Origin: Flavivirga spongiicola
GTDB taxonomy: Bacteria > Bacteroidota > Bacteroidia > Flavobacteriales > Flavobacteriaceae
Assembly: GCF_030540825.1 (NCBI RefSeq)
Contig: NZ_JAUOEO010000001.1
Location: 3,547,001-3,611,000, forward strand
Reading direction: 5' to 3'
Length of the DNA stretch: 64,000 nt
In this document: piece by piece, positions 1 to 64,000 of the stretch
How the letters are laid out: each line of letters opens with the position of its first letter
Position numbering within the stretch: the first letter of the stretch is position 1
The notes under the pieces: model-generated
The model's database searches: none
What the model was told of the DNA's origin: nothing
What the model saw: the letters and a program-made list of their open reading frames with translations, nothing else
Translations under genes and position numbers: made by a program

Positions 1-17
1 TTTTTAATAACAACTGA

Positions 18-1505
18 TTAATAATCAGGATTTTGAACAATAATCCCTCCTGATTGGTCAATTGCCTCCTGAGGAATTGGGTATAATGCATGCTTAGGTT
101 GATAGCCCAAACCTCCCAATACCGAAGGAGCATCGCCCCAACGCACTAAATCGTAAAATCTCGATTCTTCTAGAGCAAATTCAACACGTCTCTCCTGTTT
201 TATTGCATCCCTAAGTGTACTTTGAGAAGAAGCACTTGTATTAGGAAGACCAGCTCTTGAGCGGATTAAGTTTATTAAACTAATTACTTCTGATTGAGGG
301 GCTGCACCTGACTCATTGCCAGCTTCGGCCGCCATAAGAATAACATCTGCATATCTGATAATTTTAATGTTCTCCCATCTGTTGGCATTTGTTCCAAAAT
401 CATCACGAGCACTATCCATAGTATAAGCTTTTTTATTCCAATACTTTTGTGCTAGAGGTGGTGAATCGGGTAAAGTTCCACTTCCAAAACCACCGTCATC
501 CTGCCCAGATTCCAATAAAGTGTTAGCTTTTCTTGAGTCTCCAGCTTCAAAAGCATCAACTAGGTTTTGTGTAGGTGTATTAAAGCCCCAGCCTAAATTC
601 CAAACCCCTGTTCCTCTAACACCTTGCGAAACAAAATAAATACTAGCAAATCTCTCTCCACTTTCAGTTATGGTTTGTTGAATTTCAAAAATAGACTCTA
701 CACCATTATTACCACCAATTTCGAACAGATTAACCAAATTAGGGTCTAGGCTATAAGATTGAGAGTCAATAACTTCTTTAGATTTATTATAGGCACTTGT
801 CCATTGCTCTTGATAGAGATACAATTTGGCCAATAGTGATTTAGCAAACCCAGAAGTAGATCTTCCAGGAAAACTTGCCCAAGTTTGCGGTAAGTTTTTT
901 TCAGCGATCAGCAAGTCATCCTCAATAAATTTATCTATATCGGCAATAGAAGATTTTGGCGCAAAAGCATCGGATGGGACATCAATTGTAACTGTAATTA
1001 TTGGCACCTCTCCATAATCCCTGCGCAACTCAAAATACATTAATGCTCTAACTACTCTAGCTTCAGCATCGTTGATTAAACTTCCTTCATCTGTAACTCC
1101 AGACTCTTCTATATTGTTTATTACTTCATTACACGCAAAAATAACTTCGTAATGCGAATTCCACCATTGCGTACTCAACCCATTGGTAGCAATATATTCA
1201 AAATCATTAAATGCAGTGCCATTGGCTGCGGAATCACCAGTTGTGCTTCCTTTTTGTGCGTCGTCAGATCTTATACTCCCAAACCAATGCCTGTTCCAAC
1301 TTCCTACATTTGTAGTTCTTAATAATGAATAAATTCCAAATACAGCGGCTTCTTGACCACCAACACCCAATTCTTCATTATTTGCCACTTCTCCTAGCGG
1401 TAATCTGTCTAAAAAGTCGTCATGGCAAGAAAAGGATATTATTGATATTACTAATAAAACTGCCAAGGACCATACTTTTAATTTAATAAATTTTATATTA
1501 TTCAT
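18..1505 (-). CDS. SusD/RagB-family outer-membrane glycan-binding lipoprotein
   Basis: This 495-residue protein is a SusD-family lipoprotein, the lid over a SusC porin that captures oligosaccharides at the cell surface. The N-terminal hydrophobic segment ends in a lipobox with Cys about residue 27 (ISFSC). The SusD hallmarks are visible: the early helical region with ALMYFELRRDYGEVPI near residue 150, and the C-terminal block with IRYADVILMAAEA, LINLIRSRAGLPN, EERRVEFALEESRFYDLVRW and YPIPQEAI. It lies 10 bases after its susC partner on the same strand, so the two are almost certainly co-transcribed. The rest of this locus, including the enzymes that would reveal the substrate, lies beyond the left edge. 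Family assignment is secure, substrate unknown. Confidence 0.93.
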   Translation of the reverse strand: MNNIKFIKLKVWSLAVLLVISIISFSCHDDFLDRLPLGEVANNEELGVGGQEAAVFGIYSLLRTTNVGSWNRHWFGSIRSDDAQKGSTTGDSAANGTAFNDFEYIATNGLSTQWWNSHYEVIFACNEVINNIEESGVTDEGSLINDAEARVVRALMYFELRRDYGEVPIITVTIDVPSDAFAPKSSIADIDKFIEDDLLIAEKNLPQTWASFPGRSTSGFAKSLLAKLYLYQEQWTSAYNKSKEVIDSQSYSLDPNLVNLFEIGGNNGVESIFEIQQTITESGERFASIYFVSQGVRGTGVWNLGWGFNTPTQNLVDAFEAGDSRKANTLLESGQDDGGFGSGTLPDSPPLAQKYWNKKAYTMDSARDDFGTNANRWENIKIIRYADVILMAAEAGNESGAAPQSEVISLINLIRSRAGLPNTSASSQSTLRDAIKQERRVEFALEESRFYDLVRWGDAPSVLGGLGYQPKHALYPIPQEAIDQSGGIIVQNPDY

Positions 1506-1515
1506 ATGCTTTTTT

Positions 1516-4500
1516 TTAAAATGTTAAACTAAGTCCAAGTGTGGATATTACAGGAACCGGATAGCCTCCATTATCAACCCCAAAAGAAGTTGGAGAACCA
1601 CCTGCTTCTGGCGTAAAACCAGAGGTGTCCTTCCAAGTATATAAATTCTGAATGTTAGCAAATACTTTTAATTGCTGTATATTCAACCTTTCCAGGATTT
1701 TCTTATCAAGATTGTAACCAAATTGAAGGTTTCGTACTCTAAAGTAACTCCCGTCTTCAATCATATAGGTAGAAGGCTGTCTGTTATAATCTGTTGAAAA
1801 CAGTCTAGGTTCCCAATTTGATGATCCAGAACCGTCCCACCTGCCCGCTCTGTCTGCTCTAAAATTAAATTGTGCAAACGAATTTCCGTTACCCCAATTA
1901 CGGTATATCTCATTGCCGTAAACGCCTTGAAAATCCATATTCAAATAAAAGTTCTTGTATTTTAAATTTGTATAAAACCCATACGTAAAGTCAGGTGTTG
2001 GATTACCAATTACTGTTCTATCATCTGGAGTTATTTCACCATCGCCATTAAAATCCCTGTATTTGAGATCGCCTGGGGCATAATTACCTAAAGTACTAGG
2101 CGGTAGTGCAGCAATATCAGCATTTGATTGGTATACGCCATCTACGATATAGCCGTAGAAGTGCCCAATGGGCTCGCCAGTAATAGTTCTTGAAGCTGTG
2201 CCATTGGCAAATATTGGTGCATCTTCAAAAGTTGATAAAACTTCATTATTGATAGTGGTTATATTGCCTCCTACGGAATAACTGAAATTATCATTAAAAT
2301 TGCCATCCCATGAAGCTTCAAACTCAAAACCTTTATTTTCAATCTCCCCAAAATTATCAAAAAACGTCTGTACTCCAGTGTCAACAAATACCAATAAATC
2401 CTCAGTCTTTCTATTGTAGTAGTTGGCATTAAATGTCAATCTATTATCAAACCATCTTGACTCAAGACCAACCTCCCACATTTTTACAGTTTCCCATTTT
2501 AAATTTGGATTCTCTTCAAACTTTTGAATAAAACCTGCAATAACCTCACTTCCGAATACTGCTGTGGCGTCTTGACTTACCCCAGGGTAATATGGGTAGT
2601 TAGTACCACCTGGCAAGGCTTGGTTACCTAATGACCCTATAGACCCCTTTAACTTTAAATAATCTAAACTTTCAACATTATCCATATAATCTTCTTTTGT
2701 AACAACCCAACCAGCTCCAAGTGACCAAAAATCCTGAGCTCTATTATCAGGTGCCAATTGTGATGTAGCATCTCTACGATAAGACATGTTTAACAGGTAT
2801 TTTCCATCATAGTTGTACAACACCCTTGCCAAGAAAGAAGAGGTTGCTCTTTCAGATTGGCTTGAATTAGAAATTCTGGTAGAAGGGTCTCCGTAAGGAA
2901 ACACATTCAAATACCAAAACCTTTCATTATCTGGAATAATGCCAACTGTTGAATTTGGATCGTGTTCAACACTTCCAGAAACGTTTTCGAATTTAAATTG
3001 CGTTGTTGTAAAACCTGCAGTAGCATTAACCCCATGTCTTCCAAAATCTTTGTCAAATGAAAGTATGTAATCTTGCTGAAAATTAAATACCGTTGCACTT
3101 GATTGATTGACTCTTGTTATTTGATTTCCATTAAAGTTTTCAATGTCATCTGTTTCTGATACATATATTCCAACTATGGGCACATAAGATCTTGATCTAA
3201 AACTGTTAAAGTCGCCATAAACTGTAGCTTTAAATTTAAAATGCTTTAAAAAATCTACTTCCGCGAACATACTGCCTACAAAACGGTAACGCTCTGAAAT
3301 GTTTTTATTTTTAGTTACCTCAGCAACCAAAGCAGGATTTCCTATTTGCGGTCCTCCAATTTCAATAGGTAACTGATTATATAGACCATTAAACTCGGGT
3401 CTCACGTCCAAGTGAATGGGGTGTACAATAGGTGTTGCATTCAATGCTGCCCCAAAACCGCCATTATTTGGGAGTTTGTCTTGTAAACCATTCAGAGTAA
3501 GGCCCATTTTAAAGCCATCAGCAACTTTAAATTCATTGTTCAAATTAACTGTTAATCGTTGTAGCTTCTCTTTTTCTACCAATCCATCTTCTAAACGGTA
3601 TCCTAAGCCAAAAGAAATTTTATTTTTTTCTGTTGCAGTTTGGATGCTTATATTGCTGGTTTGAATGAGGGCTGATTCATTTGCGATGCGATCAACCCAA
3701 TTTGTATCTCCATTAAACACGTCGTAGAAACCAAATGGAGTTAAACCTTCATTTACCAGTTGTTCGTCATATAGCTCTCTAAAAAGAGCTGCATTGGCAA
3801 GGTTTGGTTCTCCTACTATATTTTTAATCCCAATTGAAGAATTAAAATTCACAGTTAACTTCCCTTCTTTTGCTTGCTTGGTAGTTACAATAATAACACC
3901 ATTTGCGCCTCTTACCCCAAAAATGGCCAACGACGAAGCATCTTTTAACACTTCAATGGATTGAATATCATTAGGATTTACAAAGTCGATATTGTCTGCA
4001 AATATCCCATCAATAACAAATAATGGACTTGAATTATACCTACTGCTTGTACCTCTAATTCTAATATCTGGGTTTTGACCTACTCTTCCAGAGTTTACAA
4101 CTGACAGCCCAGACACTTTACCTTGAATGGATGCAATAGGGTTAGTCGCTGGCTTATCAGCAACTTCATCTCCTTTAACACTAACAATTGAACCTGTTAA
4201 ATCACGTTTCTTAGCTGTACCATAACCAACAACAACTACCTCGTCTAATGACGCAATATCTGGCTCAAGTGAAATATTTACGGATATTTGATCTTGAATT
4301 TGTACTTCTACTGTTTTAAATCCCAGAAAGCTAAATTCTAAGACTTCTCCCTGGTTAACATTGATAGAATAATTACCATCAAAATCGGTACTTATACCTC
4401 TGTTTGTTCCTTTTACTATAACATTTACACCTGGCACTGGTATATTATCCTCAGCATTAACTACTGTACCGCTTATTGGTATGTCCTGTGCAAAAGCATG

Positions 4501-4545
4501 AATAGAAAATAGAAAAATTAACAATAAAGAAAATCTTGTTTTCAT
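1516..4545 (-). CDS. SusC/RagA-family TonB-dependent transporter
   Basis: This 1009-residue protein is a SusC-type TonB-dependent outer-membrane transporter for oligosaccharides. A signal peptide (residues 1-19, ending AFAQ) precedes a carboxypeptidase-regulatory-like domain (SGTVVNAEDNIPVPGVNV, about 25-100), then the Bacteroidota SusC plug signature (LDEVVVVGYGTAKKRDLTGS, about 98-117; plug to about 225 with SSPLFVIDGI and GANGVIIVTTK). The rest is a 22-strand barrel ending in a C-terminal aromatic residue (LSLTF). It is upstream of susD at 18-1505. The 224-base gap before it holds four TGACGTA sites. A weak TTTG/TAatTTag promoter-like pair reads toward it. Substrate cannot be told from sequence alone. 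Confidence 0.95.
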   Translation of the reverse strand: MKTRFSLLLIFLFSIHAFAQDIPISGTVVNAEDNIPVPGVNVIVKGTNRGISTDFDGNYSINVNQGEVLEFSFLGFKTVEVQIQDQISVNISLEPDIASLDEVVVVGYGTAKKRDLTGSIVSVKGDEVADKPATNPIASIQGKVSGLSVVNSGRVGQNPDIRIRGTSSRYNSSPLFVIDGIFADNIDFVNPNDIQSIEVLKDASSLAIFGVRGANGVIIVTTKQAKEGKLTVNFNSSIGIKNIVGEPNLANAALFRELYDEQLVNEGLTPFGFYDVFNGDTNWVDRIANESALIQTSNISIQTATEKNKISFGLGYRLEDGLVEKEKLQRLTVNLNNEFKVADGFKMGLTLNGLQDKLPNNGGFGAALNATPIVHPIHLDVRPEFNGLYNQLPIEIGGPQIGNPALVAEVTKNKNISERYRFVGSMFAEVDFLKHFKFKATVYGDFNSFRSRSYVPIVGIYVSETDDIENFNGNQITRVNQSSATVFNFQQDYILSFDKDFGRHGVNATAGFTTTQFKFENVSGSVEHDPNSTVGIIPDNERFWYLNVFPYGDPSTRISNSSQSERATSSFLARVLYNYDGKYLLNMSYRRDATSQLAPDNRAQDFWSLGAGWVVTKEDYMDNVESLDYLKLKGSIGSLGNQALPGGTNYPYYPGVSQDATAVFGSEVIAGFIQKFEENPNLKWETVKMWEVGLESRWFDNRLTFNANYYNRKTEDLLVFVDTGVQTFFDNFGEIENKGFEFEASWDGNFNDNFSYSVGGNITTINNEVLSTFEDAPIFANGTASRTITGEPIGHFYGYIVDGVYQSNADIAALPPSTLGNYAPGDLKYRDFNGDGEITPDDRTVIGNPTPDFTYGFYTNLKYKNFYLNMDFQGVYGNEIYRNWGNGNSFAQFNFRADRAGRWDGSGSSNWEPRLFSTDYNRQPSTYMIEDGSYFRVRNLQFGYNLDKKILERLNIQQLKVFANIQNLYTWKDTSGFTPEAGGSPTSFGVDNGGYPVPVISTLGLSLTF

Positions 4546-4624
4546 ATAGTTTTATTTAGAATGTTAGTTTCTACTAAATTATAAACTATTTGGAGGCAGA
4601 TCAAAAAATGACTTACACATAAAA

Positions 4625-4733
4625 TACGTCATAAATAGTTATATGCCAAAAAACACTTATTGACGTATGTTTTGATGGTGATTTTTAATGACTATAAGGG
4701 GCTTTAAGAAGTGTATGACGTAGTTTTGACGTA
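4625..4733. promoter_or_regulatory. Four TGACGTA heptamers in the susC promoter gap
   Basis: The heptamer TGACGTA occurs four times in 109 bases: inverted (TACGTCA) at 4625-4631 and direct at 4661-4667, 4716-4722 and 4727-4733. The last two starts are 11 bases apart, about one helical turn. They lie between the regulator gene (ending at 4770) and the susC start (4545), upstream of susC as transcribed. A DNA-binding protein with this half-site is inferred. The HTH regulator encoded next door is the obvious candidate, but nothing in the sequence proves the match. Confidence 0.5.
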
Positions 4734-4769
4734 GTAATAAATATAAAAATTTATTATCCTTGAGATCTT

Positions 4770-7565
4770 TTATTTAAAATTACGTAGATAATCGCCCAGA
4801 GATTTATCATTTTTTAAGTTTAATTTACGTTTTAATCTATATCTATGTGTTTCAAGCCCTCTGATGGATACATTCATTAATGGCGCAATTTCTTTTGTCA
4901 ATAAATTCATTTTGATGTAGGCACATATCTTTAAATCTTTATGTGTAAGCTGTGGATGTTTACTTTTTAACTGGTTGAAAAATTCCTCATGTACCTGATT
5001 AAAATTATATTCAAATAATTGCCATTCATCTTCATGCCCAATCGAATTATCAATCTTTCTCAGTAAGCGTTTATACATCAATGCGTTTTCGAAACCAGTT
5101 TTGTTTTTTATAAGCTCATTTTTGATTTCGAGCATAGATTCATTCTTTTTAACCAATGCCATGGCAGTGTTAGCAAGCTGCTTACTTTTTAATTTGACTT
5201 CATTTTTTAATGAATCATTTTTTAATTGTACAATTTTCTTATCGTTTTCAATAGCTTTTTCTTTTAATAATTCTTCTTGTTCTTTTATAAGTTTTTTATG
5301 CAAAGCCTCTTGTTCTTTGTCAATTTTTCGTTTATGTAGCCAATATATAATTAAGCTAATGAATAATACAGCTATCAGATAAAAGAGGCGCCTTTTATAC
5401 CATGGTGGGGATATTTTTAATTGGAGCGTTTTTACAGAGGATAATGCTCCAGATATATTTGTTGTCCTAAAGTGTATTTTATAATCGTCACTGCTTAAAC
5501 TGGATAATTCTAATTTTTCATTATCCATTTTATACCAATTCAAAGTATCTGAATTAGACAGCGCGTACTCAAAAAAATGGTTATTAGAATAAGAGGAGGA
5601 TATTGATATACTTATGTTTTTATTAAAAGGAAACTCATAAACATCAGAATCATTTATAGACACTAAGTTTTTATCAATTTCTATACGCTCGATGATCGGT
5701 TCTTGAAGCGAATCACTTTTAGTATGGCTAACCTTGTTTATTAACATAAAACCATCATATAGGTTTAAGGCGTAAATAGAATCTTTTATTTGTGAAATAC
5801 CTTCGCTATGTACAACAAGGTTTTTTTGAAAAAGTTCATTTGGTAGTTCTAAATTGGTTTTTCCATCAATTAACGAAATAAAACTTATTTTATCTTTTTT
5901 ACTTTTAGTGACTAATAAGTCTGTATCTGGTTCTGAAATTATATTTGTATCTATTCCGAAGGTCTCATTTAATAAGGTGTTGGGAACAATGCTATCTATT
6001 AAAGCTTCATATTTTTGCCACCCTTGATTGGTTTTAAAGCAAATATCATTTTTTATATTATGTACGCGTACGTTAAAGTCTGAATAAAGTCCTTTATTTT
6101 TATAATCTTTAACTTGAATATTTTCATAATCTTTATCAAACTTTACTCTAAAAAGTCCTTTGTATGCATGGGCAGCCCATGCTGTATATTGATCTTCAAA
6201 GACTAAATATTTAATAGGAATAGTGGTTCCGCTTAAATGTTTTGTTTCCCAATTTCCATTTTGATAACTATATCTAACTAAACCAGCATAGGTTCCTTGG
6301 ATGAACATGTTTTTTGACTCTGGTATTTTTTTGATAACCCATCCGCCTGTAGAGCTTGAAACTTTTTCTAATTTCTTATTTTCAACTAAAAAAGTACCGT
6401 TATTATGTCCACAAAATAAATCGCCATTTATTTCTTTTAATTCCCAAACCTGACCTTGAGAATCTTCAACAAATTTTAACTTATTATCGTTATTGTCTAA
6501 ATAAAATAGTCCGGTATTACTACCTATATATAGTGTGTTTTTATAATTAATTATGTCATAGACAGCACCTAGCTCACCAGAATTATCATTATAAAACGTA
6601 TGACTGTAGTTTAAATCTATTAATGCAATACCATTATCTAAACCGATCCATAATTTATTGTTTTTTCCTAACCCCTGACTTAAAACGGTGTTATTTAACA
6701 AGCCATTTTCTTTATTAATATGAAATAATATTTCACCTAAATTATTGGTTATGTATACCCCGTTTTTTATAGTACCAAAAACCATGTTGCCATTATTCAA
6801 CTCCAGAAAACTATTCAGTTGCTGCTCTTTAATGACTTCATTAATTTCGGGTTGCCATGATTCTAATACTTTACCATCATATAAATAGCACCCTTTTAAT
6901 GAGGTGGTAATAAGTAATCTATTCTTGAACTTTGTTATAGAAATAACTTTGACATTATTTGATTTATCTATATTTATTAAAGGAATCAAAGTTTTATTTT
7001 GTAAAATAAAGATGCCATCTTTTAATGTGGACACATAAACTTTATTATCTATTGTATTACATGAAATGATGGTAGATTTAGGTTCTATTTTTGTGATTTT
7101 ATTCTCTTTGTATATATATAGATTTAAAAACGACCTAAAATAAATGTTACCATTATGATGTAAGATTTGCCAAAATTCTTCATTTAGAGATTCCTTTTGT
7201 TCTTGGAAGTTACTTAATGAAGTGTACATTAATTCTCCCTTTTGATTCTTCTTCCAATAACCAAACTCTTCATAAGACCCTGTATAAATAAGGTCTTTGT
7301 GTGCCAATACAGAACGTATAATGGTTTTGTTTGGTAGCTGAAAAAAATGCCATTTTAATCCGTCGAATTCCACAAGCCCTTTGTCATTAGCAACATATAA
7401 TTTTCCGTTTTCTGCAACGGAAACTCCCCAGTTTTGGTTACCAGCATTAAATTCGGTTAATGAATAGTTTTGGAAAAACGGGGTATATTGGGCATGTAGC
7501 TTACTATAAAAGCAAAATATAGAAATTAAAACAAGGATATTTTTAAAATTCATTAACATATGCAA
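4770..7565 (-). CDS. Propeller/Y_Y_Y sensor with transmembrane helix and LuxR-type HTH
   Basis: This 931-residue single-polypeptide sensor-regulator has four parts. A signal peptide (about residues 5-26) is followed by a periplasmic two-component-regulator-type beta-propeller (about 30-640, many blades such as GVSVAENGKLYVANDKGLVEFDG and NKLWIGLDNGIALID). A Y_Y_Y domain (about 640-735) precedes a transmembrane helix (about 740-760), a long Lys/Glu-rich coiled coil (760-830) and a C-terminal LuxR/GerE-like helix-turn-helix (about 870-931: LTHKDLKICAYIKMNLLTKEIAPLMNVS). It lacks histidine kinase and receiver domains, so it is not a hybrid two-component system. It sits just upstream of susC/susD and likely controls them. 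Starts at Met 3 or Met 5 are also possible; the fifth gives the cleanest signal peptide. Confidence 0.88.
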   Translation of the reverse strand: MHMLMNFKNILVLISIFCFYSKLHAQYTPFFQNYSLTEFNAGNQNWGVSVAENGKLYVANDKGLVEFDGLKWHFFQLPNKTIIRSVLAHKDLIYTGSYEEFGYWKKNQKGELMYTSLSNFQEQKESLNEEFWQILHHNGNIYFRSFLNLYIYKENKITKIEPKSTIISCNTIDNKVYVSTLKDGIFILQNKTLIPLINIDKSNNVKVISITKFKNRLLITTSLKGCYLYDGKVLESWQPEINEVIKEQQLNSFLELNNGNMVFGTIKNGVYITNNLGEILFHINKENGLLNNTVLSQGLGKNNKLWIGLDNGIALIDLNYSHTFYNDNSGELGAVYDIINYKNTLYIGSNTGLFYLDNNDNKLKFVEDSQGQVWELKEINGDLFCGHNNGTFLVENKKLEKVSSSTGGWVIKKIPESKNMFIQGTYAGLVRYSYQNGNWETKHLSGTTIPIKYLVFEDQYTAWAAHAYKGLFRVKFDKDYENIQVKDYKNKGLYSDFNVRVHNIKNDICFKTNQGWQKYEALIDSIVPNTLLNETFGIDTNIISEPDTDLLVTKSKKDKISFISLIDGKTNLELPNELFQKNLVVHSEGISQIKDSIYALNLYDGFMLINKVSHTKSDSLQEPIIERIEIDKNLVSINDSDVYEFPFNKNISISISSSYSNNHFFEYALSNSDTLNWYKMDNEKLELSSLSSDDYKIHFRTTNISGALSSVKTLQLKISPPWYKRRLFYLIAVLFISLIIYWLHKRKIDKEQEALHKKLIKEQEELLKEKAIENDKKIVQLKNDSLKNEVKLKSKQLANTAMALVKKNESMLEIKNELIKNKTGFENALMYKRLLRKIDNSIGHEDEWQLFEYNFNQVHEEFFNQLKSKHPQLTHKDLKICAYIKMNLLTKEIAPLMNVSIRGLETHRYRLKRKLNLKNDKSLGDYLRNFK

Positions 7566-7728
7566 TTGTTAACATAAATAAGCGAACGTAGATTCAAACA
7601 AATCTAATCAATTTTAAAATAATGATTTAATATCAAATAAACTTTCATTAATTCAGTTTTTCAATCAAATAACCCTTACAACAAAGGCTGCAAGGGCTAA
7701 AAAGTATTAAATAAAATAACCTTAGTTC

Positions 7729-8667
7729 TTATCTCCAGTTAACAGGTGCATGCCATTTATTAGAATTAAGATCTCCATTGATATGATGGGTAATTGTTCC
7801 GGTTAAATCAATCGCCCAAGCCCTGCCATCAGTTGGAAACGCATTTGCTAATTGCTGCCTGTTCCATCTTGATTTGGTACAATTAACTGTTCTTTGAAAA
7901 TTTATTGGAAAAAATCGTGTTCGCCAACCTGAAGATGTAAATACACCTATATTTACCGAGCCACTGATATTGTATGTATAATTTCTTTCCTCTTTTTCTG
8001 CATATCTTAATTTATTCCTACTGTTTCTCCAATAAAGCTTGGTCTCAATGAACAAAAAAGCCGTGCTACCTGATCGTAAAGATTTTAGCTGTTGCGTATA
8101 CCTCATTTGACGACTGGAAGGCCCAAGGATTTTAACATTATCAGAACACCTTCGATACGCATTCCTCCAAAAATCTCTATGCGAATAACCTCCAGTATTA
8201 TTACCAGAAATATAAATTTTTGAGTAGTTATTTTCTTCTTTTCCATAACTGTCAAGTTCAACAATGGAAACCTCTAAGTTTTTGACTTTTTTAGAAGAGG
8301 ATTTTTGTTTATTAAACTCATAAAACGAACCTTCTTTATACCTTATAATATTGCCTCCCACCATAAATTCCAAGTCATTATTTAGAATAGCCATCAACCC
8401 ATAGGTCAATTGGTCGACTACTTCTAATAGCTTTTCATCTTCAGTAACCATTCCAGTCTCTAAAAATGGTGTGTAATTTTTCCCTGAAACAGCATTCAAT
8501 ACATCATATTCGTCTTCCAGTCCTTCGAGGTTTACATGATAGCTATGAAAACTATCCCAGTTTTCAAAACTAGCACCTTCAAAACTGTTCTCGAGCAAAT
8601 CGTTTTGTTCTTTTTCACATGCTGTTAGGCTAAGCAAACAGATGCTAATAAAAATTAGTTTTTTCAT
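7729..8667 (-). CDS. Hypothetical lipoprotein, 312 residues
   Basis: I do not recognise the family. The first 17 residues are a lipoprotein signal (LLSLTAC, Cys17), so the product is expected on the outer membrane or in the periplasm. After a Glu/Asn-rich N-terminus the chain contains a polar region with a Lys/Ser run (about residue 118) and a basic, aromatic-rich second half (RDFWRNAYRRCS, LYWRNSRNKLRYAEKEERNYTYNISG, SGWRTRFFPINFQRTVNCTKSRWNRQQ). It ends in a segment suggesting a compact beta domain. The flanking genes give no functional hint. A strong inverted repeat lies 76-103 bases upstream of its start. Confidence 0.75.
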   Translation of the reverse strand: MKKLIFISICLLSLTACEKEQNDLLENSFEGASFENWDSFHSYHVNLEGLEDEYDVLNAVSGKNYTPFLETGMVTEDEKLLEVVDQLTYGLMAILNNDLEFMVGGNIIRYKEGSFYEFNKQKSSSKKVKNLEVSIVELDSYGKEENNYSKIYISGNNTGGYSHRDFWRNAYRRCSDNVKILGPSSRQMRYTQQLKSLRSGSTAFLFIETKLYWRNSRNKLRYAEKEERNYTYNISGSVNIGVFTSSGWRTRFFPINFQRTVNCTKSRWNRQQLANAFPTDGRAWAIDLTGTITHHINGDLNSNKWHAPVNWR

Positions 8668-8742
8668 TTTTATAAATTTTAAAATATTTTTTAATTATTA
8701 TTTTTTACAAAGTCTTAAGAGGCAAACTACTTTTGGAACGTG

Positions 8743-8770
8743 ATAATTGCTTAAAGTGTTAAGCAATTAT
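8743..8770. promoter_or_regulatory. Perfect 12-bp inverted repeat, ATTGCTTAA half-sites
   Basis: ATAATTGCTTAA (8743-8754) and its exact complement TTAAGCAATTAT (8759-8770) are separated by AGTG. The inner half-site ATTGCTTAA/TTAAGCAAT is the same nonamer that forms the palindrome before the XRE/S24 repressor at 12247-12265, but in the opposite arrangement. It could be a repressor operator for the lipoprotein gene or a stem-loop in a transcript. The shared nonamer favours the former, weakly. Confidence 0.45.
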
Positions 8771-8854
8771 AAGAGCAATAAAACTGTACGAAGAAACAGT
8801 ATAAACCCTTCCTCTGGATGTTTAAATTGGGGACTTATTTCATAGGCTTATTAG

Positions 8855-8880
8855 AGTTACAAATTTGTTGTAATTTTTTT
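8855..8880 (+). terminator. Terminator-like stem-loop with T run
   Basis: AGTTACAA (8855-8862), loop ATTTG, then TTGTAATT with a run of seven T reaching 8880, reads as a weak Rho-independent terminator on the plus strand. No plus-strand gene lies upstream of it, so it would have to end a short untranslated transcript, or it is fortuitous in AT-rich DNA. Confidence 0.3.
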
Positions 8881-9234
8881 AATTCTAATTTCACCCTCCC
8901 CCTAGAGGTTTTTAATATGGAATTCTTATAAATTTAAACCATTATATTGAGTGTTTTTTCGTACGATTTATTTTTTAACAAAAAGTTAACATGTTTATTT
9001 GTAGTCTTCTAGCTTGTATTGGATTCAATAAAAAATTGAGATGTATTCACTTTTCTCTTAACATTCTAAGCATTTAAAAACTTCAATATTGCCGATTGTT
9101 TTTTATTCGCTTTAATCTTTTTTAGAATTTAGGATATTTATTAAGAGAACTGATTTTAATCATATTTGAAATTTTAGTGATTTAGTATCTTGAAGCACTC
9201 AGTAGCAGAGTGTCATAAATTAAAAACTGATGTT

Positions 9235-9515
9235 ATGGAAAAGATTAAAACCAATAAGTTTTGTCAAAGTTGTGGTATGCCCATTAAAAGCGATCCACAA
9301 AACGGAGGTACTCATGCAGATGGCTCTAAGAATATAATCTATTGTAGTTACTGTTACCAAAAAGGGGTTTTTTATTTAAAGGAACGGCTAAAGAAATGCA
9401 AACATTTTGTAAAGATAAAATGATGGAAATTGGTGTGTCAAGATTTAAAGCTTGGTTGTTTACAAGAGGTATTCCAAGACTAAAACGCTGGAAAAAAATA
9501 GAATTATGCAAATAG
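9235..9515 (+). pseudogene. Frameshifted zinc-ribbon (Zn_ribbon_2-like) protein
   Basis: The N-terminal half (from ATG 9235) reads MEKIKTNKFCQSCGMPI, then NIIYCSYCYQKG: two CxxC pairs of a small zinc-ribbon family. The frame is then lost at a six-T run (9368-9373) and stops at 9421-9423. Adding one T there restores an open frame (KGTAKEMQTFCKDKM, then WLFTRGIPRLKRW) that runs to a stop at 9513-9515. That stop overlaps the start of the next gene by 10 bases, a typical operon junction. The restored protein is about 93 residues, the usual family length. So a single-base deletion has broken a gene that looks otherwise intact. It may be a sequencing error, a recent mutation or programmed slippage. 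The GTG/TTG-like start at 9190 is less likely. Confidence 0.8.
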
Positions 9516-10261
9516 TAAACGTCACACCACAAAATGCTCAAGAAGAAACATTCTTTTGTATTAAAGACATAAAAAGACAAGGTTTTGAAGATAAACTCAA
9601 GTGGTTCGAGAAGCAATATAAAGAAGGGCTGAACTTGAGAATCTTAAAAGATGGGAATGATAAAATGATTGGTTTTATAGAATTTATTCCAGCTCCAAAA
9701 GCTTGGAGACCTATTGATGCCAATAATTTTATGTTCATTCATTGTATGTATGTGTACTCAAAAAAAGATAGAAGCAAGGGATATGGTTCTATGCTGATTA
9801 ATGAAGCAGAAAAAGAAGCTAAAAAAAATAAAATGGCTGGTCTGTGTGTTATGACCAGTAAAGGTTCCTGGTTAACTAATAAAACCATTTTTGAAAAATA
9901 TGGTTTTGCAGAAGTCGATAAAAGAGGTCGGTTTGAATTGTTATCAAAAAAATGGGATCAAGACGCTTTAAACCCAAAACTAATTGATTGGACGACGCAA
10001 CAGAAAAAATATAAAGGATGGCATTTATTATATGCAGATCAATGTCCCTGGAATGAAAAATCGGTATTTAATCTTTTAAATACTGCAATGGATTATGATA
10101 TTGATTTAAAAGTGACCAAAATAAATACGGCAGAAGAAGCTAAAAATGGGCCTTCAGGTTTTGGTGTATTCAGTCTTTTGCGAGATGGTAAGCTTCTAGA
10201 AGATCACTATATAAGTGCGACACGTTTTAGGAATATTCTCAAAAAAGAACTTAAAAAATAA
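9506..10261 (+). CDS. GNAT acetyltransferase with C-terminal YoaP-like domain
   Basis: A 251-residue two-domain protein. Residues about 1-150 form a GNAT N-acetyltransferase fold, with the acetyl-CoA loop region KKDRSKGYGSMLINEAEKEA (about 90-110) and the terminal ...NKTIFEKYGFAEVDKRG strand. Residues about 165-250 form a YoaP-type domain (WHLLYADQCPWNEKSVF), with a CPW segment reminiscent of thioredoxin-like folds. The substrate is unknown. The start at 9506 is chosen over an upstream one at 9452 because it begins the recognisable domain and overlaps the end of the (restored) zinc-ribbon gene. The toroid-protein gene follows 19 bases later, so the three genes probably form one operon. Confidence 0.82.
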   Translation: MQIVNVTPQNAQEETFFCIKDIKRQGFEDKLKWFEKQYKEGLNLRILKDGNDKMIGFIEFIPAPKAWRPIDANNFMFIHCMYVYSKKDRSKGYGSMLINEAEKEAKKNKMAGLCVMTSKGSWLTNKTIFEKYGFAEVDKRGRFELLSKKWDQDALNPKLIDWTTQQKKYKGWHLLYADQCPWNEKSVFNLLNTAMDYDIDLKVTKINTAEEAKNGPSGFGVFSLLRDGKLLEDHYISATRFRNILKKELKK

Positions 10262-10280
10262 TAGATTATTTAGCCCAAAA

Positions 10281-11204
10281 ATGATCACAAAACAAATCAT
10301 AACATGGCTTTTAGAAGGTGATGTTTCTATTCAATATCAAACCTATCGCGACTTGTTATCTAAAGATCATAAAAGTCTTCAAAACAGAATTGAGAAAGAA
10401 GGTTTTGGATTAGCGTTTTTATCGAAACGTCATAAAAACGGATATTGGGGAAGAGGATTTTATCAACCTAAATGGGCATCAACTCACTATACACTTCTTG
10501 ATTTACGTAATCTTTGTATTTCACCTAAGAATAAACCCATAAAAGAATCTATTGATAAAATTTTAAATGAGTGCAAATCAGGAGACGGTGGTATTTATCC
10601 TAACTCAAAGAAAAGTGATGTTTGTGTTAATGGCATGTTCCTAAATTATGCTAGTTATTTTAAAGCTGAAGAAAGCCAACTTAAATCGGTTATAGATTCT
10701 TTGTTGCTAGAAATTATGGCGGATGGTGGTTTTAATTGCAGATTAAATAGATCTGGAGCTATACACAGTTCTTTACATTCGACACTTTCGGTATTGGAAG
10801 GTTGCTCTGAATATGAAAACAATGGTTACAGATATCGATTAGAAGATGTGAAAAAGGCCATCCAGTTAGCAAAAGAATTTATACTTATACATCAACTTTT
10901 TCTTTCAGACATGACAGGAAAAATTATTGACAAACGTTTTTTGCAATTATCCTATCCAAGGCGCTGGAGGTACGATGTTTTGAGTGCCTTGGATTATTTT
11001 CAATATTCGAAAACAGCATGGGATGAGCGGATGCAATCAGCCATTGAAATTATGTTAAAAAAACGAAACAAAAATGGTGTCTGGAATGTTCAAGCCAAAC
11101 ATTCTGGAGAAACACATTTTGATATGGAAAAAGCAGGACAGCCTAGCAGATGGAATACGTTAAGAGTTTTAAGAGTACTAAAGCATTTTAGAATAGATAT
11201 ATGA
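10281..11204 (+). CDS. Squalene-cyclase/prenyltransferase-like alpha/alpha-toroid protein
   Basis: A 307-residue soluble protein built of helical repeats with the Trp/Gly/Asp-rich turns of the terpenoid cyclase/prenyltransferase alpha-toroid fold: GYWGRGFYQPKWASTHYTLLDL (about 50-72), SGDGGIYPNSKKSDVCVNGM (about 98-117), ADGGFNCRLNRSGAIHSSLHSTLSVLEG (about 150-178) and KNGVWNVQAKHSGETHFDMEKAGQPSRWNTLRVLRVLK near the end. No classical DxDD cyclase motif or membrane segment is evident, so the enzymatic role is unclear. An ATG at 10281 is preferred to the upstream in-frame start at 10215, which would overlap the GNAT gene by 47 bases. It is probably co-transcribed with the GNAT. Confidence 0.72.
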   Translation: MITKQIITWLLEGDVSIQYQTYRDLLSKDHKSLQNRIEKEGFGLAFLSKRHKNGYWGRGFYQPKWASTHYTLLDLRNLCISPKNKPIKESIDKILNECKSGDGGIYPNSKKSDVCVNGMFLNYASYFKAEESQLKSVIDSLLLEIMADGGFNCRLNRSGAIHSSLHSTLSVLEGCSEYENNGYRYRLEDVKKAIQLAKEFILIHQLFLSDMTGKIIDKRFLQLSYPRRWRYDVLSALDYFQYSKTAWDERMQSAIEIMLKKRNKNGVWNVQAKHSGETHFDMEKAGQPSRWNTLRVLRVLKHFRIDI

Positions 11205-11298
11205 ATTGTATTATAAAAACAAAGAAACCTTTTAAAGTGATAAATGTCATTTTAAGAAATGATAGATTAGGTTAAATTTACTAGTAAAATACATACTT

Positions 11299-12201
11299 AT
11301 GAAAACAATAATATATGCCACAGATTGTACTATCAATGATGTTTCATCTTTGCGATATGCCTATCGTTTTAGTTGTATTATGAAAGCAGATTTACACATT
11401 TTACATGTATATCAGTTTCCTCCAATTATTTTTTCAACCATTAAATCTACGGACACACTAAGAAAACGTTTTCAGAAAGAGAAAAAAGAGCTTGTAACTC
11501 AATATTGTGATACACATCTTAAAAATGAATTTTGTCCAAAACCAATTACTATACATGCCCTTGAAAATGTTTCAATTGCCAAAAGTATTCTGGATCTTTC
11601 CAAAAAACTATTTTCTGATTTGATTATTATAGGTATGAAAGATTCTTATACTACCCGTGGATACTTATCTGGTAACATTGCTGATGCATTATTAGATAAA
11701 ATTGAAATTCCCTTATTAATTGTGCCAAATGGTGTTGATTATAGCATGTTTTCTACTATATTATATGCTACCGATTTTGAAAAAGAAGATCTTATATCCA
11801 TTCAAAAACTTATAGAAATTGCAAGACCATTTAAAGCGCTTATAGAGGTTGTACATGTTTTTGAAGCGATTGAATATACAGCAAAAGAACATATGGAAAG
11901 ATTCAAAAAGGCTCTTTTAAAGGAAGTTTCATATCCGGAGATTACATTTAAAACGATTGCTTCTGGCAAAGTTAAATCTGGTTTGTTGAGTGTTTTAAGA
12001 AATGAAGATGTAAATATGTTGGTTATGTTAGAACGTAAACACAATTGGGAGCTTAATAACTTGTTTCATAAAGATTTAGTAAAAGAGATGGAAGCCACGG
12101 TTGCTATACCGATACTTGCCTTTAATAAGCGTAACACTAAACTTAAAAATGTAGATACACTCAATAGTAATGGAAATAATGGTTTGAATGTAATGGTTTA
12201 A
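11299..12201 (+). CDS. Universal stress protein with two UspA domains
   Basis: A 300-residue tandem-UspA protein. The first domain (about 1-143) starts MKTIIYATDCTINDVSSLRYAYRFS and ends with the nucleotide-loop region IIGMKDSYTTRGYLSGNIADALLDKIEIPLLIVP. The second (about 148-275) starts FSTILYATDFEKEDLISIQKLIEIAR. It ends with a degenerate loop (LVMLERKHNWELNNLFHKDLVKEMEATVAIPILAF), so only the first half may bind nucleotide. Such proteins are cytosolic stress-survival factors, often induced by starvation or redox change. It is a single gene 94 bases after the toroid gene and 76 bases before the XRE/S24 repressor. Confidence 0.88.
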   Translation: MKTIIYATDCTINDVSSLRYAYRFSCIMKADLHILHVYQFPPIIFSTIKSTDTLRKRFQKEKKELVTQYCDTHLKNEFCPKPITIHALENVSIAKSILDLSKKLFSDLIIIGMKDSYTTRGYLSGNIADALLDKIEIPLLIVPNGVDYSMFSTILYATDFEKEDLISIQKLIEIARPFKALIEVVHVFEAIEYTAKEHMERFKKALLKEVSYPEITFKTIASGKVKSGLLSVLRNEDVNMLVMLERKHNWELNNLFHKDLVKEMEATVAIPILAFNKRNTKLKNVDTLNSNGNNGLNVMV

Positions 12202-12246
12202 ATACAGATACTGCTTAATAAATTTTATGCAAAATCAGCTTTGTTT

Positions 12247-12265
12247 TTAAGCAATCATTGCTTAA
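12247..12265. promoter_or_regulatory. Palindromic operator candidate before the S24 repressor
   Basis: TTAAGCAATCATTGCTTAA is a perfect 9-1-9 palindrome ending 12 bases before the ATG at 12278. Its size and position fit autorepression by the XRE/S24 protein it precedes. A further partial half-site TGCTTAA lies at 12212-12218. The same nonamer recurs as an inverted pair at 8743-8770. The palindrome is read directly; binding is inferred. Confidence 0.6.
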
Positions 12266-12277
12266 TTTTGAAGCATT

Positions 12278-13054
12278 ATGAATCATATACAATCAAATAT
12301 TCGTCATTTAAGGACTTTAAAAGGGGTTTCTCAAGAATTTTTTGCGGAAGAGTTGAAGTGGACACGTTCCATGGTAAGTTCTTATGAAGAAAAGAGAACA
12401 GAACCATCTATCGTTAAATTGATAGAATTGTCTGATTATACAGGAATCCCAATCGATACGTTGATTAAAGTTGATTTAAGCAAAACAAAAGATATGTCTT
12501 TTATTGATATAGGAAGCAAGAGAGTGCTATTTCCGATTTCAGTAAATGAAGATAACGAAGATCTTATAGAAATCATTCCAACTCATGCTTCTGCTGGTTA
12601 TTTACAAGGTTATGCAGATCCCGAATATATCGAGCAGCTACAAAAAATCAAGCTGCCTTTTTTACCCACTGGCACCCATCGTGCATTTCCTATAAAGGGA
12701 GATTCTATGTTACCTGTAAAAGATGGCGCTTTTATAGTTGCGAAGTTTGTTGAAGATTTGCAAGATGTACAAGACGGTAAGACCTATATTGTATTAACTA
12801 AAGAAGATGGACTGGTATATAAACGAGTTTACAACAGAATTAAAGAGAGCAATAGCCTATTGTTGCATTCTGATAATAGGGCATATCAACCCTACGAAGT
12901 TAATATAACAACTGTCTTAGAACTTTGGGAGTTTACCTGCTGTATTAATACGCAAGAATATGATAAGGAAGAACTAAAATTAAGTAGCATTGTTAGTATG
13001 TTTCAAGAATTAAAGATCGAGTTAAAAGCAATTGATAAAAAGGCGATTATTTAG
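12278..13054 (+). CDS. LexA/CI-like XRE repressor with S24 autopeptidase domain
   Basis: A 258-residue regulator. Residues 1-62 form a Cro/CI helix-turn-helix (IRHLRTLKGVSQEFFAEELKWTRSMVSSYEEKRTEPS). Residues about 95-215 form a LexA-type S24 domain, with a likely cleavage bond Ala106-Gly107 (HASAGYLQGY), nucleophile Ser143 in FPIKGDSMLPVKDG and the general-base Lys in LVYKRVYN. All parts needed for RecA-stimulated self-cleavage are therefore visible. A C-terminal helix (about 225-258) may aid dimerisation. Its stop shares a base with the start of the nuclease gene, so the two are translationally coupled. A palindrome just upstream suggests autoregulation. It may be the housekeeping DNA-damage regulator or a prophage-derived one; no phage genes are nearby. 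Confidence 0.9.
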   Translation: MNHIQSNIRHLRTLKGVSQEFFAEELKWTRSMVSSYEEKRTEPSIVKLIELSDYTGIPIDTLIKVDLSKTKDMSFIDIGSKRVLFPISVNEDNEDLIEIIPTHASAGYLQGYADPEYIEQLQKIKLPFLPTGTHRAFPIKGDSMLPVKDGAFIVAKFVEDLQDVQDGKTYIVLTKEDGLVYKRVYNRIKESNSLLLHSDNRAYQPYEVNITTVLELWEFTCCINTQEYDKEELKLSSIVSMFQELKIELKAIDKKAII

Positions 13055-14415
13055 TGTATGCCATTGTCGATATAGAAACTACAGGACTTGGTGCCAGAGG
13101 TAATAAAATTACCGAAATTTCCATTTTTGTACATGACGGTACAAAGGTTATTAACGAATTTACCACTTTAGTAAACCCCGAAGTGCCCATCAGTTATGGT
13201 ATAACAAGATTGACAGGTATTACTGATGATATGGTTCGTAAAGCGCCCAAGTTTCACGAAATAGCAAAAGATGTTCTCGAGTATACCCAAGATTGCATTT
13301 TTGTAGCCCATAGTGTCAACTTCGATTTTAATGTTATTAAACATGAATTACAAGAACTAGGGTCTGAGTATAAACGTAAAAAACTATGTACAGTACGTTT
13401 GTCCAGAAAACTTATGCCGGGGCAACGGTCTTATAGTTTAGGAAATCTTTGTACGACCTTAGGTATCAAAATAAATGGGCGTCACAGAGCAAGAGGCGAT
13501 GCCGAAGCGACCGTCATACTCTTCGAAAAATTACTGGCATTAGATAATGACGATGTTTTTGATTCCTTTTTAAATAAGCGATCGCGCCAAGCAACCTTGC
13601 CACCGCTTTTACCAAAAAAAGTAATAGATGAGTTGCCTAATAAGACGGGTGTATATTATTTTAAAGATGTAAATGGTAAAGTGATTTATGTTGGTAAAGC
13701 CATAGATATCAAGCAACGTGTATTAAGTCATTTATATAGTAAAGCGAATAAGGAATTAAAACTATGTAACGATACAGCCAATATTACTTATCAACTTACG
13801 GGCAACGAATTTGTAGCCTTATTACAGGAGTCGGATGATATAAAACGGTTATACCCGAAATACAATCATGCTCAAAAGCGTAATAACCTTAGTTATGGTA
13901 TAGGTACGTATCAAGATAGGCAAGGGGTGATACATGTCATTTATAATAGTCTTAAAGTGCTTAAAAACCCTATTTTAAAATTTTATAATAAAAGGGATTG
14001 TATAGCATTTTTAGAAGCATTATGCGAAAAGCATGAGCTCTGCCCCAGATATTGCAACTTACAAAATATTACAGGTGGATGTTTTCATTATCAAATCAAA
14101 AAATGTAGAGGTGTTTGCAGGAATACTGAGGATATTCAATCCTATAATAAGAGAGTACAAAAGGCTTTGGAATTATTACTTAATAAGAACTCTTATGTCA
14201 TTAAAGAAGCTGGAAGAAAAGCGAATGAAGTAGCACTTATATTAATAAAAAATGGCACATATCAAGGGTTTGGCTATACTTCAAAATCAATAAAAAATGA
14301 TTCCCTTATAGAGGTTGAAAAAGCTATTCAACTTAAACAAGATAATGCAGATATACAGCGCATTTTAAATAGTTATCTAAACAAGGGGACAAATACTATA
14401 AACTATCTTAATTAA
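13054..14415 (+). CDS. DnaQ-type exonuclease fused to GIY-YIG (Cho/UvrC-like) endonuclease
   Basis: A 453-residue fusion. The N-terminal DEDDh exonuclease (about 1-165) shows Exo I (VDIETTG, Asp6/Glu8), Exo II (FVAHSVNFDFNV) and Exo III (HRARGDAEAT, His144/Asp149). A GIY-YIG domain follows (about 193-275: KTGVYYF and VIYVGKAIDIKQRV). The next segment carries cysteines 324, 330, 334, 343, 351 and 355 in the CPRYC...GGC...KKCRGVC pattern shared with Cho/UvrC-type proteins, where a metal or Fe-S site has been reported for UvrC. Such fusions act as UvrC-like incision nucleases in excision repair. It starts at GTG 13054, overlapping the repressor stop by one base (TAGTG), so its expression should follow repressor status. 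UvrC's C-terminal endonuclease domain is absent. Confidence 0.88.
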   Translation: MYAIVDIETTGLGARGNKITEISIFVHDGTKVINEFTTLVNPEVPISYGITRLTGITDDMVRKAPKFHEIAKDVLEYTQDCIFVAHSVNFDFNVIKHELQELGSEYKRKKLCTVRLSRKLMPGQRSYSLGNLCTTLGIKINGRHRARGDAEATVILFEKLLALDNDDVFDSFLNKRSRQATLPPLLPKKVIDELPNKTGVYYFKDVNGKVIYVGKAIDIKQRVLSHLYSKANKELKLCNDTANITYQLTGNEFVALLQESDDIKRLYPKYNHAQKRNNLSYGIGTYQDRQGVIHVIYNSLKVLKNPILKFYNKRDCIAFLEALCEKHELCPRYCNLQNITGGCFHYQIKKCRGVCRNTEDIQSYNKRVQKALELLLNKNSYVIKEAGRKANEVALILIKNGTYQGFGYTSKSIKNDSLIEVEKAIQLKQDNADIQRILNSYLNKGTNTINYLN

Positions 14416-14440
14416 AATGGTCAACTAAAGACATGAAATC

Positions 14441-14460
14441 CTTGTAAAAACAAGAGTTTT
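14441..14460 (+). terminator. Weak terminator-like hairpin after the nuclease gene
   Basis: CTTGT (14441-14445), loop AAAA, ACAAG (14450-14454), then AGTTTT. The 5-bp stem with a short T tract lies 26 bases after the stop codon. Position fits a terminator; stability is low. Confidence 0.3.
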
Positions 14461-14693
14461 ATGTTTAATAAGTGGAGTCAACGGGACAAAAGTCAAACTT
14501 TTTTATAGAGATTTGGATAGAATTAATAAGCTATAAATATTTGTGGTGTATCCGCTTTATTCTGCTATTAAGTATACTAATAAATACTCCAGGGTACCCA
14601 AATAGTAAAGAGCAACAGGAACTAGCAAACAGTTTAATTTCGTTTATTGAGAACCATATAAATTGGTAGCCTATTAAAGAAAAGAAATAACCG

Positions 14694-15563
14694 TTACACT
14701 TTATATTTTGAAATTAATTCTTGATTATTTTTAAACTCTCTAGGAGTGCATCCTTTTTTCTTTCTAAAGATGCGATTAAAATTTGATAGATTATTAAAGC
14801 CACATTCATAACCAATTTCGGCAATGGAATCCTCAGACTCAATAAGGAGACGTGCCGCATTCCCAACTCTAATATCATGAATGTATTCGGTGAACGATCT
14901 ATGTGTATGTCTTTTAAAGTAATGGCTAAATGCGGTTTCAGACATATTTACTAAATCAGCAGCTTCTTTTAGCTTAATATTTCGTTTAAAGTTTTGCTGT
15001 ATAAAATCAGAGACTACTTTAATGCGCTTGCTTTTACTGCTTTCAAATTTATTTACAAAAGAAGCGCTACTTAAAAGTGTTTGATTTCTCGAAATAGAAA
15101 GGTCGTATAAAATAGACAAAAATTCAAGGAAAGAGTCGAAGCCAGATTTATCACAAAGGTGCATGATGCGATCGGAGATGGCCTCTTGAGTTTCTAAAGA
15201 AAATAATATACCCCGATATGATTTGTCAATCATTTCTCGAATAGGAGTCATGAGTTTTCGATTTAAGGTTTCTTCAGAAAATAAACTCTGTTGAAATTGA
15301 ATGGTAATAACCCGGGCGTCATCATGATTATTATTTCCCATCCAAGCATGTGGTGTGTTGGGGCCAACTAATACAAGATCAGAATTATTATACTCTAATA
15401 TAGAATCTCCTATAATTCGTTTTCCATTAGAATTAAATACAAAGTTTAGTTCGAATTCCGGATGGTAATGAACCGGAAAATCAAATTTGGCGTGATAGTT
15501 ATTTAAGACTATAAAAAAGTCTTCAACTTTAATTGGAGTAATCTCTCTTTCTATAATACCCAT
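14694..15563 (-). CDS. AraC-family transcriptional regulator with cupin sensor domain
   Basis: A 289-residue regulator. Residues about 15-80 form an AraC-type cupin (YHAKFDFPVHYHPEFELNFVFNSNGKRIIGDS, then DLVLVGPNTPHAWMG) that would bind a small sugar ligand. Residues about 180-285 carry two helix-turn-helix units (IKLKEAADLVNMSETAFSHYFKRHTHRSFTEYIHD and SIAEIGYECGFNNLSNFNRIFRKKKGCTPREFK). It is transcribed away from the SusC-led operon starting at 15838 and shares its 274-base promoter region. It is the probable activator of that locus, responding to an intracellular product of glycan breakdown. Confidence 0.92.
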   Translation of the reverse strand: MGIIEREITPIKVEDFFIVLNNYHAKFDFPVHYHPEFELNFVFNSNGKRIIGDSILEYNNSDLVLVGPNTPHAWMGNNNHDDARVITIQFQQSLFSEETLNRKLMTPIREMIDKSYRGILFSLETQEAISDRIMHLCDKSGFDSFLEFLSILYDLSISRNQTLLSSASFVNKFESSKSKRIKVVSDFIQQNFKRNIKLKEAADLVNMSETAFSHYFKRHTHRSFTEYIHDIRVGNAARLLIESEDSIAEIGYECGFNNLSNFNRIFRKKKGCTPREFKNNQELISKYKV

Positions 15564-15677
15564 GATTCGTCTTAATTTAATATTTATAGATATTTAAATA
15601 TTGTTTACAAATATATGACTTAATTATTCATAAAAATATTATTATTATAAAAATATATAAAATATTGATAATTAATT

Positions 15678-15723
15678 ATTTATGATAATTTAGTGTCTAA
15701 TAATTTAATTTTTTATCATAAAT
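15678..15723. promoter_or_regulatory. 11-bp inverted repeat in the araC-susC intergenic region
   Basis: ATTTATGATAA (15678-15688) and TTATCATAAAT (15713-15723) are exact complements, 35 bases centre to centre, in the shared region between the divergent AraC gene and the SusC operon. The setting suggests an operator. AT-rich composition makes chance matches more likely, so confidence is modest. Confidence 0.35.
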
Positions 15724-15772
15724 GTATCGATATTAAACTTTAAAGCATTAGTTATTATACAGCATCATTGTA

Positions 15773-15780
15773 TAGATTTG
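15773..15780 (+). promoter_or_regulatory. Bacteroidota -7 box (TAgaTTTG) for the mannan operon
   Basis: TAGATTTG matches the TAnnTTTG -7 consensus and lies 58 bases before the SusC start codon, giving a leader of about 50 bases. No clear -33 TTTG was found at the expected distance, which would fit an activator-dependent promoter. Confidence 0.4.
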
Positions 15781-15837
15781 TCATCTAATCAAAAACTATT
15801 TTAAAACTAAACTATTTAAAAACTTAAGTTTTGACTT

Positions 15838-18800
15838 ATGAATAAAATTAAAGTAATATTCAAATTATCACTATTCACCTTATTTTTTATAGGAACAAGT
15901 AGTGCAATGGCGCAAAATCATCAGGTGGCAGGAGAAGTTAGGGGCGAGAATGGTGAAATTCTTCCAGGCGTTAATGTCGTATTGAAGGGAACAACCAATG
16001 GGGTAGCATCAGATTTTGATGGTAATTATTCCATTTCAGTAAATGATGCCCAAGGCGTACTAGTGTTTTCCTATATAGGATATGTAAACCAAGAAATCCA
16101 AATAAATGGTAATGCCACTATTAGTGTGATTTTGGAGGAAGACCAACAATTACTTAATGAAGTTGTAGTTATAGGTTATGGGGCGGTTAAGAAAAGTGAT
16201 CTCACAGGATCTGTAGCATCTTTAAAGGCGGATAATCTGGAAGAAACGCCCGCGTCGTCTGTAGATGCATTACTTCAGGGTAAAATAGCAGGGGTTCAAG
16301 TAACTCAAACATCCGGAGAACCTGGTGAAGGCGTTGCGGTGCGTATTAGAGGTTTGAGCTCTAGAGAAGGAAGTAACAGCCCGTTGTATGTCGTTGATGG
16401 TTTTCCCTATGGAGATGCAGGTAATTTAAAACAGTTAAATCCTAACGATATTGCTTCTATGGAAGTTTTAAAAGATGCATCTGCTGCGGCTATTTATGGA
16501 TCTAGAGGTGCCAATGGTGTTATTATCATTACAACCAAAAGTGGTAAAAATAACCAAAAAGCAAAATTTAAAATTACATCACAAACAGGAGTTCAAATTG
16601 TAGATCATGATAGGTTAAACCTTATTTCAGACCCCTTAACCTTTGCATCTATTAGCAATGAAGTTCGTATAAACGATACACGAAATGTAACACCACTTTA
16701 TATTGGTGCAGTTGATCAATCAACAGGAGTCTACTATCCGTCTTTAGTTGAAATTGCTAATGGATCTTGGGGAATTAATACCTACTGGCCAGACGTTATT
16801 TTAAGAGAGTCCGTAACTCAAAATGTAAATCTGTCTATAGCAGGTGGTGATGAAAATACGGCATATTCAGTTTCAGGAAATATTTTTGATCAAAAAGGAG
16901 TCTTAATAGGTAATGATTATCAAAACTTCACCTTTAGAGGGAAACTGGACCAAAAAGTAAGTGGTAAGTTTAAGTATGGAACAAATTTGGCGCTTAGCTA
17001 TATAAAAAGAAATAAAACCTTGTCTGGTGCCGGTATCGGCCGTTCACCGTTAATTCCTGTTTATAATGAAGATGGAACCTATTATACAAATGGAGCAGGC
17101 GATTTTTATAACCCGGTAATGTTGGCCAATGAAGTAACCGATATAAGTAATGAATACGATTTAAATGCTTTGGCATATATAGATTGGGATATTATGGAAA
17201 ACTTAAAATTAAGAGCCCAATCAGGGATTAATTTAGGGCATGCTATTGGTGATTATTATGAGCCTAGAACTACCTCGTCTGGAAATATTTTTAACGGTCT
17301 TGGAGAAATTAATAATTACACAGGGTATACGTTTTTAAACGAGACCTATTTAACTTATAAAAAAACATTTAACGACAAACATGCTGTTTCTGTAATGGGA
17401 GGTTATTCTAGTGAGCAAAGACAGGTGAGAAAGTCAAAATTAAGAGGTGAAGGTTTTGTTAACGATGCTTTAGGAAATGAAAATTTAAATTCTGCAACAA
17501 CACGAATTTTTGAAAATAGTTTAGTAAAGCAAGTTTTACAATCCTTTATATCAAGAATAACTTATGGTTTTGATGACAGGTATTTATTGACCCTTTCTGG
17601 AAGATATGATGGTTCTTCAAAGTTTGGTGCACTGGATAAGTATGGATTCTTCCCTTCAGGAGCCATAGCCTGGAAAGTACATAATGAGAATTTTATGGCA
17701 GATCAAAATATTGTGTCTACTTTAAAATTAAGAACCAGTTTTGGATATTCTGGTAACCAGGCGATTGATGCTTATGCAACCTTGAATCAATATGGACAAA
17801 GAAAGTATTTTGTTGGAGAGGTGCTTGTTAGTGGATATGGACCGTACCAAAATGGAAATCCGGCATTGAAATGGGAAACCACATCGCAACTAGATTTCGG
17901 TTTAGACCTTGGGTTTTTAAATAATAGAATCACATTAACGGCCGATTACTACCGTAAAGAGTCTACCGATCTTTTAAGAAAGAAGAATTTACCATATTCA
18001 TCAGGCTTTGATGATGTATGGATTAATGGAGGAGAAATTTTGAATACGGGTTATGAAGCGTCTATTGATGCTGCAGTACTTACGGGAGAATTTAAATGGA
18101 ATGTTTCAGGAACATTTTCGCACAATGAGAATGAAGTTGTTGATATAGGGGAAGAAGGTACTGGTGACGGATTAAGGACTGGTAGTGAGATTGAATCTTT
18201 TCGTGATTATCCAACACGTTGGAGAAATGGAGAGCCTATGAATATTATTGTTGGCTATAAAGTTGATGGTATTATTCAAACACTGGCAGAAGGACAAGAA
18301 GCAGGTTTGGTAGGAGATGAGGCCATGCCGGGTGAATTTAAATATGTTGATATAAGCGGACCGGATGGCGTGCCAGATGGTGTTGTAAATGAATTGGATA
18401 GAACTATTATAGGAAACACTCAACCTGATTTTACAATAGGCTTTAATACAGAGTTTGAATATAAAAATTTCGACCTGAGTGCTCAATTTTACGGTTCTAT
18501 TGGTAATGATATCGTGGCCATTAAAAAGTTTGAAGGACAACGTTCTTTAAACCGATGGACGGTTGATAATAGGACAAATGAATGGCCGAGTTTAAGAGGA
18601 GGTCGATTAAATAAAATATCAGATTGGTGGGTTGAAGACGGTTCGTTTCTTCGTATATCAAATGTAACACTGGGTTATAATTTACCATCTCGAGCAATAT
18701 CTGGAATAGAAAATTTACGAATCTATGTGACTGGAACAAATTTGCACACATTTACAGATTTTTCAGGAGCAGATCCAGAAATTGAAGGAGGCGTAGATTA

Positions 18801-18855
18801 TGGAACATATCCAAAATATAAGACATTCACCTTAGGTTTAAACTTGACTTTTTAA
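15838..18855 (+). CDS. SusC/RagA-family TonB-dependent transporter (mannan locus)
   Basis: A 1005-residue SusC-type outer-membrane importer. It has a signal peptide (1-25, ...AMAQ) and a carboxypeptidase-like beta domain (VAGEVRGENGEILPGVNVVLKG). The plug follows, with LLNEVVVIGYGAVKKSDLTGS (about 100-120), SPLYVVDGFPYG and AAAIYGSRGANGVIIITTK (about 215-235). A long TonB-dependent barrel ends in LGLNLTF. It is the first gene of a plus-strand operon with SusD 19 bases after it. The neighbouring beta-mannosidase and GH130 genes suggest the cargo is a beta-mannan or gluco-mannan oligosaccharide. It is clearly diverged from the other SusC at 1516-4545. Confidence 0.95.
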   Translation: MNKIKVIFKLSLFTLFFIGTSSAMAQNHQVAGEVRGENGEILPGVNVVLKGTTNGVASDFDGNYSISVNDAQGVLVFSYIGYVNQEIQINGNATISVILEEDQQLLNEVVVIGYGAVKKSDLTGSVASLKADNLEETPASSVDALLQGKIAGVQVTQTSGEPGEGVAVRIRGLSSREGSNSPLYVVDGFPYGDAGNLKQLNPNDIASMEVLKDASAAAIYGSRGANGVIIITTKSGKNNQKAKFKITSQTGVQIVDHDRLNLISDPLTFASISNEVRINDTRNVTPLYIGAVDQSTGVYYPSLVEIANGSWGINTYWPDVILRESVTQNVNLSIAGGDENTAYSVSGNIFDQKGVLIGNDYQNFTFRGKLDQKVSGKFKYGTNLALSYIKRNKTLSGAGIGRSPLIPVYNEDGTYYTNGAGDFYNPVMLANEVTDISNEYDLNALAYIDWDIMENLKLRAQSGINLGHAIGDYYEPRTTSSGNIFNGLGEINNYTGYTFLNETYLTYKKTFNDKHAVSVMGGYSSEQRQVRKSKLRGEGFVNDALGNENLNSATTRIFENSLVKQVLQSFISRITYGFDDRYLLTLSGRYDGSSKFGALDKYGFFPSGAIAWKVHNENFMADQNIVSTLKLRTSFGYSGNQAIDAYATLNQYGQRKYFVGEVLVSGYGPYQNGNPALKWETTSQLDFGLDLGFLNNRITLTADYYRKESTDLLRKKNLPYSSGFDDVWINGGEILNTGYEASIDAAVLTGEFKWNVSGTFSHNENEVVDIGEEGTGDGLRTGSEIESFRDYPTRWRNGEPMNIIVGYKVDGIIQTLAEGQEAGLVGDEAMPGEFKYVDISGPDGVPDGVVNELDRTIIGNTQPDFTIGFNTEFEYKNFDLSAQFYGSIGNDIVAIKKFEGQRSLNRWTVDNRTNEWPSLRGGRLNKISDWWVEDGSFLRISNVTLGYNLPSRAISGIENLRIYVTGTNLHTFTDFSGADPEIEGGVDYGTYPKYKTFTLGLNLTF

Positions 18856-18874
18856 AAAAACAAAATCATTACAT

Positions 18875-20362
18875 ATGAAAACATTCAAATATTTAATTCT
18901 AATTATTACTGGCGTATCGTTTTTTGCTTGTTCTTTGGAAGAGAAGCCAAATGGATTCCTAAACGAGGAGAATTTTTATAAAACAGCTGGCGATGCAGAA
19001 TCTGCAGTGTTGTATGCCTATGCGGTGTTTCCAGAATTGGGGTATTTCTCAAGATACTACTATTATGTGGCACATTGTGCTACCGAAGAATTTACTCAAA
19101 AATCGGATGCAGAGGCAGGTCAGCACGAACTGGATAATTATTTAACAACAAATACTACAGCTGATCTAGCAAATGTATTTCGCCATTGCTATTTAACTAT
19201 TAATAGAACATTTCCAATTATAGAAAATGTGCCTGCCATTTCTATGGATGAAGGTTATAAAAATCATATCATCGGAGAAGCACATTTTTTAAGAGCCTAT
19301 AATTATTACAATTTGGTACGTCTGTTTGGCGAAGTTCCACTTCGAAAAAAAACGATGACTGATTTTAATAGTGCGGGATTAGATTTATCGTCTATAGAAG
19401 ATATATATGCTTATATCCTCGAAGATCTTCAAGCAGCAATAACATTAATGGATATTCAATACCGATATGGAAGAGCAAATAAAACTGCTGCACAAGGATT
19501 ACTGGCAAATGTTCATTTGTTTTTGGCATCAGCTTCAGAATCGGGATTAACAGGCTATGGATTTGCAGACGTATCAGGAAACTATAGTCTGGCGAAACAA
19601 TATGCTGGAGAGGTTGTAAATAATCAAACACAATTTAGATTGGATCCGGATATTCAAAATATTTTTGATCCCGTACAAAATTTAAGCCCAACATCCAGCC
19701 CGGAAAACATATTTAGTATCGTAGCTTCAAGAAGCGAAATAGGACCTACAAATCTTATGAGTCTGCTGTCTACACCTTTTGTGCAAACAGGGTTTACACT
19801 AATACCAGAGCAAGGTGGACATACTATAGACTTTGGTTGGGACCATGTTATTGTAGAAACCCCTTTCTATGATTCTTTTGATGCCACGGACCGTAGAAAG
19901 GAACTGCTTTTTATGACGTCATATATCGATGCCTCAGGGAATCTTATTAATACAAATAATGATAGACCCTATACTTTAAAGTATTTAGATGCCAATCGTT
20001 CTGGAGGAGAAGAATCTGGAAACCGTATTTCTATTGTGAGGTATTCTGAAGTTCTGCTTACTTATGCCGAAGCCTGTGGAAATACTGCAGATGGTGTTGA
20101 TGCTTTAAATCAGGTAAGACAAAGGGCTAATTTAAGCACGTATACTGTAGGTGATTTTGCAAGTGATACGGCCTTTAGAGATGCTGTTATACAAGAACGT
20201 GCATGGGAACTTGCTTTTGAGTTTAACAGATTATTTGACCTAAGAAGATCAGGTAAAATGGGGCAGGTTTTAGGAAATGCACCTTACAATAAGACGTTGA
20301 CAAATGGGGTCTACTTCTTTGATATCCCATTTAATGAGATAGATAGAAATCCAAACTTATAA
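18875..20362 (+). CDS. SusD/RagB-family lipoprotein (mannan locus)
   Basis: A 495-residue SusD-family glycan-binding lipoprotein. The lipobox (VSFFACSLEEKP, Cys about residue 19) is followed by the SusD N-terminal helical block (EAHFLRAYNYYNLVRLFGEVPL near 130-150) and the C-terminal signature (IVRYSEVLLTYAEACG, ALNQVRQRANL, IQERAWELAFEFNRLFDLRR, YFFDIPFNEI). It pairs with the SusC directly upstream and should hold oligosaccharide at the mouth of the transporter. The surface glycan-binding lipoprotein gene begins 16 bases after it. Confidence 0.94.
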   Translation: MKTFKYLILIITGVSFFACSLEEKPNGFLNEENFYKTAGDAESAVLYAYAVFPELGYFSRYYYYVAHCATEEFTQKSDAEAGQHELDNYLTTNTTADLANVFRHCYLTINRTFPIIENVPAISMDEGYKNHIIGEAHFLRAYNYYNLVRLFGEVPLRKKTMTDFNSAGLDLSSIEDIYAYILEDLQAAITLMDIQYRYGRANKTAAQGLLANVHLFLASASESGLTGYGFADVSGNYSLAKQYAGEVVNNQTQFRLDPDIQNIFDPVQNLSPTSSPENIFSIVASRSEIGPTNLMSLLSTPFVQTGFTLIPEQGGHTIDFGWDHVIVETPFYDSFDATDRRKELLFMTSYIDASGNLINTNNDRPYTLKYLDANRSGGEESGNRISIVRYSEVLLTYAEACGNTADGVDALNQVRQRANLSTYTVGDFASDTAFRDAVIQERAWELAFEFNRLFDLRRSGKMGQVLGNAPYNKTLTNGVYFFDIPFNEIDRNPNL

Positions 20363-20378
20363 TTTAAAATATAATAGC

Positions 20379-21251
20379 ATGAAAACGATATACAATATAT
20401 TGGCAATAAGCTTAACTATTACATTGTTGTTTAGCTGTAATGAAGAGCAGATTACTAATAATCATCAACGACAGCTTTTAGCCGTTGCAATAGATGGACA
20501 AGTAGGAAATCCTAATATTCCGGGTTCATTAGATGAAGGTAATACAACCACAATTACGACCTATAAAGAATTGGATTTTTCGAATTTAGCGCTTGAAATT
20601 GTAGTGTCTCCTGGAGCAACCGTATTTCCGGAATCTGGGCAGGCCGTAGATTTTGCCTCCAATGGTAATCAGTATACCTATACCATAACATCAGAATCTG
20701 GTATTTCAAAAGATTGGGTTATTGCAGTAGATCAATTTGTGAATCCAGTAGGAGGAACATGGGGTATTGATAAGCTCGAATTTTATTGGGACGACTGGTT
20801 TGGTTGGGGAAACAGTGGACTTGTTCCGCTTACAGACAAACTTCCATTGAGTGCCTCTGGAGTAGATGATATTATAACGTTCTCAGCAATCGAACTTGTT
20901 GATGATGCAGGTATAGTATACGGAAGTTACATGCGCAGTACGGGAGCTGATGGACAGTCTGCAAATTATACAAACGACTTAACAGGTAAAGATTATAGCG
21001 ATAAGTTTGATCGCATTACGGGTGCCTCAGGAAATTGGCAAATAAATGCTGATGGCACCATGACTTTTACTGATGCAAATGGACTTGTAACTACAGGGAA
21101 AAGTATTGAAGTAATAGACGCAAATACCATTCTAATAAAACTAGATCCAGGTCCACAAACATGGGAGATTGATTGGGGAGATTATTTTGGTAATCCAGAA
21201 AATGCCTTAAATTTTGCTTGGGATCTTTTGTACACTTTGAAAAGGCAATAA
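20379..21251 (+). CDS. DUF5018-like surface glycan-binding lipoprotein (SGBP)
   Basis: A 290-residue lipoprotein (LLFSCNEEQ, Cys20). Residues about 35-120 form an Ig-like DUF5018-type module (TITTYKELDFSNLALEIVVSPGATVFPESGQAVDFAS...YTITSESGISKDWVIAV). The C-terminal part (about 125-290) is Trp/Asp/Gly-rich (LEFYWDDWFGWGNSG, GPQTWEIDWGDYFGNPENALNFAWD), as expected for a carbohydrate-binding face. Placement right after SusD is the classic position for a surface glycan-binding protein that helps recruit the polysaccharide. No catalytic motif was seen. Ligand is inferred from the locus. Confidence 0.75.
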   Translation: MKTIYNILAISLTITLLFSCNEEQITNNHQRQLLAVAIDGQVGNPNIPGSLDEGNTTTITTYKELDFSNLALEIVVSPGATVFPESGQAVDFASNGNQYTYTITSESGISKDWVIAVDQFVNPVGGTWGIDKLEFYWDDWFGWGNSGLVPLTDKLPLSASGVDDIITFSAIELVDDAGIVYGSYMRSTGADGQSANYTNDLTGKDYSDKFDRITGASGNWQINADGTMTFTDANGLVTTGKSIEVIDANTILIKLDPGPQTWEIDWGDYFGNPENALNFAWDLLYTLKRQ

Positions 21252-21276
21252 TTATTTGAGTATATCATATTTTTTA

Positions 21277-21299
21277 GACTGCATACTATATATACAGTC
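21277..21299 (+). promoter_or_regulatory. Intercistronic stem-loop after the SGBP gene
   Basis: GACTG (21277-21281) pairs with CAGTC (21295-21299) around an AT-rich loop with extra partial pairing, followed by an A/T-rich tract. It lies in the 73-base gap between the SGBP and the first GH-A gene and could attenuate or stabilise the operon message. The stem is short. Confidence 0.3.
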
Positions 21300-21324
21300 C
21301 AGATTTTAAATTAAATTTTTAGTC

Positions 21325-22839
21325 ATGGTTAAAAAGCTTTTTATATTAATAGTAGGACTCTTTTTGGGATGTTCAAGTGATTCATCAGAATCACCCAATC
21401 CAAACCCAAATCCAGGAGGACAGAATGATGTTATAACAATATATCCTTCACAAATAATTAATGAAAGTTATATTGGCAACGGGGCACAATGGGATGCCTA
21501 TCCTAATGCATATAAGAACTGGAATTCGCCACTTTCGGAAGCCGATTGGGCAAAATTGGCACTTCGCCTTGACTACATGAAACCTAAATTAATGCGTGTA
21601 ATCATTGATGCAGGGGCCAATTATGCTGGAAATGGAGGGTATGAACCTGAGCTTAATTTAGAGCCATTAGCAAGAATCCTTCAATATTGCACCAATAATA
21701 ATATAACGGTTATGTTTGGAGATTGGGGAGGGAATTTGGTGGATCCCAATACTAATACTATCAATGAAATCAATCTTACAAATGCTGCCAAATTTGTAGA
21801 CTATCTTGTAAATACAAAGGGCTTTAGTTGTATTAAATATTATAATATGATAAATGAACCCAATGGGAGTTGGTCTTCTAATAATGGCAATTACGACTTG
21901 TGGGTTAATGCCGTTAATTATTTTTATCAACAAATGGAAACCTTAGGAGTTACAGATAAGGTTAAGATTGTTGGGCCAGATATTGCAATATGGACAACCA
22001 ATGAGGTTCCATGGATTCAAAACGCCGCCAGAGATATTGGGGACGAAAAAATTGGACTTTATGATATACATACTTATCCAGGTCAAATTCATGTTAATAG
22101 TAAAGACTATTCAAGCATATTGGAATCTTATATAGAAAAAGTACCACCAGGAAAAAAAATGGTGATGGGAGAATTAGGTTTCAAGTATGACCCTAATGTT
22201 GATGCATCATTGCATCGAGGAAATATTGAACGCGCAGAAGCCGATCCTTTTGCATCAAATACAGATAGTAATATGTACGTAAAAGACTTTTTCTATGGAG
22301 TAGATATGGCGGATGCTTCCATGCAAATTGTTAATGCTGGTTATTCCGGAATTGTAGTTTGGATGTTAGACGATGCTATGCATAACACAGGAGGAGGAAA
22401 TGGTAAAGACCTTAAGACATGGGGTTTTTGGAATATTCTTGGTGAAGAACTTTTTGGAGGAGCTGCCGAAGAAGAGATTAGACCTTGGTTCTACACCTAT
22501 GCATTGCTAACCAGATATATGCAAGACGGCGTGAAAGTATTAAAAGTAGATATTCCTAACAAAAGAGGATTAAATGCCATAGCTATAACGAACGGTAATG
22601 AGTACGCTATTGCTATTGTTAACAGTGGCTTTTTAACCTATACAGTAGATGTTAAGTTTGATGCAGGAACAACCCTAAATAATATTAAACAATTTATTTA
22701 CGAAGATGATAACAGACCCATAGATGGTAATGGATTTCCAGTTCCTACTAGTACAGGGCTTTCATTAGATTTAAGTGCCGGGCATAGGGTAGATATAAAG
22801 GGACAATCATTTACGCTTTTTACAAATTTTAATTATTAA
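21325..22839 (+). CDS. Clan GH-A glycoside hydrolase lipoprotein (probable endo-mannanase), copy 1
   Basis: A 504-residue lipoprotein (LFLGCSSDSSES, Cys16) with a Pro/Asn linker (about 24-34) and a TIM-barrel glycosidase domain. The likely acid/base is Glu178 in NMINEPNGSW and the nucleophile Glu283 in VMGELGFKYD, with the conserved DIHTYP before it. This NEP...E arrangement identifies clan GH-A (GH5/GH39-like), but the exact family cannot be fixed by eye. A C-terminal beta-sandwich (about 390-500) follows the barrel. With beta-mannosidase and GH130 as neighbours, a surface endo-acting mannanase is likely. It has a clear paralogue at 26532-28067. Confidence 0.75.
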   Translation: MVKKLFILIVGLFLGCSSDSSESPNPNPNPGGQNDVITIYPSQIINESYIGNGAQWDAYPNAYKNWNSPLSEADWAKLALRLDYMKPKLMRVIIDAGANYAGNGGYEPELNLEPLARILQYCTNNNITVMFGDWGGNLVDPNTNTINEINLTNAAKFVDYLVNTKGFSCIKYYNMINEPNGSWSSNNGNYDLWVNAVNYFYQQMETLGVTDKVKIVGPDIAIWTTNEVPWIQNAARDIGDEKIGLYDIHTYPGQIHVNSKDYSSILESYIEKVPPGKKMVMGELGFKYDPNVDASLHRGNIERAEADPFASNTDSNMYVKDFFYGVDMADASMQIVNAGYSGIVVWMLDDAMHNTGGGNGKDLKTWGFWNILGEELFGGAAEEEIRPWFYTYALLTRYMQDGVKVLKVDIPNKRGLNAIAITNGNEYAIAIVNSGFLTYTVDVKFDAGTTLNNIKQFIYEDDNRPIDGNGFPVPTSTGLSLDLSAGHRVDIKGQSFTLFTNFNY

Positions 22840-22860
22840 TAAATAAGTACCATATTCTTT

Positions 22861-25497
22861 ATGACCAATAATCAGGTTAAAATATTAATTCCTTTGAAAA
22901 AGACATTATTATTGATTTTAGTGTTTGGTGTGTTAATAGCATGTAAGCAAAAAAGCAGGTCTGAAGATCATCTAAAAATAGATTTGAATACCGATTGGAC
23001 ATTTAAACAAGCAGAAACCAAAACAGATTGGTTACCTGCTAAAGTGCCCGGAACTGTTCATACAGATTTAAAGCAAAATGGCATTATTCAAGACCCTTAT
23101 TACCGATTTACCGAAGATAGTATATATTGGATAGAAAGAAAAAATTGGGAGTACCGTAAAACGATTAATTGTTCAAAAGAATATCTCGAAAATCAGAATA
23201 TAGAATTGGTTTTTGAAGGCTTAGATACCTACGCAAGTATTTTTATCAATAATAAGCATATAGAAGAAGTTGATAATATGCACCGTTTGTATCGTATAAA
23301 CAGTAAACCTTATCTTAAAGAAGGAAGCAATGAACTAAAAGTTGTTTTTAAATCACCTTCAGTTGAAGGAGAAGAAAAAATATCAAAATCACCCTACTTA
23401 TTACCTACTATAGCAGAGAGAGCAGAAATAGGAAAACAGACGGCGCCTTTTACACGAAAAGCTAGTTTTCACTATGGATGGGATTGGGCTCCAAGGTTAG
23501 TCACAATGGGTGTTTGGAGACCTGTCTACTTAGAAGCATGGAATAGTTATAAATTAAGAGACCTTTCATACGCTCTTATTAGTTTAGAAACAGAAAAGGC
23601 TAAACTGTCTGCAGAATTTGAAATTGAAGCCGAAGTAGATAAAGAAGTGGAGCTTTTAATTTTTAATAACAATGACAATTCAGAACTAGCAACAAAAAAC
23701 ATCCTCGTAAAAAAAGGTATACATACTTATATCGTTGACTTTACAATTAACAAACCAAAACTTTGGTGGTCTAACGGGCTTGGTGAAGCCTATTTATATA
23801 ATTTAACAGGACGAATTACCTCTAACAAAAAAAATGAAGAACGTACTATAGACTATGGTATCAGGACGATTGAACTTATACAAGAAGAGGATGAGTTTGG
23901 CAAATCATTTAAGTTTCAATTAAATGGCAAGGATGTATTTATTAAAGGTTCTAACTGGGTTCCTGGAGACGTGTTTATTCCAAATGTATCAAACAATCAA
24001 TATAAATGGCTGGTAGAATCTGCTAAAGAAGCGAACATGAATTTGCTTCGGGTATGGGGAGGAGCTATCTATGAGAATGATGAATTCTATAGACTTTGTG
24101 ATAAAAATGGTATTATGATTTGGCAAGATTTTATGTTTGCCTGTATGCATTATCCCGGCACAAAAGATTTTTTAAATAATATAGAAAAAGAAGCTATTTA
24201 CAATGTGAAGCGCCTTAGAAATCATCCAAGTATTGCCATGTGGTGTGGAAACAATGAAATTGAAGAAGGCTGGGAACCATGGAAATGGTCGGAGAAATAT
24301 AAGTACTCTAGCGAAGATTCTATATCAATTTACAATGATTACGAAAAGATATTTTATGAGATACTACCCAAAGTTGTAGAGAAATATGATGCCTCAAGAC
24401 ATTTTTGGGCTTCATCACCCAGTGCGCGACCTGGGAAGTCTGGAGTGCGCTATATTCAAAATAATAAATCAGGCGATCGCCATTATTGGGGGGTTTGGTT
24501 TGGCAATATTCCTTTCGAAACATTTTATGAAAATACAGGACGGTTTATGAGTGAATATGGGTTTCAATCTTTCCCTGAAATAAAAACATTACAAAAAATT
24601 GCTGATCAAGAGGATATGGCATTCAATTCCTTATTAATGAATCATCGGCAACGATCATTTCCTGGAAACCAACGGATGCAAGAAGTTATGGACTTTTATT
24701 TCAAACGTCCTAAAGATTTTAAAAGCTTTGTGTATTTGAGCCAATTGAATCAAGCCGAAGGGATTAAAAAAGCAATCAATTTTCATCGTAAATCGAAACC
24801 TATGAACATGGGGACTATATATTGGCAAATGAATGATGTATGGCCAACCATGTCGTGGTCATCCATAGACTATTTCGGAAACTGGAAAGCCTTACAGTAT
24901 TTTGTTAAGAAAGCAAATAAAGATGTCATTGCGGTTCCTTTACAACAAGGAGATAATTTTAGTTTACATCTTGTTTCAGACCGTTTGTCTTCTGATGAAA
25001 TGGCGGTAACTATAGCTGTTAAAAATTTAGAAGGTCAGATGCTGTCAGAAATTAATAATACAGTTGTTGTACGATCAGATCGTTCAAAAAGTATTATAGA
25101 ACCTCAATCAATTACAGATTTTTTAGCATCGCAAAACATAGATAGCAATCCTAAGAATCTGGTTATAGGTATTAAAATACAAGAAGCTGGAGCAATTATT
25201 TTTGAAGACACCTACTGTTTTGTCCCAACTAAAGATTTAAATCTAGAAGAACCAGAATTAAAAATGTCCTGGAAAAAGGAAAATGACCGCCATTATATTT
25301 CCATAACCACAAAACATTTCGCAAAAAATGTGGGTGTTTTATCTGAAAATCTAAACGGACGATTCAGCGACAATTTTTTTGATATGATGCCAAATGAAAC
25401 TAAAGAGATTGAATTTATTCCTTACGGAAATGAAGATGATACTGTAGTGGCTAAGTTTTCGGCTATGAGTGTTTGGAATACCTACAACAAAAAATAA
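22861..25497 (+). CDS. GH2 beta-mannosidase, exported
   Basis: An 878-residue GH2 enzyme removing beta-mannosyl residues from the non-reducing ends of oligosaccharides. A hydrophobic signal ends at a lipobox-like VLIACKQK (Cys about 28). The N-terminal jelly roll carries the beta-mannosidase hallmark VPGTVHTDLKQNGIIQDPYYR (about 60-80). The TIM barrel contains Glu466 in WCGNNEIEEGW (acid/base) and Glu565 in FMSEYGFQSFPE (nucleophile). Length is normal for the family, with C-terminal beta domains present. It should act in the periplasm on products brought in by the SusC. It follows the first GH-A gene by 21 bases and precedes GH130 by 16. Confidence 0.9.
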   Translation: MTNNQVKILIPLKKTLLLILVFGVLIACKQKSRSEDHLKIDLNTDWTFKQAETKTDWLPAKVPGTVHTDLKQNGIIQDPYYRFTEDSIYWIERKNWEYRKTINCSKEYLENQNIELVFEGLDTYASIFINNKHIEEVDNMHRLYRINSKPYLKEGSNELKVVFKSPSVEGEEKISKSPYLLPTIAERAEIGKQTAPFTRKASFHYGWDWAPRLVTMGVWRPVYLEAWNSYKLRDLSYALISLETEKAKLSAEFEIEAEVDKEVELLIFNNNDNSELATKNILVKKGIHTYIVDFTINKPKLWWSNGLGEAYLYNLTGRITSNKKNEERTIDYGIRTIELIQEEDEFGKSFKFQLNGKDVFIKGSNWVPGDVFIPNVSNNQYKWLVESAKEANMNLLRVWGGAIYENDEFYRLCDKNGIMIWQDFMFACMHYPGTKDFLNNIEKEAIYNVKRLRNHPSIAMWCGNNEIEEGWEPWKWSEKYKYSSEDSISIYNDYEKIFYEILPKVVEKYDASRHFWASSPSARPGKSGVRYIQNNKSGDRHYWGVWFGNIPFETFYENTGRFMSEYGFQSFPEIKTLQKIADQEDMAFNSLLMNHRQRSFPGNQRMQEVMDFYFKRPKDFKSFVYLSQLNQAEGIKKAINFHRKSKPMNMGTIYWQMNDVWPTMSWSSIDYFGNWKALQYFVKKANKDVIAVPLQQGDNFSLHLVSDRLSSDEMAVTIAVKNLEGQMLSEINNTVVVRSDRSKSIIEPQSITDFLASQNIDSNPKNLVIGIKIQEAGAIIFEDTYCFVPTKDLNLEEPELKMSWKKENDRHYISITTKHFAKNVGVLSENLNGRFSDNFFDMMPNETKEIEFIPYGNEDDTVVAKFSAMSVWNTYNKK

Positions 25498-25513
25498 TTT
25501 TAAAAATAAATAC

Positions 25514-26530
25514 ATGAAATTAACTAAACATATAAAGAATCCTGTTTTAAAACCAAACCCAAAAAATCATTGGGAGAATATTGTTGTTTGCAATCCAGGA
25601 GTTTGGTATGAAGACGGAAAGTTTTATATGATATATCGAGCTGCCGGTGATGATGAAGAACATTATATTCGTTTTGGTTTAGCAACAAGTACAGATGGTA
25701 TAAACTTTAAGCGCGAATTAAACGAACCGGTATTTGGGCCAAGTATTAATGGTCCCGATATGGGAGGCGTAGAAGATCCAAGAATTGTCAAATTTGGAGA
25801 TGAGTTTTTTGTAACTTATGCCTATAGACCAAGCCCTCCAGGGCAGTATTGGAAATTTGGACATGACGAAATTGTTCTGCCAGAAACAGGACAAGATTCA
25901 CCAGCAGTATTTAGAAATAATATAGCAAATTCGGGACTGGCCGTAACAAAAGATTTTAAAACATGGAGAAGGCTTGGACGAATTACTCAGAGTAATTTGG
26001 ATGATAGAGATGTGATTCTTTTTCCAGAAAAAATAAACGGAAAATTTGTGATGTTACATCGTCCTAAAGAATGGATTGGCCCTGAGTATGGATGCAAACA
26101 TCCGTCTATTTGGATTAACTTCTCAGAGGATATGATGGTTTGGAATGGAGGAAGCCAACTCCTGCTATCTGGAAGAGACAATAGCTGGGAAGAAAAAATT
26201 GGAGGAAGCACCCCACCGTTAAAAACAAAGGACGGTTGGTTAATTATATATCACGGTGTTGAAAAAGGAGGATTAGGATATTATCGTGTTGGAGTAGCTT
26301 TACTTGATTTAGAAGACCCAACTAAAGTGATTGCCCGCGCGCAAGACTGGATTATGGAGCCGGAACATGATTATGAAATTGAAGGGTATTACAAGGGTTG
26401 TGTTTTTCCAACAGGAAATGTAATTGTAGACGATACCCTGTATATATACTATGGAGGTGCTGATAAATATGTTGGTCTAGCAACCTGTTCAATAACGGAA
26501 TTACTTGAATTTTTAAAGAAACAAACATAA
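25514..26530 (+). CDS. GH130 beta-mannoside phosphorylase/hydrolase, cytoplasmic
   Basis: A 338-residue five-bladed propeller enzyme of family GH130, with PVLKPNPKNHWENIVVCNPGVWYEDGKFYMIYRA (start), MGGVEDPRIVKFGDEFFVTYAY (the conserved EDPR acid region), HRPKEWIG and GGSTPPLKTKDGWLIIYHGV. It lacks a signal peptide, so it acts in the cytoplasm. GH130 members mostly phosphorolyse beta-1,4-mannosyl-glucose or beta-1,2/1,4-mannobiose, releasing mannose-1-phosphate; a subset are hydrolases. The subfamily was not determined. The ATG at 25514 is chosen because the upstream in-frame start at 25469 lies inside the beta-mannosidase gene. It fits downstream of the SSS transporter encoded in the same operon. 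Confidence 0.9.
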   Translation: MKLTKHIKNPVLKPNPKNHWENIVVCNPGVWYEDGKFYMIYRAAGDDEEHYIRFGLATSTDGINFKRELNEPVFGPSINGPDMGGVEDPRIVKFGDEFFVTYAYRPSPPGQYWKFGHDEIVLPETGQDSPAVFRNNIANSGLAVTKDFKTWRRLGRITQSNLDDRDVILFPEKINGKFVMLHRPKEWIGPEYGCKHPSIWINFSEDMMVWNGGSQLLLSGRDNSWEEKIGGSTPPLKTKDGWLIIYHGVEKGGLGYYRVGVALLDLEDPTKVIARAQDWIMEPEHDYEIEGYYKGCVFPTGNVIVDDTLYIYYGGADKYVGLATCSITELLEFLKKQT

Positions 26531-26531
26531 A

Positions 26532-28067
26532 ATGAAAAAAATAACTTTCTCATTAAGCGTACTTATTTTCTTTGTCAATAGTTGTACATCAGAAAAATAC
26601 ATAAGTATTGCTAGTCATCCTAATACAGTCATTTCAGAAAGTATTATAGGTGCAGGCGTGCAATGGTCTGCATATCCACACGCAGATTCAGATAACGCAG
26701 AATGGGGACACTTAATGACACCGAAAAAATGGAATAAAGTATTCGAAAGGTTGGATTATATGAAACCAAATATTATTCGTGTCATGGATCAGGCTAGTTG
26801 GAGGTACTTTGTAGGTGTAGAAGAAGAGGGAACGCCAATAATTGATTTTAACACACAAGAAGTGAAATCGCTATATAAAGTGCTGGATTATTGTGAGAAT
26901 AATAATATAACGGTAGTTTTTGGAGAGTGGGGAGCACCTGGATTATGGGGAGTCGAAGGAGAGATTCACAAGGCTGATGATCCTAGATGGATTAATATGA
27001 TTACTAAATATTTAAAACATCTTATCATTGATAAAAAATATACCTGCCTAAAATATTATAATCTAGTAAATGAGCCAGACGGGTATTGGGCATCAACTGA
27101 TGGAGATTGGGATCAATGGAAGCGTGGCGTATTAATGCTTACCGAATCTTTAAAAGAAAATGGCCTTTGGGGTAAAATACAAGTGGCCGGTCCAGATACA
27201 GTACAGGGTTATGAAAACCCAAAATCAAAGTATTTAAATGGAGAAGCTTGGCTTTATGAATCAACAGAACAGCTTAATGATATTCTTACTTGTTATGATA
27301 TTCACTCATACCCTTCAGGAAAAATTGTGCGTTCTGGCGAGTTTTCAAATCTATATAGACCTCTAGTTAAGGAGGCAGACCAATTTGGATTTCCTTTTAT
27401 CCTAGGCGAATTAGGCTTAAAATATAAAGGTGATCTTGGTGAGAAGAATAAAGCACTTGGAAAGGCAGATCCTTATGCTGGTGAAGACGATTCCAATATG
27501 TTTGTGTATGATTTCTTTTATGGTATCGATGTAGTCGATGCCTTAATTCAAAGCTTAAATGTTGGTATTGACGGTATCATTGTTTGGGATTTGGATGATG
27601 CGATGCACACCGTTGGTGATAAGGGTGAGAAGACAAAATTGAAGCGATGGGGTATGTGGAATATTCTGGGAACAGAGATTTGTAACAACCCTGATGATGA
27701 AAACATCCGTCCATGGTTTTACCCATGGTCGCTTATGAGCAGATATTTTCCTGAAGGTACGAAAATTATAAAAACAGATGAAGTCAAGGTTGAAGGGTTA
27801 CGCATAGTGACAGGTCTAAAAGATGACCATATTTCAATAGCTATTATTAATAATTCAACAACCAATCAAAAAATTGAATACGTTATTGAAGGTTCAGAAA
27901 AGCGAATGAAGTTTAAAAAGTATATCTACTCAGATATGTTAAGGCCTGTAGATGAAAATGATTTTCCCGTACCTGTAGAAGAGGATATTGGTTTTTTTAT
28001 AACGATACCAAAAAAAATAGAAGTACCAGCAAATAGCTTTGTTTTACTAACGTCATTTAACCATTAA
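26532..28067 (+). CDS. Clan GH-A glycoside hydrolase lipoprotein (probable endo-mannanase), copy 2
   Basis: A 511-residue paralogue of the enzyme at 21325-22839, sharing GAxQWxAYP near the N-terminus, LDYMKPxxxRV, and DSNMxVxDFFYGxDxxDAxxQ...WxLDDAMH. The lipobox is FFVNSCTSE (Cys18). Acid/base Glu181 (YYNLVNEPDGYW) and nucleophile Glu293 (FILGELGLKY) are intact, as is DIHSYPS. It lacks the Pro/Asn linker of copy 1 and has different loops (an added GAPGLWGVEGEIHKADDPR segment near 135), suggesting a different subsite preference. It begins two bases after the GH130 stop and is followed by the SSS symporter. Confidence 0.74.
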   Translation: MKKITFSLSVLIFFVNSCTSEKYISIASHPNTVISESIIGAGVQWSAYPHADSDNAEWGHLMTPKKWNKVFERLDYMKPNIIRVMDQASWRYFVGVEEEGTPIIDFNTQEVKSLYKVLDYCENNNITVVFGEWGAPGLWGVEGEIHKADDPRWINMITKYLKHLIIDKKYTCLKYYNLVNEPDGYWASTDGDWDQWKRGVLMLTESLKENGLWGKIQVAGPDTVQGYENPKSKYLNGEAWLYESTEQLNDILTCYDIHSYPSGKIVRSGEFSNLYRPLVKEADQFGFPFILGELGLKYKGDLGEKNKALGKADPYAGEDDSNMFVYDFFYGIDVVDALIQSLNVGIDGIIVWDLDDAMHTVGDKGEKTKLKRWGMWNILGTEICNNPDDENIRPWFYPWSLMSRYFPEGTKIIKTDEVKVEGLRIVTGLKDDHISIAIINNSTTNQKIEYVIEGSEKRMKFKKYIYSDMLRPVDENDFPVPVEEDIGFFITIPKKIEVPANSFVLLTSFNH

Positions 28068-28115
28068 TAAACTTAAGTAAGCAGTATAAATAACAAGTTT
28101 AACTAATTAAGAAAC

Positions 28116-29759
28116 ATGAATTCAATTAATTTAAGCATCACAGATATTGTTATTTTGCTGTGTTATTTCGCGCTTATAATCTGGTGGGCACTAAAACATG
28201 GTAAAAGTAAAGATTCTGACTCCTATTTTTTAGCGGGACGTAATATGAAATGGCCAATAGTGGGCCTATCTTTATTTGCTGCCAGTGTTTCCAGTTCTAC
28301 CTTAATGGGGCATTCAGGAGAAGGTTTTATTAGCGGCATTGCCGTTTTTAATTACAATATAGTATCCATTTTAGTTATGGTATTCTTTGGTATGTTTTTT
28401 CTTCCATTTTATATCAAATCAAAAATATTTACCATTCCGGAATTTTTGGAACGGCGATTTGATGGTAGATCCAGAACATACTTCTCATTCATAACCATTA
28501 TTGGAAATGTGTTTCTTGACGCTTCAGCTACATTATATACAGGAGCCTTAATAGTGAAGTTGATTTTCCCGGAGGCAGATTTGTTTACAATTATTGTTAT
28601 TATGGCATTGGTAGCTGGTAGTTATACTATTATTGGCGGGTTAGCATCTGCAATCAATGCAGACATGATTCAAGCCATCATACTTATAATTGGTTCGTGC
28701 ATTCTGTCCATATATGCTTTTAATGAAATAGGAGGGTGGAGTGAGTTCCATGATCGATTTGGTGAAGGTGTCTGGTTAAAACTTACCAGACCTTTAGACG
28801 ACCCAACAGTACCATGGTTAGGAATGATTATAGGGATACCCATATTAGGATTTTATTTTTGGGGTAATAACCAAGTGATGGTACAGCGTGTCTTATCGGC
28901 AAAGTCAATAGACCATGGTCGAAAAGGAGTACTTTTAGTTGGATTCCTATACCTTTTAACACTATTCATTTTTATTATTCCAGGTTTAATAGGAAGAGGA
29001 ATAAGCTTGTTTGGGGTAGAAAACCTTCCAACAGAAATGATAACAGGTTTAGACTTAAAAGAGAACTTTAATATTAATACAGATGAAGTCTACCCACGAT
29101 TGATCACAAGGCTTTTACCAGTAGGATTAATAGGTATAATACTAGCAGCTATGGTATCTGCTTTAACGTCTACATTGAGTGCAACACTTAGTTCGGTATC
29201 CACTTTATTTACTATGGATTTTTACTCTAAAATAAATCCTAAAGCCGACAGTAAAAAATTAGTTTGGGTTGGACGTATAACTGCGATTGTCATGTTAATA
29301 GTTGCTATTGCTTGGGCACCGTTTATAGCCAAATTTGATTCTCTGGTATCTTATTATCAGGAAATAGTGTCTTATATAGCACCGCCAATAGTAGGGACCT
29401 TCTTTTTAGGACTTTTTTGGAAAAGATGCAATTCCCAAGGTGCTTTTATGGGACTCATGTCTGGCTTGGTTATGGCGGCAGGAATGATGATTGTCAAATA
29501 TGGTGCTGGCTTTGATCCTGGCATGCACTTTCTTATTATGGCTCCCATTATCATGATTTTAAGCATTGCTGTGAATATTGTGACAAGTTACCTGTCCGCG
29601 CCTCCAAGTGACGAAAAAGTAAAAGAGAATTCATGGACCATAGATATATGGAGAGAAGAAACTAAGGCATTAAAAGGAGTGGTGTGGTATAAAAACTTCA
29701 GAGTGCTTTCTATGCTTTTAGTAGCTAGTTGTATCATTATGTATGCATTGTATTATTAA
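28116..29759 (+). CDS. SSS-family sodium/solute symporter (sugar importer)
   Basis: A 547-residue SLC5-type sodium:solute symporter with about 14 membrane helices. It shows the family core (YFLAGRNMKWPIVGLSLFAASVSSSTLMGHSGEGF, about 40-75) and later helices including the LISALTSTLSATLSSVSTLFTMDFY-type motif (about 350-372: MVSALTSTLSATLSS). It would import mono- or disaccharides from the periplasm, feeding the cytoplasmic GH130 enzyme. It is the last gene of the mannan operon, 48 bases after the second GH-A gene. A strong terminator follows about 60 bases downstream. A decayed FucP-type transporter lies just beyond, as if this symporter had replaced it. Confidence 0.9.
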   Translation: MNSINLSITDIVILLCYFALIIWWALKHGKSKDSDSYFLAGRNMKWPIVGLSLFAASVSSSTLMGHSGEGFISGIAVFNYNIVSILVMVFFGMFFLPFYIKSKIFTIPEFLERRFDGRSRTYFSFITIIGNVFLDASATLYTGALIVKLIFPEADLFTIIVIMALVAGSYTIIGGLASAINADMIQAIILIIGSCILSIYAFNEIGGWSEFHDRFGEGVWLKLTRPLDDPTVPWLGMIIGIPILGFYFWGNNQVMVQRVLSAKSIDHGRKGVLLVGFLYLLTLFIFIIPGLIGRGISLFGVENLPTEMITGLDLKENFNINTDEVYPRLITRLLPVGLIGIILAAMVSALTSTLSATLSSVSTLFTMDFYSKINPKADSKKLVWVGRITAIVMLIVAIAWAPFIAKFDSLVSYYQEIVSYIAPPIVGTFFLGLFWKRCNSQGAFMGLMSGLVMAAGMMIVKYGAGFDPGMHFLIMAPIIMILSIAVNIVTSYLSAPPSDEKVKENSWTIDIWREETKALKGVVWYKNFRVLSMLLVASCIIMYALYY

Positions 29760-29820
29760 TAAAGTTTTAGAGTTGTTTTAGTAGTGTTCGTTCATTTCCG
29801 AATGTTTTGAACTAGTTTTT

Positions 29821-29860
29821 AAGAAGAGCTAGAATGAGAATATCTAGTTCTTCTTTCTTT
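29821..29860 (+). terminator. Rho-independent-type terminator of the mannan operon
   Basis: AAGAAGAGCTAG (29821-29832) pairs with CTAGTTCTTCTT (29844-29855) over 12 bp with one G-U wobble, around an 11-base loop, followed by TCTTT. The position, 61 bases after the symporter stop, fits the end of the operon. Confidence 0.6.
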
Positions 29861-29871
29861 AGAATAGAAAT

Positions 29872-30075
29872 ATGGAAAGACTAAAAAAATACCAGTTGTA
29901 TCAAAATAGGTTTTGCTCCCTTTTATTTTAGTGATCTCATTATTTGCGTTATGGAGTTTGCTAATGCCTTGACAGGTCCTATGGTACAGGCTTTTAAAAA
30001 AATATTAGAGTTGTCTAATTCTCAAGCTGCCTAGGTGTAAATGGTATTTTACGGAGGCTACTTTTGTATGGACTA
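29872..30075 (+). pseudogene. Remnant of a FucP-type MFS sugar transporter
   Basis: Reading across frames gives the start of a FucP-like L-fucose/hexose:H+ symporter: KIPVVSK-stop-VLLPFILVISLFALW (29886-29957), then after a frame change ANALTGPMVQAFKKILELSN...SQAA (from about 29960), then stop-V-stop-MVFYGGYFCM to about 30075. Stop codons stand where the family has Glu, Trp and Gln (TAG, TAG, TAA), and at least two frameshifts are needed (poly-A near 29883-29889, and near 29958). Nothing recognisable follows. This is the 5' end of a deleted transporter gene, just after the operon that now carries an SSS symporter. Confidence 0.72.
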
Positions 30076-30233
30076 AGAGTTTTTAAATACCACGAATTAA
30101 AATAATGCCATTCTAATTTAGAAAAAAAATATTCAAAAAAAATACTTCAAAATAGAGTCTTATCTAGAGAGATCACTATACCTCAAATTGTAAAACTTAA
30201 CAGTCAAATGATTAATTTTTTAAATTATTAATT

Positions 30234-31007
30234 ATGAAAAAACTATTACTTTTTATCGGAATCATTTCAACCTCAGTATTTTCACAAGACTGTGTAGATC
30301 CTATTGTTTTAAATCTTGAATGCATACCAATTCGTACTGTTACTGGATCTTACAACAGTATAGCAAATACCCTTAGTGGCGGGATCAACACGAGCGCTAA
30401 CATAGGCGAATATACAGATGATGCTGGGAATCAATGGGATGCCCTTGTTATTGATTACGGAGCGCCAATTGATTTGTCAGTAAATAATCAATTAAAAATT
30501 AAAATATATAGTCCAACAAGAGCCATTGAAGTCCTTTCTAAGCTTGAAGATACTACTAATGCAAATAGTGCCTCCAGAGGAAGTGCTGCTAGTCAAATAG
30601 GTATTTGGCAAGAATTTATATATGATTATAGCTCTGAAGCAGCCAACTCAAATTCATTACAAAAGGTTGTTTTATTTTTTGACCCTTACGTAGGAGCGGG
30701 AAATAATATTTATTATTTTGACGATATTGAATGGACATCGCCGGGAGCTTTATCTACCGAGGATGTTTCAACCTCGATTCAGCTTTTTGCATTTCCTAAT
30801 CCTGTGAAAGGTGTTTTAACAATACGTTCAAACTTTGGAATACAAAAAATTAATGTTATTGATATTTTTGGAAAGACCATTCTCAACACAGAGGTTTTTA
30901 ACGCTACTACTTATAAATTAGATGTAGGCCCTTTAAAAACTGGGATTTATTTTGTAAATGTTAATGCAAATAATGCTTTTAAAAACATTAAAATAATAAA
31001 GAAATAG
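30234..31007 (+). CDS. Secreted T9SS cargo with carbohydrate-binding-like domain
   Basis: A 257-residue secreted protein with a signal peptide (1-17, ...SVFSQ). Residues about 20-170 are a beta-sandwich (LSGGINTSANIGEYTDDAGNQWDALVIDYGAPIDLSVNNQLKIKIYSP...GAGNNIYYFDDIEW) similar to modules attached to flavobacterial glycanases. A Por-secretion type A sorting domain (about 185-257: FAFPNPVKGVLTIRS, then GIYFVNVNANNAFKNIKIIKK) directs export by the type IX system to the cell surface or medium. No catalytic domain is present, so it is a stand-alone binding protein. Its position behind the mannan locus suggests, but does not show, a related ligand. Confidence 0.8.
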   Translation: MKKLLLFIGIISTSVFSQDCVDPIVLNLECIPIRTVTGSYNSIANTLSGGINTSANIGEYTDDAGNQWDALVIDYGAPIDLSVNNQLKIKIYSPTRAIEVLSKLEDTTNANSASRGSAASQIGIWQEFIYDYSSEAANSNSLQKVVLFFDPYVGAGNNIYYFDDIEWTSPGALSTEDVSTSIQLFAFPNPVKGVLTIRSNFGIQKINVIDIFGKTILNTEVFNATTYKLDVGPLKTGIYFVNVNANNAFKNIKIIKK

Positions 31008-31205
31008 CTCTACAGTTTCAAACCTTAGTACAAATTGAATGCCAATATTGGTTTAAAATTTAAAATTTTTGTGTAATGACGACAGCCTAAAAAAGTAAAA
31101 TGTCTAACGATAGCTTCGATTCCTTGCTGGGCTTTTAAAAATTAGCAGAAGTTTAAAACAAAAAAGACAAAGAGTCTTTTAAAATTGATCGACTTCAAGC
31201 CATTC

Positions 31206-31251
31206 GGGGCAGTTGAGAACTAAAAATAAGTGACTCCGAATTAGCCCCTTT
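31206..31251 (+). terminator. Terminator-like hairpin with T run
   Basis: GGGGC (31206-31210) can pair with GCCCC (31244-31248), directly followed by TTTTT. An alternative overlapping stem is ATTCGG/CCGAAT (31203-31208 and 31236-31241). It lies about 200 bases after the secreted-protein gene. Large loop, moderate support. Confidence 0.4.
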
Positions 31252-31275
31252 TTATTTGATAATATATGCTATTGT

Positions 31276-31775
31276 TTAATTTCTCCTGTTAATTAGTTTT
31301 ATTGCTGATCTATTAGCACCACTCTTAGCAATATTTATAAGTTCTGGCTTGCCATTATTTGTAATAGCTTTGATTAAGAATTTATGAGCCGATATGCGTT
31401 GTCTTCTTTTGTTAAAAGGAAGTCTACCGTATTACCTTCTTTATCAACAGTTCTGTATAAATATCGCCAGACACCTTTTACTTTGATATAGGTCTCATCC
31501 ATTCTCTACCTTTTCCAACCAATTTTTTTGTTTTTCTGAACTGCAATCCTACAAGTGGTGTAAACTTAAATACCCAACGTTGAATGGTCGCATGATTAAC
31601 TTTAATTCCTCTTATGGCTAAGAGTTCTTCAATATCTCGATAAATGAGACTAAATCTTAATTTCAAGTAAACAACATTTAATATGATTGATTTGGAAAAA
31701 CAATGATCTTTCAACATGTTTTTTTAAGGTATAGATATATGTTTAGCTTTTTGCCAACTTATATGCGACAGAACC
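31276..31775 (-). pseudogene. IS6-family (IS26-like) transposase remnant
   Basis: From 31717 down the minus strand reads the IS6 transposase N-terminus: MLKDHCFSKSIILNVVYLKLR, then SLIYRDIEELLAIRGIKVNHATIQRWVFKFTP. Near 31500 the frame shifts into MDETYIKVKGVWRYLYRTVDKEGNTVDFLLTK (the catalytic DE.YIKV.G region), and again near 31395 into QRISAHKFLIKAI...SGANRSA, ending at 31276-31278. The C-terminal third with the last catalytic Glu is missing. A likely terminal inverted repeat, GGTTCTGTCGCATATAAG..., reads inward from 31775; no matching right end or target duplication was seen. This is an inactive, truncated insertion sequence. Confidence 0.82.
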
Positions 31776-31817
31776 TTGTCATTCGACTAACAATAATGAT
31801 AGTCGAATGACCGGTTC
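31771..31817. repeat. Palindrome at the end of the IS6 remnant
   Basis: GTCATTCGACT (31778-31788) and AGTCGAATGAC (31801-31811) form a perfect 11-bp inverted repeat around AACAATAATGAT. The pairing continues loosely outward into GAACC (31771) and GGTTC (31813-31817), so the IS end sequence is part of one arm. It may be a terminator lacking a T run for the converging genes, or a target hairpin. Confidence 0.5.
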
Positions 31818-31843
31818 TAACCAGATTCAAAATTATCCAATGA

Positions 31844-32770
31844 CTAAAGGTACCCTAGTTTTACCAAATATTCCACCAAGTTTTGGTACGGAGCTTCATA
31901 ATTGATGATCACTACTTGGTTGGCTCCATTTATACCCAATTTTTTGTCGTCTTTTATAACATAAATGCTCCGACCTGGATTTTCACTACCAACACGGACT
32001 TCTAAGATAGCAGCAATAATATCTGTAGTTTTCTCCCCATTAATCTCAATGGGTTTTGTTACTTTTTTGTAAACAATATATCGTCTGTCTGCAGAATTGG
32101 GAAATTTTATATCTTTTTCTTTTGTAATCGATCCAATGACCACACCATCCTGAGTAATTGATTGTTTGTCTACTATTTTATAAATTTTTAAAAGACCACT
32201 AGGAAGTGTGGTTGGATTAAAATCAGTACGTTTCATCAGTATTGGCGCTTTCACATTTCTCGGCACACGGTTCTCTCCTTTTAACACCTCCAAAATACCA
32301 GCTTTACTATTTTCAATTCTTAAAGCCTGTTCCTCAATTTTCGTTGTGGTGGAATCATTTTCTATCAACAGGGATTCTCGGACTACAGCAGGTTGACCAG
32401 CGTCAAAAAACTGGGGTGAGGTTCTTGTTACCAATTCCTTAAAAACCTTTTTCTTATTAAAAGAGGTCATTTTTACTGGAAGTTTTATGATTTTTCCTGA
32501 ACCCTTAAATTTTATTTCTTGCCAGTTAAATACGGGTAGTATTGGAATTTTTGTATCCAATTCTACATATTTCAAATTAAACATTTCTTTTCCGTTCATA
32601 TCTGTAAAAATCAAATCAACTCCTTTATTGGTGCTTGCGGTACCTTCCATTTTACAAGAGGCAATATTATTATAGTAAACTACTTTCTTTTTTAATTTTA
32701 CATCTTGGGCGTTTAAAGCTATAGCAATTGTTAAAAAGAATGGAACAAGAAGGTTAATCAAGGCTTTCAT
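31844..32770 (-). CDS. Exported protein of unknown function, 308 residues
   Basis: The family is not recognised. A signal peptide (MKALINLLVPFFLTIAIALNAQ, cleavage after about residue 22) indicates export. The mature chain is rich in Lys, Val and Ile with alternating beta-like strands (VKLKKKVVYYNNIASCKMEGT, LIFTDMNGKEMFNLKYVELD) and later RRYIVYKKVTKP and SIYVIKDDKKLGINGANQVVIINYEAPYQNLVEYL, suggesting an all-beta protein. No lipobox is present. ATG 32770 is used because the upstream in-frame start at 32818 puts 16 polar residues before the signal peptide. It stands alone between the IS remnant and ssrA. Confidence 0.72.
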   Translation of the reverse strand: MKALINLLVPFFLTIAIALNAQDVKLKKKVVYYNNIASCKMEGTASTNKGVDLIFTDMNGKEMFNLKYVELDTKIPILPVFNWQEIKFKGSGKIIKLPVKMTSFNKKKVFKELVTRTSPQFFDAGQPAVVRESLLIENDSTTTKIEEQALRIENSKAGILEVLKGENRVPRNVKAPILMKRTDFNPTTLPSGLLKIYKIVDKQSITQDGVVIGSITKEKDIKFPNSADRRYIVYKKVTKPIEINGEKTTDIIAAILEVRVGSENPGRSIYVIKDDKKLGINGANQVVIINYEAPYQNLVEYLVKLGYL

Positions 32771-33363
32771 AAGTAGGGTTTTAATAGTATTTAATATGTT
32801 TGTATGGTAATAATACAATAAATACTTTTTTGGAACAAATAATAATTCTGTAAATATCTGATTTTGTTTGTTTTAGATTAAAGGTGTGCCAGTATTTCAA
32901 TCTAAAAGGATACCATTCTGACTAAAGGAAAAAGTTGGATTCTAATGTTTGGTTATTACTGGTTCATTTCATCGTCTTATATTTTAGATTCGCCATTTCC
33001 TCAAGGAATGTGTGGTAGTCCATTATTAATGAGGTTCAGAGGTGAGGTTGTATTAATTGGTGTATGTCTAGGTGCCCTAGAAACTTTTGAGCATGACCCC
33101 AGAATTTTTGCTTAAACACAACATTTAGGCATGATCCGAAAGTAGAATACAATTATGGAATAACACTTTTTATGATGATCAAGATAAACAGATAACTGAA
33201 AGTGTGAATAGGGTTGTATAGTACGGAATTGCTATATCTATTTTTAATTATTACTCATGGCAAATTCATATAGCCAATAATAATACTCTTGATAGTCTTT
33301 TGAAAGATGATCAAGTATAACTATAAATTAGATTATTTTTCTAAACGTGGGGAAAATGTGGGG
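32771..33363. other. Gene-poor gap between exported protein and ssrA
   Basis: No open frame here looks like a real gene, and I could not recognise protein remnants with confidence. The only clear structure is a perfect tandem duplication of GTGGGGAAAAT at 33347-33357 and 33358-33368, reaching into the ssrA terminator. The region downstream of ssrA is a common integration site, so old insertion debris is possible. Confidence 0.4.
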
Positions 33364-33412
33364 AAAATAAAAACGCCGTATCTGCTAATAATATGCAAAT
33401 AAGGCGTTTTAA
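33364..33412 (-). terminator. ssrA terminator
   Basis: On the minus strand AAACGCC (33403-33409 complement) pairs with GGCGTTT (33371-33377 complement); additional interrupted pairing (TAT/ATA, TGC/GCA) leads to a loop, and a TTTTTATTTTCC tract follows. It lies about 12 bases after the tmRNA 3' end. Confidence 0.65.
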
Positions 33413-33423
33413 TAAAATATTTG

Positions 33424-33815
33424 TGGAGTCGGAGAGAATCGAACTCTCGTCCAAACAAGTAATCAAAGAGCTTTCTACACGTTTATTCTTTTCTTGGTTT
33501 TTCGATTATAAGCTAGTTAAAGACAACCCACTTATAACTTATCTTTTTTAGTTTCAAAAAGGCATCAAAGCGCTACCTAATCTATGTTAACATTTACGAT
33601 GCCTCAAAATGGAACGCCGTTAACAAAGGCTTTCCGGAGACATAAAGCTTGTACACCTTGTGTACCTAGGCTAATCCTACTATAATTCGGATTATGCAGC
33701 TAAAGCGTAGTTATTCTCGCCGTTTAAAATTTGATCTAGCCTTTAACGTGTTTCAATGTCATTACACGACGTGCTTACCGTTCAATTAATCTCGCTGTCA
33801 AAACCAGTCGACCCC
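33424..33815 (-). ncRNA. ssrA: Transfer-messenger RNA (tmRNA)
   Basis: The minus strand starts GGGGTCGACTGGTTTTGACA, the typical tmRNA 5' end, and ends GGACGAGAGTTCGATTCTC...CGACTCC, the T arm and acceptor. Seven acceptor pairs form (GGGGTCG with CGACTCC, one G-U). The tag reading frame at 33692-33721 encodes GENNYALAA followed by TAA, the usual flavobacterial degradation tag. The CCA end is not encoded (CAA follows the discriminator A), so it must be added afterwards. It rescues stalled ribosomes with SmpB. Length is about 392 nt, a one-piece tmRNA. Confidence 0.95.
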
Positions 33816-33826
33816 TTAATGAAATA

Positions 33827-33911
33827 GGTACGCTTAGCGTACCGTTATTGAATTAATCCTGAACTTGTTTCAGGAATTCATCAACGATAATTTGGGTATT
33901 ACCCAATCGTT
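33827..33911 (-). promoter_or_regulatory. Three consecutive hairpins in the pre-tmRNA leader
   Basis: Between the predicted promoter and the mature 5' end of ssrA are GGTACGCT-t-AGCGTACC (33827-33843), TCCTGAA-CTTGT-TTCAGGA (33857-33875) and AACGAT...ATCGTT enclosing TTGGGT/ACCCAA (33883-33911). They would form a structured leader removed by processing, the first being only 11 bases from the mature end. The second matches a repeat seen again near 62878. Confidence 0.5.
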
Positions 33912-33962
33912 TTAGGTTAAGCATAGTCATTCATAACAAGTTTTAACCCTTAACGCGGACAG

Positions 33963-33970
33963 CAAAGGTA
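33963..33970 (-). promoter_or_regulatory. Predicted ssrA promoter (-7 box TAccTTTG)
   Basis: On the minus strand TACCTTTG matches TAnnTTTG, with TTTG (in GGATTTGTATGG) 22 bases upstream as a slightly distant -33 element. It would start transcription about 140 bases before the mature tmRNA. Confidence 0.45.
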
Positions 33971-34091
33971 TCAAAAAGTTTGTATAACCATACAAATCCT
34001 CTTATTTTCGTGCAAAAATTATTCCAGTATTTAGACAACAGTTTGCTATAGTTGTTGTTAGCATTTATAGAACACTTAAACGATCAAACAA

Positions 34092-35303
34092 ATGAATATC
34101 CAGTTTGCAATTATAAAAGAACGCAAAACCCCACCAGATAGGCGTGTGGTATTTTCTCCATTAAAGTTAGCCGAAGCACAAAAAGAATTTCCAGAAGCAA
34201 CTTTTAAAGTAGAATCTAGTGATATTCGTGTGTTTTCTGATGAGCAATATAAGAAGGAAGGGTTTGAAACTGTAAATAATATAGACGATTGTGATGTGAT
34301 GATTGGTGTAAAGGAAGTGCCAATTGAAAATTTAATTCCAAATAAAAAATACTTTTTCTTTTCGCATACTATAAAAAAACAACCTTATAATAGAAAACTC
34401 TTAAAAGCCATTTTAGAAAAAAATATCGAACTGTACGACCATGAAACCATCATAGGTAGTAATGAATTTCGTTTAATAGGCTTTGGTTATTATGCAGGAT
34501 TGGTAGGTGCATATAACGGATTTAGGGCATTAGGCTTAAGAGATGGATTGTTTGATTTGCCGAAAGTAGAAAGCCTTGCAGATTTAAATGCAGCTAAAGC
34601 AGCGTTAGATAAAATACAATTACCGAATATTAAAATATTACTCTCTGGTACAGGAAAGGTAGCACGCGGAGCTAAAGAAATTCTAGATCATTTAAAAATA
34701 AAACAAGTTAGTGATGCCTTGTATTTAACGGCTAAATTTACCGAACCCGTTTACTGTTTAGTAGATGTCATGGAATATAGTAAGCGTAAAGATGGCAAAG
34801 TTGGTAATACAGAAGCTTTTTATAAAGATGCAACAGGTTATGAAAGTAATTTTATGCCCTATGCTAAAGAAACAGATTTTTTTATAGCTGGACATTTTTA
34901 TGGTACAGGAGCTCCTTATTTATTTACGAGAGACGATGCTAAATCACCAAATTTTAATATAAATTTAGTGGCAGATATTAGCTGTGATGTAGACGGTCCT
35001 GTGGCTTCTACATTAAGAGCGTCAACCATTTCGGAACCATTTTATGGTTACGACCCGCAATCTGAAAAAGAGGTTGCATTTAATGCTAAAGGTGCAATTA
35101 CAGTTATGGCAGTCGATAATTTACCATGCGAACTTCCAAAAGATGCGAGCGAAGGTTTTGGTGAACAATTTCTTCAACATGTTATTCCAGCGTTTTTTAA
35201 TAACGATGCAGATGGTGTTTTAGAACGTGCCAGAATAACAAAAAACGGAAAGCTAACAGAGCGTTTCTTTTATTTACAAGATTATGTGGATGGTAAGGAG
35301 TAA
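34092..35303 (+). CDS. Saccharopine/lysine dehydrogenase-family NAD(P) enzyme
   Basis: A 403-residue enzyme of the alanine dehydrogenase/NAD(P) transhydrogenase N-terminal superfamily, most like saccharopine dehydrogenase (L-lysine-forming). It opens with FAIIKERKTPPDRRVVFSPLKLAEAQKEFPEATFKVE (residues 5-45), continues with the VMIGVKEVP loop (about 75) and FFSHTIKKQPYNRKLL (about 92). It then has a Rossmann segment with IKILLSGTGKVARGAKEIL (about 180-198). LVADISCDVDGPVASTLRASTISEPFYGYD (about 295-325) is the conserved active-site region. Saccharopine dehydrogenase links lysine and 2-oxoglutarate metabolism; which direction runs here cannot be told. It lies 43 bases before the SDR gene, possibly in one unit. 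Confidence 0.82.
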   Translation: MNIQFAIIKERKTPPDRRVVFSPLKLAEAQKEFPEATFKVESSDIRVFSDEQYKKEGFETVNNIDDCDVMIGVKEVPIENLIPNKKYFFFSHTIKKQPYNRKLLKAILEKNIELYDHETIIGSNEFRLIGFGYYAGLVGAYNGFRALGLRDGLFDLPKVESLADLNAAKAALDKIQLPNIKILLSGTGKVARGAKEILDHLKIKQVSDALYLTAKFTEPVYCLVDVMEYSKRKDGKVGNTEAFYKDATGYESNFMPYAKETDFFIAGHFYGTGAPYLFTRDDAKSPNFNINLVADISCDVDGPVASTLRASTISEPFYGYDPQSEKEVAFNAKGAITVMAVDNLPCELPKDASEGFGEQFLQHVIPAFFNNDADGVLERARITKNGKLTERFFYLQDYVDGKE

Positions 35304-35346
35304 TTTTGAATGAAGTAGTTTAAACCACTTCAATTACTAAAATGAT

Positions 35347-36132
35347 ATGATGACTAAAACAGCGTTAGTAACAGGAGCTGCTTCGGGACTAGGATATGAA
35401 TTAGCGTTTTTACTAATAAAAGATGGTTATAATCTTGTTTTAGTTGATATTGATGCACCTAAATTAAAAGAAGTAAAGCAGCTTTTTAATAAAAAGTTTA
35501 AAAGTAAGGTCAATTTATTGGTTAAAGATTTAAGTAAACCAGATGCCGCCCAAGATATTTATAATGAAGTTAAACACTTGCCCATAATAGATGTATTAGT
35601 AAATAATGCAGGTTTTGGGTTATTCGGCACATTTGCAAACACAGATTGGAAACGCGAGTCTGATATGCTTCATCTTCATGTTTTAACAACTACGCATTTA
35701 ACAAAACTTATTTTGCCTACAATGATAGCCAGAAAATCTGGTAAAATTTTAAATATTTCATCTTTAGCTGCATTTCAGCCAGGACCGTTGATGTCGATGT
35801 ATTATGCTTCTAAATCTTATATTTTATCTTTTTCGGAGGCTATTGCTAATGAGTTGAAAGGTACTGGAGTTACTGTTACAGCTTTGTGTCCGGGACCAAC
35901 TAAAACATTATTTCAAGAAACCGTTTCTAACGATTGTTCGGAAAATAAAATTAGCTTTAATATGGCTTGTCCAACTGATGTTGCATTGTATGGTTATAAT
36001 GCTATGATAAAGGGGAAAACAGTTGCCATTCCAGGTGCATTTAATAAATTTTTATCTACGATACCTCGCTTTATTTCAAGAAATATGGCAACAAAAATTG
36101 TTAGAAATATTCAAGAAAAAAATCGAGCATAG
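35347..36132 (+). CDS. Short-chain dehydrogenase/reductase
   Basis: A 261-residue classical SDR. The NAD(P) motif TGAASGLGYE is at residues 10-19, the NNAGFGLFG loop at about 90, and the catalytic Ser of ILNISSLAA and YYASKSY (Tyr-x-x-x-Lys) at about 140-160; the C-terminal region resembles DltE/SDR_c family members. Substrate is unknown; a lipid- or carbonyl-reducing role would be typical of this group. Two consecutive ATG codons (35347, 35350) are possible starts. The gene converges on the DUF1361 gene, with the stops eight bases apart. Confidence 0.88.
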   Translation: MMTKTALVTGAASGLGYELAFLLIKDGYNLVLVDIDAPKLKEVKQLFNKKFKSKVNLLVKDLSKPDAAQDIYNEVKHLPIIDVLVNNAGFGLFGTFANTDWKRESDMLHLHVLTTTHLTKLILPTMIARKSGKILNISSLAAFQPGPLMSMYYASKSYILSFSEAIANELKGTGVTVTALCPGPTKTLFQETVSNDCSENKISFNMACPTDVALYGYNAMIKGKTVAIPGAFNKFLSTIPRFISRNMATKIVRNIQEKNRA

Positions 36133-36140
36133 TAATCATT

Positions 36141-36806
36141 TTATGAGTTTTTAAGGGTATATAATACTTTAAATACCCAAAACCCAATACTTAAAAAAAG
36201 ACCAAATATAAAAGTGAACAACCAAGCTTCTAAATGTTGATTTGGTTGTATAATGATATTGAAAATATCGTTAAACAAATCCGAAGGATGTTGAAGAATT
36301 TCCCAAGAATTATAGCGTAAAAACCGACCTAAATAAACACCAAATCCACTAAGAAAAAGAATGAAAATCATAATAAAGTTTGTTGTTTTTCTTTTCAAAT
36401 ATTGATTTAATAATGTTTCCATATCTAGTAGGGATAACGAAAACATTAATAATCCGTTTAATGCAAAAGAGATAACAACAAGCACATCCAGCCATAATAA
36501 ATGATTTGAACCTATTTTTAAATGCAGTAAATCAGTAATAATATAAGGCGCATTGGGTAAAAAAAGCAGCCATACACTACACCATATTGCAAAACCTATT
36601 TTATTAAGCTTTGGGGTACTTACTAAATAGGTTGTAATGGCAAAGGGAATGACTGCTAAAAATAAATTCCAGATTAAAAACAAGTAGAAAAAGGAATGTG
36701 TTAGTTTCATTCTAACCATAAGTAATACTATACTTAAGGTAATAGAAACGCTTAATAAAGAAAAGATCTTAAATCGATCGAATATAATTGTTTTCATAGA
36801 GTTCAT
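36141..36806 (-). CDS. DUF1361-like membrane protein
   Basis: A 221-residue polytopic membrane protein with about six or seven helices and the DUF1361 signature (WNLFLAVIPFAITTYLV, WLLFLPNAPYIITDLLHL near 80-98, FLSGFGVYLGRFLRYNSWEIL near 155-175). Function of the family is unknown. Its ATG overlaps the preceding stop (ATGA at 36803-36806), so it is translationally coupled as the last gene of a tight minus-strand operon that runs from 40364. Confidence 0.82.
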   Translation of the reverse strand: MNSMKTIIFDRFKIFSLLSVSITLSIVLLMVRMKLTHSFFYLFLIWNLFLAVIPFAITTYLVSTPKLNKIGFAIWCSVWLLFLPNAPYIITDLLHLKIGSNHLLWLDVLVVISFALNGLLMFSLSLLDMETLLNQYLKRKTTNFIMIFILFLSGFGVYLGRFLRYNSWEILQHPSDLFNDIFNIIIQPNQHLEAWLFTFIFGLFLSIGFWVFKVLYTLKNS

Positions 36807-37201
36807 ATGTTATTTGTTTTTTTAAGACTAAATTGAGTAATACTATATTCAGTAATTAAAACAGTAAGAACTCCTAAAGTATAAGCTACTAAGTCAGAAA
36901 TTTGAAATGTGTTACCAAAAATAAGTTTCAATAAGTTGTTATTATTTAGATTTAACCTATCTAATATGTTTATTAATTGTAATAATTCTATGATATAAGA
37001 AAATATTAAAACAGGAATCGCGACAATAATAGAGGGAGTTTTGATAAAGCTTTTAATAAAGCAATAAAGTAGTATAACAACTAAATAATCACCAAAGGTG
37101 TGACGTATAAAACCGTATTTTAAATAGATGGCTATTAAAACTTCAATTGCAAATATGATTAATGCAATTATTAAATACTTTTTGTTGAGTTGTAGTTTCA
37201 T
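36803..37201 (-). CDS. DUF2809-like small membrane protein
   Basis: A 132-residue inner-membrane protein of four helices. The FIRHTFGDYLVVILLYCFIKSF and FSYIIELLQLINILDRL...ISDLVAYTLG blocks match the DUF2809/VanZ-like group, whose function is unsettled. Both ends use ATGA overlaps (with 37198-37827 upstream and 36141-36806 downstream), tying it firmly into the operon. Confidence 0.8.
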   Translation of the reverse strand: MKLQLNKKYLIIALIIFAIEVLIAIYLKYGFIRHTFGDYLVVILLYCFIKSFIKTPSIIVAIPVLIFSYIIELLQLINILDRLNLNNNNLLKLIFGNTFQISDLVAYTLGVLTVLITEYSITQFSLKKTNNI

Positions 37202-37827
37202 TTTATTTCTATTTTTTTACCTAAAAATTTAGGCTTTACATTGAAAAGAATATCGATTGATGCTTTTGCTCTAGCTAGATATTCTCTTAATTTAGTTTTT
37301 ATACCATAGCGTCCATTTATATCTTGAGCATTATATCCAATAACATTAATTTTAAAGCTTTTGGATAGGTAAATAGCACGCTCATTATGAAACTTTTGAG
37401 ACACAACTGTTATAGAATTTAACCCAAATATTTCTTTAGCTCTTACTATCGAATCTAGTGTCCTGAATCCAGCATAATCCAAGAATATTTTATTTTCAGG
37501 AACTCCCATTTTTACTAAATCATTTTTAAAATCGGTGGGTTCATCATAACTTTTTCTTCCGTTATCACCACTTATTAAAATAAATTCTATTTTTCCTGAT
37601 TTATAGAGCTGATATGCGGCTTCTAATCGGTATTTGTAGTATAGATTTATGTTTCCGTTTAAAGTAAATTTACTGGCGCCTAGAACAAGACCTACTCTGT
37701 TTTTTGGAATAAGTGACATATTATCATAAGTGGAATTTTTAGCTTGGTATACTATCCAAACATTTATAATTATTATATAAATAATTAATAGCGTTATTAT
37801 GAGTATGAATTTTTTTAAATATGTCAT
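37198..37827 (-). CDS. SanA/YdcF-family (DUF218) envelope protein
   Basis: A 209-residue protein with one N-terminal membrane anchor (about 8-28) and a DUF218 domain: NRVGLVLGASKFTLNGNINLYYKYRLEAAYQLYKSGKIEFILISGDNGRKSYDEPTDF (about 43-105), then VPENKIFLDYAGFRTLDSIVRAKEIFG and ITVVSQKFHNERAIYLSKSF (about 140-165). SanA relatives influence envelope barrier function and vancomycin resistance in enterobacteria. The domain would face the periplasm. It sits within the operon, one base after the stop of the 123-residue membrane gene. Confidence 0.88.
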   Translation of the reverse strand: MTYLKKFILIITLLIIYIIIINVWIVYQAKNSTYDNMSLIPKNRVGLVLGASKFTLNGNINLYYKYRLEAAYQLYKSGKIEFILISGDNGRKSYDEPTDFKNDLVKMGVPENKIFLDYAGFRTLDSIVRAKEIFGLNSITVVSQKFHNERAIYLSKSFKINVIGYNAQDINGRYGIKTKLREYLARAKASIDILFNVKPKFLGKKIEIK

Positions 37828-37828
37828 A

Positions 37829-38200
37829 TTAATTATTTCGTTGTTGATTGTCTTTTGCTAACCAAATCCATGATTGCATTGTTGTAAAGAATGCTGAAAT
37901 GAAAAAGCTTATAGCAAATGTTAATTCAATTACTCCATAACAGCATAAACTAAAACTTACTATAGCATAAAATGGAAAATACTTTTTAAAAACACTTTTA
38001 TTACTTGATCCATCTTTTTTAAGCAAAAAGAAAGGCATAATTGTAAATAGGATGGTGACAGTACAACAAATTGAAATTGGAATTATAGACAGAAAAACAA
38101 AAGGTATCATATCATTTTGAAAGTTTTCCGAAATTAGAATGATCCAAAATATACAAGTAGCCAAAATGGTTGATTTTAAAATGACAGATGGCGTATTCAT
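37829..38200 (-). CDS. Small membrane protein, 123 residues
   Basis: The family is not recognised. Three or four hydrophobic helices are predicted (about 8-24, 32-58, 70-115). Polar linkers (LKKDGSSNKSVFKKYFPF) are few. It ends QQRNN. Its start codon shares one base with the stop of the DUF4173-like gene at 38200 and it ends one base before the SanA-like gene, so it is an integral part of the operon. Confidence 0.7.
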   Translation of the reverse strand: MNTPSVILKSTILATCIFWIILISENFQNDMIPFVFLSIIPISICCTVTILFTIMPFFLLKKDGSSNKSVFKKYFPFYAIVSFSLCCYGVIELTFAISFFISAFFTTMQSWIWLAKDNQQRNN

Positions 38201-39585
38201 TAGTCTTTATTTAATCTTAAATTATCATATTGTATTTCCTGCCATTTTTTATTTTCCAATTCAATTAGGTAGGCATTGTATTTTTTTTCAATTAAAGATT
38301 TCTTTTCCTCATTTAAGTTATTTTGATCTGCATAGTTCTTAAGAAGTAAGGTGTTGTTATTAGATAAGTCTAACAGGTAATTAAAATCCATAAATTGAGC
38401 ATGATTAAGGTTGTAATGTGTCATGTAGTTATCCCAATTAATAGAGCTTGATATGATTAAAATTGTAAAAGCAGTTAATGTGTTTACTCTGAATAAGTAC
38501 CAGAAGTTTTTTATTTGTTTTATTTTAATTGAAGTGGTAAGTAAGCCTATTACTGTAAGTAATAAGTAAATTAAAACACCTATTCGTTTATATGTAAAGC
38601 CAAAATAATAGATGTATTGGCAATCCTTTATTGCAATGTTTATTATTAAAATGATATTAAGTATTATCCAGGTATAAGTAACATATTTGAGGTTTTTATT
38701 GTCTTTGTAGAAGTTTAAGTTTCCTCTGAAAAAGTATAGTATAATTATTATTGCTATAATGATGGAAGCAATTAAGGTATTAATACCATTATGAACCTGA
38801 TTTGAAAAGGCAGAAGCTCTTAAATCATTGGTCGAAATTAAATAAGTAACATCGGTGATGAGAAAGAATGTGATGAGTATATTTAGAAGTGCGATTAGAA
38901 TAAACCCCAATTGATTTTCTTTTTTGAGACGTTCTATTTTTATTTCTCCTTTTATATCTAATAAGTTTCCAGTATTTAAATCATAAGTAGTTGCTAGGTC
39001 AATTCGTACTGGTTTAGAAATATTACTTAATAAATAATAGCCAAGAACAGCAACTAACAACCACTGAATATTAATAAAGCTAAAATCAATTTTAGAAATT
39101 AATTCACTAAAGACAGGGTTCCCATTTTTATATAAGCTTATAAAAATGATAACCACAGTTAAAGGAATACCAATTATTTTAAGCAAATGCAGGTAATCAG
39201 TTTTTTGTTTAGGTACCACTTTTTCATCTTTCTCAATAGTGTTAAAATTACGATTAAAGAACGCCGCTATTGATGAGTAAAACCCATTGAGCCAATTTAT
39301 ATAAATAGATGAATTTTGTTCAGAGACATTCCCTATTAGTGTTAAAAAAGCAACAACGTATGCAATTATTGATAAGTTCGATCTATAAAAAAATGTCGTG
39401 ATAGCAGTTATTACAAGTACAAGACTAAATACAATAGTGTTTTTTTTCTTAAATGTATCTTTATTATAAATTATAAGTATAATAATTGTTAGCAGAGAAA
39501 ATAAACTTAGGTTTAAACCTATAGCATGTTGGTAAAAAAGTGTGCTAAACAATAAAGCTCCGATTATTAAAGGGATGTTTTTCAT
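38200..39585 (-). CDS. DUF4173/DUF4153-like polytopic membrane protein
   Basis: A 461-residue membrane protein with about twelve helices. The C-terminal block (KDCQYIYYFGFTYKRIGVLIYLLLTVIGLLTTSIKI, about 320-355; then LFRVNTLTAFTILIISSSINWDNYMTHYNL) matches the DUF4173 family found in Firmicutes and Bacteroidota. Function is unknown. The final stretch (about 420-461, NLNEEKKSLIEKKYNAYLIELENKKWQEI) is soluble and charged. It is the largest gene of the operon and its product may form a complex with the small membrane proteins. Confidence 0.78.
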   Translation of the reverse strand: MKNIPLIIGALLFSTLFYQHAIGLNLSLFSLLTIIILIIYNKDTFKKKNTIVFSLVLVITAITTFFYRSNLSIIAYVVAFLTLIGNVSEQNSSIYINWLNGFYSSIAAFFNRNFNTIEKDEKVVPKQKTDYLHLLKIIGIPLTVVIIFISLYKNGNPVFSELISKIDFSFINIQWLLVAVLGYYLLSNISKPVRIDLATTYDLNTGNLLDIKGEIKIERLKKENQLGFILIALLNILITFFLITDVTYLISTNDLRASAFSNQVHNGINTLIASIIIAIIIILYFFRGNLNFYKDNKNLKYVTYTWIILNIILIINIAIKDCQYIYYFGFTYKRIGVLIYLLLTVIGLLTTSIKIKQIKNFWYLFRVNTLTAFTILIISSSINWDNYMTHYNLNHAQFMDFNYLLDLSNNNTLLLKNYADQNNLNEEKKSLIEKKYNAYLIELENKKWQEIQYDNLRLNKD

Positions 39586-39586
39586 T

Positions 39587-39874
39587 TTATATTAATTTAT
39601 GAATTACTATTGAGTAGTATAAAAATGCAATAGGAATATTAAAAAGTATAATACCTATTGATTGTATGGTCTCTCTTTTGTTTTTATTTATGAACAATAA
39701 GGATAATAGCATAATAAATACTAAAGAATTGATTATTATAGCTAATCCAACATAATAATAGCCGATCATTGTCACGGCATTTATACCTTTAATAAATACT
39801 TGCAATACGAATAGAATAGTTCCAATACTAAATGATACCAATGCAATCTTGGAAGAAACTTTATATATGTCCAT
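39587..39874 (-). CDS. Small membrane protein, 95 residues
   Basis: Not recognised as a family. Three hydrophobic helices (about 8-28, 36-60, 70-90) linked by short polar turns (NKNKRETI). It lies one base from each neighbour in the operon, between the Coq4-like and DUF4173-like genes. Confidence 0.68.
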   Translation of the reverse strand: MDIYKVSSKIALVSFSIGTILFVLQVFIKGINAVTMIGYYYVGLAIIINSLVFIMLLSLLFINKNKRETIQSIGIILFNIPIAFLYYSIVIHKLI

Positions 39875-39875
39875 T

Positions 39876-40364
39876 TTAAACTTTTATAAGTGTGTTAATT
39901 TGTGATTTTGAGAATATAATTTGCCTAAAATCATGTATTGAAATCATTAATAATTCTTTGTAATCAAAATGATGAAATGAATTAGCTTTTTTTCCAATAC
40001 AGTATGATTTATGGTAATATTTGTAATAGTCAGGTAAAATTATTGTACCCAGAATAATCGATCCATAGAGATAAAGGCTTCTTTTACCATTTCCAAAGCA
40101 TAGATATTGTAACGCAATTTCGTCTTCAACTTTAGTCCCATAGCCAGTTAAAGTGTGATAAGCATCATGTCTTTCAACTTTAGAAATTAATTCGAAGTTG
40201 TTTTTGTGCAGAAATAACCCAAGATTTTTTCCGAAAGAATCATCAGGATAGGTTAGAAGTTGTTCTTTATATATACCCCATGGTTTGTCATTCTTGAAAA
40301 GATTCGTGTAAATCTCTTTAGATTTTTCAAATAGCCATTCTATAAGTTTTTTTCTTAAATTCAT
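39876..40364 (-). CDS. Coq4-like protein with HDxxHx11E metal motif
   Basis: A 162-residue soluble protein. His66-Asp67-Ala-Tyr-His70, then 11 residues, then Glu82 (ERHDAYHTLTGYGTKVEDE) reproduces the HDxxHx11E zinc motif of COQ4, a scaffold or enzyme in ubiquinone synthesis. The HTLTGYG core and the following EIALQYLCFGNG also match. COQ4 proper is about 220 residues; this one is shorter, and Flavobacteriaceae normally make menaquinone, so ubiquinone synthesis is unlikely. It is the first gene of a seven-gene operon, with the TACTTTG operator eight bases upstream of its ATG. A quinone- or lipid-linked role is a guess. Confidence 0.65.
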   Translation of the reverse strand: MNLRKKLIEWLFEKSKEIYTNLFKNDKPWGIYKEQLLTYPDDSFGKNLGLFLHKNNFELISKVERHDAYHTLTGYGTKVEDEIALQYLCFGNGKRSLYLYGSIILGTIILPDYYKYYHKSYCIGKKANSFHHFDYKELLMISIHDFRQIIFSKSQINTLIKV

Positions 40365-40372
40365 ATTAAAAG

Positions 40373-40391
40373 TACTTTGTTTTTCAAAGTA
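40373..40391 (-). promoter_or_regulatory. TACTTTG-N5-CAAAGTA operator, site 2
   Basis: TACTTTG (40373-40379), five bases, CAAAGTA (40385-40391): a perfect 7-bp inverted repeat. Read toward the gene, CAAAGTA runs on as CTTTTAATATG, so the start codon is eight bases away and a third half-site TACTTTT overlaps. The same arrangement precedes the gene at 40833-41444. The winged-helix gene between them is the presumed regulator. Confidence 0.72.
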
Positions 40392-40436
40392 AAAAAATAA
40401 AATTTTTTATTTTTTCATTCCCTCCTTCGAGGGAAA

Positions 40437-40730
40437 TTATTGTTTATTAATTAACTTTTCGAGTGCGTTAATGTGTTTTTTAAATTCAGCTTCTCCTAAT
40501 TTAGTAGTGCTGTATCGTGTATTTGGTTTTCTGCCAATAAACTGCTTTTCAACTTTTATATACTCGGCTTTTTCTAGCGCTTTTGTATGACTTGCTAAAT
40601 TACCGTCAGTAGCCCCAAGCAATTCTTTCAACATATTAAAATCAGCATATTCATTTACCATTAAAATAGACATAATGCCTAATCTAATTCTATGATCAAA
40701 TACTTTATTTATGTTGGTTATTATACTCAA
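40437..40730 (-). CDS. Winged-helix (HTH_34-like) transcriptional regulator
   Basis: A 97-residue protein that is a single winged helix: FDHRIRLGIMSILMVNEYADFNMLKELLGATDGNLASHTKALEKAEYIKVEKQFIGRKPNTRYSTTKLGEAEFKKHINALEKL. It is of the small ArsR/MarR-like type common in Bacteroidota, without obvious metal-binding cysteines. It lies between the membrane gene at 40833-41444 and the seven-gene operon. Each of those carries a TACTTTG-N5-CAAAGTA site at the same distance from its start codon, so this protein probably binds there. Repression or activation is not determined by the sequence, but sites this close to the start suggest repression. Confidence 0.88.
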   Translation of the reverse strand: MSIITNINKVFDHRIRLGIMSILMVNEYADFNMLKELLGATDGNLASHTKALEKAEYIKVEKQFIGRKPNTRYSTTKLGEAEFKKHINALEKLINKQ

Positions 40731-40832
40731 ACTAAATGTTTATTTGTTGATGCGTTTATATAAAACTAATATTATAGTCAACTATTATTTTTTAAAATTA
40801 TAAGTTACTGAAAACTGTGACTGATATACTGT

Positions 40833-41444
40833 TTACTTTTTAACATCATACTTAAAATGCATCCAAGTCCCATAAATAATATGCATGACGCCAAAGCCTA
40901 AGACCCAAAGCCAAAACCCATACCCTGGAAACCATGCACAAATTAAACCTAAAATAATTTGTATAAAACCTAAATAACGAATATCTCCAATACTATATTT
41001 TGAAGCATTTACTAAGGCTAATCCATAAAACAAAAGCATTAAAGCACCGGTTTGACCATATTTTTGTCTACCTAGTATAATCAATATATAAATACCCCCA
41101 GCAATTAATGGAACCAAAAAATTTATTACTAAGCGCTTCGATGATGTATCCCATATATTGGCACCATTTTTTTTTGCTTTTCTTGTAGTTAAAATGATTC
41201 CTGTAACCACACTAAAAAAAGCAATTAAGAACAAGTCCAGCATGACCAAATTAAATATTTTACCATCAAGTATTAAGGTGCCGTTACTGTATTCTATTAC
41301 TAACCAGTATGCTACTGCGGCTCCAATAAGCGCATATATACCTGCTAATATTCCCGATAAGCCACTAAGCGATATAAAACGAGAAGATTTATTCATTAAA
41401 TCTTTAATCTCACTTATGTCTTTTAAATAATCTTTTGAATCCAT
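40833..41444 (-). CDS. Polytopic membrane protein of the TACTTTG regulon
   Basis: A 203-residue membrane protein with six helices (about 28-50, 65-85, 100-120, 128-150, 152-172, 178-198). The N-terminus is soluble (MDSKDYLKDISEIKDLMNKSSRF). The family is common in Bacteroidota but has no known role. ATG 41444 is chosen over the upstream frame start at 41591 because the motif and ribosome-binding region lie directly before it and because the longer form overlaps the divergent DUF1801 gene. It is probably transcribed with the winged-helix gene 102 bases downstream. Confidence 0.74.
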   Translation of the reverse strand: MDSKDYLKDISEIKDLMNKSSRFISLSGLSGILAGIYALIGAAVAYWLVIEYSNGTLILDGKIFNLVMLDLFLIAFFSVVTGIILTTRKAKKNGANIWDTSSKRLVINFLVPLIAGGIYILIILGRQKYGQTGALMLLFYGLALVNASKYSIGDIRYLGFIQIILGLICAWFPGYGFWLWVLGFGVMHIIYGTWMHFKYDVKK

Positions 41445-41451
41445 ATAAAAG

Positions 41452-41470
41452 TACTTTGAAACACAAAGTA
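41452..41470 (-). promoter_or_regulatory. TACTTTG-N5-CAAAGTA operator, site 1
   Basis: TACTTTG (41452-41458), five bases, CAAAGTA (41464-41470), perfect 7-bp inverted repeat. Read toward the gene it continues CTTTTATATG, so it ends seven bases before the ATG at 41444, nearly identical in sequence and placement to the site at 40373-40391. Confidence 0.72.
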
Positions 41471-41543
41471 AATAAATTATTTTCAATCGAGCATCATAAA
41501 TTTTTGTTAAGTTTGAATTTTGTAATATAAATCTGTTTGAATA

Positions 41544-41924
41544 TTGAAACCTGTAGACGAGTATTTTTTTGATCAAAAGGAACCTTATCAATCCATCATG
41601 CTTTATGTTAGAAGTGTTATCCTAAATACACTACCCGAAGTAGAGGAGAGATATAGTTATAAAATCCCGTTTTATAATATTGGAAAAAAGCCTATGATTT
41701 ATCTAAATATTTTAAAAGGTAAAGATTACGTTGATGTTGCTTTTGTACAAGGTGTTTTATTAGAAAAACAGTTTTCTATTTTAAAGAACGACAATAAACG
41801 TAAACAAGTACGTTCTATTCAGCTAAGAACCATCGAAGATTTAGATCACGAAAATTTTATTGAGTTATTGCATGAAGCTTCAAACTTACTAAGTAAAAGC
41901 AAAAAGGCTTGGTTTATCGATTAA
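41544..41924 (+). CDS. DUF1801-family protein
   Basis: A 126-residue soluble protein with the DUF1801 (YdhG-like) pattern: VDEYFFDQKEPYQSIMLYVRSVILNTLPEVEERYSYKIPFYNIGKKPMIYLNILKGKDYVDVAFVQGVLL. It ends with SIQLRTIEDLDHENFIELLHEASNL. The function of the family is unknown. The start is a TTG at 41544, since no in-frame ATG lies before the conserved N-terminus. It converges on kdsA, with stops 12 bases apart. Confidence 0.82.
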   Translation: MKPVDEYFFDQKEPYQSIMLYVRSVILNTLPEVEERYSYKIPFYNIGKKPMIYLNILKGKDYVDVAFVQGVLLEKQFSILKNDNKRKQVRSIQLRTIEDLDHENFIELLHEASNLLSKSKKAWFID

Positions 41925-41935
41925 TAGTTTCGAAT

Positions 41936-42754
41936 TTATAATCCATTGACTGTTTTTCTTATAGCAACTAAATTGGTAAGTAATTTTTCTAAATTATCTA
42001 AATGTAACATATTGGCACCATCGCTTTTTGCATTAGCAGGATCGAAATGGGTTTCAATAAATAAACCATCTACGTTATTAACAACACCAGCTCTGGCTAC
42101 AGTTTCAATCATATCTGGTCTGCCACCTGTTACACCAGCATTTTGATTAGGTTGTTGCAACGAATGTGTTACATCTAAAACGGTTGGAGCGTATTGGCGC
42201 ATTGTTGGAATGCCACGAAAATCTACTATCATGTCTTGATATCCAAACATCGTGCCTCTGTCTGTTATCCATGCTTTATCACTACCAGAGTCCTTAACTT
42301 TTTGTACGGCATGCTTCATGGCTTCAGGACTCATAAATTGTCCTTTTTTTAAGTTGACAACTTTACCAGTTTTTGCTGCAGCAACTACCAAATCTGTTTG
42401 ACGTACTAAAAACGCAGGGATTTGTAACACATCAACATACTGTGCCGCTAATGTAGCATCTGAAATCTCATGAATATCTGTAACCGTTGGAACATCAAAA
42501 GTATCTGAAACCTTCTTTAAAATTTTTAAAGCTTTCTCATCGCCAATTCCTGTAAAACTGTCAATTCTACTACGGTTTGCCTTTTTAAAACTGCCTTTAA
42601 AAACATAAGGGATTTCCAATTTATTGGTAATAGTAACTACTTTTTCGGCAATACGAAGTGCCATATCTTCTCCTTCGATAGCACATGGACCACAAAGCAA
42701 GAAAAAATTGTTTGAATTAGTATGTTTTATTTTAGGTATACTTTGAAGAGTCAT
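41936..42754 (-). CDS. kdsA: 3-deoxy-8-phosphooctulonate (Kdo-8-P) synthase
   Basis: A 272-residue enzyme that condenses phosphoenolpyruvate with arabinose-5-phosphate to Kdo-8-phosphate, the first committed step for the Kdo of lipid A-core. Conserved blocks: FFLLCGPCAIEGEDMALRIAEKV (about 17-38), YVFKGSFKKANRSRIDSFTGIG (about 50-72), PTVTDIHEISDA, VLQIPAFLVRQTDLVVAAAKTG, VNLKKGQFMSP, TDRGTMFGYQDMIVDFRGIPTMR and PVIFDVTHSLQ-type (PTVLDVTHSLQQPN). Length is normal. It shares a long intergenic region with the divergent typA. Confidence 0.96.
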   Translation of the reverse strand: MTLQSIPKIKHTNSNNFFLLCGPCAIEGEDMALRIAEKVVTITNKLEIPYVFKGSFKKANRSRIDSFTGIGDEKALKILKKVSDTFDVPTVTDIHEISDATLAAQYVDVLQIPAFLVRQTDLVVAAAKTGKVVNLKKGQFMSPEAMKHAVQKVKDSGSDKAWITDRGTMFGYQDMIVDFRGIPTMRQYAPTVLDVTHSLQQPNQNAGVTGGRPDMIETVARAGVVNNVDGLFIETHFDPANAKSDGANMLHLDNLEKLLTNLVAIRKTVNGL

Positions 42755-42996
42755 AAGCTTTTATTTCAAAAAAATATGATGCAAAGATACTATTAATGCT
42801 GAATTAACGAGCATATCTTTTAAATTGAAATAAAAACATTTTTAAGTGTTTGTATTAGCAATTATAACAGTACTATTCCCTGTTTTTAATTTGTTAAAAA
42901 CGAGAAAGGTATAGTGGGTAAGACTGCTTTTTTGTATTTTACAAAGAAGGAATATCTAAAAAAATATTATTACATAGTTTATCCGTTATTTATAAT

Positions 42997-43004
42997 TACC
43001 TTTG
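42997..43004 (+). promoter_or_regulatory. Predicted typA promoter (-7 box TAccTTTG)
   Basis: TACCTTTG, the same octamer found before ssrA, lies 25 bases before the typA start codon and is followed by CACGC. No convincing -33 TTTG was found. Confidence 0.45.
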
Positions 43005-43028
43005 CACGCTTAAAATATAGAGACCATT

Positions 43029-44828
43029 ATGGCTAATATTAAAAACATTGCAATTATTGCTCACGTAGATCATGGTAAAACTACTTTGGTTGATAAGATT
43101 ATGTACCACTGTCAGTTATTTCGTGAGAATGAAAATACAGGTGATTTAATTCTTGATAATAATGATTTGGAGCGAGAAAGAGGTATTACAATTACTTCTA
43201 AAAACGTTTCTGTAATTTATAAAGACACAAAGATTAATATTATTGATACACCTGGTCACGCCGATTTTGGAGGTGAAGTAGAGCGTGTATTAAATATGGC
43301 TGATGGCGTTTTACTATTAGTTGATGCTTTTGAAGGCCCCATGCCACAAACACGTTTTGTATTACAAAAAGCCATTGATTTAGGTTTAAAGCCTTGTGTG
43401 GTTGTGAATAAAGTTGATAAAGAAAATTGTACGCCTGATGAGGTACATGAAAAAGTTTTTGACTTGATGTTTGAATTGGGAGCAGAAGAATGGCAATTAG
43501 ATTTTCCTACAGTTTATGGTTCTGCAAAGAACAACTGGATGAGTGATGATTGGCAAAATGAGACTGAAAATATAGAGCCATTATTGGATATGGTTATAAA
43601 TCATATTCCTGAACCAAAAATTGAAGAAGGTAGCACTCAAATGTTAATCACATCTTTAGATTTTTCATCTTTTACAGGAAGAATTGCTATAGGTCGTTTA
43701 ACTCGTGGTGAATTAAAAGTTGGACAAAATATATCTTTAGTAAAACGTGATGGAAGTATTGTTAAGTCTAAAATAAAAGAGCTACATACTTTTGAAGGTT
43801 TGGGGCGTAAAAAGGTAGAAGAAGTACAGGCAGGAGATATTTGTGCTATTGTTGGGTTAGAAGGTTTTGAGATTGGCGATACGGTTGCAGATTGGGAAAC
43901 ACCTGAAGGTTTAAAAACCATTGCTATTGATGAGCCAACCATGAGCATGTTGTTTACTATTAACGATTCGCCTTTCTTTGGTAAAGATGGAAAATATGTT
44001 ACATCTCGTCATATAAAAGATCGTTTAACAAAAGAGCTTGAAAAGAATTTAGCATTACGTGTTGAAGAAACTGATAGTGCAGATAAATTTATGGTATTTG
44101 GTCGTGGTGTATTACACTTATCGGTTTTAATAGAAACGATGCGTCGTGAAGGTTACGAATTACAAATTGGTCAACCACAAGTAATCATAAAAGAAGTTGA
44201 TGGTGTAAAATGTGAACCAGTAGAAGAGATGACTATTGATTTACCAGAAGAAGTTTCTGGAAAAGCTATTGAAATGGTTTCTTTAAGAAAAGGTGAAATG
44301 CTTAGTATGGAAGCAAAAGGAGATCGTATGGTTTGTGAATTTATAGTACCTTCCAGAGGTATCATAGGCTTAAGAAACCAATTGTTAACAGCTACTGCTG
44401 GTGAAGCGATTATGGCACACCGTTTTAAAGAATATCAACCATTAAAGGGGGGGATTCCAGAGCGTCAAAATGGTTCTTTGGTATCTATGGAAAAAGGACA
44501 AGCTATTCCGTATTCTATTGATAAACTACAGGATAGAGGTAAATTTTTTGTTGACCCAGGTGAAGATATTTACGAGGGTCAGGTTATTGGAGAAAATTCT
44601 CGTGGTGATGATATGACGGTAAACGTAACAAAAACGAAAAAACTTAGTAATGTGCGTTCTTCTGGAGCAGATGATAAAGCTAAAATTGTACCTGCAATTA
44701 AGTTTTCATTAGAAGAGGCTTTAGAATATATTCAAAAGGATGAATACGTTGAGGTGACACCAAACCATTTAAGATTGCGTAAAGTCTATTTAACAGAAGT
44801 AGAACGTAAACGAAATAAAACGATATAA
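43029..44828 (+). CDS. typA: Translational GTPase TypA/BipA
   Basis: A 599-residue ribosome-associated GTPase of the EF-G family. G1 is AHVDHGKTTLVDKI (about 11-24), G2 lies in RERGITITSKN, G3 is DTPGHADFG, G4 is VVNKVDKEN (about 126-134) and G5 is GSAKN. Domain II (about 205-290), the EF-G-like domains III/V and the TypA-specific C-terminal domain (about 480-599, KGQAIPYSIDKLQDRGKFFVDPGEDIYEGQVIGENSRGDDM) are complete. TypA helps 50S assembly and growth under stress or cold. It is followed at two bases by the PQ-loop-like gene. Confidence 0.97.
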   Translation: MANIKNIAIIAHVDHGKTTLVDKIMYHCQLFRENENTGDLILDNNDLERERGITITSKNVSVIYKDTKINIIDTPGHADFGGEVERVLNMADGVLLLVDAFEGPMPQTRFVLQKAIDLGLKPCVVVNKVDKENCTPDEVHEKVFDLMFELGAEEWQLDFPTVYGSAKNNWMSDDWQNETENIEPLLDMVINHIPEPKIEEGSTQMLITSLDFSSFTGRIAIGRLTRGELKVGQNISLVKRDGSIVKSKIKELHTFEGLGRKKVEEVQAGDICAIVGLEGFEIGDTVADWETPEGLKTIAIDEPTMSMLFTINDSPFFGKDGKYVTSRHIKDRLTKELEKNLALRVEETDSADKFMVFGRGVLHLSVLIETMRREGYELQIGQPQVIIKEVDGVKCEPVEEMTIDLPEEVSGKAIEMVSLRKGEMLSMEAKGDRMVCEFIVPSRGIIGLRNQLLTATAGEAIMAHRFKEYQPLKGGIPERQNGSLVSMEKGQAIPYSIDKLQDRGKFFVDPGEDIYEGQVIGENSRGDDMTVNVTKTKKLSNVRSSGADDKAKIVPAIKFSLEEALEYIQKDEYVEVTPNHLRLRKVYLTEVERKRNKTI

Positions 44829-44829
44829 G

Positions 44830-45066
44830 ATGGAATTCTTTGGAATTTCTAGTGTTGAATGGGTTGGATATGTTGCTATGGCGACTGTTTTAATTTCATT
44901 CTTAATGAAATCGGTTAATAAATTACGAATAGTAAACTCCTTTGGATGTTTACTATTTGTGTTTTATGGCATTTTGTTAGATCCTTTTTCAATGCCAATT
45001 ATAATAACAAATACAGCTATACTTTGTATTAATTTATATTATTTATTGCAAAAGAAAAAGCTGTAG
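44830..45066 (+). CDS. PQ-loop/SemiSWEET-like (YgjV-like) small membrane protein
   Basis: A 78-residue membrane protein with three helices (about 10-25, 33-50, 55-75). The pattern WVGYVAMATVLISFLMKSVNKLRIVNSFGCLLFVFYGILLDPFSMPIIITNTAILCINLYYL resembles single-repeat SWEET/YgjV-type proteins. It starts two bases after the typA stop, so it is probably co-transcribed. A sugar-transport role is only a structural analogy. Database entries sometimes mislabel this family as uroporphyrinogen decarboxylase. Confidence 0.75.
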   Translation: MEFFGISSVEWVGYVAMATVLISFLMKSVNKLRIVNSFGCLLFVFYGILLDPFSMPIIITNTAILCINLYYLLQKKKL

Positions 45067-45250
45067 ACTTATTAGTTTTACAGTAACGTATAATTTCTTA
45101 CATTATCAAGCATCTAAGACAGAAAAGTTAAATGATTTTGTATATTTGATCCTTTCTAAAAACATATAGAATAATATGTTTTTTTTGACGTTTACAGTTC
45201 ATGTACTCAATTTAAAGTAATTTTTATTTTAGTAAAAAACTCATGCTTAA

Positions 45251-46555
45251 TTGAAAAAATTAATTGATTATATAAATAGTAAGGTTTTAGTTAAGGTTAC
45301 TTCGTTGCAAACAGCTTCAGTATTAACACGAATAATAGCAGGATTATTAACTTCAAAAGCTATCGCTGTTTTTATTGGCCCTGGAGGGCTAGCACTAATT
45401 GGAAATTTACAAAATTTTGTTAGCTCTTTCCAAACGGTTGCTATACTTGGTTTTTATAATGGTGCAGTAAAATATATTTCAGACTTTAAAGACGATGTTA
45501 TAGCTCTTAGTAAAGTGATATCGACCATATTTTATGTGGCTTTTGTGTCTACTATTTTAGTGTCGCTTTTCTGTTATTTTAATGCAGGACTAATAAACGA
45601 TCTCATTTTCCCTGATTATAATAACTATACTTATGTCATTCAAATATTTGCTATAGCACTCCCTTTTTATGCTTTAAACATGTTTTCATTTTCTATAATG
45701 AATGGTTTTTCCAAGTATAAAATACTAATTATTATTAATATAATTGGACAGATACTAAGTGTTTCTGTCGCTTTACTTTTAATTTATCAAAAAAACATTG
45801 ATGGCGCTTTAGTGTCAGTAGTTATTGCCGAGGCTCTAATATTTTTAATCACTTTGGTTGGTATCATTAACAGACGTAGTTTAACACCGCTTATAAGAGT
45901 TGATAGGATAGATTATGGGATTATAAAAAAAATGAGCTCTTACTCATTAATGGCTCTTTTTACAGCTGTTTTTCTACCTTTAGTTGCTATTGCTATTAGA
46001 TCCTATATTATAGACAATATTGGTTATAAAGATGCGGGTTTTTGGGAAGCTATGACAAGAATATCTAAGTATTATTTAATGCTGGTTAGTTCACTAGTAG
46101 CATTATATATTTTACCTCGATTTTCAGAGATTGATGATGCTAAAGAATTTAAAAAGGAGGTGTTTAGCTTTTACAAAACCGTCATACCTATTTTAGCTAT
46201 TGGTTTGTTTATTGTATATTTATTGAAACCATACATAGTCTCTACCATCTTTTCTAGTGAGTTTGAACCTGTTGAAGACTTGTTTTTATGGCAACTATTA
46301 GGGGATTTTGTTAAAATTTTGTCTATTGTTATTGCTTACCAGTTTTTAGCAAAAAAAATGTTTTGGCACTATATTTTAACTGAAGCTTTTTTAATAATAA
46401 CTTTGTACACTACCAGTATTTATTTTATAGATTTATTTGATGGTGTTAAAGGTGCAGTCGTTGCGCATTTTGTAAGTTATGTTATGTATTATGGTATTAT
46501 TTTGCTGATATTTGGGAGCTCTCTTTTTAGAGTTGAGACAGAGAAGAACGTATAG
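45251..46555 (+). CDS. wzx: O-antigen flippase (Wzx-type), copy 1
   Basis: A 434-residue polysaccharide flippase of the MOP superfamily (WzxE-like) with about twelve helices; it moves lipid-linked glycan repeats across the inner membrane. The N-terminal VTSLQTASVLTRIIAGLLTSKAIAVFIGPGGLALIGNLQNF is typical of the O-antigen translocase group. The start is a TTG at 45251; there is no nearby in-frame ATG. It opens the surface-polysaccharide locus. A second, related flippase is encoded on the opposite strand at 48687-49952. Confidence 0.88.
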   Translation: MKKLIDYINSKVLVKVTSLQTASVLTRIIAGLLTSKAIAVFIGPGGLALIGNLQNFVSSFQTVAILGFYNGAVKYISDFKDDVIALSKVISTIFYVAFVSTILVSLFCYFNAGLINDLIFPDYNNYTYVIQIFAIALPFYALNMFSFSIMNGFSKYKILIIINIIGQILSVSVALLLIYQKNIDGALVSVVIAEALIFLITLVGIINRRSLTPLIRVDRIDYGIIKKMSSYSLMALFTAVFLPLVAIAIRSYIIDNIGYKDAGFWEAMTRISKYYLMLVSSLVALYILPRFSEIDDAKEFKKEVFSFYKTVIPILAIGLFIVYLLKPYIVSTIFSSEFEPVEDLFLWQLLGDFVKILSIVIAYQFLAKKMFWHYILTEAFLIITLYTTSIYFIDLFDGVKGAVVAHFVSYVMYYGIILLIFGSSLFRVETEKNV

Positions 46556-46615
46556 GTGTACAATTACTTTTTATAACTTTTCAAATAAATTTATCACTTG
46601 AAAAAATGGATTCAA

Positions 46616-47587
46616 ATGAGAAATTATAAGGTAGTTAAATATTCTTCTTTGCACTATAAGGAATGGAATGCTTTTGTATTGAACGCAAAAAATGCCACTT
46701 TTTTATTTCATAGGAATTTTATAGAATATCATCAGGATAGATTTGAAGACTATTCGTTAATGGTATATAGCAATAAAAAATTAATGCTTATTCTTCCTGC
46801 TAACATAGAAGGTCAAGTTTTATATTCTCATCAAGGATTAAGTTATGGAAGTTTAGTGTTGCCAAATAAGATTGCTTTTCAAAATGTTTTAGAAGGTGTT
46901 CATGCGCTTTTAAAATTCCTTTCCAATAACAATATCAATGTATTTGTTTTTAAACAAATACCTAAAATTTATAATCTTAGGCCATCTGACGAGATGGAAT
47001 ATTTTCTATTCATTTTAAAAGCGAAGTTATTTAGAAAAGATGTTTCTATGACGATACCATTAGCGAATAAATTAGAGTTTTCAAGTTTACGTAAACGGCA
47101 ATTAAAATTAGCAATGAACTCAGGATTGAATTTTGTGTTAAATGGAGATATGACTTCTTTTTGGAACGAAATTTTAACCCCTAATTTAAAGGAAAAGCAT
47201 GGTGTGAAACCTGTTCATACACTATCTGAGATTATGAAATTGCGTGAAATGTTTCCAAATAACATTAAACAATATAATGTATATTATAAGGATGAGTTAC
47301 TGGCTGGATGCACTGTTTTTGAGACCAAATGTGTAGCTCATGCTCAATATATGTCAACAAGAAATAACAACAAAGGAGCTTTAGATTATCTAATAAATCA
47401 ACTAATTTCTAACGTATATAAAGATAAAGACTATTTTGATTTTGGAATGTCAAATGAAAATCAAGGTATGAATATTAATGAAGGTTTGTTGCAATGGAAA
47501 CAAAGTTTTGGAGCTTCATCAGTGATTCACGATTTTTATCAAATAGATGTAGCTAATTATACACTGCTAAAAGAAATATTGATATGA
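46616..47587 (+). CDS. GNAT/FemAB-like acyltransferase of the glycan locus
   Basis: A 323-residue double-GNAT (FemAB-like) protein. FVLNAKNATFLFHRNFIEYHQDRFEDYSL near residue 18-45 and YYKDELLAGCTVFETKCVAHAQYMSTRNNNKGALDYLINQLI near 220-265 are the hallmarks. Such proteins N-acylate aminosugars on nucleotide sugars or lipid intermediates. The neighbouring aminotransferase and FdtA-like isomerase suggest it acylates a 3-amino-3,6-dideoxyhexose (as in Fuc3NAc), but this is inferred. ATG 46616 is preferred over a TTG at 46598. Its stop overlaps the aminotransferase start by four bases. Confidence 0.72.
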   Translation: MRNYKVVKYSSLHYKEWNAFVLNAKNATFLFHRNFIEYHQDRFEDYSLMVYSNKKLMLILPANIEGQVLYSHQGLSYGSLVLPNKIAFQNVLEGVHALLKFLSNNNINVFVFKQIPKIYNLRPSDEMEYFLFILKAKLFRKDVSMTIPLANKLEFSSLRKRQLKLAMNSGLNFVLNGDMTSFWNEILTPNLKEKHGVKPVHTLSEIMKLREMFPNNIKQYNVYYKDELLAGCTVFETKCVAHAQYMSTRNNNKGALDYLINQLISNVYKDKDYFDFGMSNENQGMNINEGLLQWKQSFGASSVIHDFYQIDVANYTLLKEILI

Positions 47588-48690
47588 TCAAATTTCTAGA
47601 TTTAAAGTTGGTCAATAAGGATTATGAAATCGAATTAAAAAAGGCTTTTGAAGGTTTTTTGAATTCAGGACATTATATTTTAGGAGAACAGGTTTCTTTA
47701 TTTGAAAATGAATTTTCTTCATATTGCGGTACAAAATATTGTATTGGTGTAAGTAGTGGTCTTGATGCCCTTCAATTAATTTTTGAGGCATATAAAGTAA
47801 TAGGACTATTATCAATTGGAGACGAGGTTCTTGTTCCTGCAAATACATATATAGCGTCTGTTTTGGCAATTAGTAATACTGGTTTAAAACCTGTTTTGAT
47901 AGAACCATGTCCTAAAACATATAATATAGATATTACAAAAATAGAAGCTTCTATTAACTCTAAAACAAAAGCCATTTTGGGAGTACATTTATATGGACAT
48001 TTATATGATGTTACAAGGCTGGAAAATATTTCTAAACAGTATAATTTATTATTGGTTGAAGATGCTGCACAAGCACATGGAGCTGTATGTTCGGATGGTC
48101 GTTTAGCAGGAAATCTTTCCAATGTGGCAGCATTTAGTTTCTATCCAACAAAAAATCTGGGAGCTTTAGGAGATGCCGGAGCTATAACAACTAATAATGA
48201 AGAGCTGGCCGATGCTATTTTTAAATTAAGAAATTATGGGAGAATATCTACTTATAAAAATGATTTAAAAGGGTATAATTGTAGGTTAGATGAGTTACAA
48301 GCTACTTTTTTAAGAATAAAGTTAAAATATTTAGATTCAGATAATGATAAAAGAAGAGACATTGCTAAATGTTACCTTGGCAATATCAATTCAGACCATG
48401 TTATACTACCATTTATAGAGAATATAAATCAGCATGTTTTTCATCTTTTTGTTATTAGAAGTAAAAAAAGAGATCAGCTCAAAAATTATTTATATGAAAA
48501 TGGCGTGGAAACGTTGATTCATTACCCAATAGCTGTACACAGACAACCAGCTTATAAAGAATGGGTAGATTTAAAGATGCCAATTACAGATCAAATTCAT
48601 AATGAAGTTTTAAGTTTACCTCTATACTCTACCATGGTTAAAAAACAAGTTATGGAAATTGCTCATTTGATTAATTGTTTTAAGGGTTAA
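47584..48690 (+). CDS. DegT/DnrJ/EryC1-type sugar aminotransferase (FdtB-like)
   Basis: A 368-residue PLP-dependent sugar aminotransferase: FLDLKLVNKDYEIELKKAFEGFLNSGHYILGEQVSLFENEF at the start, then SSGLDALQLI, VPANTYIASVLAISNTGLKPVLIEP, VLVVEDAAQAHGA-like (LLVEDAAQAHGAV, about 150-162) and FSFYPTKNLGALGDAGAI with the PLP lysine in YPTKNLGA (about 185). With the FdtA-like 3,4-ketoisomerase at 51049 it would make dTDP-3-amino-3,6-dideoxyhexose. ATGA overlap with the preceding acyltransferase gene. Its stop overlaps that of the converging flippase gene. Confidence 0.88.
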   Translation: MIKFLDLKLVNKDYEIELKKAFEGFLNSGHYILGEQVSLFENEFSSYCGTKYCIGVSSGLDALQLIFEAYKVIGLLSIGDEVLVPANTYIASVLAISNTGLKPVLIEPCPKTYNIDITKIEASINSKTKAILGVHLYGHLYDVTRLENISKQYNLLLVEDAAQAHGAVCSDGRLAGNLSNVAAFSFYPTKNLGALGDAGAITTNNEELADAIFKLRNYGRISTYKNDLKGYNCRLDELQATFLRIKLKYLDSDNDKRRDIAKCYLGNINSDHVILPFIENINQHVFHLFVIRSKKRDQLKNYLYENGVETLIHYPIAVHRQPAYKEWVDLKMPITDQIHNEVLSLPLYSTMVKKQVMEIAHLINCFKG

Positions 48691-49952
48691 AAGGTAGACA
48701 AGTTTGTCTTTTTCCATAATAAGTTTTTAAAGAATAAGTTTAATAAAATAAAATGAATTAGGTAAGCTAGAAAATATGCTATGGCTACACCGCTAAACCC
48801 ATAATATTTCACTAAAATATAGGTGAGTATACTAAAAATTAAAGCCCATTCTATCTGAAAAAATATAAACGTCTTAGTTCTAGCTTTGGAAATTAAAATA
48901 TTTCCTAATACCCAACAATTAATTTTTATGGTGTCTCCTAATAATTGAAAAATAATTAAAGAATTAATTAACAAGAATTTTTTGCTAAACAACAGAATAA
49001 TAAGCCAATCTTTTACCAAAAAAATTACAAATGCTGATACTAATAGTATTGGTAAGATAGAAAGCCAAATTTTAAACACTTCTTTTTTTAGTGCTTTACC
49101 ATTTAGGTTTGAAAAAGTAGGCAATAAATAAAAACTGAAAGTAGTAGTGAAAAACAAGAGATAAACTGCCGAAATTCGCCACATACCTTCCCAAGCTCCG
49201 GCATGATTTTCATCTATTTCTATCGATAAAAAATGACGTACAAATAAAGTGGCAGAAATTAAACTTGTAGTACCAACGATAGACATAACGGAAAACCGTG
49301 ATAATTTTTTGAATTTTTCTTTTTCAAAAGAGTGTGTAATTAATTTAAAGTTGAATGGTTTTATAATGATAATTAATAATAATGATATAAAAAAAGTTAG
49401 GAATTGACTAATTGTAACTGCATAAAAAGCACCTAATAGTTTAAAATTTAGAGTTAAAATAATTAAGATAACTGCAGAACTTAGCGTTGCAATGATATTG
49501 ATTGCAACATATAATTTAATGTTTCCTAAACCATTTAATACAGACATTAAAAAAGTATGAATAGAAATACTAGCTACTGAAAATGCTGTTATAATTAAGA
49601 ATGTTGAATATTGATAATCATTAAATAAATAATATGATAAACTTTTATTGAAAATGATAGTTAAAAATAGCACTAAGACGGAAAAGTATACATGTGTTTT
49701 AAACCCGGTACTTAAAAATTCTTTTAATAAAGTTTCATTATTTTTATGATTGGCCGTATATTTTACTATACCGTTGCTTATACCTAAAATACTAATTTCT
49801 TGAGCTATTCTTAAAAAATCTTTAAGCTGCCCTAGCAAAAATAGGCCATTAGTCCCTAAATAAACGGCAATAATTTTATTAGTTATTAATCTAGTAACTA
49901 AAGATATTATAGTACTAATTCCTGAAAAAATAGAAGTCTTATAAAGATTCAT
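48687..49952 (-). CDS. wzx: O-antigen flippase (Wzx-type), copy 2
   Basis: A 421-residue MOP-superfamily flippase, homologous to copy 1 (shared pattern SxxTxxxRxxxxKxIAVxxGxxGLxLxGxLxxF near the start) but in opposite orientation. About twelve helices. ATG 49952 is used: it lies just after the sulfotransferase stop at 49957, whereas the upstream start at 49985 overlaps it by 29 bases. It is probably co-transcribed with that sulfotransferase. Two flippases in one locus suggest two glycan products, or a replacement of one cassette by another. Confidence 0.85.
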   Translation of the reverse strand: MNLYKTSIFSGISTIISLVTRLITNKIIAVYLGTNGLFLLGQLKDFLRIAQEISILGISNGIVKYTANHKNNETLLKEFLSTGFKTHVYFSVLVLFLTIIFNKSLSYYLFNDYQYSTFLIITAFSVASISIHTFLMSVLNGLGNIKLYVAINIIATLSSAVILIILTLNFKLLGAFYAVTISQFLTFFISLLLIIIIKPFNFKLITHSFEKEKFKKLSRFSVMSIVGTTSLISATLFVRHFLSIEIDENHAGAWEGMWRISAVYLLFFTTTFSFYLLPTFSNLNGKALKKEVFKIWLSILPILLVSAFVIFLVKDWLIILLFSKKFLLINSLIIFQLLGDTIKINCWVLGNILISKARTKTFIFFQIEWALIFSILTYILVKYYGFSGVAIAYFLAYLIHFILLNLFFKNLLWKKTNLSTF

Positions 49953-49956
49953 TACC

Positions 49957-50847
49957 TTAGTTTTTAAAGTCAGTCCATTCTTCAAAGTTTAATCCAGTAA
50001 GCTTTTTAAGAGCTTTAACATCTTCCTGAAAAAGTAATTGAAGTGTTAATCTTTCTTCTTTTGATATTTTTGGATAATTAAAAGGCTTCTTATTTTTTAA
50101 AAACTCTAAGCTTTTAAGTTTGTCTTTAATTTGATTGGGAATAAAAAATTTAATAATGTTAGTGAATTTACCCTTTAATATTTTCAAGTTAAAATGATAT
50201 AACCTTGGGTATTTTAGTTTAGATGTCTTATTCAGAATAATTTTTGGAATTTCATCTAATTCTTTCAGTCCTAAAAACATGAAACATTCGTTAAGTGTTT
50301 CAAGACGTCTATGCTTTAAATTTTCTAAAGTGATAATTTTAATGTTTTTTTTATCAAAATTCTCAAAAAAAGGAATTAACCATTTCCCGTATAAGCTAAA
50401 GTGATAATAATAATCTGGAAAATAATTATAAGGTTTAAGGGTACGGCTTAAATCTTGATCGATAGCCTGTGCTAATTTTCGCTTTTCTAAACCTAATCCA
50501 ACAATCCACCAATAATGTGAGTAACATCTGTCTATAGGGTTTCTTAATATAAAAATGAATTTAGGAGGAGCTTTATAATGTGCTTTAAGATTAATTATAT
50601 AGTTAGGGAAAAACATATATGATGTAGTGGATTCTCCAAAAAAAATAGCTTTTTTATTGTAAAATTGATTTGAATACCATTTTTTTTTCTTCAAATTAAA
50701 ATTGTTAAATTCTGGGCTATCCCAATAAACCGGCTCTTTTTGTTTAGACATGCATATATCGGGGTGCAGATCTAGCAGACTATGTAATGTAGATGTGCCA
50801 GATTTAGCAGCTCCAGGAATAAATAAGTTTGGACAAAAATGGTTCAT
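49957..50847 (-). CDS. PAPS-dependent sulfotransferase
   Basis: A 296-residue sulfotransferase. The 5'-phosphosulfate loop FIPGAAKSGTSTLHSLLDLHP is at residues 9-29, and the 3'-phosphate motif FIFILRNPIDRCYSHYW at about 100-120. It transfers sulfate from PAPS, here probably to a surface glycan, as known for several marine bacterial polysaccharides. Its ATG (50847) heads a two-gene minus-strand unit with the second flippase, inserted between the aminotransferase and the FdtA-like gene. No PAPS synthesis genes are in the window. Confidence 0.85.
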   Translation of the reverse strand: MNHFCPNLFIPGAAKSGTSTLHSLLDLHPDICMSKQKEPVYWDSPEFNNFNLKKKKWYSNQFYNKKAIFFGESTTSYMFFPNYIINLKAHYKAPPKFIFILRNPIDRCYSHYWWIVGLGLEKRKLAQAIDQDLSRTLKPYNYFPDYYYHFSLYGKWLIPFFENFDKKNIKIITLENLKHRRLETLNECFMFLGLKELDEIPKIILNKTSKLKYPRLYHFNLKILKGKFTNIIKFFIPNQIKDKLKSLEFLKNKKPFNYPKISKEERLTLQLLFQEDVKALKKLTGLNFEEWTDFKN

Positions 50848-51048
50848 TAATAATAAAATATTTTTGAAGTTTATATAATTATATATAGGCTAGGTTAAAT
50901 AAATAGTTTCAGAATTAAATTGGTACGAGGTGAATTTACAATAATAGTTTGAGCAATGATAATATAAATTTTATATTTACTATCCAAGATGAGATATCCA
51001 AAATTTAGAGTTATGAATAGGAATTAATAAATTGAAAATTGTTTTTAG

Positions 51049-51459
51049 ATGACAAAAGCATGTGTAGATAATATAAAAGTTTTAATTATTCCTAAGATTA
51101 AAGACCCCAGAGGAAACCTTGCAGTAATAGAAAAAGATATTGTTCCTTTTAAGATTAAACGAGTATATTATCTTTTTGATATACCTAGTGGATCATACAG
51201 GGGGGGGCATGCACATAAGGAATTAAGTCAATTTGTTATTGCATTGAGTGGAAGTTTTGAAGTGGTTTTAAAAGATAGAGAGAAAACAAAAAGAGTAATA
51301 CTTAATAGTCCTACCAAAGGGTTGTTAATTACACCTGGTATTTGGAGGGAACTTGAAAACTTTTCATCAGGTGCAGTCTGTTTAGTCGTGGCCTCAGATA
51401 TTTATAAAGAAGAAGATTATATTCGAGATTTTAAAGAATTTGTTGATTATAATAAATAA
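51049..51459 (+). CDS. FdtA/QdtA-type dTDP-4-keto-6-deoxyglucose isomerase
   Basis: A 136-residue cupin of the WxcM/FdtA group. VLIIPKIKDPRGNLAVIEKDIVPFKIKRVYYLFDIPSGSYRGGHAHKELSQFVIALSGSFEVVLKDREKTKRV holds the catalytic HAH region at about 50-60. FdtA isomerises dTDP-4-keto-6-deoxy-D-glucose to the 3-keto galacto form, and FdtB then aminates it. It is separated from its presumed FdtB partner (47584) by the two-gene insertion of flippase and sulfotransferase. Cupins of this kind can also be QdtA (gluco product); the two cannot be told apart by eye. Confidence 0.85.
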   Translation: MTKACVDNIKVLIIPKIKDPRGNLAVIEKDIVPFKIKRVYYLFDIPSGSYRGGHAHKELSQFVIALSGSFEVVLKDREKTKRVILNSPTKGLLITPGIWRELENFSSGAVCLVVASDIYKEEDYIRDFKEFVDYNK

Positions 51460-51464
51460 TGTAT

Positions 51465-52400
51465 TTATAAAATTGAAATTAGCCTTCTGAAAAATGAATT
51501 TTGACTAGCGTAATAGTGTACATAATCTTTAACACTTTTTGATTTTAACTTTTTGAATACCTCTTTCCCAAGTTCTTTTTTTTCAAAATAGCCTGCAAAA
51601 AATAGAAGCTCTTTATAAGAATTGATATGAAATTTTTTTATAATATTTTCTGAATAATTATATTTTTTTGAGAAGTAATCAAATAAAATCTTCATTTGAT
51701 TGTTTAGAAAAAAGTGACTTTCGAAAGTCTTTTTATGTGAATACGAATCATCATGAACTCTATAAGTTACTAAGGCTTCATTGATTCGTTGAAAGTCGGT
51801 ATGCATAATCATATCTACAAGTATAGGGTAGTCATCAATAGTTAAGTTCATGTCTATATAAGATTCAAAACTCACATGTTTATAAAGAAGTTTTTTATTG
51901 TAACAATGACTTATGGGTACTATTTGCCCTAATAAAATAGCTTCTTTATATTCATTTTTAGATACGTTAATTAGTTTTTTGTTTATAAAAGGAGTAATAC
52001 GTTTATTCTTATCATTTAACCTGTCATATCCAGCATCAACAAAGCCAAGTTTAGAGTTCTTTTTCAGGGTGTCTACCATTTTTTGAAGAGCATCCTCATG
52101 TTTTAATACATCGTCACCTGCAATATCAAAAACAAATTGTCCTTTACATCTATCAAGTGTTGTTTTAAAGTTTTTTAAAATACCAAGTTGTGCTTCGTTA
52201 CGCTTTATATTGAAAAGATGTGGATAATTTGATTTGTATCGATTAATAATGTTTAAAGTTTTATCTGTAGAGCAATCATCCCCAATAATAATTTCATAAT
52301 CAAAACTGACTTTTTGTTTTAAGATAGATTGTAGCGTTTCTTCAATATGCTTTTCATTATTAAAAGTTATTAAGTGAACAGATAAAAGGATCATATACAA
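51465..52400 (-). CDS. Family 2 glycosyltransferase
   Basis: A 311-residue GT-A enzyme. MILLSVHLITFNNEKHIEETLQSILKQKVSFDYEIIIGDDCSTDKTLNIINRYKSNYP is the GT2 N-terminus, with the DDCSTD nucleotide-sugar loop at about 41-46, and FDIAGDDVLKHEDAL (about 87-101) carries the metal-binding D-D. The C-terminal part (about 230-311) is basic and helical. It converges with the FdtA gene, with stops about six bases apart. Its sugar is unknown. Confidence 0.85.
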   Translation of the reverse strand: MYMILLSVHLITFNNEKHIEETLQSILKQKVSFDYEIIIGDDCSTDKTLNIINRYKSNYPHLFNIKRNEAQLGILKNFKTTLDRCKGQFVFDIAGDDVLKHEDALQKMVDTLKKNSKLGFVDAGYDRLNDKNKRITPFINKKLINVSKNEYKEAILLGQIVPISHCYNKKLLYKHVSFESYIDMNLTIDDYPILVDMIMHTDFQRINEALVTYRVHDDSYSHKKTFESHFFLNNQMKILFDYFSKKYNYSENIIKKFHINSYKELLFFAGYFEKKELGKEVFKKLKSKSVKDYVHYYASQNSFFRRLISIL

Positions 52401-52505
52401 GATGATATTATATGGGCATAAATGTAATTTTTATATTTAGAAAAAAATATTTTAAGTTAATAAAAATAAACAGCTATTTTTGATAGTTCTTATAAGAAAG
52501 TATAA

Positions 52506-53603
52506 TTGAATAAAAAAAAGATAGCTTTAGTAGGGTATAGGTTAAATAGAGGAGGGGCCGAACGTGTTGCTGCTATTTTATCTGTTTTTTTTCATAAAAA
52601 AGGTTTAGATGTTCATCATATTATAGTGATTGATGATATTGCTTACCCTTATTCCGGAACGGTTGCAAACTTAGGAAAGTTAAAAAACAAATCGAATGGC
52701 GTTTTTAATAAAATTAAGCGTTTAGTAGCTCTAAGAAAGTATTTGAATGAACATAATTTTGATTTTATAATTGATTTTAGATTTCGAATCAAGCCTATTC
52801 AAGAATTATTAGTTGCTAGATTTGTGTATAAAGCTAAAACTATTTTTACAGTGCATAGTGCTAAATTGGACAGCTATATGCCGGACCAGACATTTTTAAC
52901 AAAATGGATGTATGCAAATTCATTTAAAGTGGTCTCCATAACACAAGACATGCAGAGAATGATTGAAAAAAAGCACGGTTTGGAAAATGTCATAACTATT
53001 TATAACCCAATAAATATTCAGGAAGTAAAAGAAAAAGCATCTACGGAAATTTCTTTAGATTTTGAGTATATAATTGGTGTAGGACAGTATGATACAGATG
53101 TTAAGCAATTTGATAAGCTTATATATGCTTACTCTAAATCGATACTTCCCAATAAAAATATCGCTTTAGTTATTCTTGGAGAAGGATCTAAAAAAGAGGC
53201 ATTAATAAATATAGCTCAACAAAACGGAGTCGCTAACTTAGTTCATTTTTTAGGCTTCAAAAATAACCCATATAAGTATATAAAAAGAGCAAAGTTTTTT
53301 GTCTTATCAAGCTCGCATGAAGGGATGCCTATGGTTATGTTAGAAGCATTGGCTTGCGGAACACCTGCTGTATCCTTTAACTGTAAAACGGGACCAAATG
53401 AAATTATTATTGATAAAGAAAATGGATTATTGGTTGAAGATCAAAATATCGATAGCTTAACAAATTCTATGAATTTGTTTATTTCCGATAATGAATTGTA
53501 TAAAAGATGTAAATCTCAAGCTTTATCTAGTGTTGAAAGATTTTCATTGGAACGAATAGGAAAACAATGGTTAGAATTAATGAATATTGATAAAACGTGC
53601 TAA
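52506..53603 (+). CDS. Family 4 glycosyltransferase, copy 1
   Basis: A 365-residue GT-B enzyme. KIALVGYRLNRGGAERVAAILSVFFHKKG (residues 4-32) is the acceptor-domain G-G-A-E-R loop. The nucleotide-sugar half has IIGVGQYDTDVKQFDKLIYAY (about 190) and FVLSSSHEGMPMVMLEALACGTPAVSF (about 270-295) with the E-x7-E motif. Starts at TTG 52506. Overlaps the next GT4 gene by seven bases, so they are co-translated. Confidence 0.86.
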   Translation: MNKKKIALVGYRLNRGGAERVAAILSVFFHKKGLDVHHIIVIDDIAYPYSGTVANLGKLKNKSNGVFNKIKRLVALRKYLNEHNFDFIIDFRFRIKPIQELLVARFVYKAKTIFTVHSAKLDSYMPDQTFLTKWMYANSFKVVSITQDMQRMIEKKHGLENVITIYNPINIQEVKEKASTEISLDFEYIIGVGQYDTDVKQFDKLIYAYSKSILPNKNIALVILGEGSKKEALINIAQQNGVANLVHFLGFKNNPYKYIKRAKFFVLSSSHEGMPMVMLEALACGTPAVSFNCKTGPNEIIIDKENGLLVEDQNIDSLTNSMNLFISDNELYKRCKSQALSSVERFSLERIGKQWLELMNIDKTC

Positions 53604-54703
53604 GACTACTGTATATCGCAACTAATTTAAATACTTCTGGTGGTGTAGCAAGAGTACTTTCCGTAAAATTAAACTATTTGGTAGAAGTATATCCTTATGA
53701 AATTCATATAATAAATACCCATGGAGATACCAATAATTTATTTTTCTCTTTTGATGAAAAGATTCAAATCCATGCCCTCGATAGAAAAAATCAAAAAGCG
53801 CAAAACTTATTTAGTTATAGAACTAAGCTTAATAAAAAAATAGAAAAAATTAATCCGGATATTATTATTAATTGTGATAATGGATTAAAAGGTGCTCTAT
53901 TACCTTTCTTATTAAAAAATAGAATACCACTGATTTATGAAAATCATAATAGCAAGAATGCCAAGGCACCCACTATAAAAGATAATTTAAAGCTTAAGTT
54001 GTCGTTTTTCATTTTTTATTTAGGGATAAGTAGGTATAAATGGATAATAGTATATCAATATCCGAATAGGAATAAAAGAGCCAAGAATTTTAAGGTTATT
54101 CCAAACCCTATAGGATTCGAAATACCTGATAAGAAGCATTCATTAGAAAACAAGGAGGTTATAGCAGTTGGAAGATTTTCATATCAAAAGGGCTACGATA
54201 AATTAATTAAAATATGGCGTTTAGTTTCTAAGAAGCATCCGGATTGGATTTTAAACATATATGGAGAAGGTAATCATGATGATTTAATAAAACTTGCTCA
54301 AAAGCTAAATGTTTTATCAAAAGTGCAATTCCTTAAGCCCGTAAAAAATATAAAAAGTGTTTATTTAAGAGCATCCATACTACTTAACACATCTAGGTAT
54401 GAACCTTTTGGATTAGCTGTAACTGAAGCTATGGCTTGTGGATTACCTGTGATTGCTTTTGAAAATACTTTAGGCCCTAAAAGTTATATTCATGATGGAA
54501 AGAATGGTTTTTTGATTCAAAAGGATAATTTTGAAGACTATGCAAATAAAGTGAATATGCTAATCGAAAATGAAAATGAGATGGGAAGAGTTTCAAAATC
54601 CGCGAAAGAAAGTATGAAAGCTTATGAACTAACTAAAATTATGAAAATATGGCATGAATTATTTCAATCTGTACTATTAGATAAATCAAAAAAGCACATA
54701 TAA
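53597..54703 (+). CDS. Family 4 glycosyltransferase, copy 2
   Basis: A 368-residue GT-B enzyme with LLYIATNLNTSGGVARVLSVKLNYLVEVYPYEIHIINTHG at the start. The donor half shows VIAVGRFSYQKGYDKLIKIWRLVSKKHPDWILNIYGEGN (about 190-228) and LLNTSRYEPFGLAVTEAMACGLPVIAFENTLGPKSYI (about 260-300). It starts at GTG 53597, overlapping copy 1. Its last 40 bases overlap the converging GT2 gene at 54664. The two GT4s are not closely similar and likely add different sugars of one repeat. Confidence 0.86.
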   Translation: MLRLLYIATNLNTSGGVARVLSVKLNYLVEVYPYEIHIINTHGDTNNLFFSFDEKIQIHALDRKNQKAQNLFSYRTKLNKKIEKINPDIIINCDNGLKGALLPFLLKNRIPLIYENHNSKNAKAPTIKDNLKLKLSFFIFYLGISRYKWIIVYQYPNRNKRAKNFKVIPNPIGFEIPDKKHSLENKEVIAVGRFSYQKGYDKLIKIWRLVSKKHPDWILNIYGEGNHDDLIKLAQKLNVLSKVQFLKPVKNIKSVYLRASILLNTSRYEPFGLAVTEAMACGLPVIAFENTLGPKSYIHDGKNGFLIQKDNFEDYANKVNMLIENENEMGRVSKSAKESMKAYELTKIMKIWHELFQSVLLDKSKKHI

Positions 54704-55563
54704 GATATTTTGTAAGCCTGAAGCGTTTTAGTTGAAGGATTTGAACTTAGTAGATTTAGTGTCATTAAATTTTTAAACAGCTTATACCACAATGAAAAAA
54801 TAAAATTAAGTTTTATCTTTTTAAAAAAAAGAAAACTCTTTAATAAACCATTTTCGTGTAATTTTATTTTTTTTTGGTAATGTAAGTTTAAAAGTGTTTC
54901 AACAGCTCGTTGTGTCTTTTTTATATAAGTAGCACTTTTTTCAAGTCCTAAATGATAAACACCATTATTTATATGCAATACAGGAATATTATTTAGTTTT
55001 AGCTGGGGGCCAAAAAAAATATCCATCCCATATGAGTTTCCGATAGAATCTAAACTAAAACGTTGGTATAATTTTTTTTTGATTAATATGTTGGCCGCCG
55101 AAGTTCTTTTGTAGGGTCTTCTATTACGTTTCTTTGCAGTAACTTCCTCAAACTGTTTACCGTATTTCCAGCGAAGTAAGCTTTTTTTATCTGGTTTATT
55201 GTTTTTATAGCTTATGCCTCCAAAAATAACATTGAAACCCGAATTTATGACATCTAAATAATTAGGAATAAATGTCTTATCTTTTAATTCTGTATCAGCA
55301 TCTATAAGTAAAATCCAATCATATTTTGCAGAATCACACAAATGCTGTCTAGTTATTGCTATACCATTATTTCTCTCTGATGTTTTATATAAAACATTAT
55401 CAAGCTCATTAACTACTAAGTTGGCTTTTAAAATATCTTCATTCGACTTATCATCTAAGCAAATTATTTCAAATTCAATTTTAGCAAGAGTCGCTTGTTC
55501 ATGAATCTCATAAATAAGATTAGTAATATCATAATTATATACGGGTATTAATATTGAAAGCAT
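54664..55563 (-). CDS. Family 2 glycosyltransferase, second type
   Basis: A 299-residue GT-A enzyme. MLSILIPVYNYDITNLIYEIHEQATLAKIEFEIICLDDKSNEDIL has the DDKS loop at about 36, and DWILLIDADTELKD (about 89-102) the D-A-D metal motif. C-terminal helical part. Its 3' end overlaps the convergent GT4 gene by 40 bases. The gene ends up two bases after ftsE on the same strand, so it may be in one transcript with ftsE and the GT39-like gene. Confidence 0.84.
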   Translation of the reverse strand: MLSILIPVYNYDITNLIYEIHEQATLAKIEFEIICLDDKSNEDILKANLVVNELDNVLYKTSERNNGIAITRQHLCDSAKYDWILLIDADTELKDKTFIPNYLDVINSGFNVIFGGISYKNNKPDKKSLLRWKYGKQFEEVTAKKRNRRPYKRTSAANILIKKKLYQRFSLDSIGNSYGMDIFFGPQLKLNNIPVLHINNGVYHLGLEKSATYIKKTQRAVETLLNLHYQKKIKLHENGLLKSFLFFKKIKLNFIFSLWYKLFKNLMTLNLLSSNPSTKTLQAYKISYMCFFDLSNSTD

Positions 55564-55565
55564 AA

Positions 55566-56249
55566 TTAATTTTTCCGCTGTACCACCTCATAAACCGCAT
55601 TCTCATCACATTTAAGTGTTTTACTTGGGTACTTAAGTAATAAAGCATAATCGTGAGTCGCCATTAAAATGGTATTACCATTTTTATTAATGTCTTGCAG
55701 TACTTCCATGACCTCCACACTAGTTTGAGGGTCTAGATTTCCTGTGGGCTCATCAGCAAGTATAAGCTCAGGATTGTTAAGTAAAGCCCTGGCAATGGCA
55801 ACACGCTGCTGTTCACCACCAGATAATTCATGAGGATATTTAAACCCTTTTGTTTTCATATCTACTTTTGCTAAAACTTCTTCAACTCTCGTATCCATTT
55901 CTGTTTTGTCTTTCCAACCGGTAGCTTTTAAAACAAATAATAAATTGTCATTAATAGTTCTATCGGTTAGTAATTTAAAGTCTTGAAAAACAACGCCTAA
56001 TTTGCGTCTTAAAAAAGGAATATCTTTTTCTTTAAGGTCTTTTAAATCATAATCTACAATATGGCCTTCACCTTTAGTTAAAGGTAAATCACCATAGAGC
56101 GTTTTCATAAAACTACTTTTACCTGTACCTGTTTTTCCTATTAAGTATACAAAATCTCCTTTGTTAATTTCAACATTAACGTTTGAAAGAACAAGACTAT
56201 CCCCTTGAAAAATAGAAGCGTCTTTTAATTGTAGAATAGGTTTTAACAT
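55566..56249 (-). CDS. ftsE: Cell-division ABC transporter ATPase FtsE
   Basis: A 227-residue ABC ATPase. Walker [12 protein letters not shown] (about 38-48), Q-loop VVFQDFKLL (about 86-94), signature [15 protein letters not shown] (about 141-155), Walker [11 protein letters not shown] (about 161-170) and switch His in [10 protein letters not shown] (about 194). FtsE with FtsX regulates peptidoglycan hydrolases at the septum; the residues just after the Q-loop and the length fit FtsE rather than LolD. As in many Bacteroidota, ftsX is not adjacent. Here ftsE stands between glycosyltransferase genes, which is gene-order, not functional, evidence. Confidence 0.86.
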
Positions 56250-56252
56250 AAA

Positions 56253-57584
56253 TTATTTTTTTATTTCTAAGGATCTTAAATTTGAAAGTACAAAGTAAGC
56301 AATTAATGGTAAAAAAGGAAAGGCAAATCGACTATTTGGTCCATAAACTAAAAGTGCTTGAGAAATAGCTCCAGAATACACAATGCAAATTAAAAATAAA
56401 TCAAAATCGTAATTATTGGGTTTGTCTTTAAAAAACCATTTTAGCTTTTTAAATGAAAAAAATAAAAATAGAATATGAATTACAACAAGTAAGTAACGTT
56501 GAATTTTCCATATTATTAAGATTAAATATTTAAAATATATATTATTAAATGTATTATGATCTAACATTAATGAACCTTTATACCCCCAAAACGATATCAA
56601 AGATTTAAATACCCGAGATAGATATAAATGGGGGTATTTAAGAAATAAATTCTTAGAAATTCGTCCTAATTCATAGTTTAAGTCTTGCTCGCTTAGTTTT
56701 GTACTTTCCTTAAGTTCTTCTTGAGCAAACCAAACGGACATGGCTCTATTATCTGAATTTGAGGGCTTGATAGAGTCTCGGTGTTTAATGATAATGTCCC
56801 GTATTATTTTATCCTCGTCAGGAGCTTTTTCAATAAAAGAAGTTGCAATTTGTGAAAGATAAAGTCCGGAATATGTTGTACTCGTAAAGTATCCAGAGTT
56901 TCTTTTGTTGATCGAGCCTATACAGTAAAAGCTGGCTAAAGGAATGATTGCAATGATAAAAATTTTAATAAAATTTAAACCTGTATTTTGTTTTAGAATA
57001 ATGCATTTTGAGAGCACGAAAATAAACAGACCAATAGGGATAAATAAATAAACGGGTCGTGTAAAAAACAACCAACTTAATATTAAAGACAAGACAAAAT
57101 AATGTTTTAAAGAAGCTCTAAGTGTTAAAAGTTTAAACTTTTCAAGATACCAGAAAGCCAAGGTCATTAAAAAGATAGTAAGCGATTCGGTTAATATAGC
57201 AAATTCATACAAAATAAAGTGAACAAAGCCATTTATAAAAAGAGTATTCCAAAATGCGACTATTTTAGATGTTAATCTCAACTTAACAAAGTCATAAAAC
57301 AATAAAGAGCCTAAAATACCAAGTATTATTTGTATAGCGATAGTGATATTAAGGTTTTGATTACTAATAGCTATTAAAAAAGAAAAACCAGGCGTTCTAC
57401 CACCCGAATAGTTTTCAAAATTTAGTTCGGAAATGATTTCACCCAATAAAATATATTTTTCACTATCGGGCATTATGGTTACATTACCATATAAAACAAT
57501 AAAAATTAACCTTATAGAAATCAAGCATATTACTAATATGAAAAAAGTATAATTATTAAGGTAAAAGACGGTTTTTTTTAACAT
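56253..57584 (-). CDS. GT39/ArnT-like polyprenyl-phosphate sugar transferase (membrane)
   Basis: A 443-residue membrane protein with about ten helices. The GT39/GT83-like pattern is present: IMPDSEKYILLGEIISELNFENYSGGRTPGFSFLIAI (about 35-72, the exposed Asp after the first helix), then ILGILGSLLFYDFVKLRLTSKIVAFWNTLF and ESLTIFLMTLAFWYLEKF. Such proteins transfer a sugar from a polyprenyl-phosphate carrier outside the inner membrane. Starts MLKKTVFYLNNY at 57584; ftsE begins four bases after its stop. No substrate is suggested by the sequence. Confidence 0.72.
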   Translation of the reverse strand: MLKKTVFYLNNYTFFILVICLISIRLIFIVLYGNVTIMPDSEKYILLGEIISELNFENYSGGRTPGFSFLIAISNQNLNITIAIQIILGILGSLLFYDFVKLRLTSKIVAFWNTLFINGFVHFILYEFAILTESLTIFLMTLAFWYLEKFKLLTLRASLKHYFVLSLILSWLFFTRPVYLFIPIGLFIFVLSKCIILKQNTGLNFIKIFIIAIIPLASFYCIGSINKRNSGYFTSTTYSGLYLSQIATSFIEKAPDEDKIIRDIIIKHRDSIKPSNSDNRAMSVWFAQEELKESTKLSEQDLNYELGRISKNLFLKYPHLYLSRVFKSLISFWGYKGSLMLDHNTFNNIYFKYLILIIWKIQRYLLVVIHILFLFFSFKKLKWFFKDKPNNYDFDLFLICIVYSGAISQALLVYGPNSRFAFPFLPLIAYFVLSNLRSLEIKK

Positions 57585-57947
57585 TTTAAAAAGAAAACCC
57601 TATATAAAGGCAATTTATTTTATATACGTTTATTGTTAATTAGAGGTGTCGTAAATGTATTACTTTAAACTTGAAACTTAAAGAGGAAAGATTAACTTCC
57701 CTTAGTTTTAAAGTGAAAATTTAACATTTAATAACTCGGTTTATAATTATGGCACGATTATTACGTTATAAGTTTCATATTCAATAGAAAATAATTTATT
57801 GATGTCTTGGCACCAAGATTTCCATTGAATTTGTCTTTCCCGTTAAAAAATGGGAATCTAAAATAAAAGATTTTGTTTTTTCATCTTTAAATTAAAAAAC
57901 AAAATCCTTTATTTATCTTTGATCATAAATTAAAAAACGAATCGTTA
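57585..57947. other. Promoter gap between GT39-like gene and TPR gene
   Basis: No gene is seen in 363 bases. It is the divergent control region for the minus-strand GT39/ftsE unit and the plus-strand TPR gene. The notable element is the long hairpin at 57864-57911. Confidence 0.55.
57864..57911 (+). promoter_or_regulatory. 18-bp hairpin in the TPR gene leader
   Basis: TAAAAGATTTTGTTTTTT (57864-57881) and AAAAAACAAAATCCTTTA (57894-57911) pair over 18 bp with one mismatch around a 12-base loop. It lies 37 bases before the ATG at 57948. It may be a terminator-like or 5'-UTR structure; AT-rich arms make it only moderately stable. Confidence 0.45.
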
Positions 57948-60900
57948 ATGACTAAAAAGAACATTGTTTCCCTCTTGGTGGCTATTAGTTTTAGTTTACA
58001 CATTATAGCACAACAATCGGCCGCATATACTAGCAATTTAGTTGATTATCAAAAAGCATTATCTCTTTACAACAACCAGCAGTACCTTGCTGCTCAATCT
58101 TTATTTGCTAATGTAAAGAAAACAGCTAAGGAAGAAATTCTGCAGTCCGATTGTGAATACTATATTGCTAATTCTGCAGTCCGTTTAAATCAACAAAATG
58201 CTGATCAGTTGGTAGAAGATTTTGTGAAAGATTATCCAACGAGTACAAAGCGAAATACAGCTTTTGTTGATGTAGCAGATTATTACTTCGAGAATTCTAA
58301 ATATGCCCACGCGAGAAAGTGGTATGATAAAGTTGATGAAGATGCTTTAGGGAGAAAAGAGAAGGAAAAATACAATTTCAATAATGGCTATTCAGCATTT
58401 TCAACCAAACAATATAAAGAAGCAAAAAAATATTTAACGCGTGTAGAAGATTCTCAGGAATTTGGATCGCAAGCCAAATACTATATTGGTTTTATGGCTT
58501 ATGAGGGAGATGATTATGATCAAGCTAACGAGTATTTTGATCAAGTAAGCGATCAAGAACGTTACAAAGAAAAGCTATCATATTATCAGGCAGACTTAAA
58601 TTTTAAACTAGGTAATTTTGAAAAAGCGATAACGCTTGCTAAAGATAGATTAGACAATAGTGATGAGAGTGAAGTGTCAGAATTATCAAAAATAATAGGG
58701 GAGAGTTATTTTAATTTAGAAAAGTATGCGAAAGCCATTCCTTATTTAACCGCGTATAAAGGAAAAAGAGGTAAATGGAACAATACAGATTTTTACCAGT
58801 TAGGATATGCATACTACAAGCAAAAAGATTATGAAAACGCCATTTCTGAGTTTAATAAAATAGTTGGCGGGAATAATTCTATTGCCCAGAATGCCTATTA
58901 TCATTTAGGAGAAAGTTATATTAACCTGGATAAAAAACAAGAAGCATTAAACGCTTTTAGGTATGCTTCTCAAATGAATTTTGATTTAAAAATTCAAGAA
59001 GATGCGTGGTTAAATTATGCTAAGATTAGTTACGAGATCGGAAACCCGTATCAATCAGCTCCTCAGGTTTTAGCAGGTTATTTAGATAAATACCCAGATA
59101 CAAGCTATAGGGAAGAAATTGAGACACTCTTAATCGATTCTTATATTACATCAAAAAACTATAAAGAAGCACTTAAATTATTAGAAGGAAAAAAGAGTTT
59201 CGAAAATAAAGTGGCATACCAAAAAGTAGCATTTTATAGAGGTTTAGAACTTTATAATGAGAATAATTATTTAGAAGCAGAATCGCTTTTTGATCAGTCC
59301 CTAAAGGAACCAAGAGATCCTAAATATACTGCTCGCGCAACATTTTGGAAAGCAGAAGCCGATTATAATTTAACTAATTATGATGATGCTTTGGTTGGCT
59401 TTAAACAATTTCAACAAGAATCATCATCTTCATCAACACCAGAAATTGAAAATATAGATTATAATTTAGCTTATACTTATTTTAAACTGAAAAACTATGA
59501 CCAGTCGACGACCTATTTCGGTCAATTCATTTCTAATAAAAAAGAAGACAAAGTAAGATTGAATGATGCTTACTTAAGATTAGGAGATGGGCATTTCGTT
59601 TCTAGTCAATATAAAAGTGCCATTAATGCCTATAACAATGCCATTAAGATAAATGAAATAGATTCTGATTATCCATTTTTTCAAAAAGCAATTAGTACTG
59701 GTTATAGTGGACAAACTTCAAAAAAAATTAAAGAACTGGAGCAGTTTATTTCAGAATATCCCAAGTCAAAATTGCGAGATGATGCTATGTACGAACTTGG
59801 TAATTCGTATGTTAAAGCTAATGAAACGGATAAAGCAATGGCGATTTACAACCGTTTAAATTCAGAATATAGAATGAGTTCGTTTGTACCAAGGTCTTTG
59901 CTTCGTCAAGGGTTGGTTTATTACAATGGGAGTGAAAACGAACGTGCTTTAGCTAAATTTAAAAAAGTAGCAGGTGATTACCCAGGTACACCAGAAGCGG
60001 TTCAATCTGTAGCGACTGCCAAATTAATTTATATAGATTTAGGGCGTGTTGATGATTATGCGGCTTGGGTTCGAACTTTGGATTATGTTGAGGTTACAGA
60101 TACAGATTTAGATAATGCAACATACGAAGCAGCCGAAAAACAATACTTAGATAGTAATACAGATAAGGCGATTAAACAATTTAATGGATATTTAAATGAG
60201 TTTCCTAATGGTTTACATGCCTTACAAGCACATTTTTATGTGGCCCAGTTATATTACAAAAAGGATTTAACAGCCAATGCAGCGCCTCATTATAAATATA
60301 TTGTAGAAGTATCGCGGAATGAGTATACAGAAGAAGCACTATCTCGTTTGTCTCAGCACTTTTTAGAAGCCAAAAATTGGAATAAAGCCATGCCGTTATT
60401 ATTAAGACTTGAAGAAGAAGCTGATTTTCCACAAAACGTCATATTTGCACAGTCTAATTTAATGAAAGCACATTATCAATTAGAAAATTATGATGAAGCT
60501 GTTTCCTATGCAGAAAAAGTATTGAAAAACTCAAAAATTGATAATAAAATAAAAAGTGATGCTCATATTATTATAGCGCGTTCAGCCATAAAAACAGGTG
60601 ATGAAGATAAAGCTAAAATTGCTTATGCTAAAGTAGAAAAAGTAGCTACAGGAGAAACAGCAGCAGAGGCCTTGTATTATAACGCTTATTTTAAAAATAA
60701 AGAAGGCAAGCATAAATCATCTAATAAATCAGTTCAAAAACTGGCTAAAGACTTTTCAGGTTATAAATATTATAGTGCAAAGGGCTTAGTGCTTATGGCT
60801 AAGAATTTTTATGCTTTAGATGATGCGTTTCAAGCTACATATATTCTAGAAAGTGTTATTGAAAACTTTGCCGAATTTAATGATGTGGTTTCCGAAGCAA

Positions 60901-60971
60901 AAGATGAGCTAAGAAAAATAAAAATAGAAGAAGCAAAAACCAATTCATCCATTCAACCGGAAGAGAATTGA
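57948..60971 (+). CDS. Large tetratricopeptide-repeat envelope protein
   Basis: A 1007-residue exported protein (signal peptide 1-22, ending IIAQQ) that is almost all TPR repeats. Examples are YQKALSLYNNQQYLAAQSLFANV at about 35, YYQLGYAYYKQKDYENAISEFNKIVGG (about 280), LGESYINLDKKQEALNAFRYA, LGNSYVKANETDKAMAIYNRL, and many YxxAxxxFxxx units. It also resembles the YbgF/CpoB and BamD-like tail-TPR type, which interacts with outer-membrane proteins and cell-wall machinery. It ends 17 bases before the frame of the barrel gene, so they are likely co-expressed. Its partner and role are not known. Confidence 0.85.
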   Translation: MTKKNIVSLLVAISFSLHIIAQQSAAYTSNLVDYQKALSLYNNQQYLAAQSLFANVKKTAKEEILQSDCEYYIANSAVRLNQQNADQLVEDFVKDYPTSTKRNTAFVDVADYYFENSKYAHARKWYDKVDEDALGRKEKEKYNFNNGYSAFSTKQYKEAKKYLTRVEDSQEFGSQAKYYIGFMAYEGDDYDQANEYFDQVSDQERYKEKLSYYQADLNFKLGNFEKAITLAKDRLDNSDESEVSELSKIIGESYFNLEKYAKAIPYLTAYKGKRGKWNNTDFYQLGYAYYKQKDYENAISEFNKIVGGNNSIAQNAYYHLGESYINLDKKQEALNAFRYASQMNFDLKIQEDAWLNYAKISYEIGNPYQSAPQVLAGYLDKYPDTSYREEIETLLIDSYITSKNYKEALKLLEGKKSFENKVAYQKVAFYRGLELYNENNYLEAESLFDQSLKEPRDPKYTARATFWKAEADYNLTNYDDALVGFKQFQQESSSSSTPEIENIDYNLAYTYFKLKNYDQSTTYFGQFISNKKEDKVRLNDAYLRLGDGHFVSSQYKSAINAYNNAIKINEIDSDYPFFQKAISTGYSGQTSKKIKELEQFISEYPKSKLRDDAMYELGNSYVKANETDKAMAIYNRLNSEYRMSSFVPRSLLRQGLVYYNGSENERALAKFKKVAGDYPGTPEAVQSVATAKLIYIDLGRVDDYAAWVRTLDYVEVTDTDLDNATYEAAEKQYLDSNTDKAIKQFNGYLNEFPNGLHALQAHFYVAQLYYKKDLTANAAPHYKYIVEVSRNEYTEEALSRLSQHFLEAKNWNKAMPLLLRLEEEADFPQNVIFAQSNLMKAHYQLENYDEAVSYAEKVLKNSKIDNKIKSDAHIIIARSAIKTGDEDKAKIAYAKVEKVATGETAAEALYYNAYFKNKEGKHKSSNKSVQKLAKDFSGYKYYSAKGLVLMAKNFYALDDAFQATYILESVIENFAEFNDVVSEAKDELRKIKIEEAKTNSSIQPEEN

Positions 60972-61105
60972 AAAATTTGCAGTAATCAGTGGCAGTATTC
61001 AGTTTTGTTTCTATTGAAACTCATATAAATATTAATGAATACGCGACTATAAAAATTAATAAAAAAATCGTCAATCATAAATCAACAATCGTAAATCTAA
61101 TAAGT

Positions 61106-62842
61106 ATGCGAAAGCACATAAAAAATATATTAATTGTGGTAATCTCATTAAGTACCACAATTTCATTTTCACAAGATAAAATAAATGATACGATTAATAC
61201 AGGAGTTATCGATGTTGTAAAACCATATACACCAACAATATCCGATGCATTTAAGGTAAAAGAAATTCCGTCTTTAGAAGATGAAACTACCGAAACTAAA
61301 AAGAACATTAAATACAATATTTTTTCATTTCCGGTGGCATCAACATTCACCCCGGCAAAAGGAAAAGCAGCGATTGTAGAAAAAAGAAAACCAATAAGAT
61401 TATTTGATAATTATGCAACTTTAGGGGTGGGTACTTATACGACAATTTTAGGAGAAGTATATTTAAATCATGCTATTAATAGAAATGAAAGTGTAGGTGG
61501 TTATATAAGCCACCACTCATCTCAAGGCGGTATTGAAGATTTGTCTTTCAACGATAATTTTTCTAACTCTAAAATCAATGTGAATTATTCCAGTCGATTA
61601 AGATATTTAGCATGGAATGTTGAAGGTGGTTTTAAGCACCAAACTTATAATTGGTATGGCGTACCTCAGTCTCAAATTGCAGTGGCAAGTGCCAATGGTA
61701 TCGATGTAGAACATTCTTTTTTTAGTGCTCATTTTGGAGGTGATATTACTTTTGAAGATACCTATATTAATTCAGGAAGTTTCTTTTTTAGACGTTTTGG
61801 AGATAATCAAGGTTCAGGAGAAAACAGGTTTACGGCTAAAGCAAAGATTGATGTGCCAATTAATGATATAGAGATTTCTACGGATATTAAGTTTGATTAT
61901 TTAGGAGGAACATTTGATAGAAGTTATACGACAAACACAGAGTTCAACTATGGGAATTTTCAAGTTGGCATTTCGCCGACTTATGAAATGAAACAGGACG
62001 ATTTAACTGTAAATCTTGGATTTTCAGCTTTTTATTTAAATGATAAAGAATCTGGAGAAAGTAAATTTTATGTTTACCCTAATGTTACAGCAACGTACAG
62101 ATTGGTTAATGATGTATTGATTGCCTATGGGGGTATTGAAGGCGATTTAATTCAGAATTCATATTATGATTTTGCTACCGAAAATCCCTTTGTATCTCCA
62201 ACCTTATTTATAATGCCAACAGACCAATTATATAATGCTTATATAGGTTTAAAAGGAAAGCTGTCTAGTAATATGAGTTATAATATTAGCGGACATTATT
62301 TGGCCGATAGAAATAAAGCACTCTATAAAACGAATGTTATAAGAAACCTAACGCCTCAGAATAACTATGATTATGGGAACTCGTTTGGAATTGTGTATGA
62401 TGATGTTGATACTTTTGGAGTTGCAGGAGAAATAAATGTGGATGTAAATAGAAACTTTAAATTAGGATTAAAAGCAGAATATTTTAGTTATTCAACAGAA
62501 GATGAGGTAGAGGCTTGGAATTTACCAGATATTAAAGGGTCTCTGTTTTTAGATTATCAAATAAATGAACATTGGTTTGCTGGTGCTAATTTATTTTATA
62601 TTGGTGAGCGAAAAGATGAACTTGTCTTGGAAGGTTCTTTACTTCCAGATCCTCTATCTACAACTATTGTTTTAGATAGTTATTTTGATGCGAATGCACA
62701 TTTGGGATATCATGTTAACGACCAATTATCGGTATTTGCAAAAGCTAATAATATTAATAATCAGGCGTATCAACGTTGGCAAAGTTTTCCAGTACAAAGT
62801 ATTCAGTTTTTAGCTGGAGCTACTTATAAGTTTGATTTCTAA
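61106..62842 (+). CDS. Outer-membrane beta-barrel without TonB plug
   Basis: A 578-residue exported protein with a signal peptide (MRKHIKNILIVVISLSTTISFSQ). It has a short periplasmic N-terminus (IDVVKPYTPTISDAFKVKEIPSLEDE) and then a long barrel of alternating strands: RLFDNYATLGVGTYTTILGEVYLNHAINRNESVGGYISHHSS, then ...VDVNRNFKLGLKAEYFSYST and LSVFAKANNINNQAYQRWQSFPVQSIQFLAGATYKFDF (C-terminal aromatic). This resembles TonB-dependent receptors but the plug domain is missing. ATG 61106 is chosen over the longer start at 60989, whose extra 39 residues would precede the signal peptide. It follows the TPR protein and probably works with it. Confidence 0.8.
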   Translation: MRKHIKNILIVVISLSTTISFSQDKINDTINTGVIDVVKPYTPTISDAFKVKEIPSLEDETTETKKNIKYNIFSFPVASTFTPAKGKAAIVEKRKPIRLFDNYATLGVGTYTTILGEVYLNHAINRNESVGGYISHHSSQGGIEDLSFNDNFSNSKINVNYSSRLRYLAWNVEGGFKHQTYNWYGVPQSQIAVASANGIDVEHSFFSAHFGGDITFEDTYINSGSFFFRRFGDNQGSGENRFTAKAKIDVPINDIEISTDIKFDYLGGTFDRSYTTNTEFNYGNFQVGISPTYEMKQDDLTVNLGFSAFYLNDKESGESKFYVYPNVTATYRLVNDVLIAYGGIEGDLIQNSYYDFATENPFVSPTLFIMPTDQLYNAYIGLKGKLSSNMSYNISGHYLADRNKALYKTNVIRNLTPQNNYDYGNSFGIVYDDVDTFGVAGEINVDVNRNFKLGLKAEYFSYSTEDEVEAWNLPDIKGSLFLDYQINEHWFAGANLFYIGERKDELVLEGSLLPDPLSTTIVLDSYFDANAHLGYHVNDQLSVFAKANNINNQAYQRWQSFPVQSIQFLAGATYKFDF

Positions 62843-62931
62843 ATTCCTGCGAAGGCAGGAATCTCATGATGATATCTTGAACTTGTTTCAGAATCCTTTG
62901 TCATTTTCGTCTGCGCGGGAATCCATTTTGT
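62843..62931. repeat. Dispersed flavobacterial REP-like hairpin element
   Basis: ATTCCTGC-GAAG-GCAGGAAT (62843-62862) is a perfect 8-bp hairpin directly after the barrel stop. It is followed by TTGAACTTGTTTCAGAATC (from about 62877) and by TCTGCGCGGGAATCC (62910-62924). The middle part also occurs in the ssrA leader at 33857-33875. These fragments resemble dispersed repeats that I associate with Flavobacteriaceae genomes. It may also act as the terminator of the TPR/barrel unit. Confidence 0.6.
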
Positions 62932-62936
62932 TTTAA

Positions 62937-63779
62937 ATGAAGAAGTTTGAAAGAAAATACTATCTACTAAATTATATTGTCGTTTTTGGAATAATTTTAC
63001 TGTTTCTAAATGATCATTATTTTAAATGGGAATTTTCAAATTGGATAACAGGAAAGCTTTCTGATTTTATAGGATTGTTGATTTTGCCTTTCTTCTTAAC
63101 TTTTTTCTTTCCAAAAACAATGAAGTGGCATGTTATCTTAACAGGTTTGTTTTTTGTGTTTTGGAAGTCTCCATTTTCACAAGGATTTATTGATGTTTAT
63201 AATTCAATAGCATTTATAGAAATTACAAGAGTTGTAGACTATTCCGATTTAGTAGCTTTATCTATATTGCCACTATCATACTATTTTTTGAAGCAAATTT
63301 TTATTATAGATAAATTACGCATAGATAAAATAAATATTCATCCAGTAATTATATTATTCCCGTCTATAATTATATTTATGGCAACCTCGCCACCGTATTG
63401 GCATCGCTTTACGCATTCTGAAGGAGATATCAAATTTTATAAAAACACTATTAAGGTAAAAATGAATCAGGAAGAAGTGCTGGAAAAGATGAGAGATTAT
63501 AAAATTGAAGCTGTTGTCGATACAACTTTTGGGAACGATTTTCATAGAGATAGTTATGTTAAAGAATTAGGTTTTTATCAAATAGATCAAATAATAATAG
63601 ATACTGATACTATACGGGATGTAAAGTTTTCCATGATATCCTTTAAGGAGGGTAGAACAAAGGTCTTTCTTAACTCAATGAATATTTCTAAAAACATCAA
63701 GGAGAAAGATGTTAAAAATGAACTCAGAAAATATTATAGAAAGCTTTTAAGAAAATATATTAAAGAAAAAGTTAAATAG
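62937..63779 (+). CDS. Membrane protein of unknown function, 280 residues
   Basis: The family is not recognised. Four or five helices are predicted (about 8-24, 36-60, 65-80, 98-118, 133-150) in the first 150 residues, with the motif NWITGKLSDFIGLLILPFFLTFFFP near 35-60. The C-terminal 130 residues are soluble and charged (NQEEVLEKMRDYKIEAVVDTTFG, VKNELRKYYRKLLRKYIKEK), likely in the cytoplasm. It follows the barrel gene after the repeat element and may not belong to the same unit. Confidence 0.7.
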   Translation: MKKFERKYYLLNYIVVFGIILLFLNDHYFKWEFSNWITGKLSDFIGLLILPFFLTFFFPKTMKWHVILTGLFFVFWKSPFSQGFIDVYNSIAFIEITRVVDYSDLVALSILPLSYYFLKQIFIIDKLRIDKINIHPVIILFPSIIIFMATSPPYWHRFTHSEGDIKFYKNTIKVKMNQEEVLEKMRDYKIEAVVDTTFGNDFHRDSYVKELGFYQIDQIIIDTDTIRDVKFSMISFKEGRTKVFLNSMNISKNIKEKDVKNELRKYYRKLLRKYIKEKVK

Positions 63780-63882
63780 CTTTTAAGGTGTTTTTTGCAG
63801 GTTACTTGGATTTGTTTTAAGGTTTCATGTTACCCTATATTTGTATTCAGGACGATTTTATAAAATTTAAATCAGATAAATT

Positions 63883-64000
63883 ATGAAAAAGTTTTTTGCA
63901 TTTATCCTATTAATGGGACTAGTATGTTGTAAAACAAAAGAACCTGTAGATTCTATTGTAATAAATGCCAATGTTTATACTGTAAATGATAATTTTGAGA
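63883..64000 (+). CDS. Amidohydrolase-like lipoprotein, partial
   Basis: Only the first 39 residues are in the window, cut by the right edge. They show a lipoprotein signal (MKKFFAFILLMGLVCC, Cys 15 or 16), then KTKEPVDSIVINANVYTVNDNFE. The VDSIVINANVYTVNDNF stretch is the typical N-terminal strand of TIM-barrel amidohydrolases (YtcJ-type). The catalytic part is not visible, so this is tentative. Confidence 0.6.
   Translation, partial: MKKFFAFILLMGLVCCKTKEPVDSIVINANVYTVNDNFE

Follow-up and report, generated by a model that had tools for sequence, protein, structure and literature searches.

How is a repressor of the self-cleaving type tied to a DNA-cutting enzyme, and which letters of the promoter does it read? 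This question is raised by two adjoining genes of Flavivirga spongiicola that lie in the window, the 64,000-nucleotide stretch of DNA analyzed here. A sequence-only reading had described a perfect 9-1-9 palindrome 12 bases ahead of an S24 repressor with Ala106-Gly107, Ser143 and a catalytic lysine, and a DnaQ-GIY-YIG nuclease overlapping the repressor gene by one base; it took the palindrome for the operator of a compact SOS-like unit. All of these elements are present (Table 1), with the repressor stop and the nuclease start joined as TAGTG, 12 bases between the end of the palindrome and the repressor ATG, and Lys182 as the lysine. Elsewhere in the window, a GNAT acetyltransferase fused to a YoaP-like domain is encoded at 9452-10261, and a tmRNA gene with the tag GENNYALAA lies on the minus strand at 33423-33815.

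Table 1. Genes, candidate operator dyads and candidate promoter elements of the two-gene locus (positions within the window).
Feature	Position	Strand	Remarks
Repressor ORF	12278-13054	+	258 aa; ATG at 12278
Nuclease ORF	13054-14415	+	453 aa; GTG start
9-1-9 palindrome, TTAAGCAAT-C-ATTGCTTAA	12247-12265		Inner half-sites of O1 and O2
Candidate operator dyad O1, GCTTT-GTTTT-TAAGC (GCTTTGTTTTTAAGC)	12238-12252		GCT-N9-AGC; holds -33-like TTTG
Candidate operator dyad O2, GCTTA-ATTTT-GAAGC (GCTTAATTTTGAAGC)	12260-12274		GCT-N9-AGC; holds -7 box
TTTG, candidate -33 element	12240-12243	+	19 bases ahead of -7 box; consensus from the available excerpt of PMC6847099
TAATTTTG, -7 element	12263-12270	+	Fits consensus TAHHTTTG from the available excerpt of PMC6847099

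Pfam divides the repressor into an HTH_3 and a Peptidase_S24 domain. The motif GDSM begins at residue 141 and contains Ser143, while YKRV begins at 181 and contains Lys182. Among 100 aligned homologues, window included, Gly107, Ser143 and Lys182 are each found in all and Ala106 in 98. The other two have Met at the cleavage bond, a replacement also seen in 5 of the 46 rows of an alignment of more distant homologues (partly from Flavobacteriaceae too). An AlphaFold model with a mean pLDDT of 58, used for the limits of the HTH helices only, predicts these at residues 4-15, 19-26, 30-37 (the recognition helix) and 45-55; a C-terminal helix at 235-244 is predicted with low confidence. No canonical LexA winged-helix domain was found in the repressor with Pfam, which returned only HTH_3-type domains at E 0.1.

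Repressors of this build have a literature. In the available excerpt of PMC8565304 (Sanchez-Osuna et al., 2021), the SOS response of Bacteroidetes is controlled by S24 repressors whose DNA-binding domains are CI-like and which act at GGA-N5-TCC or CTAA-N5-TTAG dyads, as followed by shift assays and mitomycin C induction; genes with signs of regulation include a GIY-YIG exonuclease (COG0847) as well as the repressor's own gene (COG2932). The earlier impression that such a regulator-nuclease pairing is little described in Bacteroidota is not supported, since both the repressor family and the exonuclease as its predicted target are found there; that the two form an operon is not stated in the excerpt. 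By its sequence, the window repressor fits this non-canonical LexA family. Neither CTAA-N5-TTAG nor GGA-N5-TCC occurs in exact form in the window promoter; the 4-N5-4 layout and the 22-bp spacing are present. We did not treat the exact letters as defining because PMC8565304, as excerpted, reports drifted palindromes in paralogs and keeps their regulators in the family. In a quick tree, with types set from promoter boxes and no named references from the paper, four GGA-type rows fall on one side of a branch (support 100) where long branches meet, and the window repressor falls on the other, CTAA-type side. Among nine GGA-type repressor promoters (L202-L210), eight hold two to four GGA-N5-TCC boxes, with starts often 18 and 23 bp apart.

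If the repressor belongs to a family with 4-N5-4 dyads, is the 9-1-9 palindrome its operator? Its presence exceeds chance: when the 76-bp intergenic region was shuffled by single bases 20,000 times, palindromes of such size (arms of at least 9, spacer of 0 or 1) arose in 54 of the shuffles. The window contains three. The exact string is present as a single copy in the 5.9-Mb genome. With up to 3 mismatches, 15 places were found there (own site included) against 22 for a control pattern, and a regulon of palindrome copies elsewhere in the genome was rejected, the near matches being at chance level only. The palindrome is best read as the right half of O1 joined to the left half of O2, two dyads whose centers lie 22 bp apart, because this geometry is shared with promoters carrying paired boxes. 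Outside Flavobacteriaceae, 6 of 33 repressor promoters (L248, L250, L251, L252, L254 and L257, all of family f4) carry a pair of exact CTAA-N5-TTAG boxes at a distance of 22-23 bp; a further 10 have at least one such box, with boxes 33 or 66 bp apart in two of them, and 17 have no exact box. Idealized to four half-sites, GCT-N9-AGC-N7-GCT-N9-AGC, the layout was reached (at least 31 of 47) in 77 of 101 related repressor promoters, the best score among one shuffle per promoter being 30, with a consensus that had been written by eye from the very promoters then scored.

The palindrome could also be a single dimer site in its own right (AGCA-N5-TGCT), leaving the outer half-sites as auxiliary or promoter parts. 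No other dyad of the window promoter is as perfect (9 of 9 pairs), and over 66 distinct operators matched pairs average 2.86 of 4 at the junction dyad, above the 2.74 of O1 and the 2.05 of O2. Perfect 3+3 cores favor the tandem dyads (31 at O1, 36 at O2, 24 at the junction), so symmetry is an indecisive judge between them. The six f4 promoters speak for separate sites, as they place two distinct 4-N5-4 dyads at the O1 and O2 positions, and in 18 of the 66 operators O1 forms a 4-N5-4 dyad without any mismatch, several of these operators having an imperfect junction. Mutating such dyads or their spacer abolishes binding, according to the excerpt of PMC8565304. We consider the single-site explanation unlikely; the palindrome probably marks where two tandem 4-N5-4 dyads adjoin, rather than an operator unit. 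Comparison does support an operator in the promoter, with letters that follow the recognition helix of the repressor (see below).

The tandem dyads would cover the promoter itself. One candidate element lies in each dyad, the -33 element being of a kind reported as weak in the excerpt of PMC6847099. Transcription is predicted to start at or near 12275, which would leave the mRNA a leader of some 3 nt. Of the Flavobacterium psychrophilum mRNAs examined in PMC9723704, 5.5% are leaderless.

The 77 loci above the layout cut reduce to 69 different pairings of operator and HTH. Residue 34, within the predicted recognition helix, has the highest excess mutual information with the operator among residues 2-66 (half-sites HS1, HS2 and HS4 tested). 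Repressors with Ser34 have C as the third base in 84 of 84 half-sites counted, while nearly all of the 176 half-sites of Gly34 repressors have C (88) or T (86) there. Three Ala34 repressors and one Met34 repressor above the cut have AAC or CAC at all four half-sites. Loci below the cut were left uncounted, among them two with Ser34 (L042, L179) and two with Ala34 (L177, L178); in the promoters of the last two a different half-site recurs, one that ends in GTACC, which adds another drifted operator type. Part of the pattern is due to relatedness. A tree-aware test on well supported branches gave five independent pairs, all of which agree over the four half-sites (p 0.0625, a sample too small for significance); taken by half-site, agreement averaged 4.5 of 5 for HS2 and 3.3 of 5 for HS4, with no pair opposite. 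Across the counted loci, operator letters vary with residue 34 of the repressor.

The second gene encodes RNase_T (DnaQ, DEDDh) and GIY-YIG domains and a region with four cysteines. In an alignment of 94 nuclease rows, in which the window probably appears twice, 92-94 rows keep D6, E8, D91, H144, D149, Y201, Y212, R222 and E259, and as many keep C330, C343, C351 and C355. In UvrC, such a Cys pattern is the iron-sulfur site. Sequence searches for solved relatives found exonucleases of the DnaQ type and the N-terminal domain of UvrC, and a structure search returned exonucleases among the 50 matches listed. The NCBIfam model for Cho matches residues 188-376 (profile positions 25-214 of 289). UvrC itself was rejected as an identity, since its equivalog model matches only at positions 3-204 of 574; a Pfam scan of the nuclease found no UvrB-binding domain and neither the C-terminal endonuclease V-like nor the HhH domains of UvrC. 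The architecture appears to be Cho+Exo-like. Proteins named Cho+Exo or Cho-like+Exo in the excerpt of PMC1564403, where a mycobacterial homologue is cited, likewise have an N-terminal DEDDh domain, GIY-YIG and four cysteines. The window nuclease differs from them in its operon with an S24 repressor and in a C-terminal part assigned neither to the Cho-specific nor to the UvrB-binding domain.

Among 299 Flavobacteriaceae genomes, 201 have a repressor match at 1e-10. The locus sample comprised 84 listed matches at E up to 1e-60, window included; 20 of the weaker matches were fetched as well. The nuclease lies directly downstream of the repressor in 35 of the 84 loci, which supports the earlier view that a self-cleaving type of repressor and a repair-type nuclease share one operon. 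The 24 of 101 promoters below the layout cut include those of 9 of the 35 paired loci. In 61 of the 84 loci, a polymerase gene (dnaE or Y-family) runs divergently from the other side of the promoter, starting no more than about 350 bp upstream. Polymerase and nuclease occur together in 19 loci; the nuclease is the only one in 16 (window included) and neither is seen in 7, two counts that are upper limits because many loci hold only about 1.5 kb per side and a few end at contig ends.

Judged by such comparisons, the window operon would most likely be a reduced form of the SOS mutagenesis hub of its relatives. The nearest of them (L016) has dnaE, repressor and nuclease, and a genome of the window's own genus (G009) has dnaE and repressor, with the nuclease not adjoining. 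The dnaE of the hub scores above the general alpha-subunit cut-off and below that of the error-prone subfamily. At 1e-60, one genome out of 12 in the genus has it, and none was found in the window's genome, where the replicative polymerase, necessarily present, went likewise unreported. In the repressor tree, the lineage of the window and L016 lies inside a 21-row clade that is otherwise unpaired; in the nuclease tree, the two belong to a clade of six, four members of which are stand-alone genes. Changes of pairing number 13 in the repressor tree. The nuclease tree has 9 (at least 8 of them forced), a rough count because some of its solo nucleases sit at the end of a contig or next to a truncated repressor fragment (e.g., L025, L035). 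These repeated changes indicate that linkage of repressor and nuclease was made or lost repeatedly. A GNAT acetyltransferase directly follows the SOS repressor in 6 of the 84 loci. Since a similar gene occurs in the window's own genome in the order umuC-umuD-GNAT (L049, C1:1772000-1779000, at 1639-3895 on the minus strand), the acetyltransferase of that cluster may also belong to the SOS response.

What else could this repressor control in its own genome? It is the one member of the non-canonical LexA family found there (E 0.001), the only other S24 match being a UmuD-like protein adjoining umuC. The tandem operator occurs once in exact form, and the next best four places have 2 mismatches; a search for whole tandem operators found no second at 0-1 mismatches. 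The control with the reversed pattern (9 against 29) is not a fair null because that pattern has other letters. Of the SOS genes of the genome, the promoters of umuC-umuD and dinB were compared; both are without the operator, and these genes were rejected as targets. At least one nuclease match at 1e-60 occurs in 273 of 299 Flavobacteriaceae genomes, and the window's genome has a second paralog (L072) without boxes of the GGA-N5-TCC or degenerate CTA types. The 200 bp ahead of 43 stand-alone nuclease loci hold neither GGA-N5-TCC (0 of 43, with 0.65 expected) nor degenerate CTA-type boxes; the 43 include the duplicates L017/L102 and L024/L105 and 12 copies of the widespread second paralog (L061-L072). 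With boxes absent at all 43, there is no visible sign at these loci that the nuclease is an SOS gene.

Such results could suit a repressor that regulates the nuclease operon and itself independently of damage, with the S24 domain serving for dimerization or another signal: umuC and dinB have no operator, a second tandem operator was not found, and the stand-alone nucleases have none of the SOS boxes sought. This reading would leave unexplained why the cleavage bond and the catalytic pair are nearly invariant and why polymerase genes start across the promoter in so many loci. The family members tested were moreover induced by mitomycin, as the excerpt of PMC8565304 has it, and we regard damage-independent control as quite improbable. 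A defense or mobile-element module, made of a phage-type repressor and a DNA-degrading effector, is hardly credible, for while the repressor matches phage repressor families (PHROGs) and the exonuclease domain the candidate defense models PDC-S48 (PADLOC), the latter matches span residues 1-185 or less, the repressor family is tied to polymerase genes in many genomes, and the ORFs at 8000-20000 look chromosomal by eye (five were scanned with Pfam).

We return to damage control, and consider it likely that the two genes form an autoregulated, damage-inducible operon with a single tandem operator. From the layout and from the relatives, repressor dimers would bind O1 and O2, covering the -33 and -7 elements and keeping both genes silent. 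DNA damage would give rise to RecA filaments and these to self-cleavage at Ala106-Gly107, as the family and its conserved residues suggest. The promoter would then open, and repressor and nuclease are predicted to be made from one near-leaderless mRNA. The GIY-YIG domain may nick beside the lesion and the DnaQ domain trim, an idea based on the proposal quoted in the excerpt of PMC1564403 for the mycobacterial Cho-exonuclease fusion. Once cleavage ends, fresh repressor would close the promoter again.

A wider picture is offered more tentatively, as a fair-sized possibility that we hold with some doubt. One tandem operator may serve in Flavobacteriaceae as a portable slot for SOS control, flanked by polymerases to one side and by the DnaQ-GIY-YIG nuclease to the other, each gained or lost repeatedly, and with residue 34 re-tuning the four half-sites in concert. 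The window would be the limit case, a private circuit with the nuclease as the sole target besides the repressor.

Comparison with the systems in the excerpt of PMC8565304 shows where this circuit stands. With the CTAA-N5-TTAG group, whose predicted targets include a GIY-YIG exonuclease and polymerases, it shares the CI-like HTH with S24, the Ala-Gly bond, the Ser-Lys pair and 4-N5-4 dyads in its own promoter. It differs in a GCTT/AAGC core instead of CTAA/TTAG, in the one tandem operator found in the genome and in the absent polymerase arm. The regulator of Elizabethkingia anophelis (TTAC-N5-GTAA; Fig. 8 of that paper) is of the same family and has a drifted dyad like that of the window; it adjoins an error-prone polymerase gene, as many relatives of the window repressor adjoin polymerase genes, whereas the only family member found in the window's genome is partnered by the nuclease.

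The circuit looks real and recurrent and belongs to a known kind; its operator has drifted, its regulon seems reduced and its partner is a nuclease. The surprise is limited in that the regulator family has already been published (PMC8565304, as excerpted). If true, it would link DNA-damage control and polymerase genes to a DnaQ-GIY-YIG nuclease whose role is unproven, and it would offer a natural series of matched repressor-operator changes from which specificity could be read. It would also show how far an SOS regulon can shrink, down to one operator and one effector.
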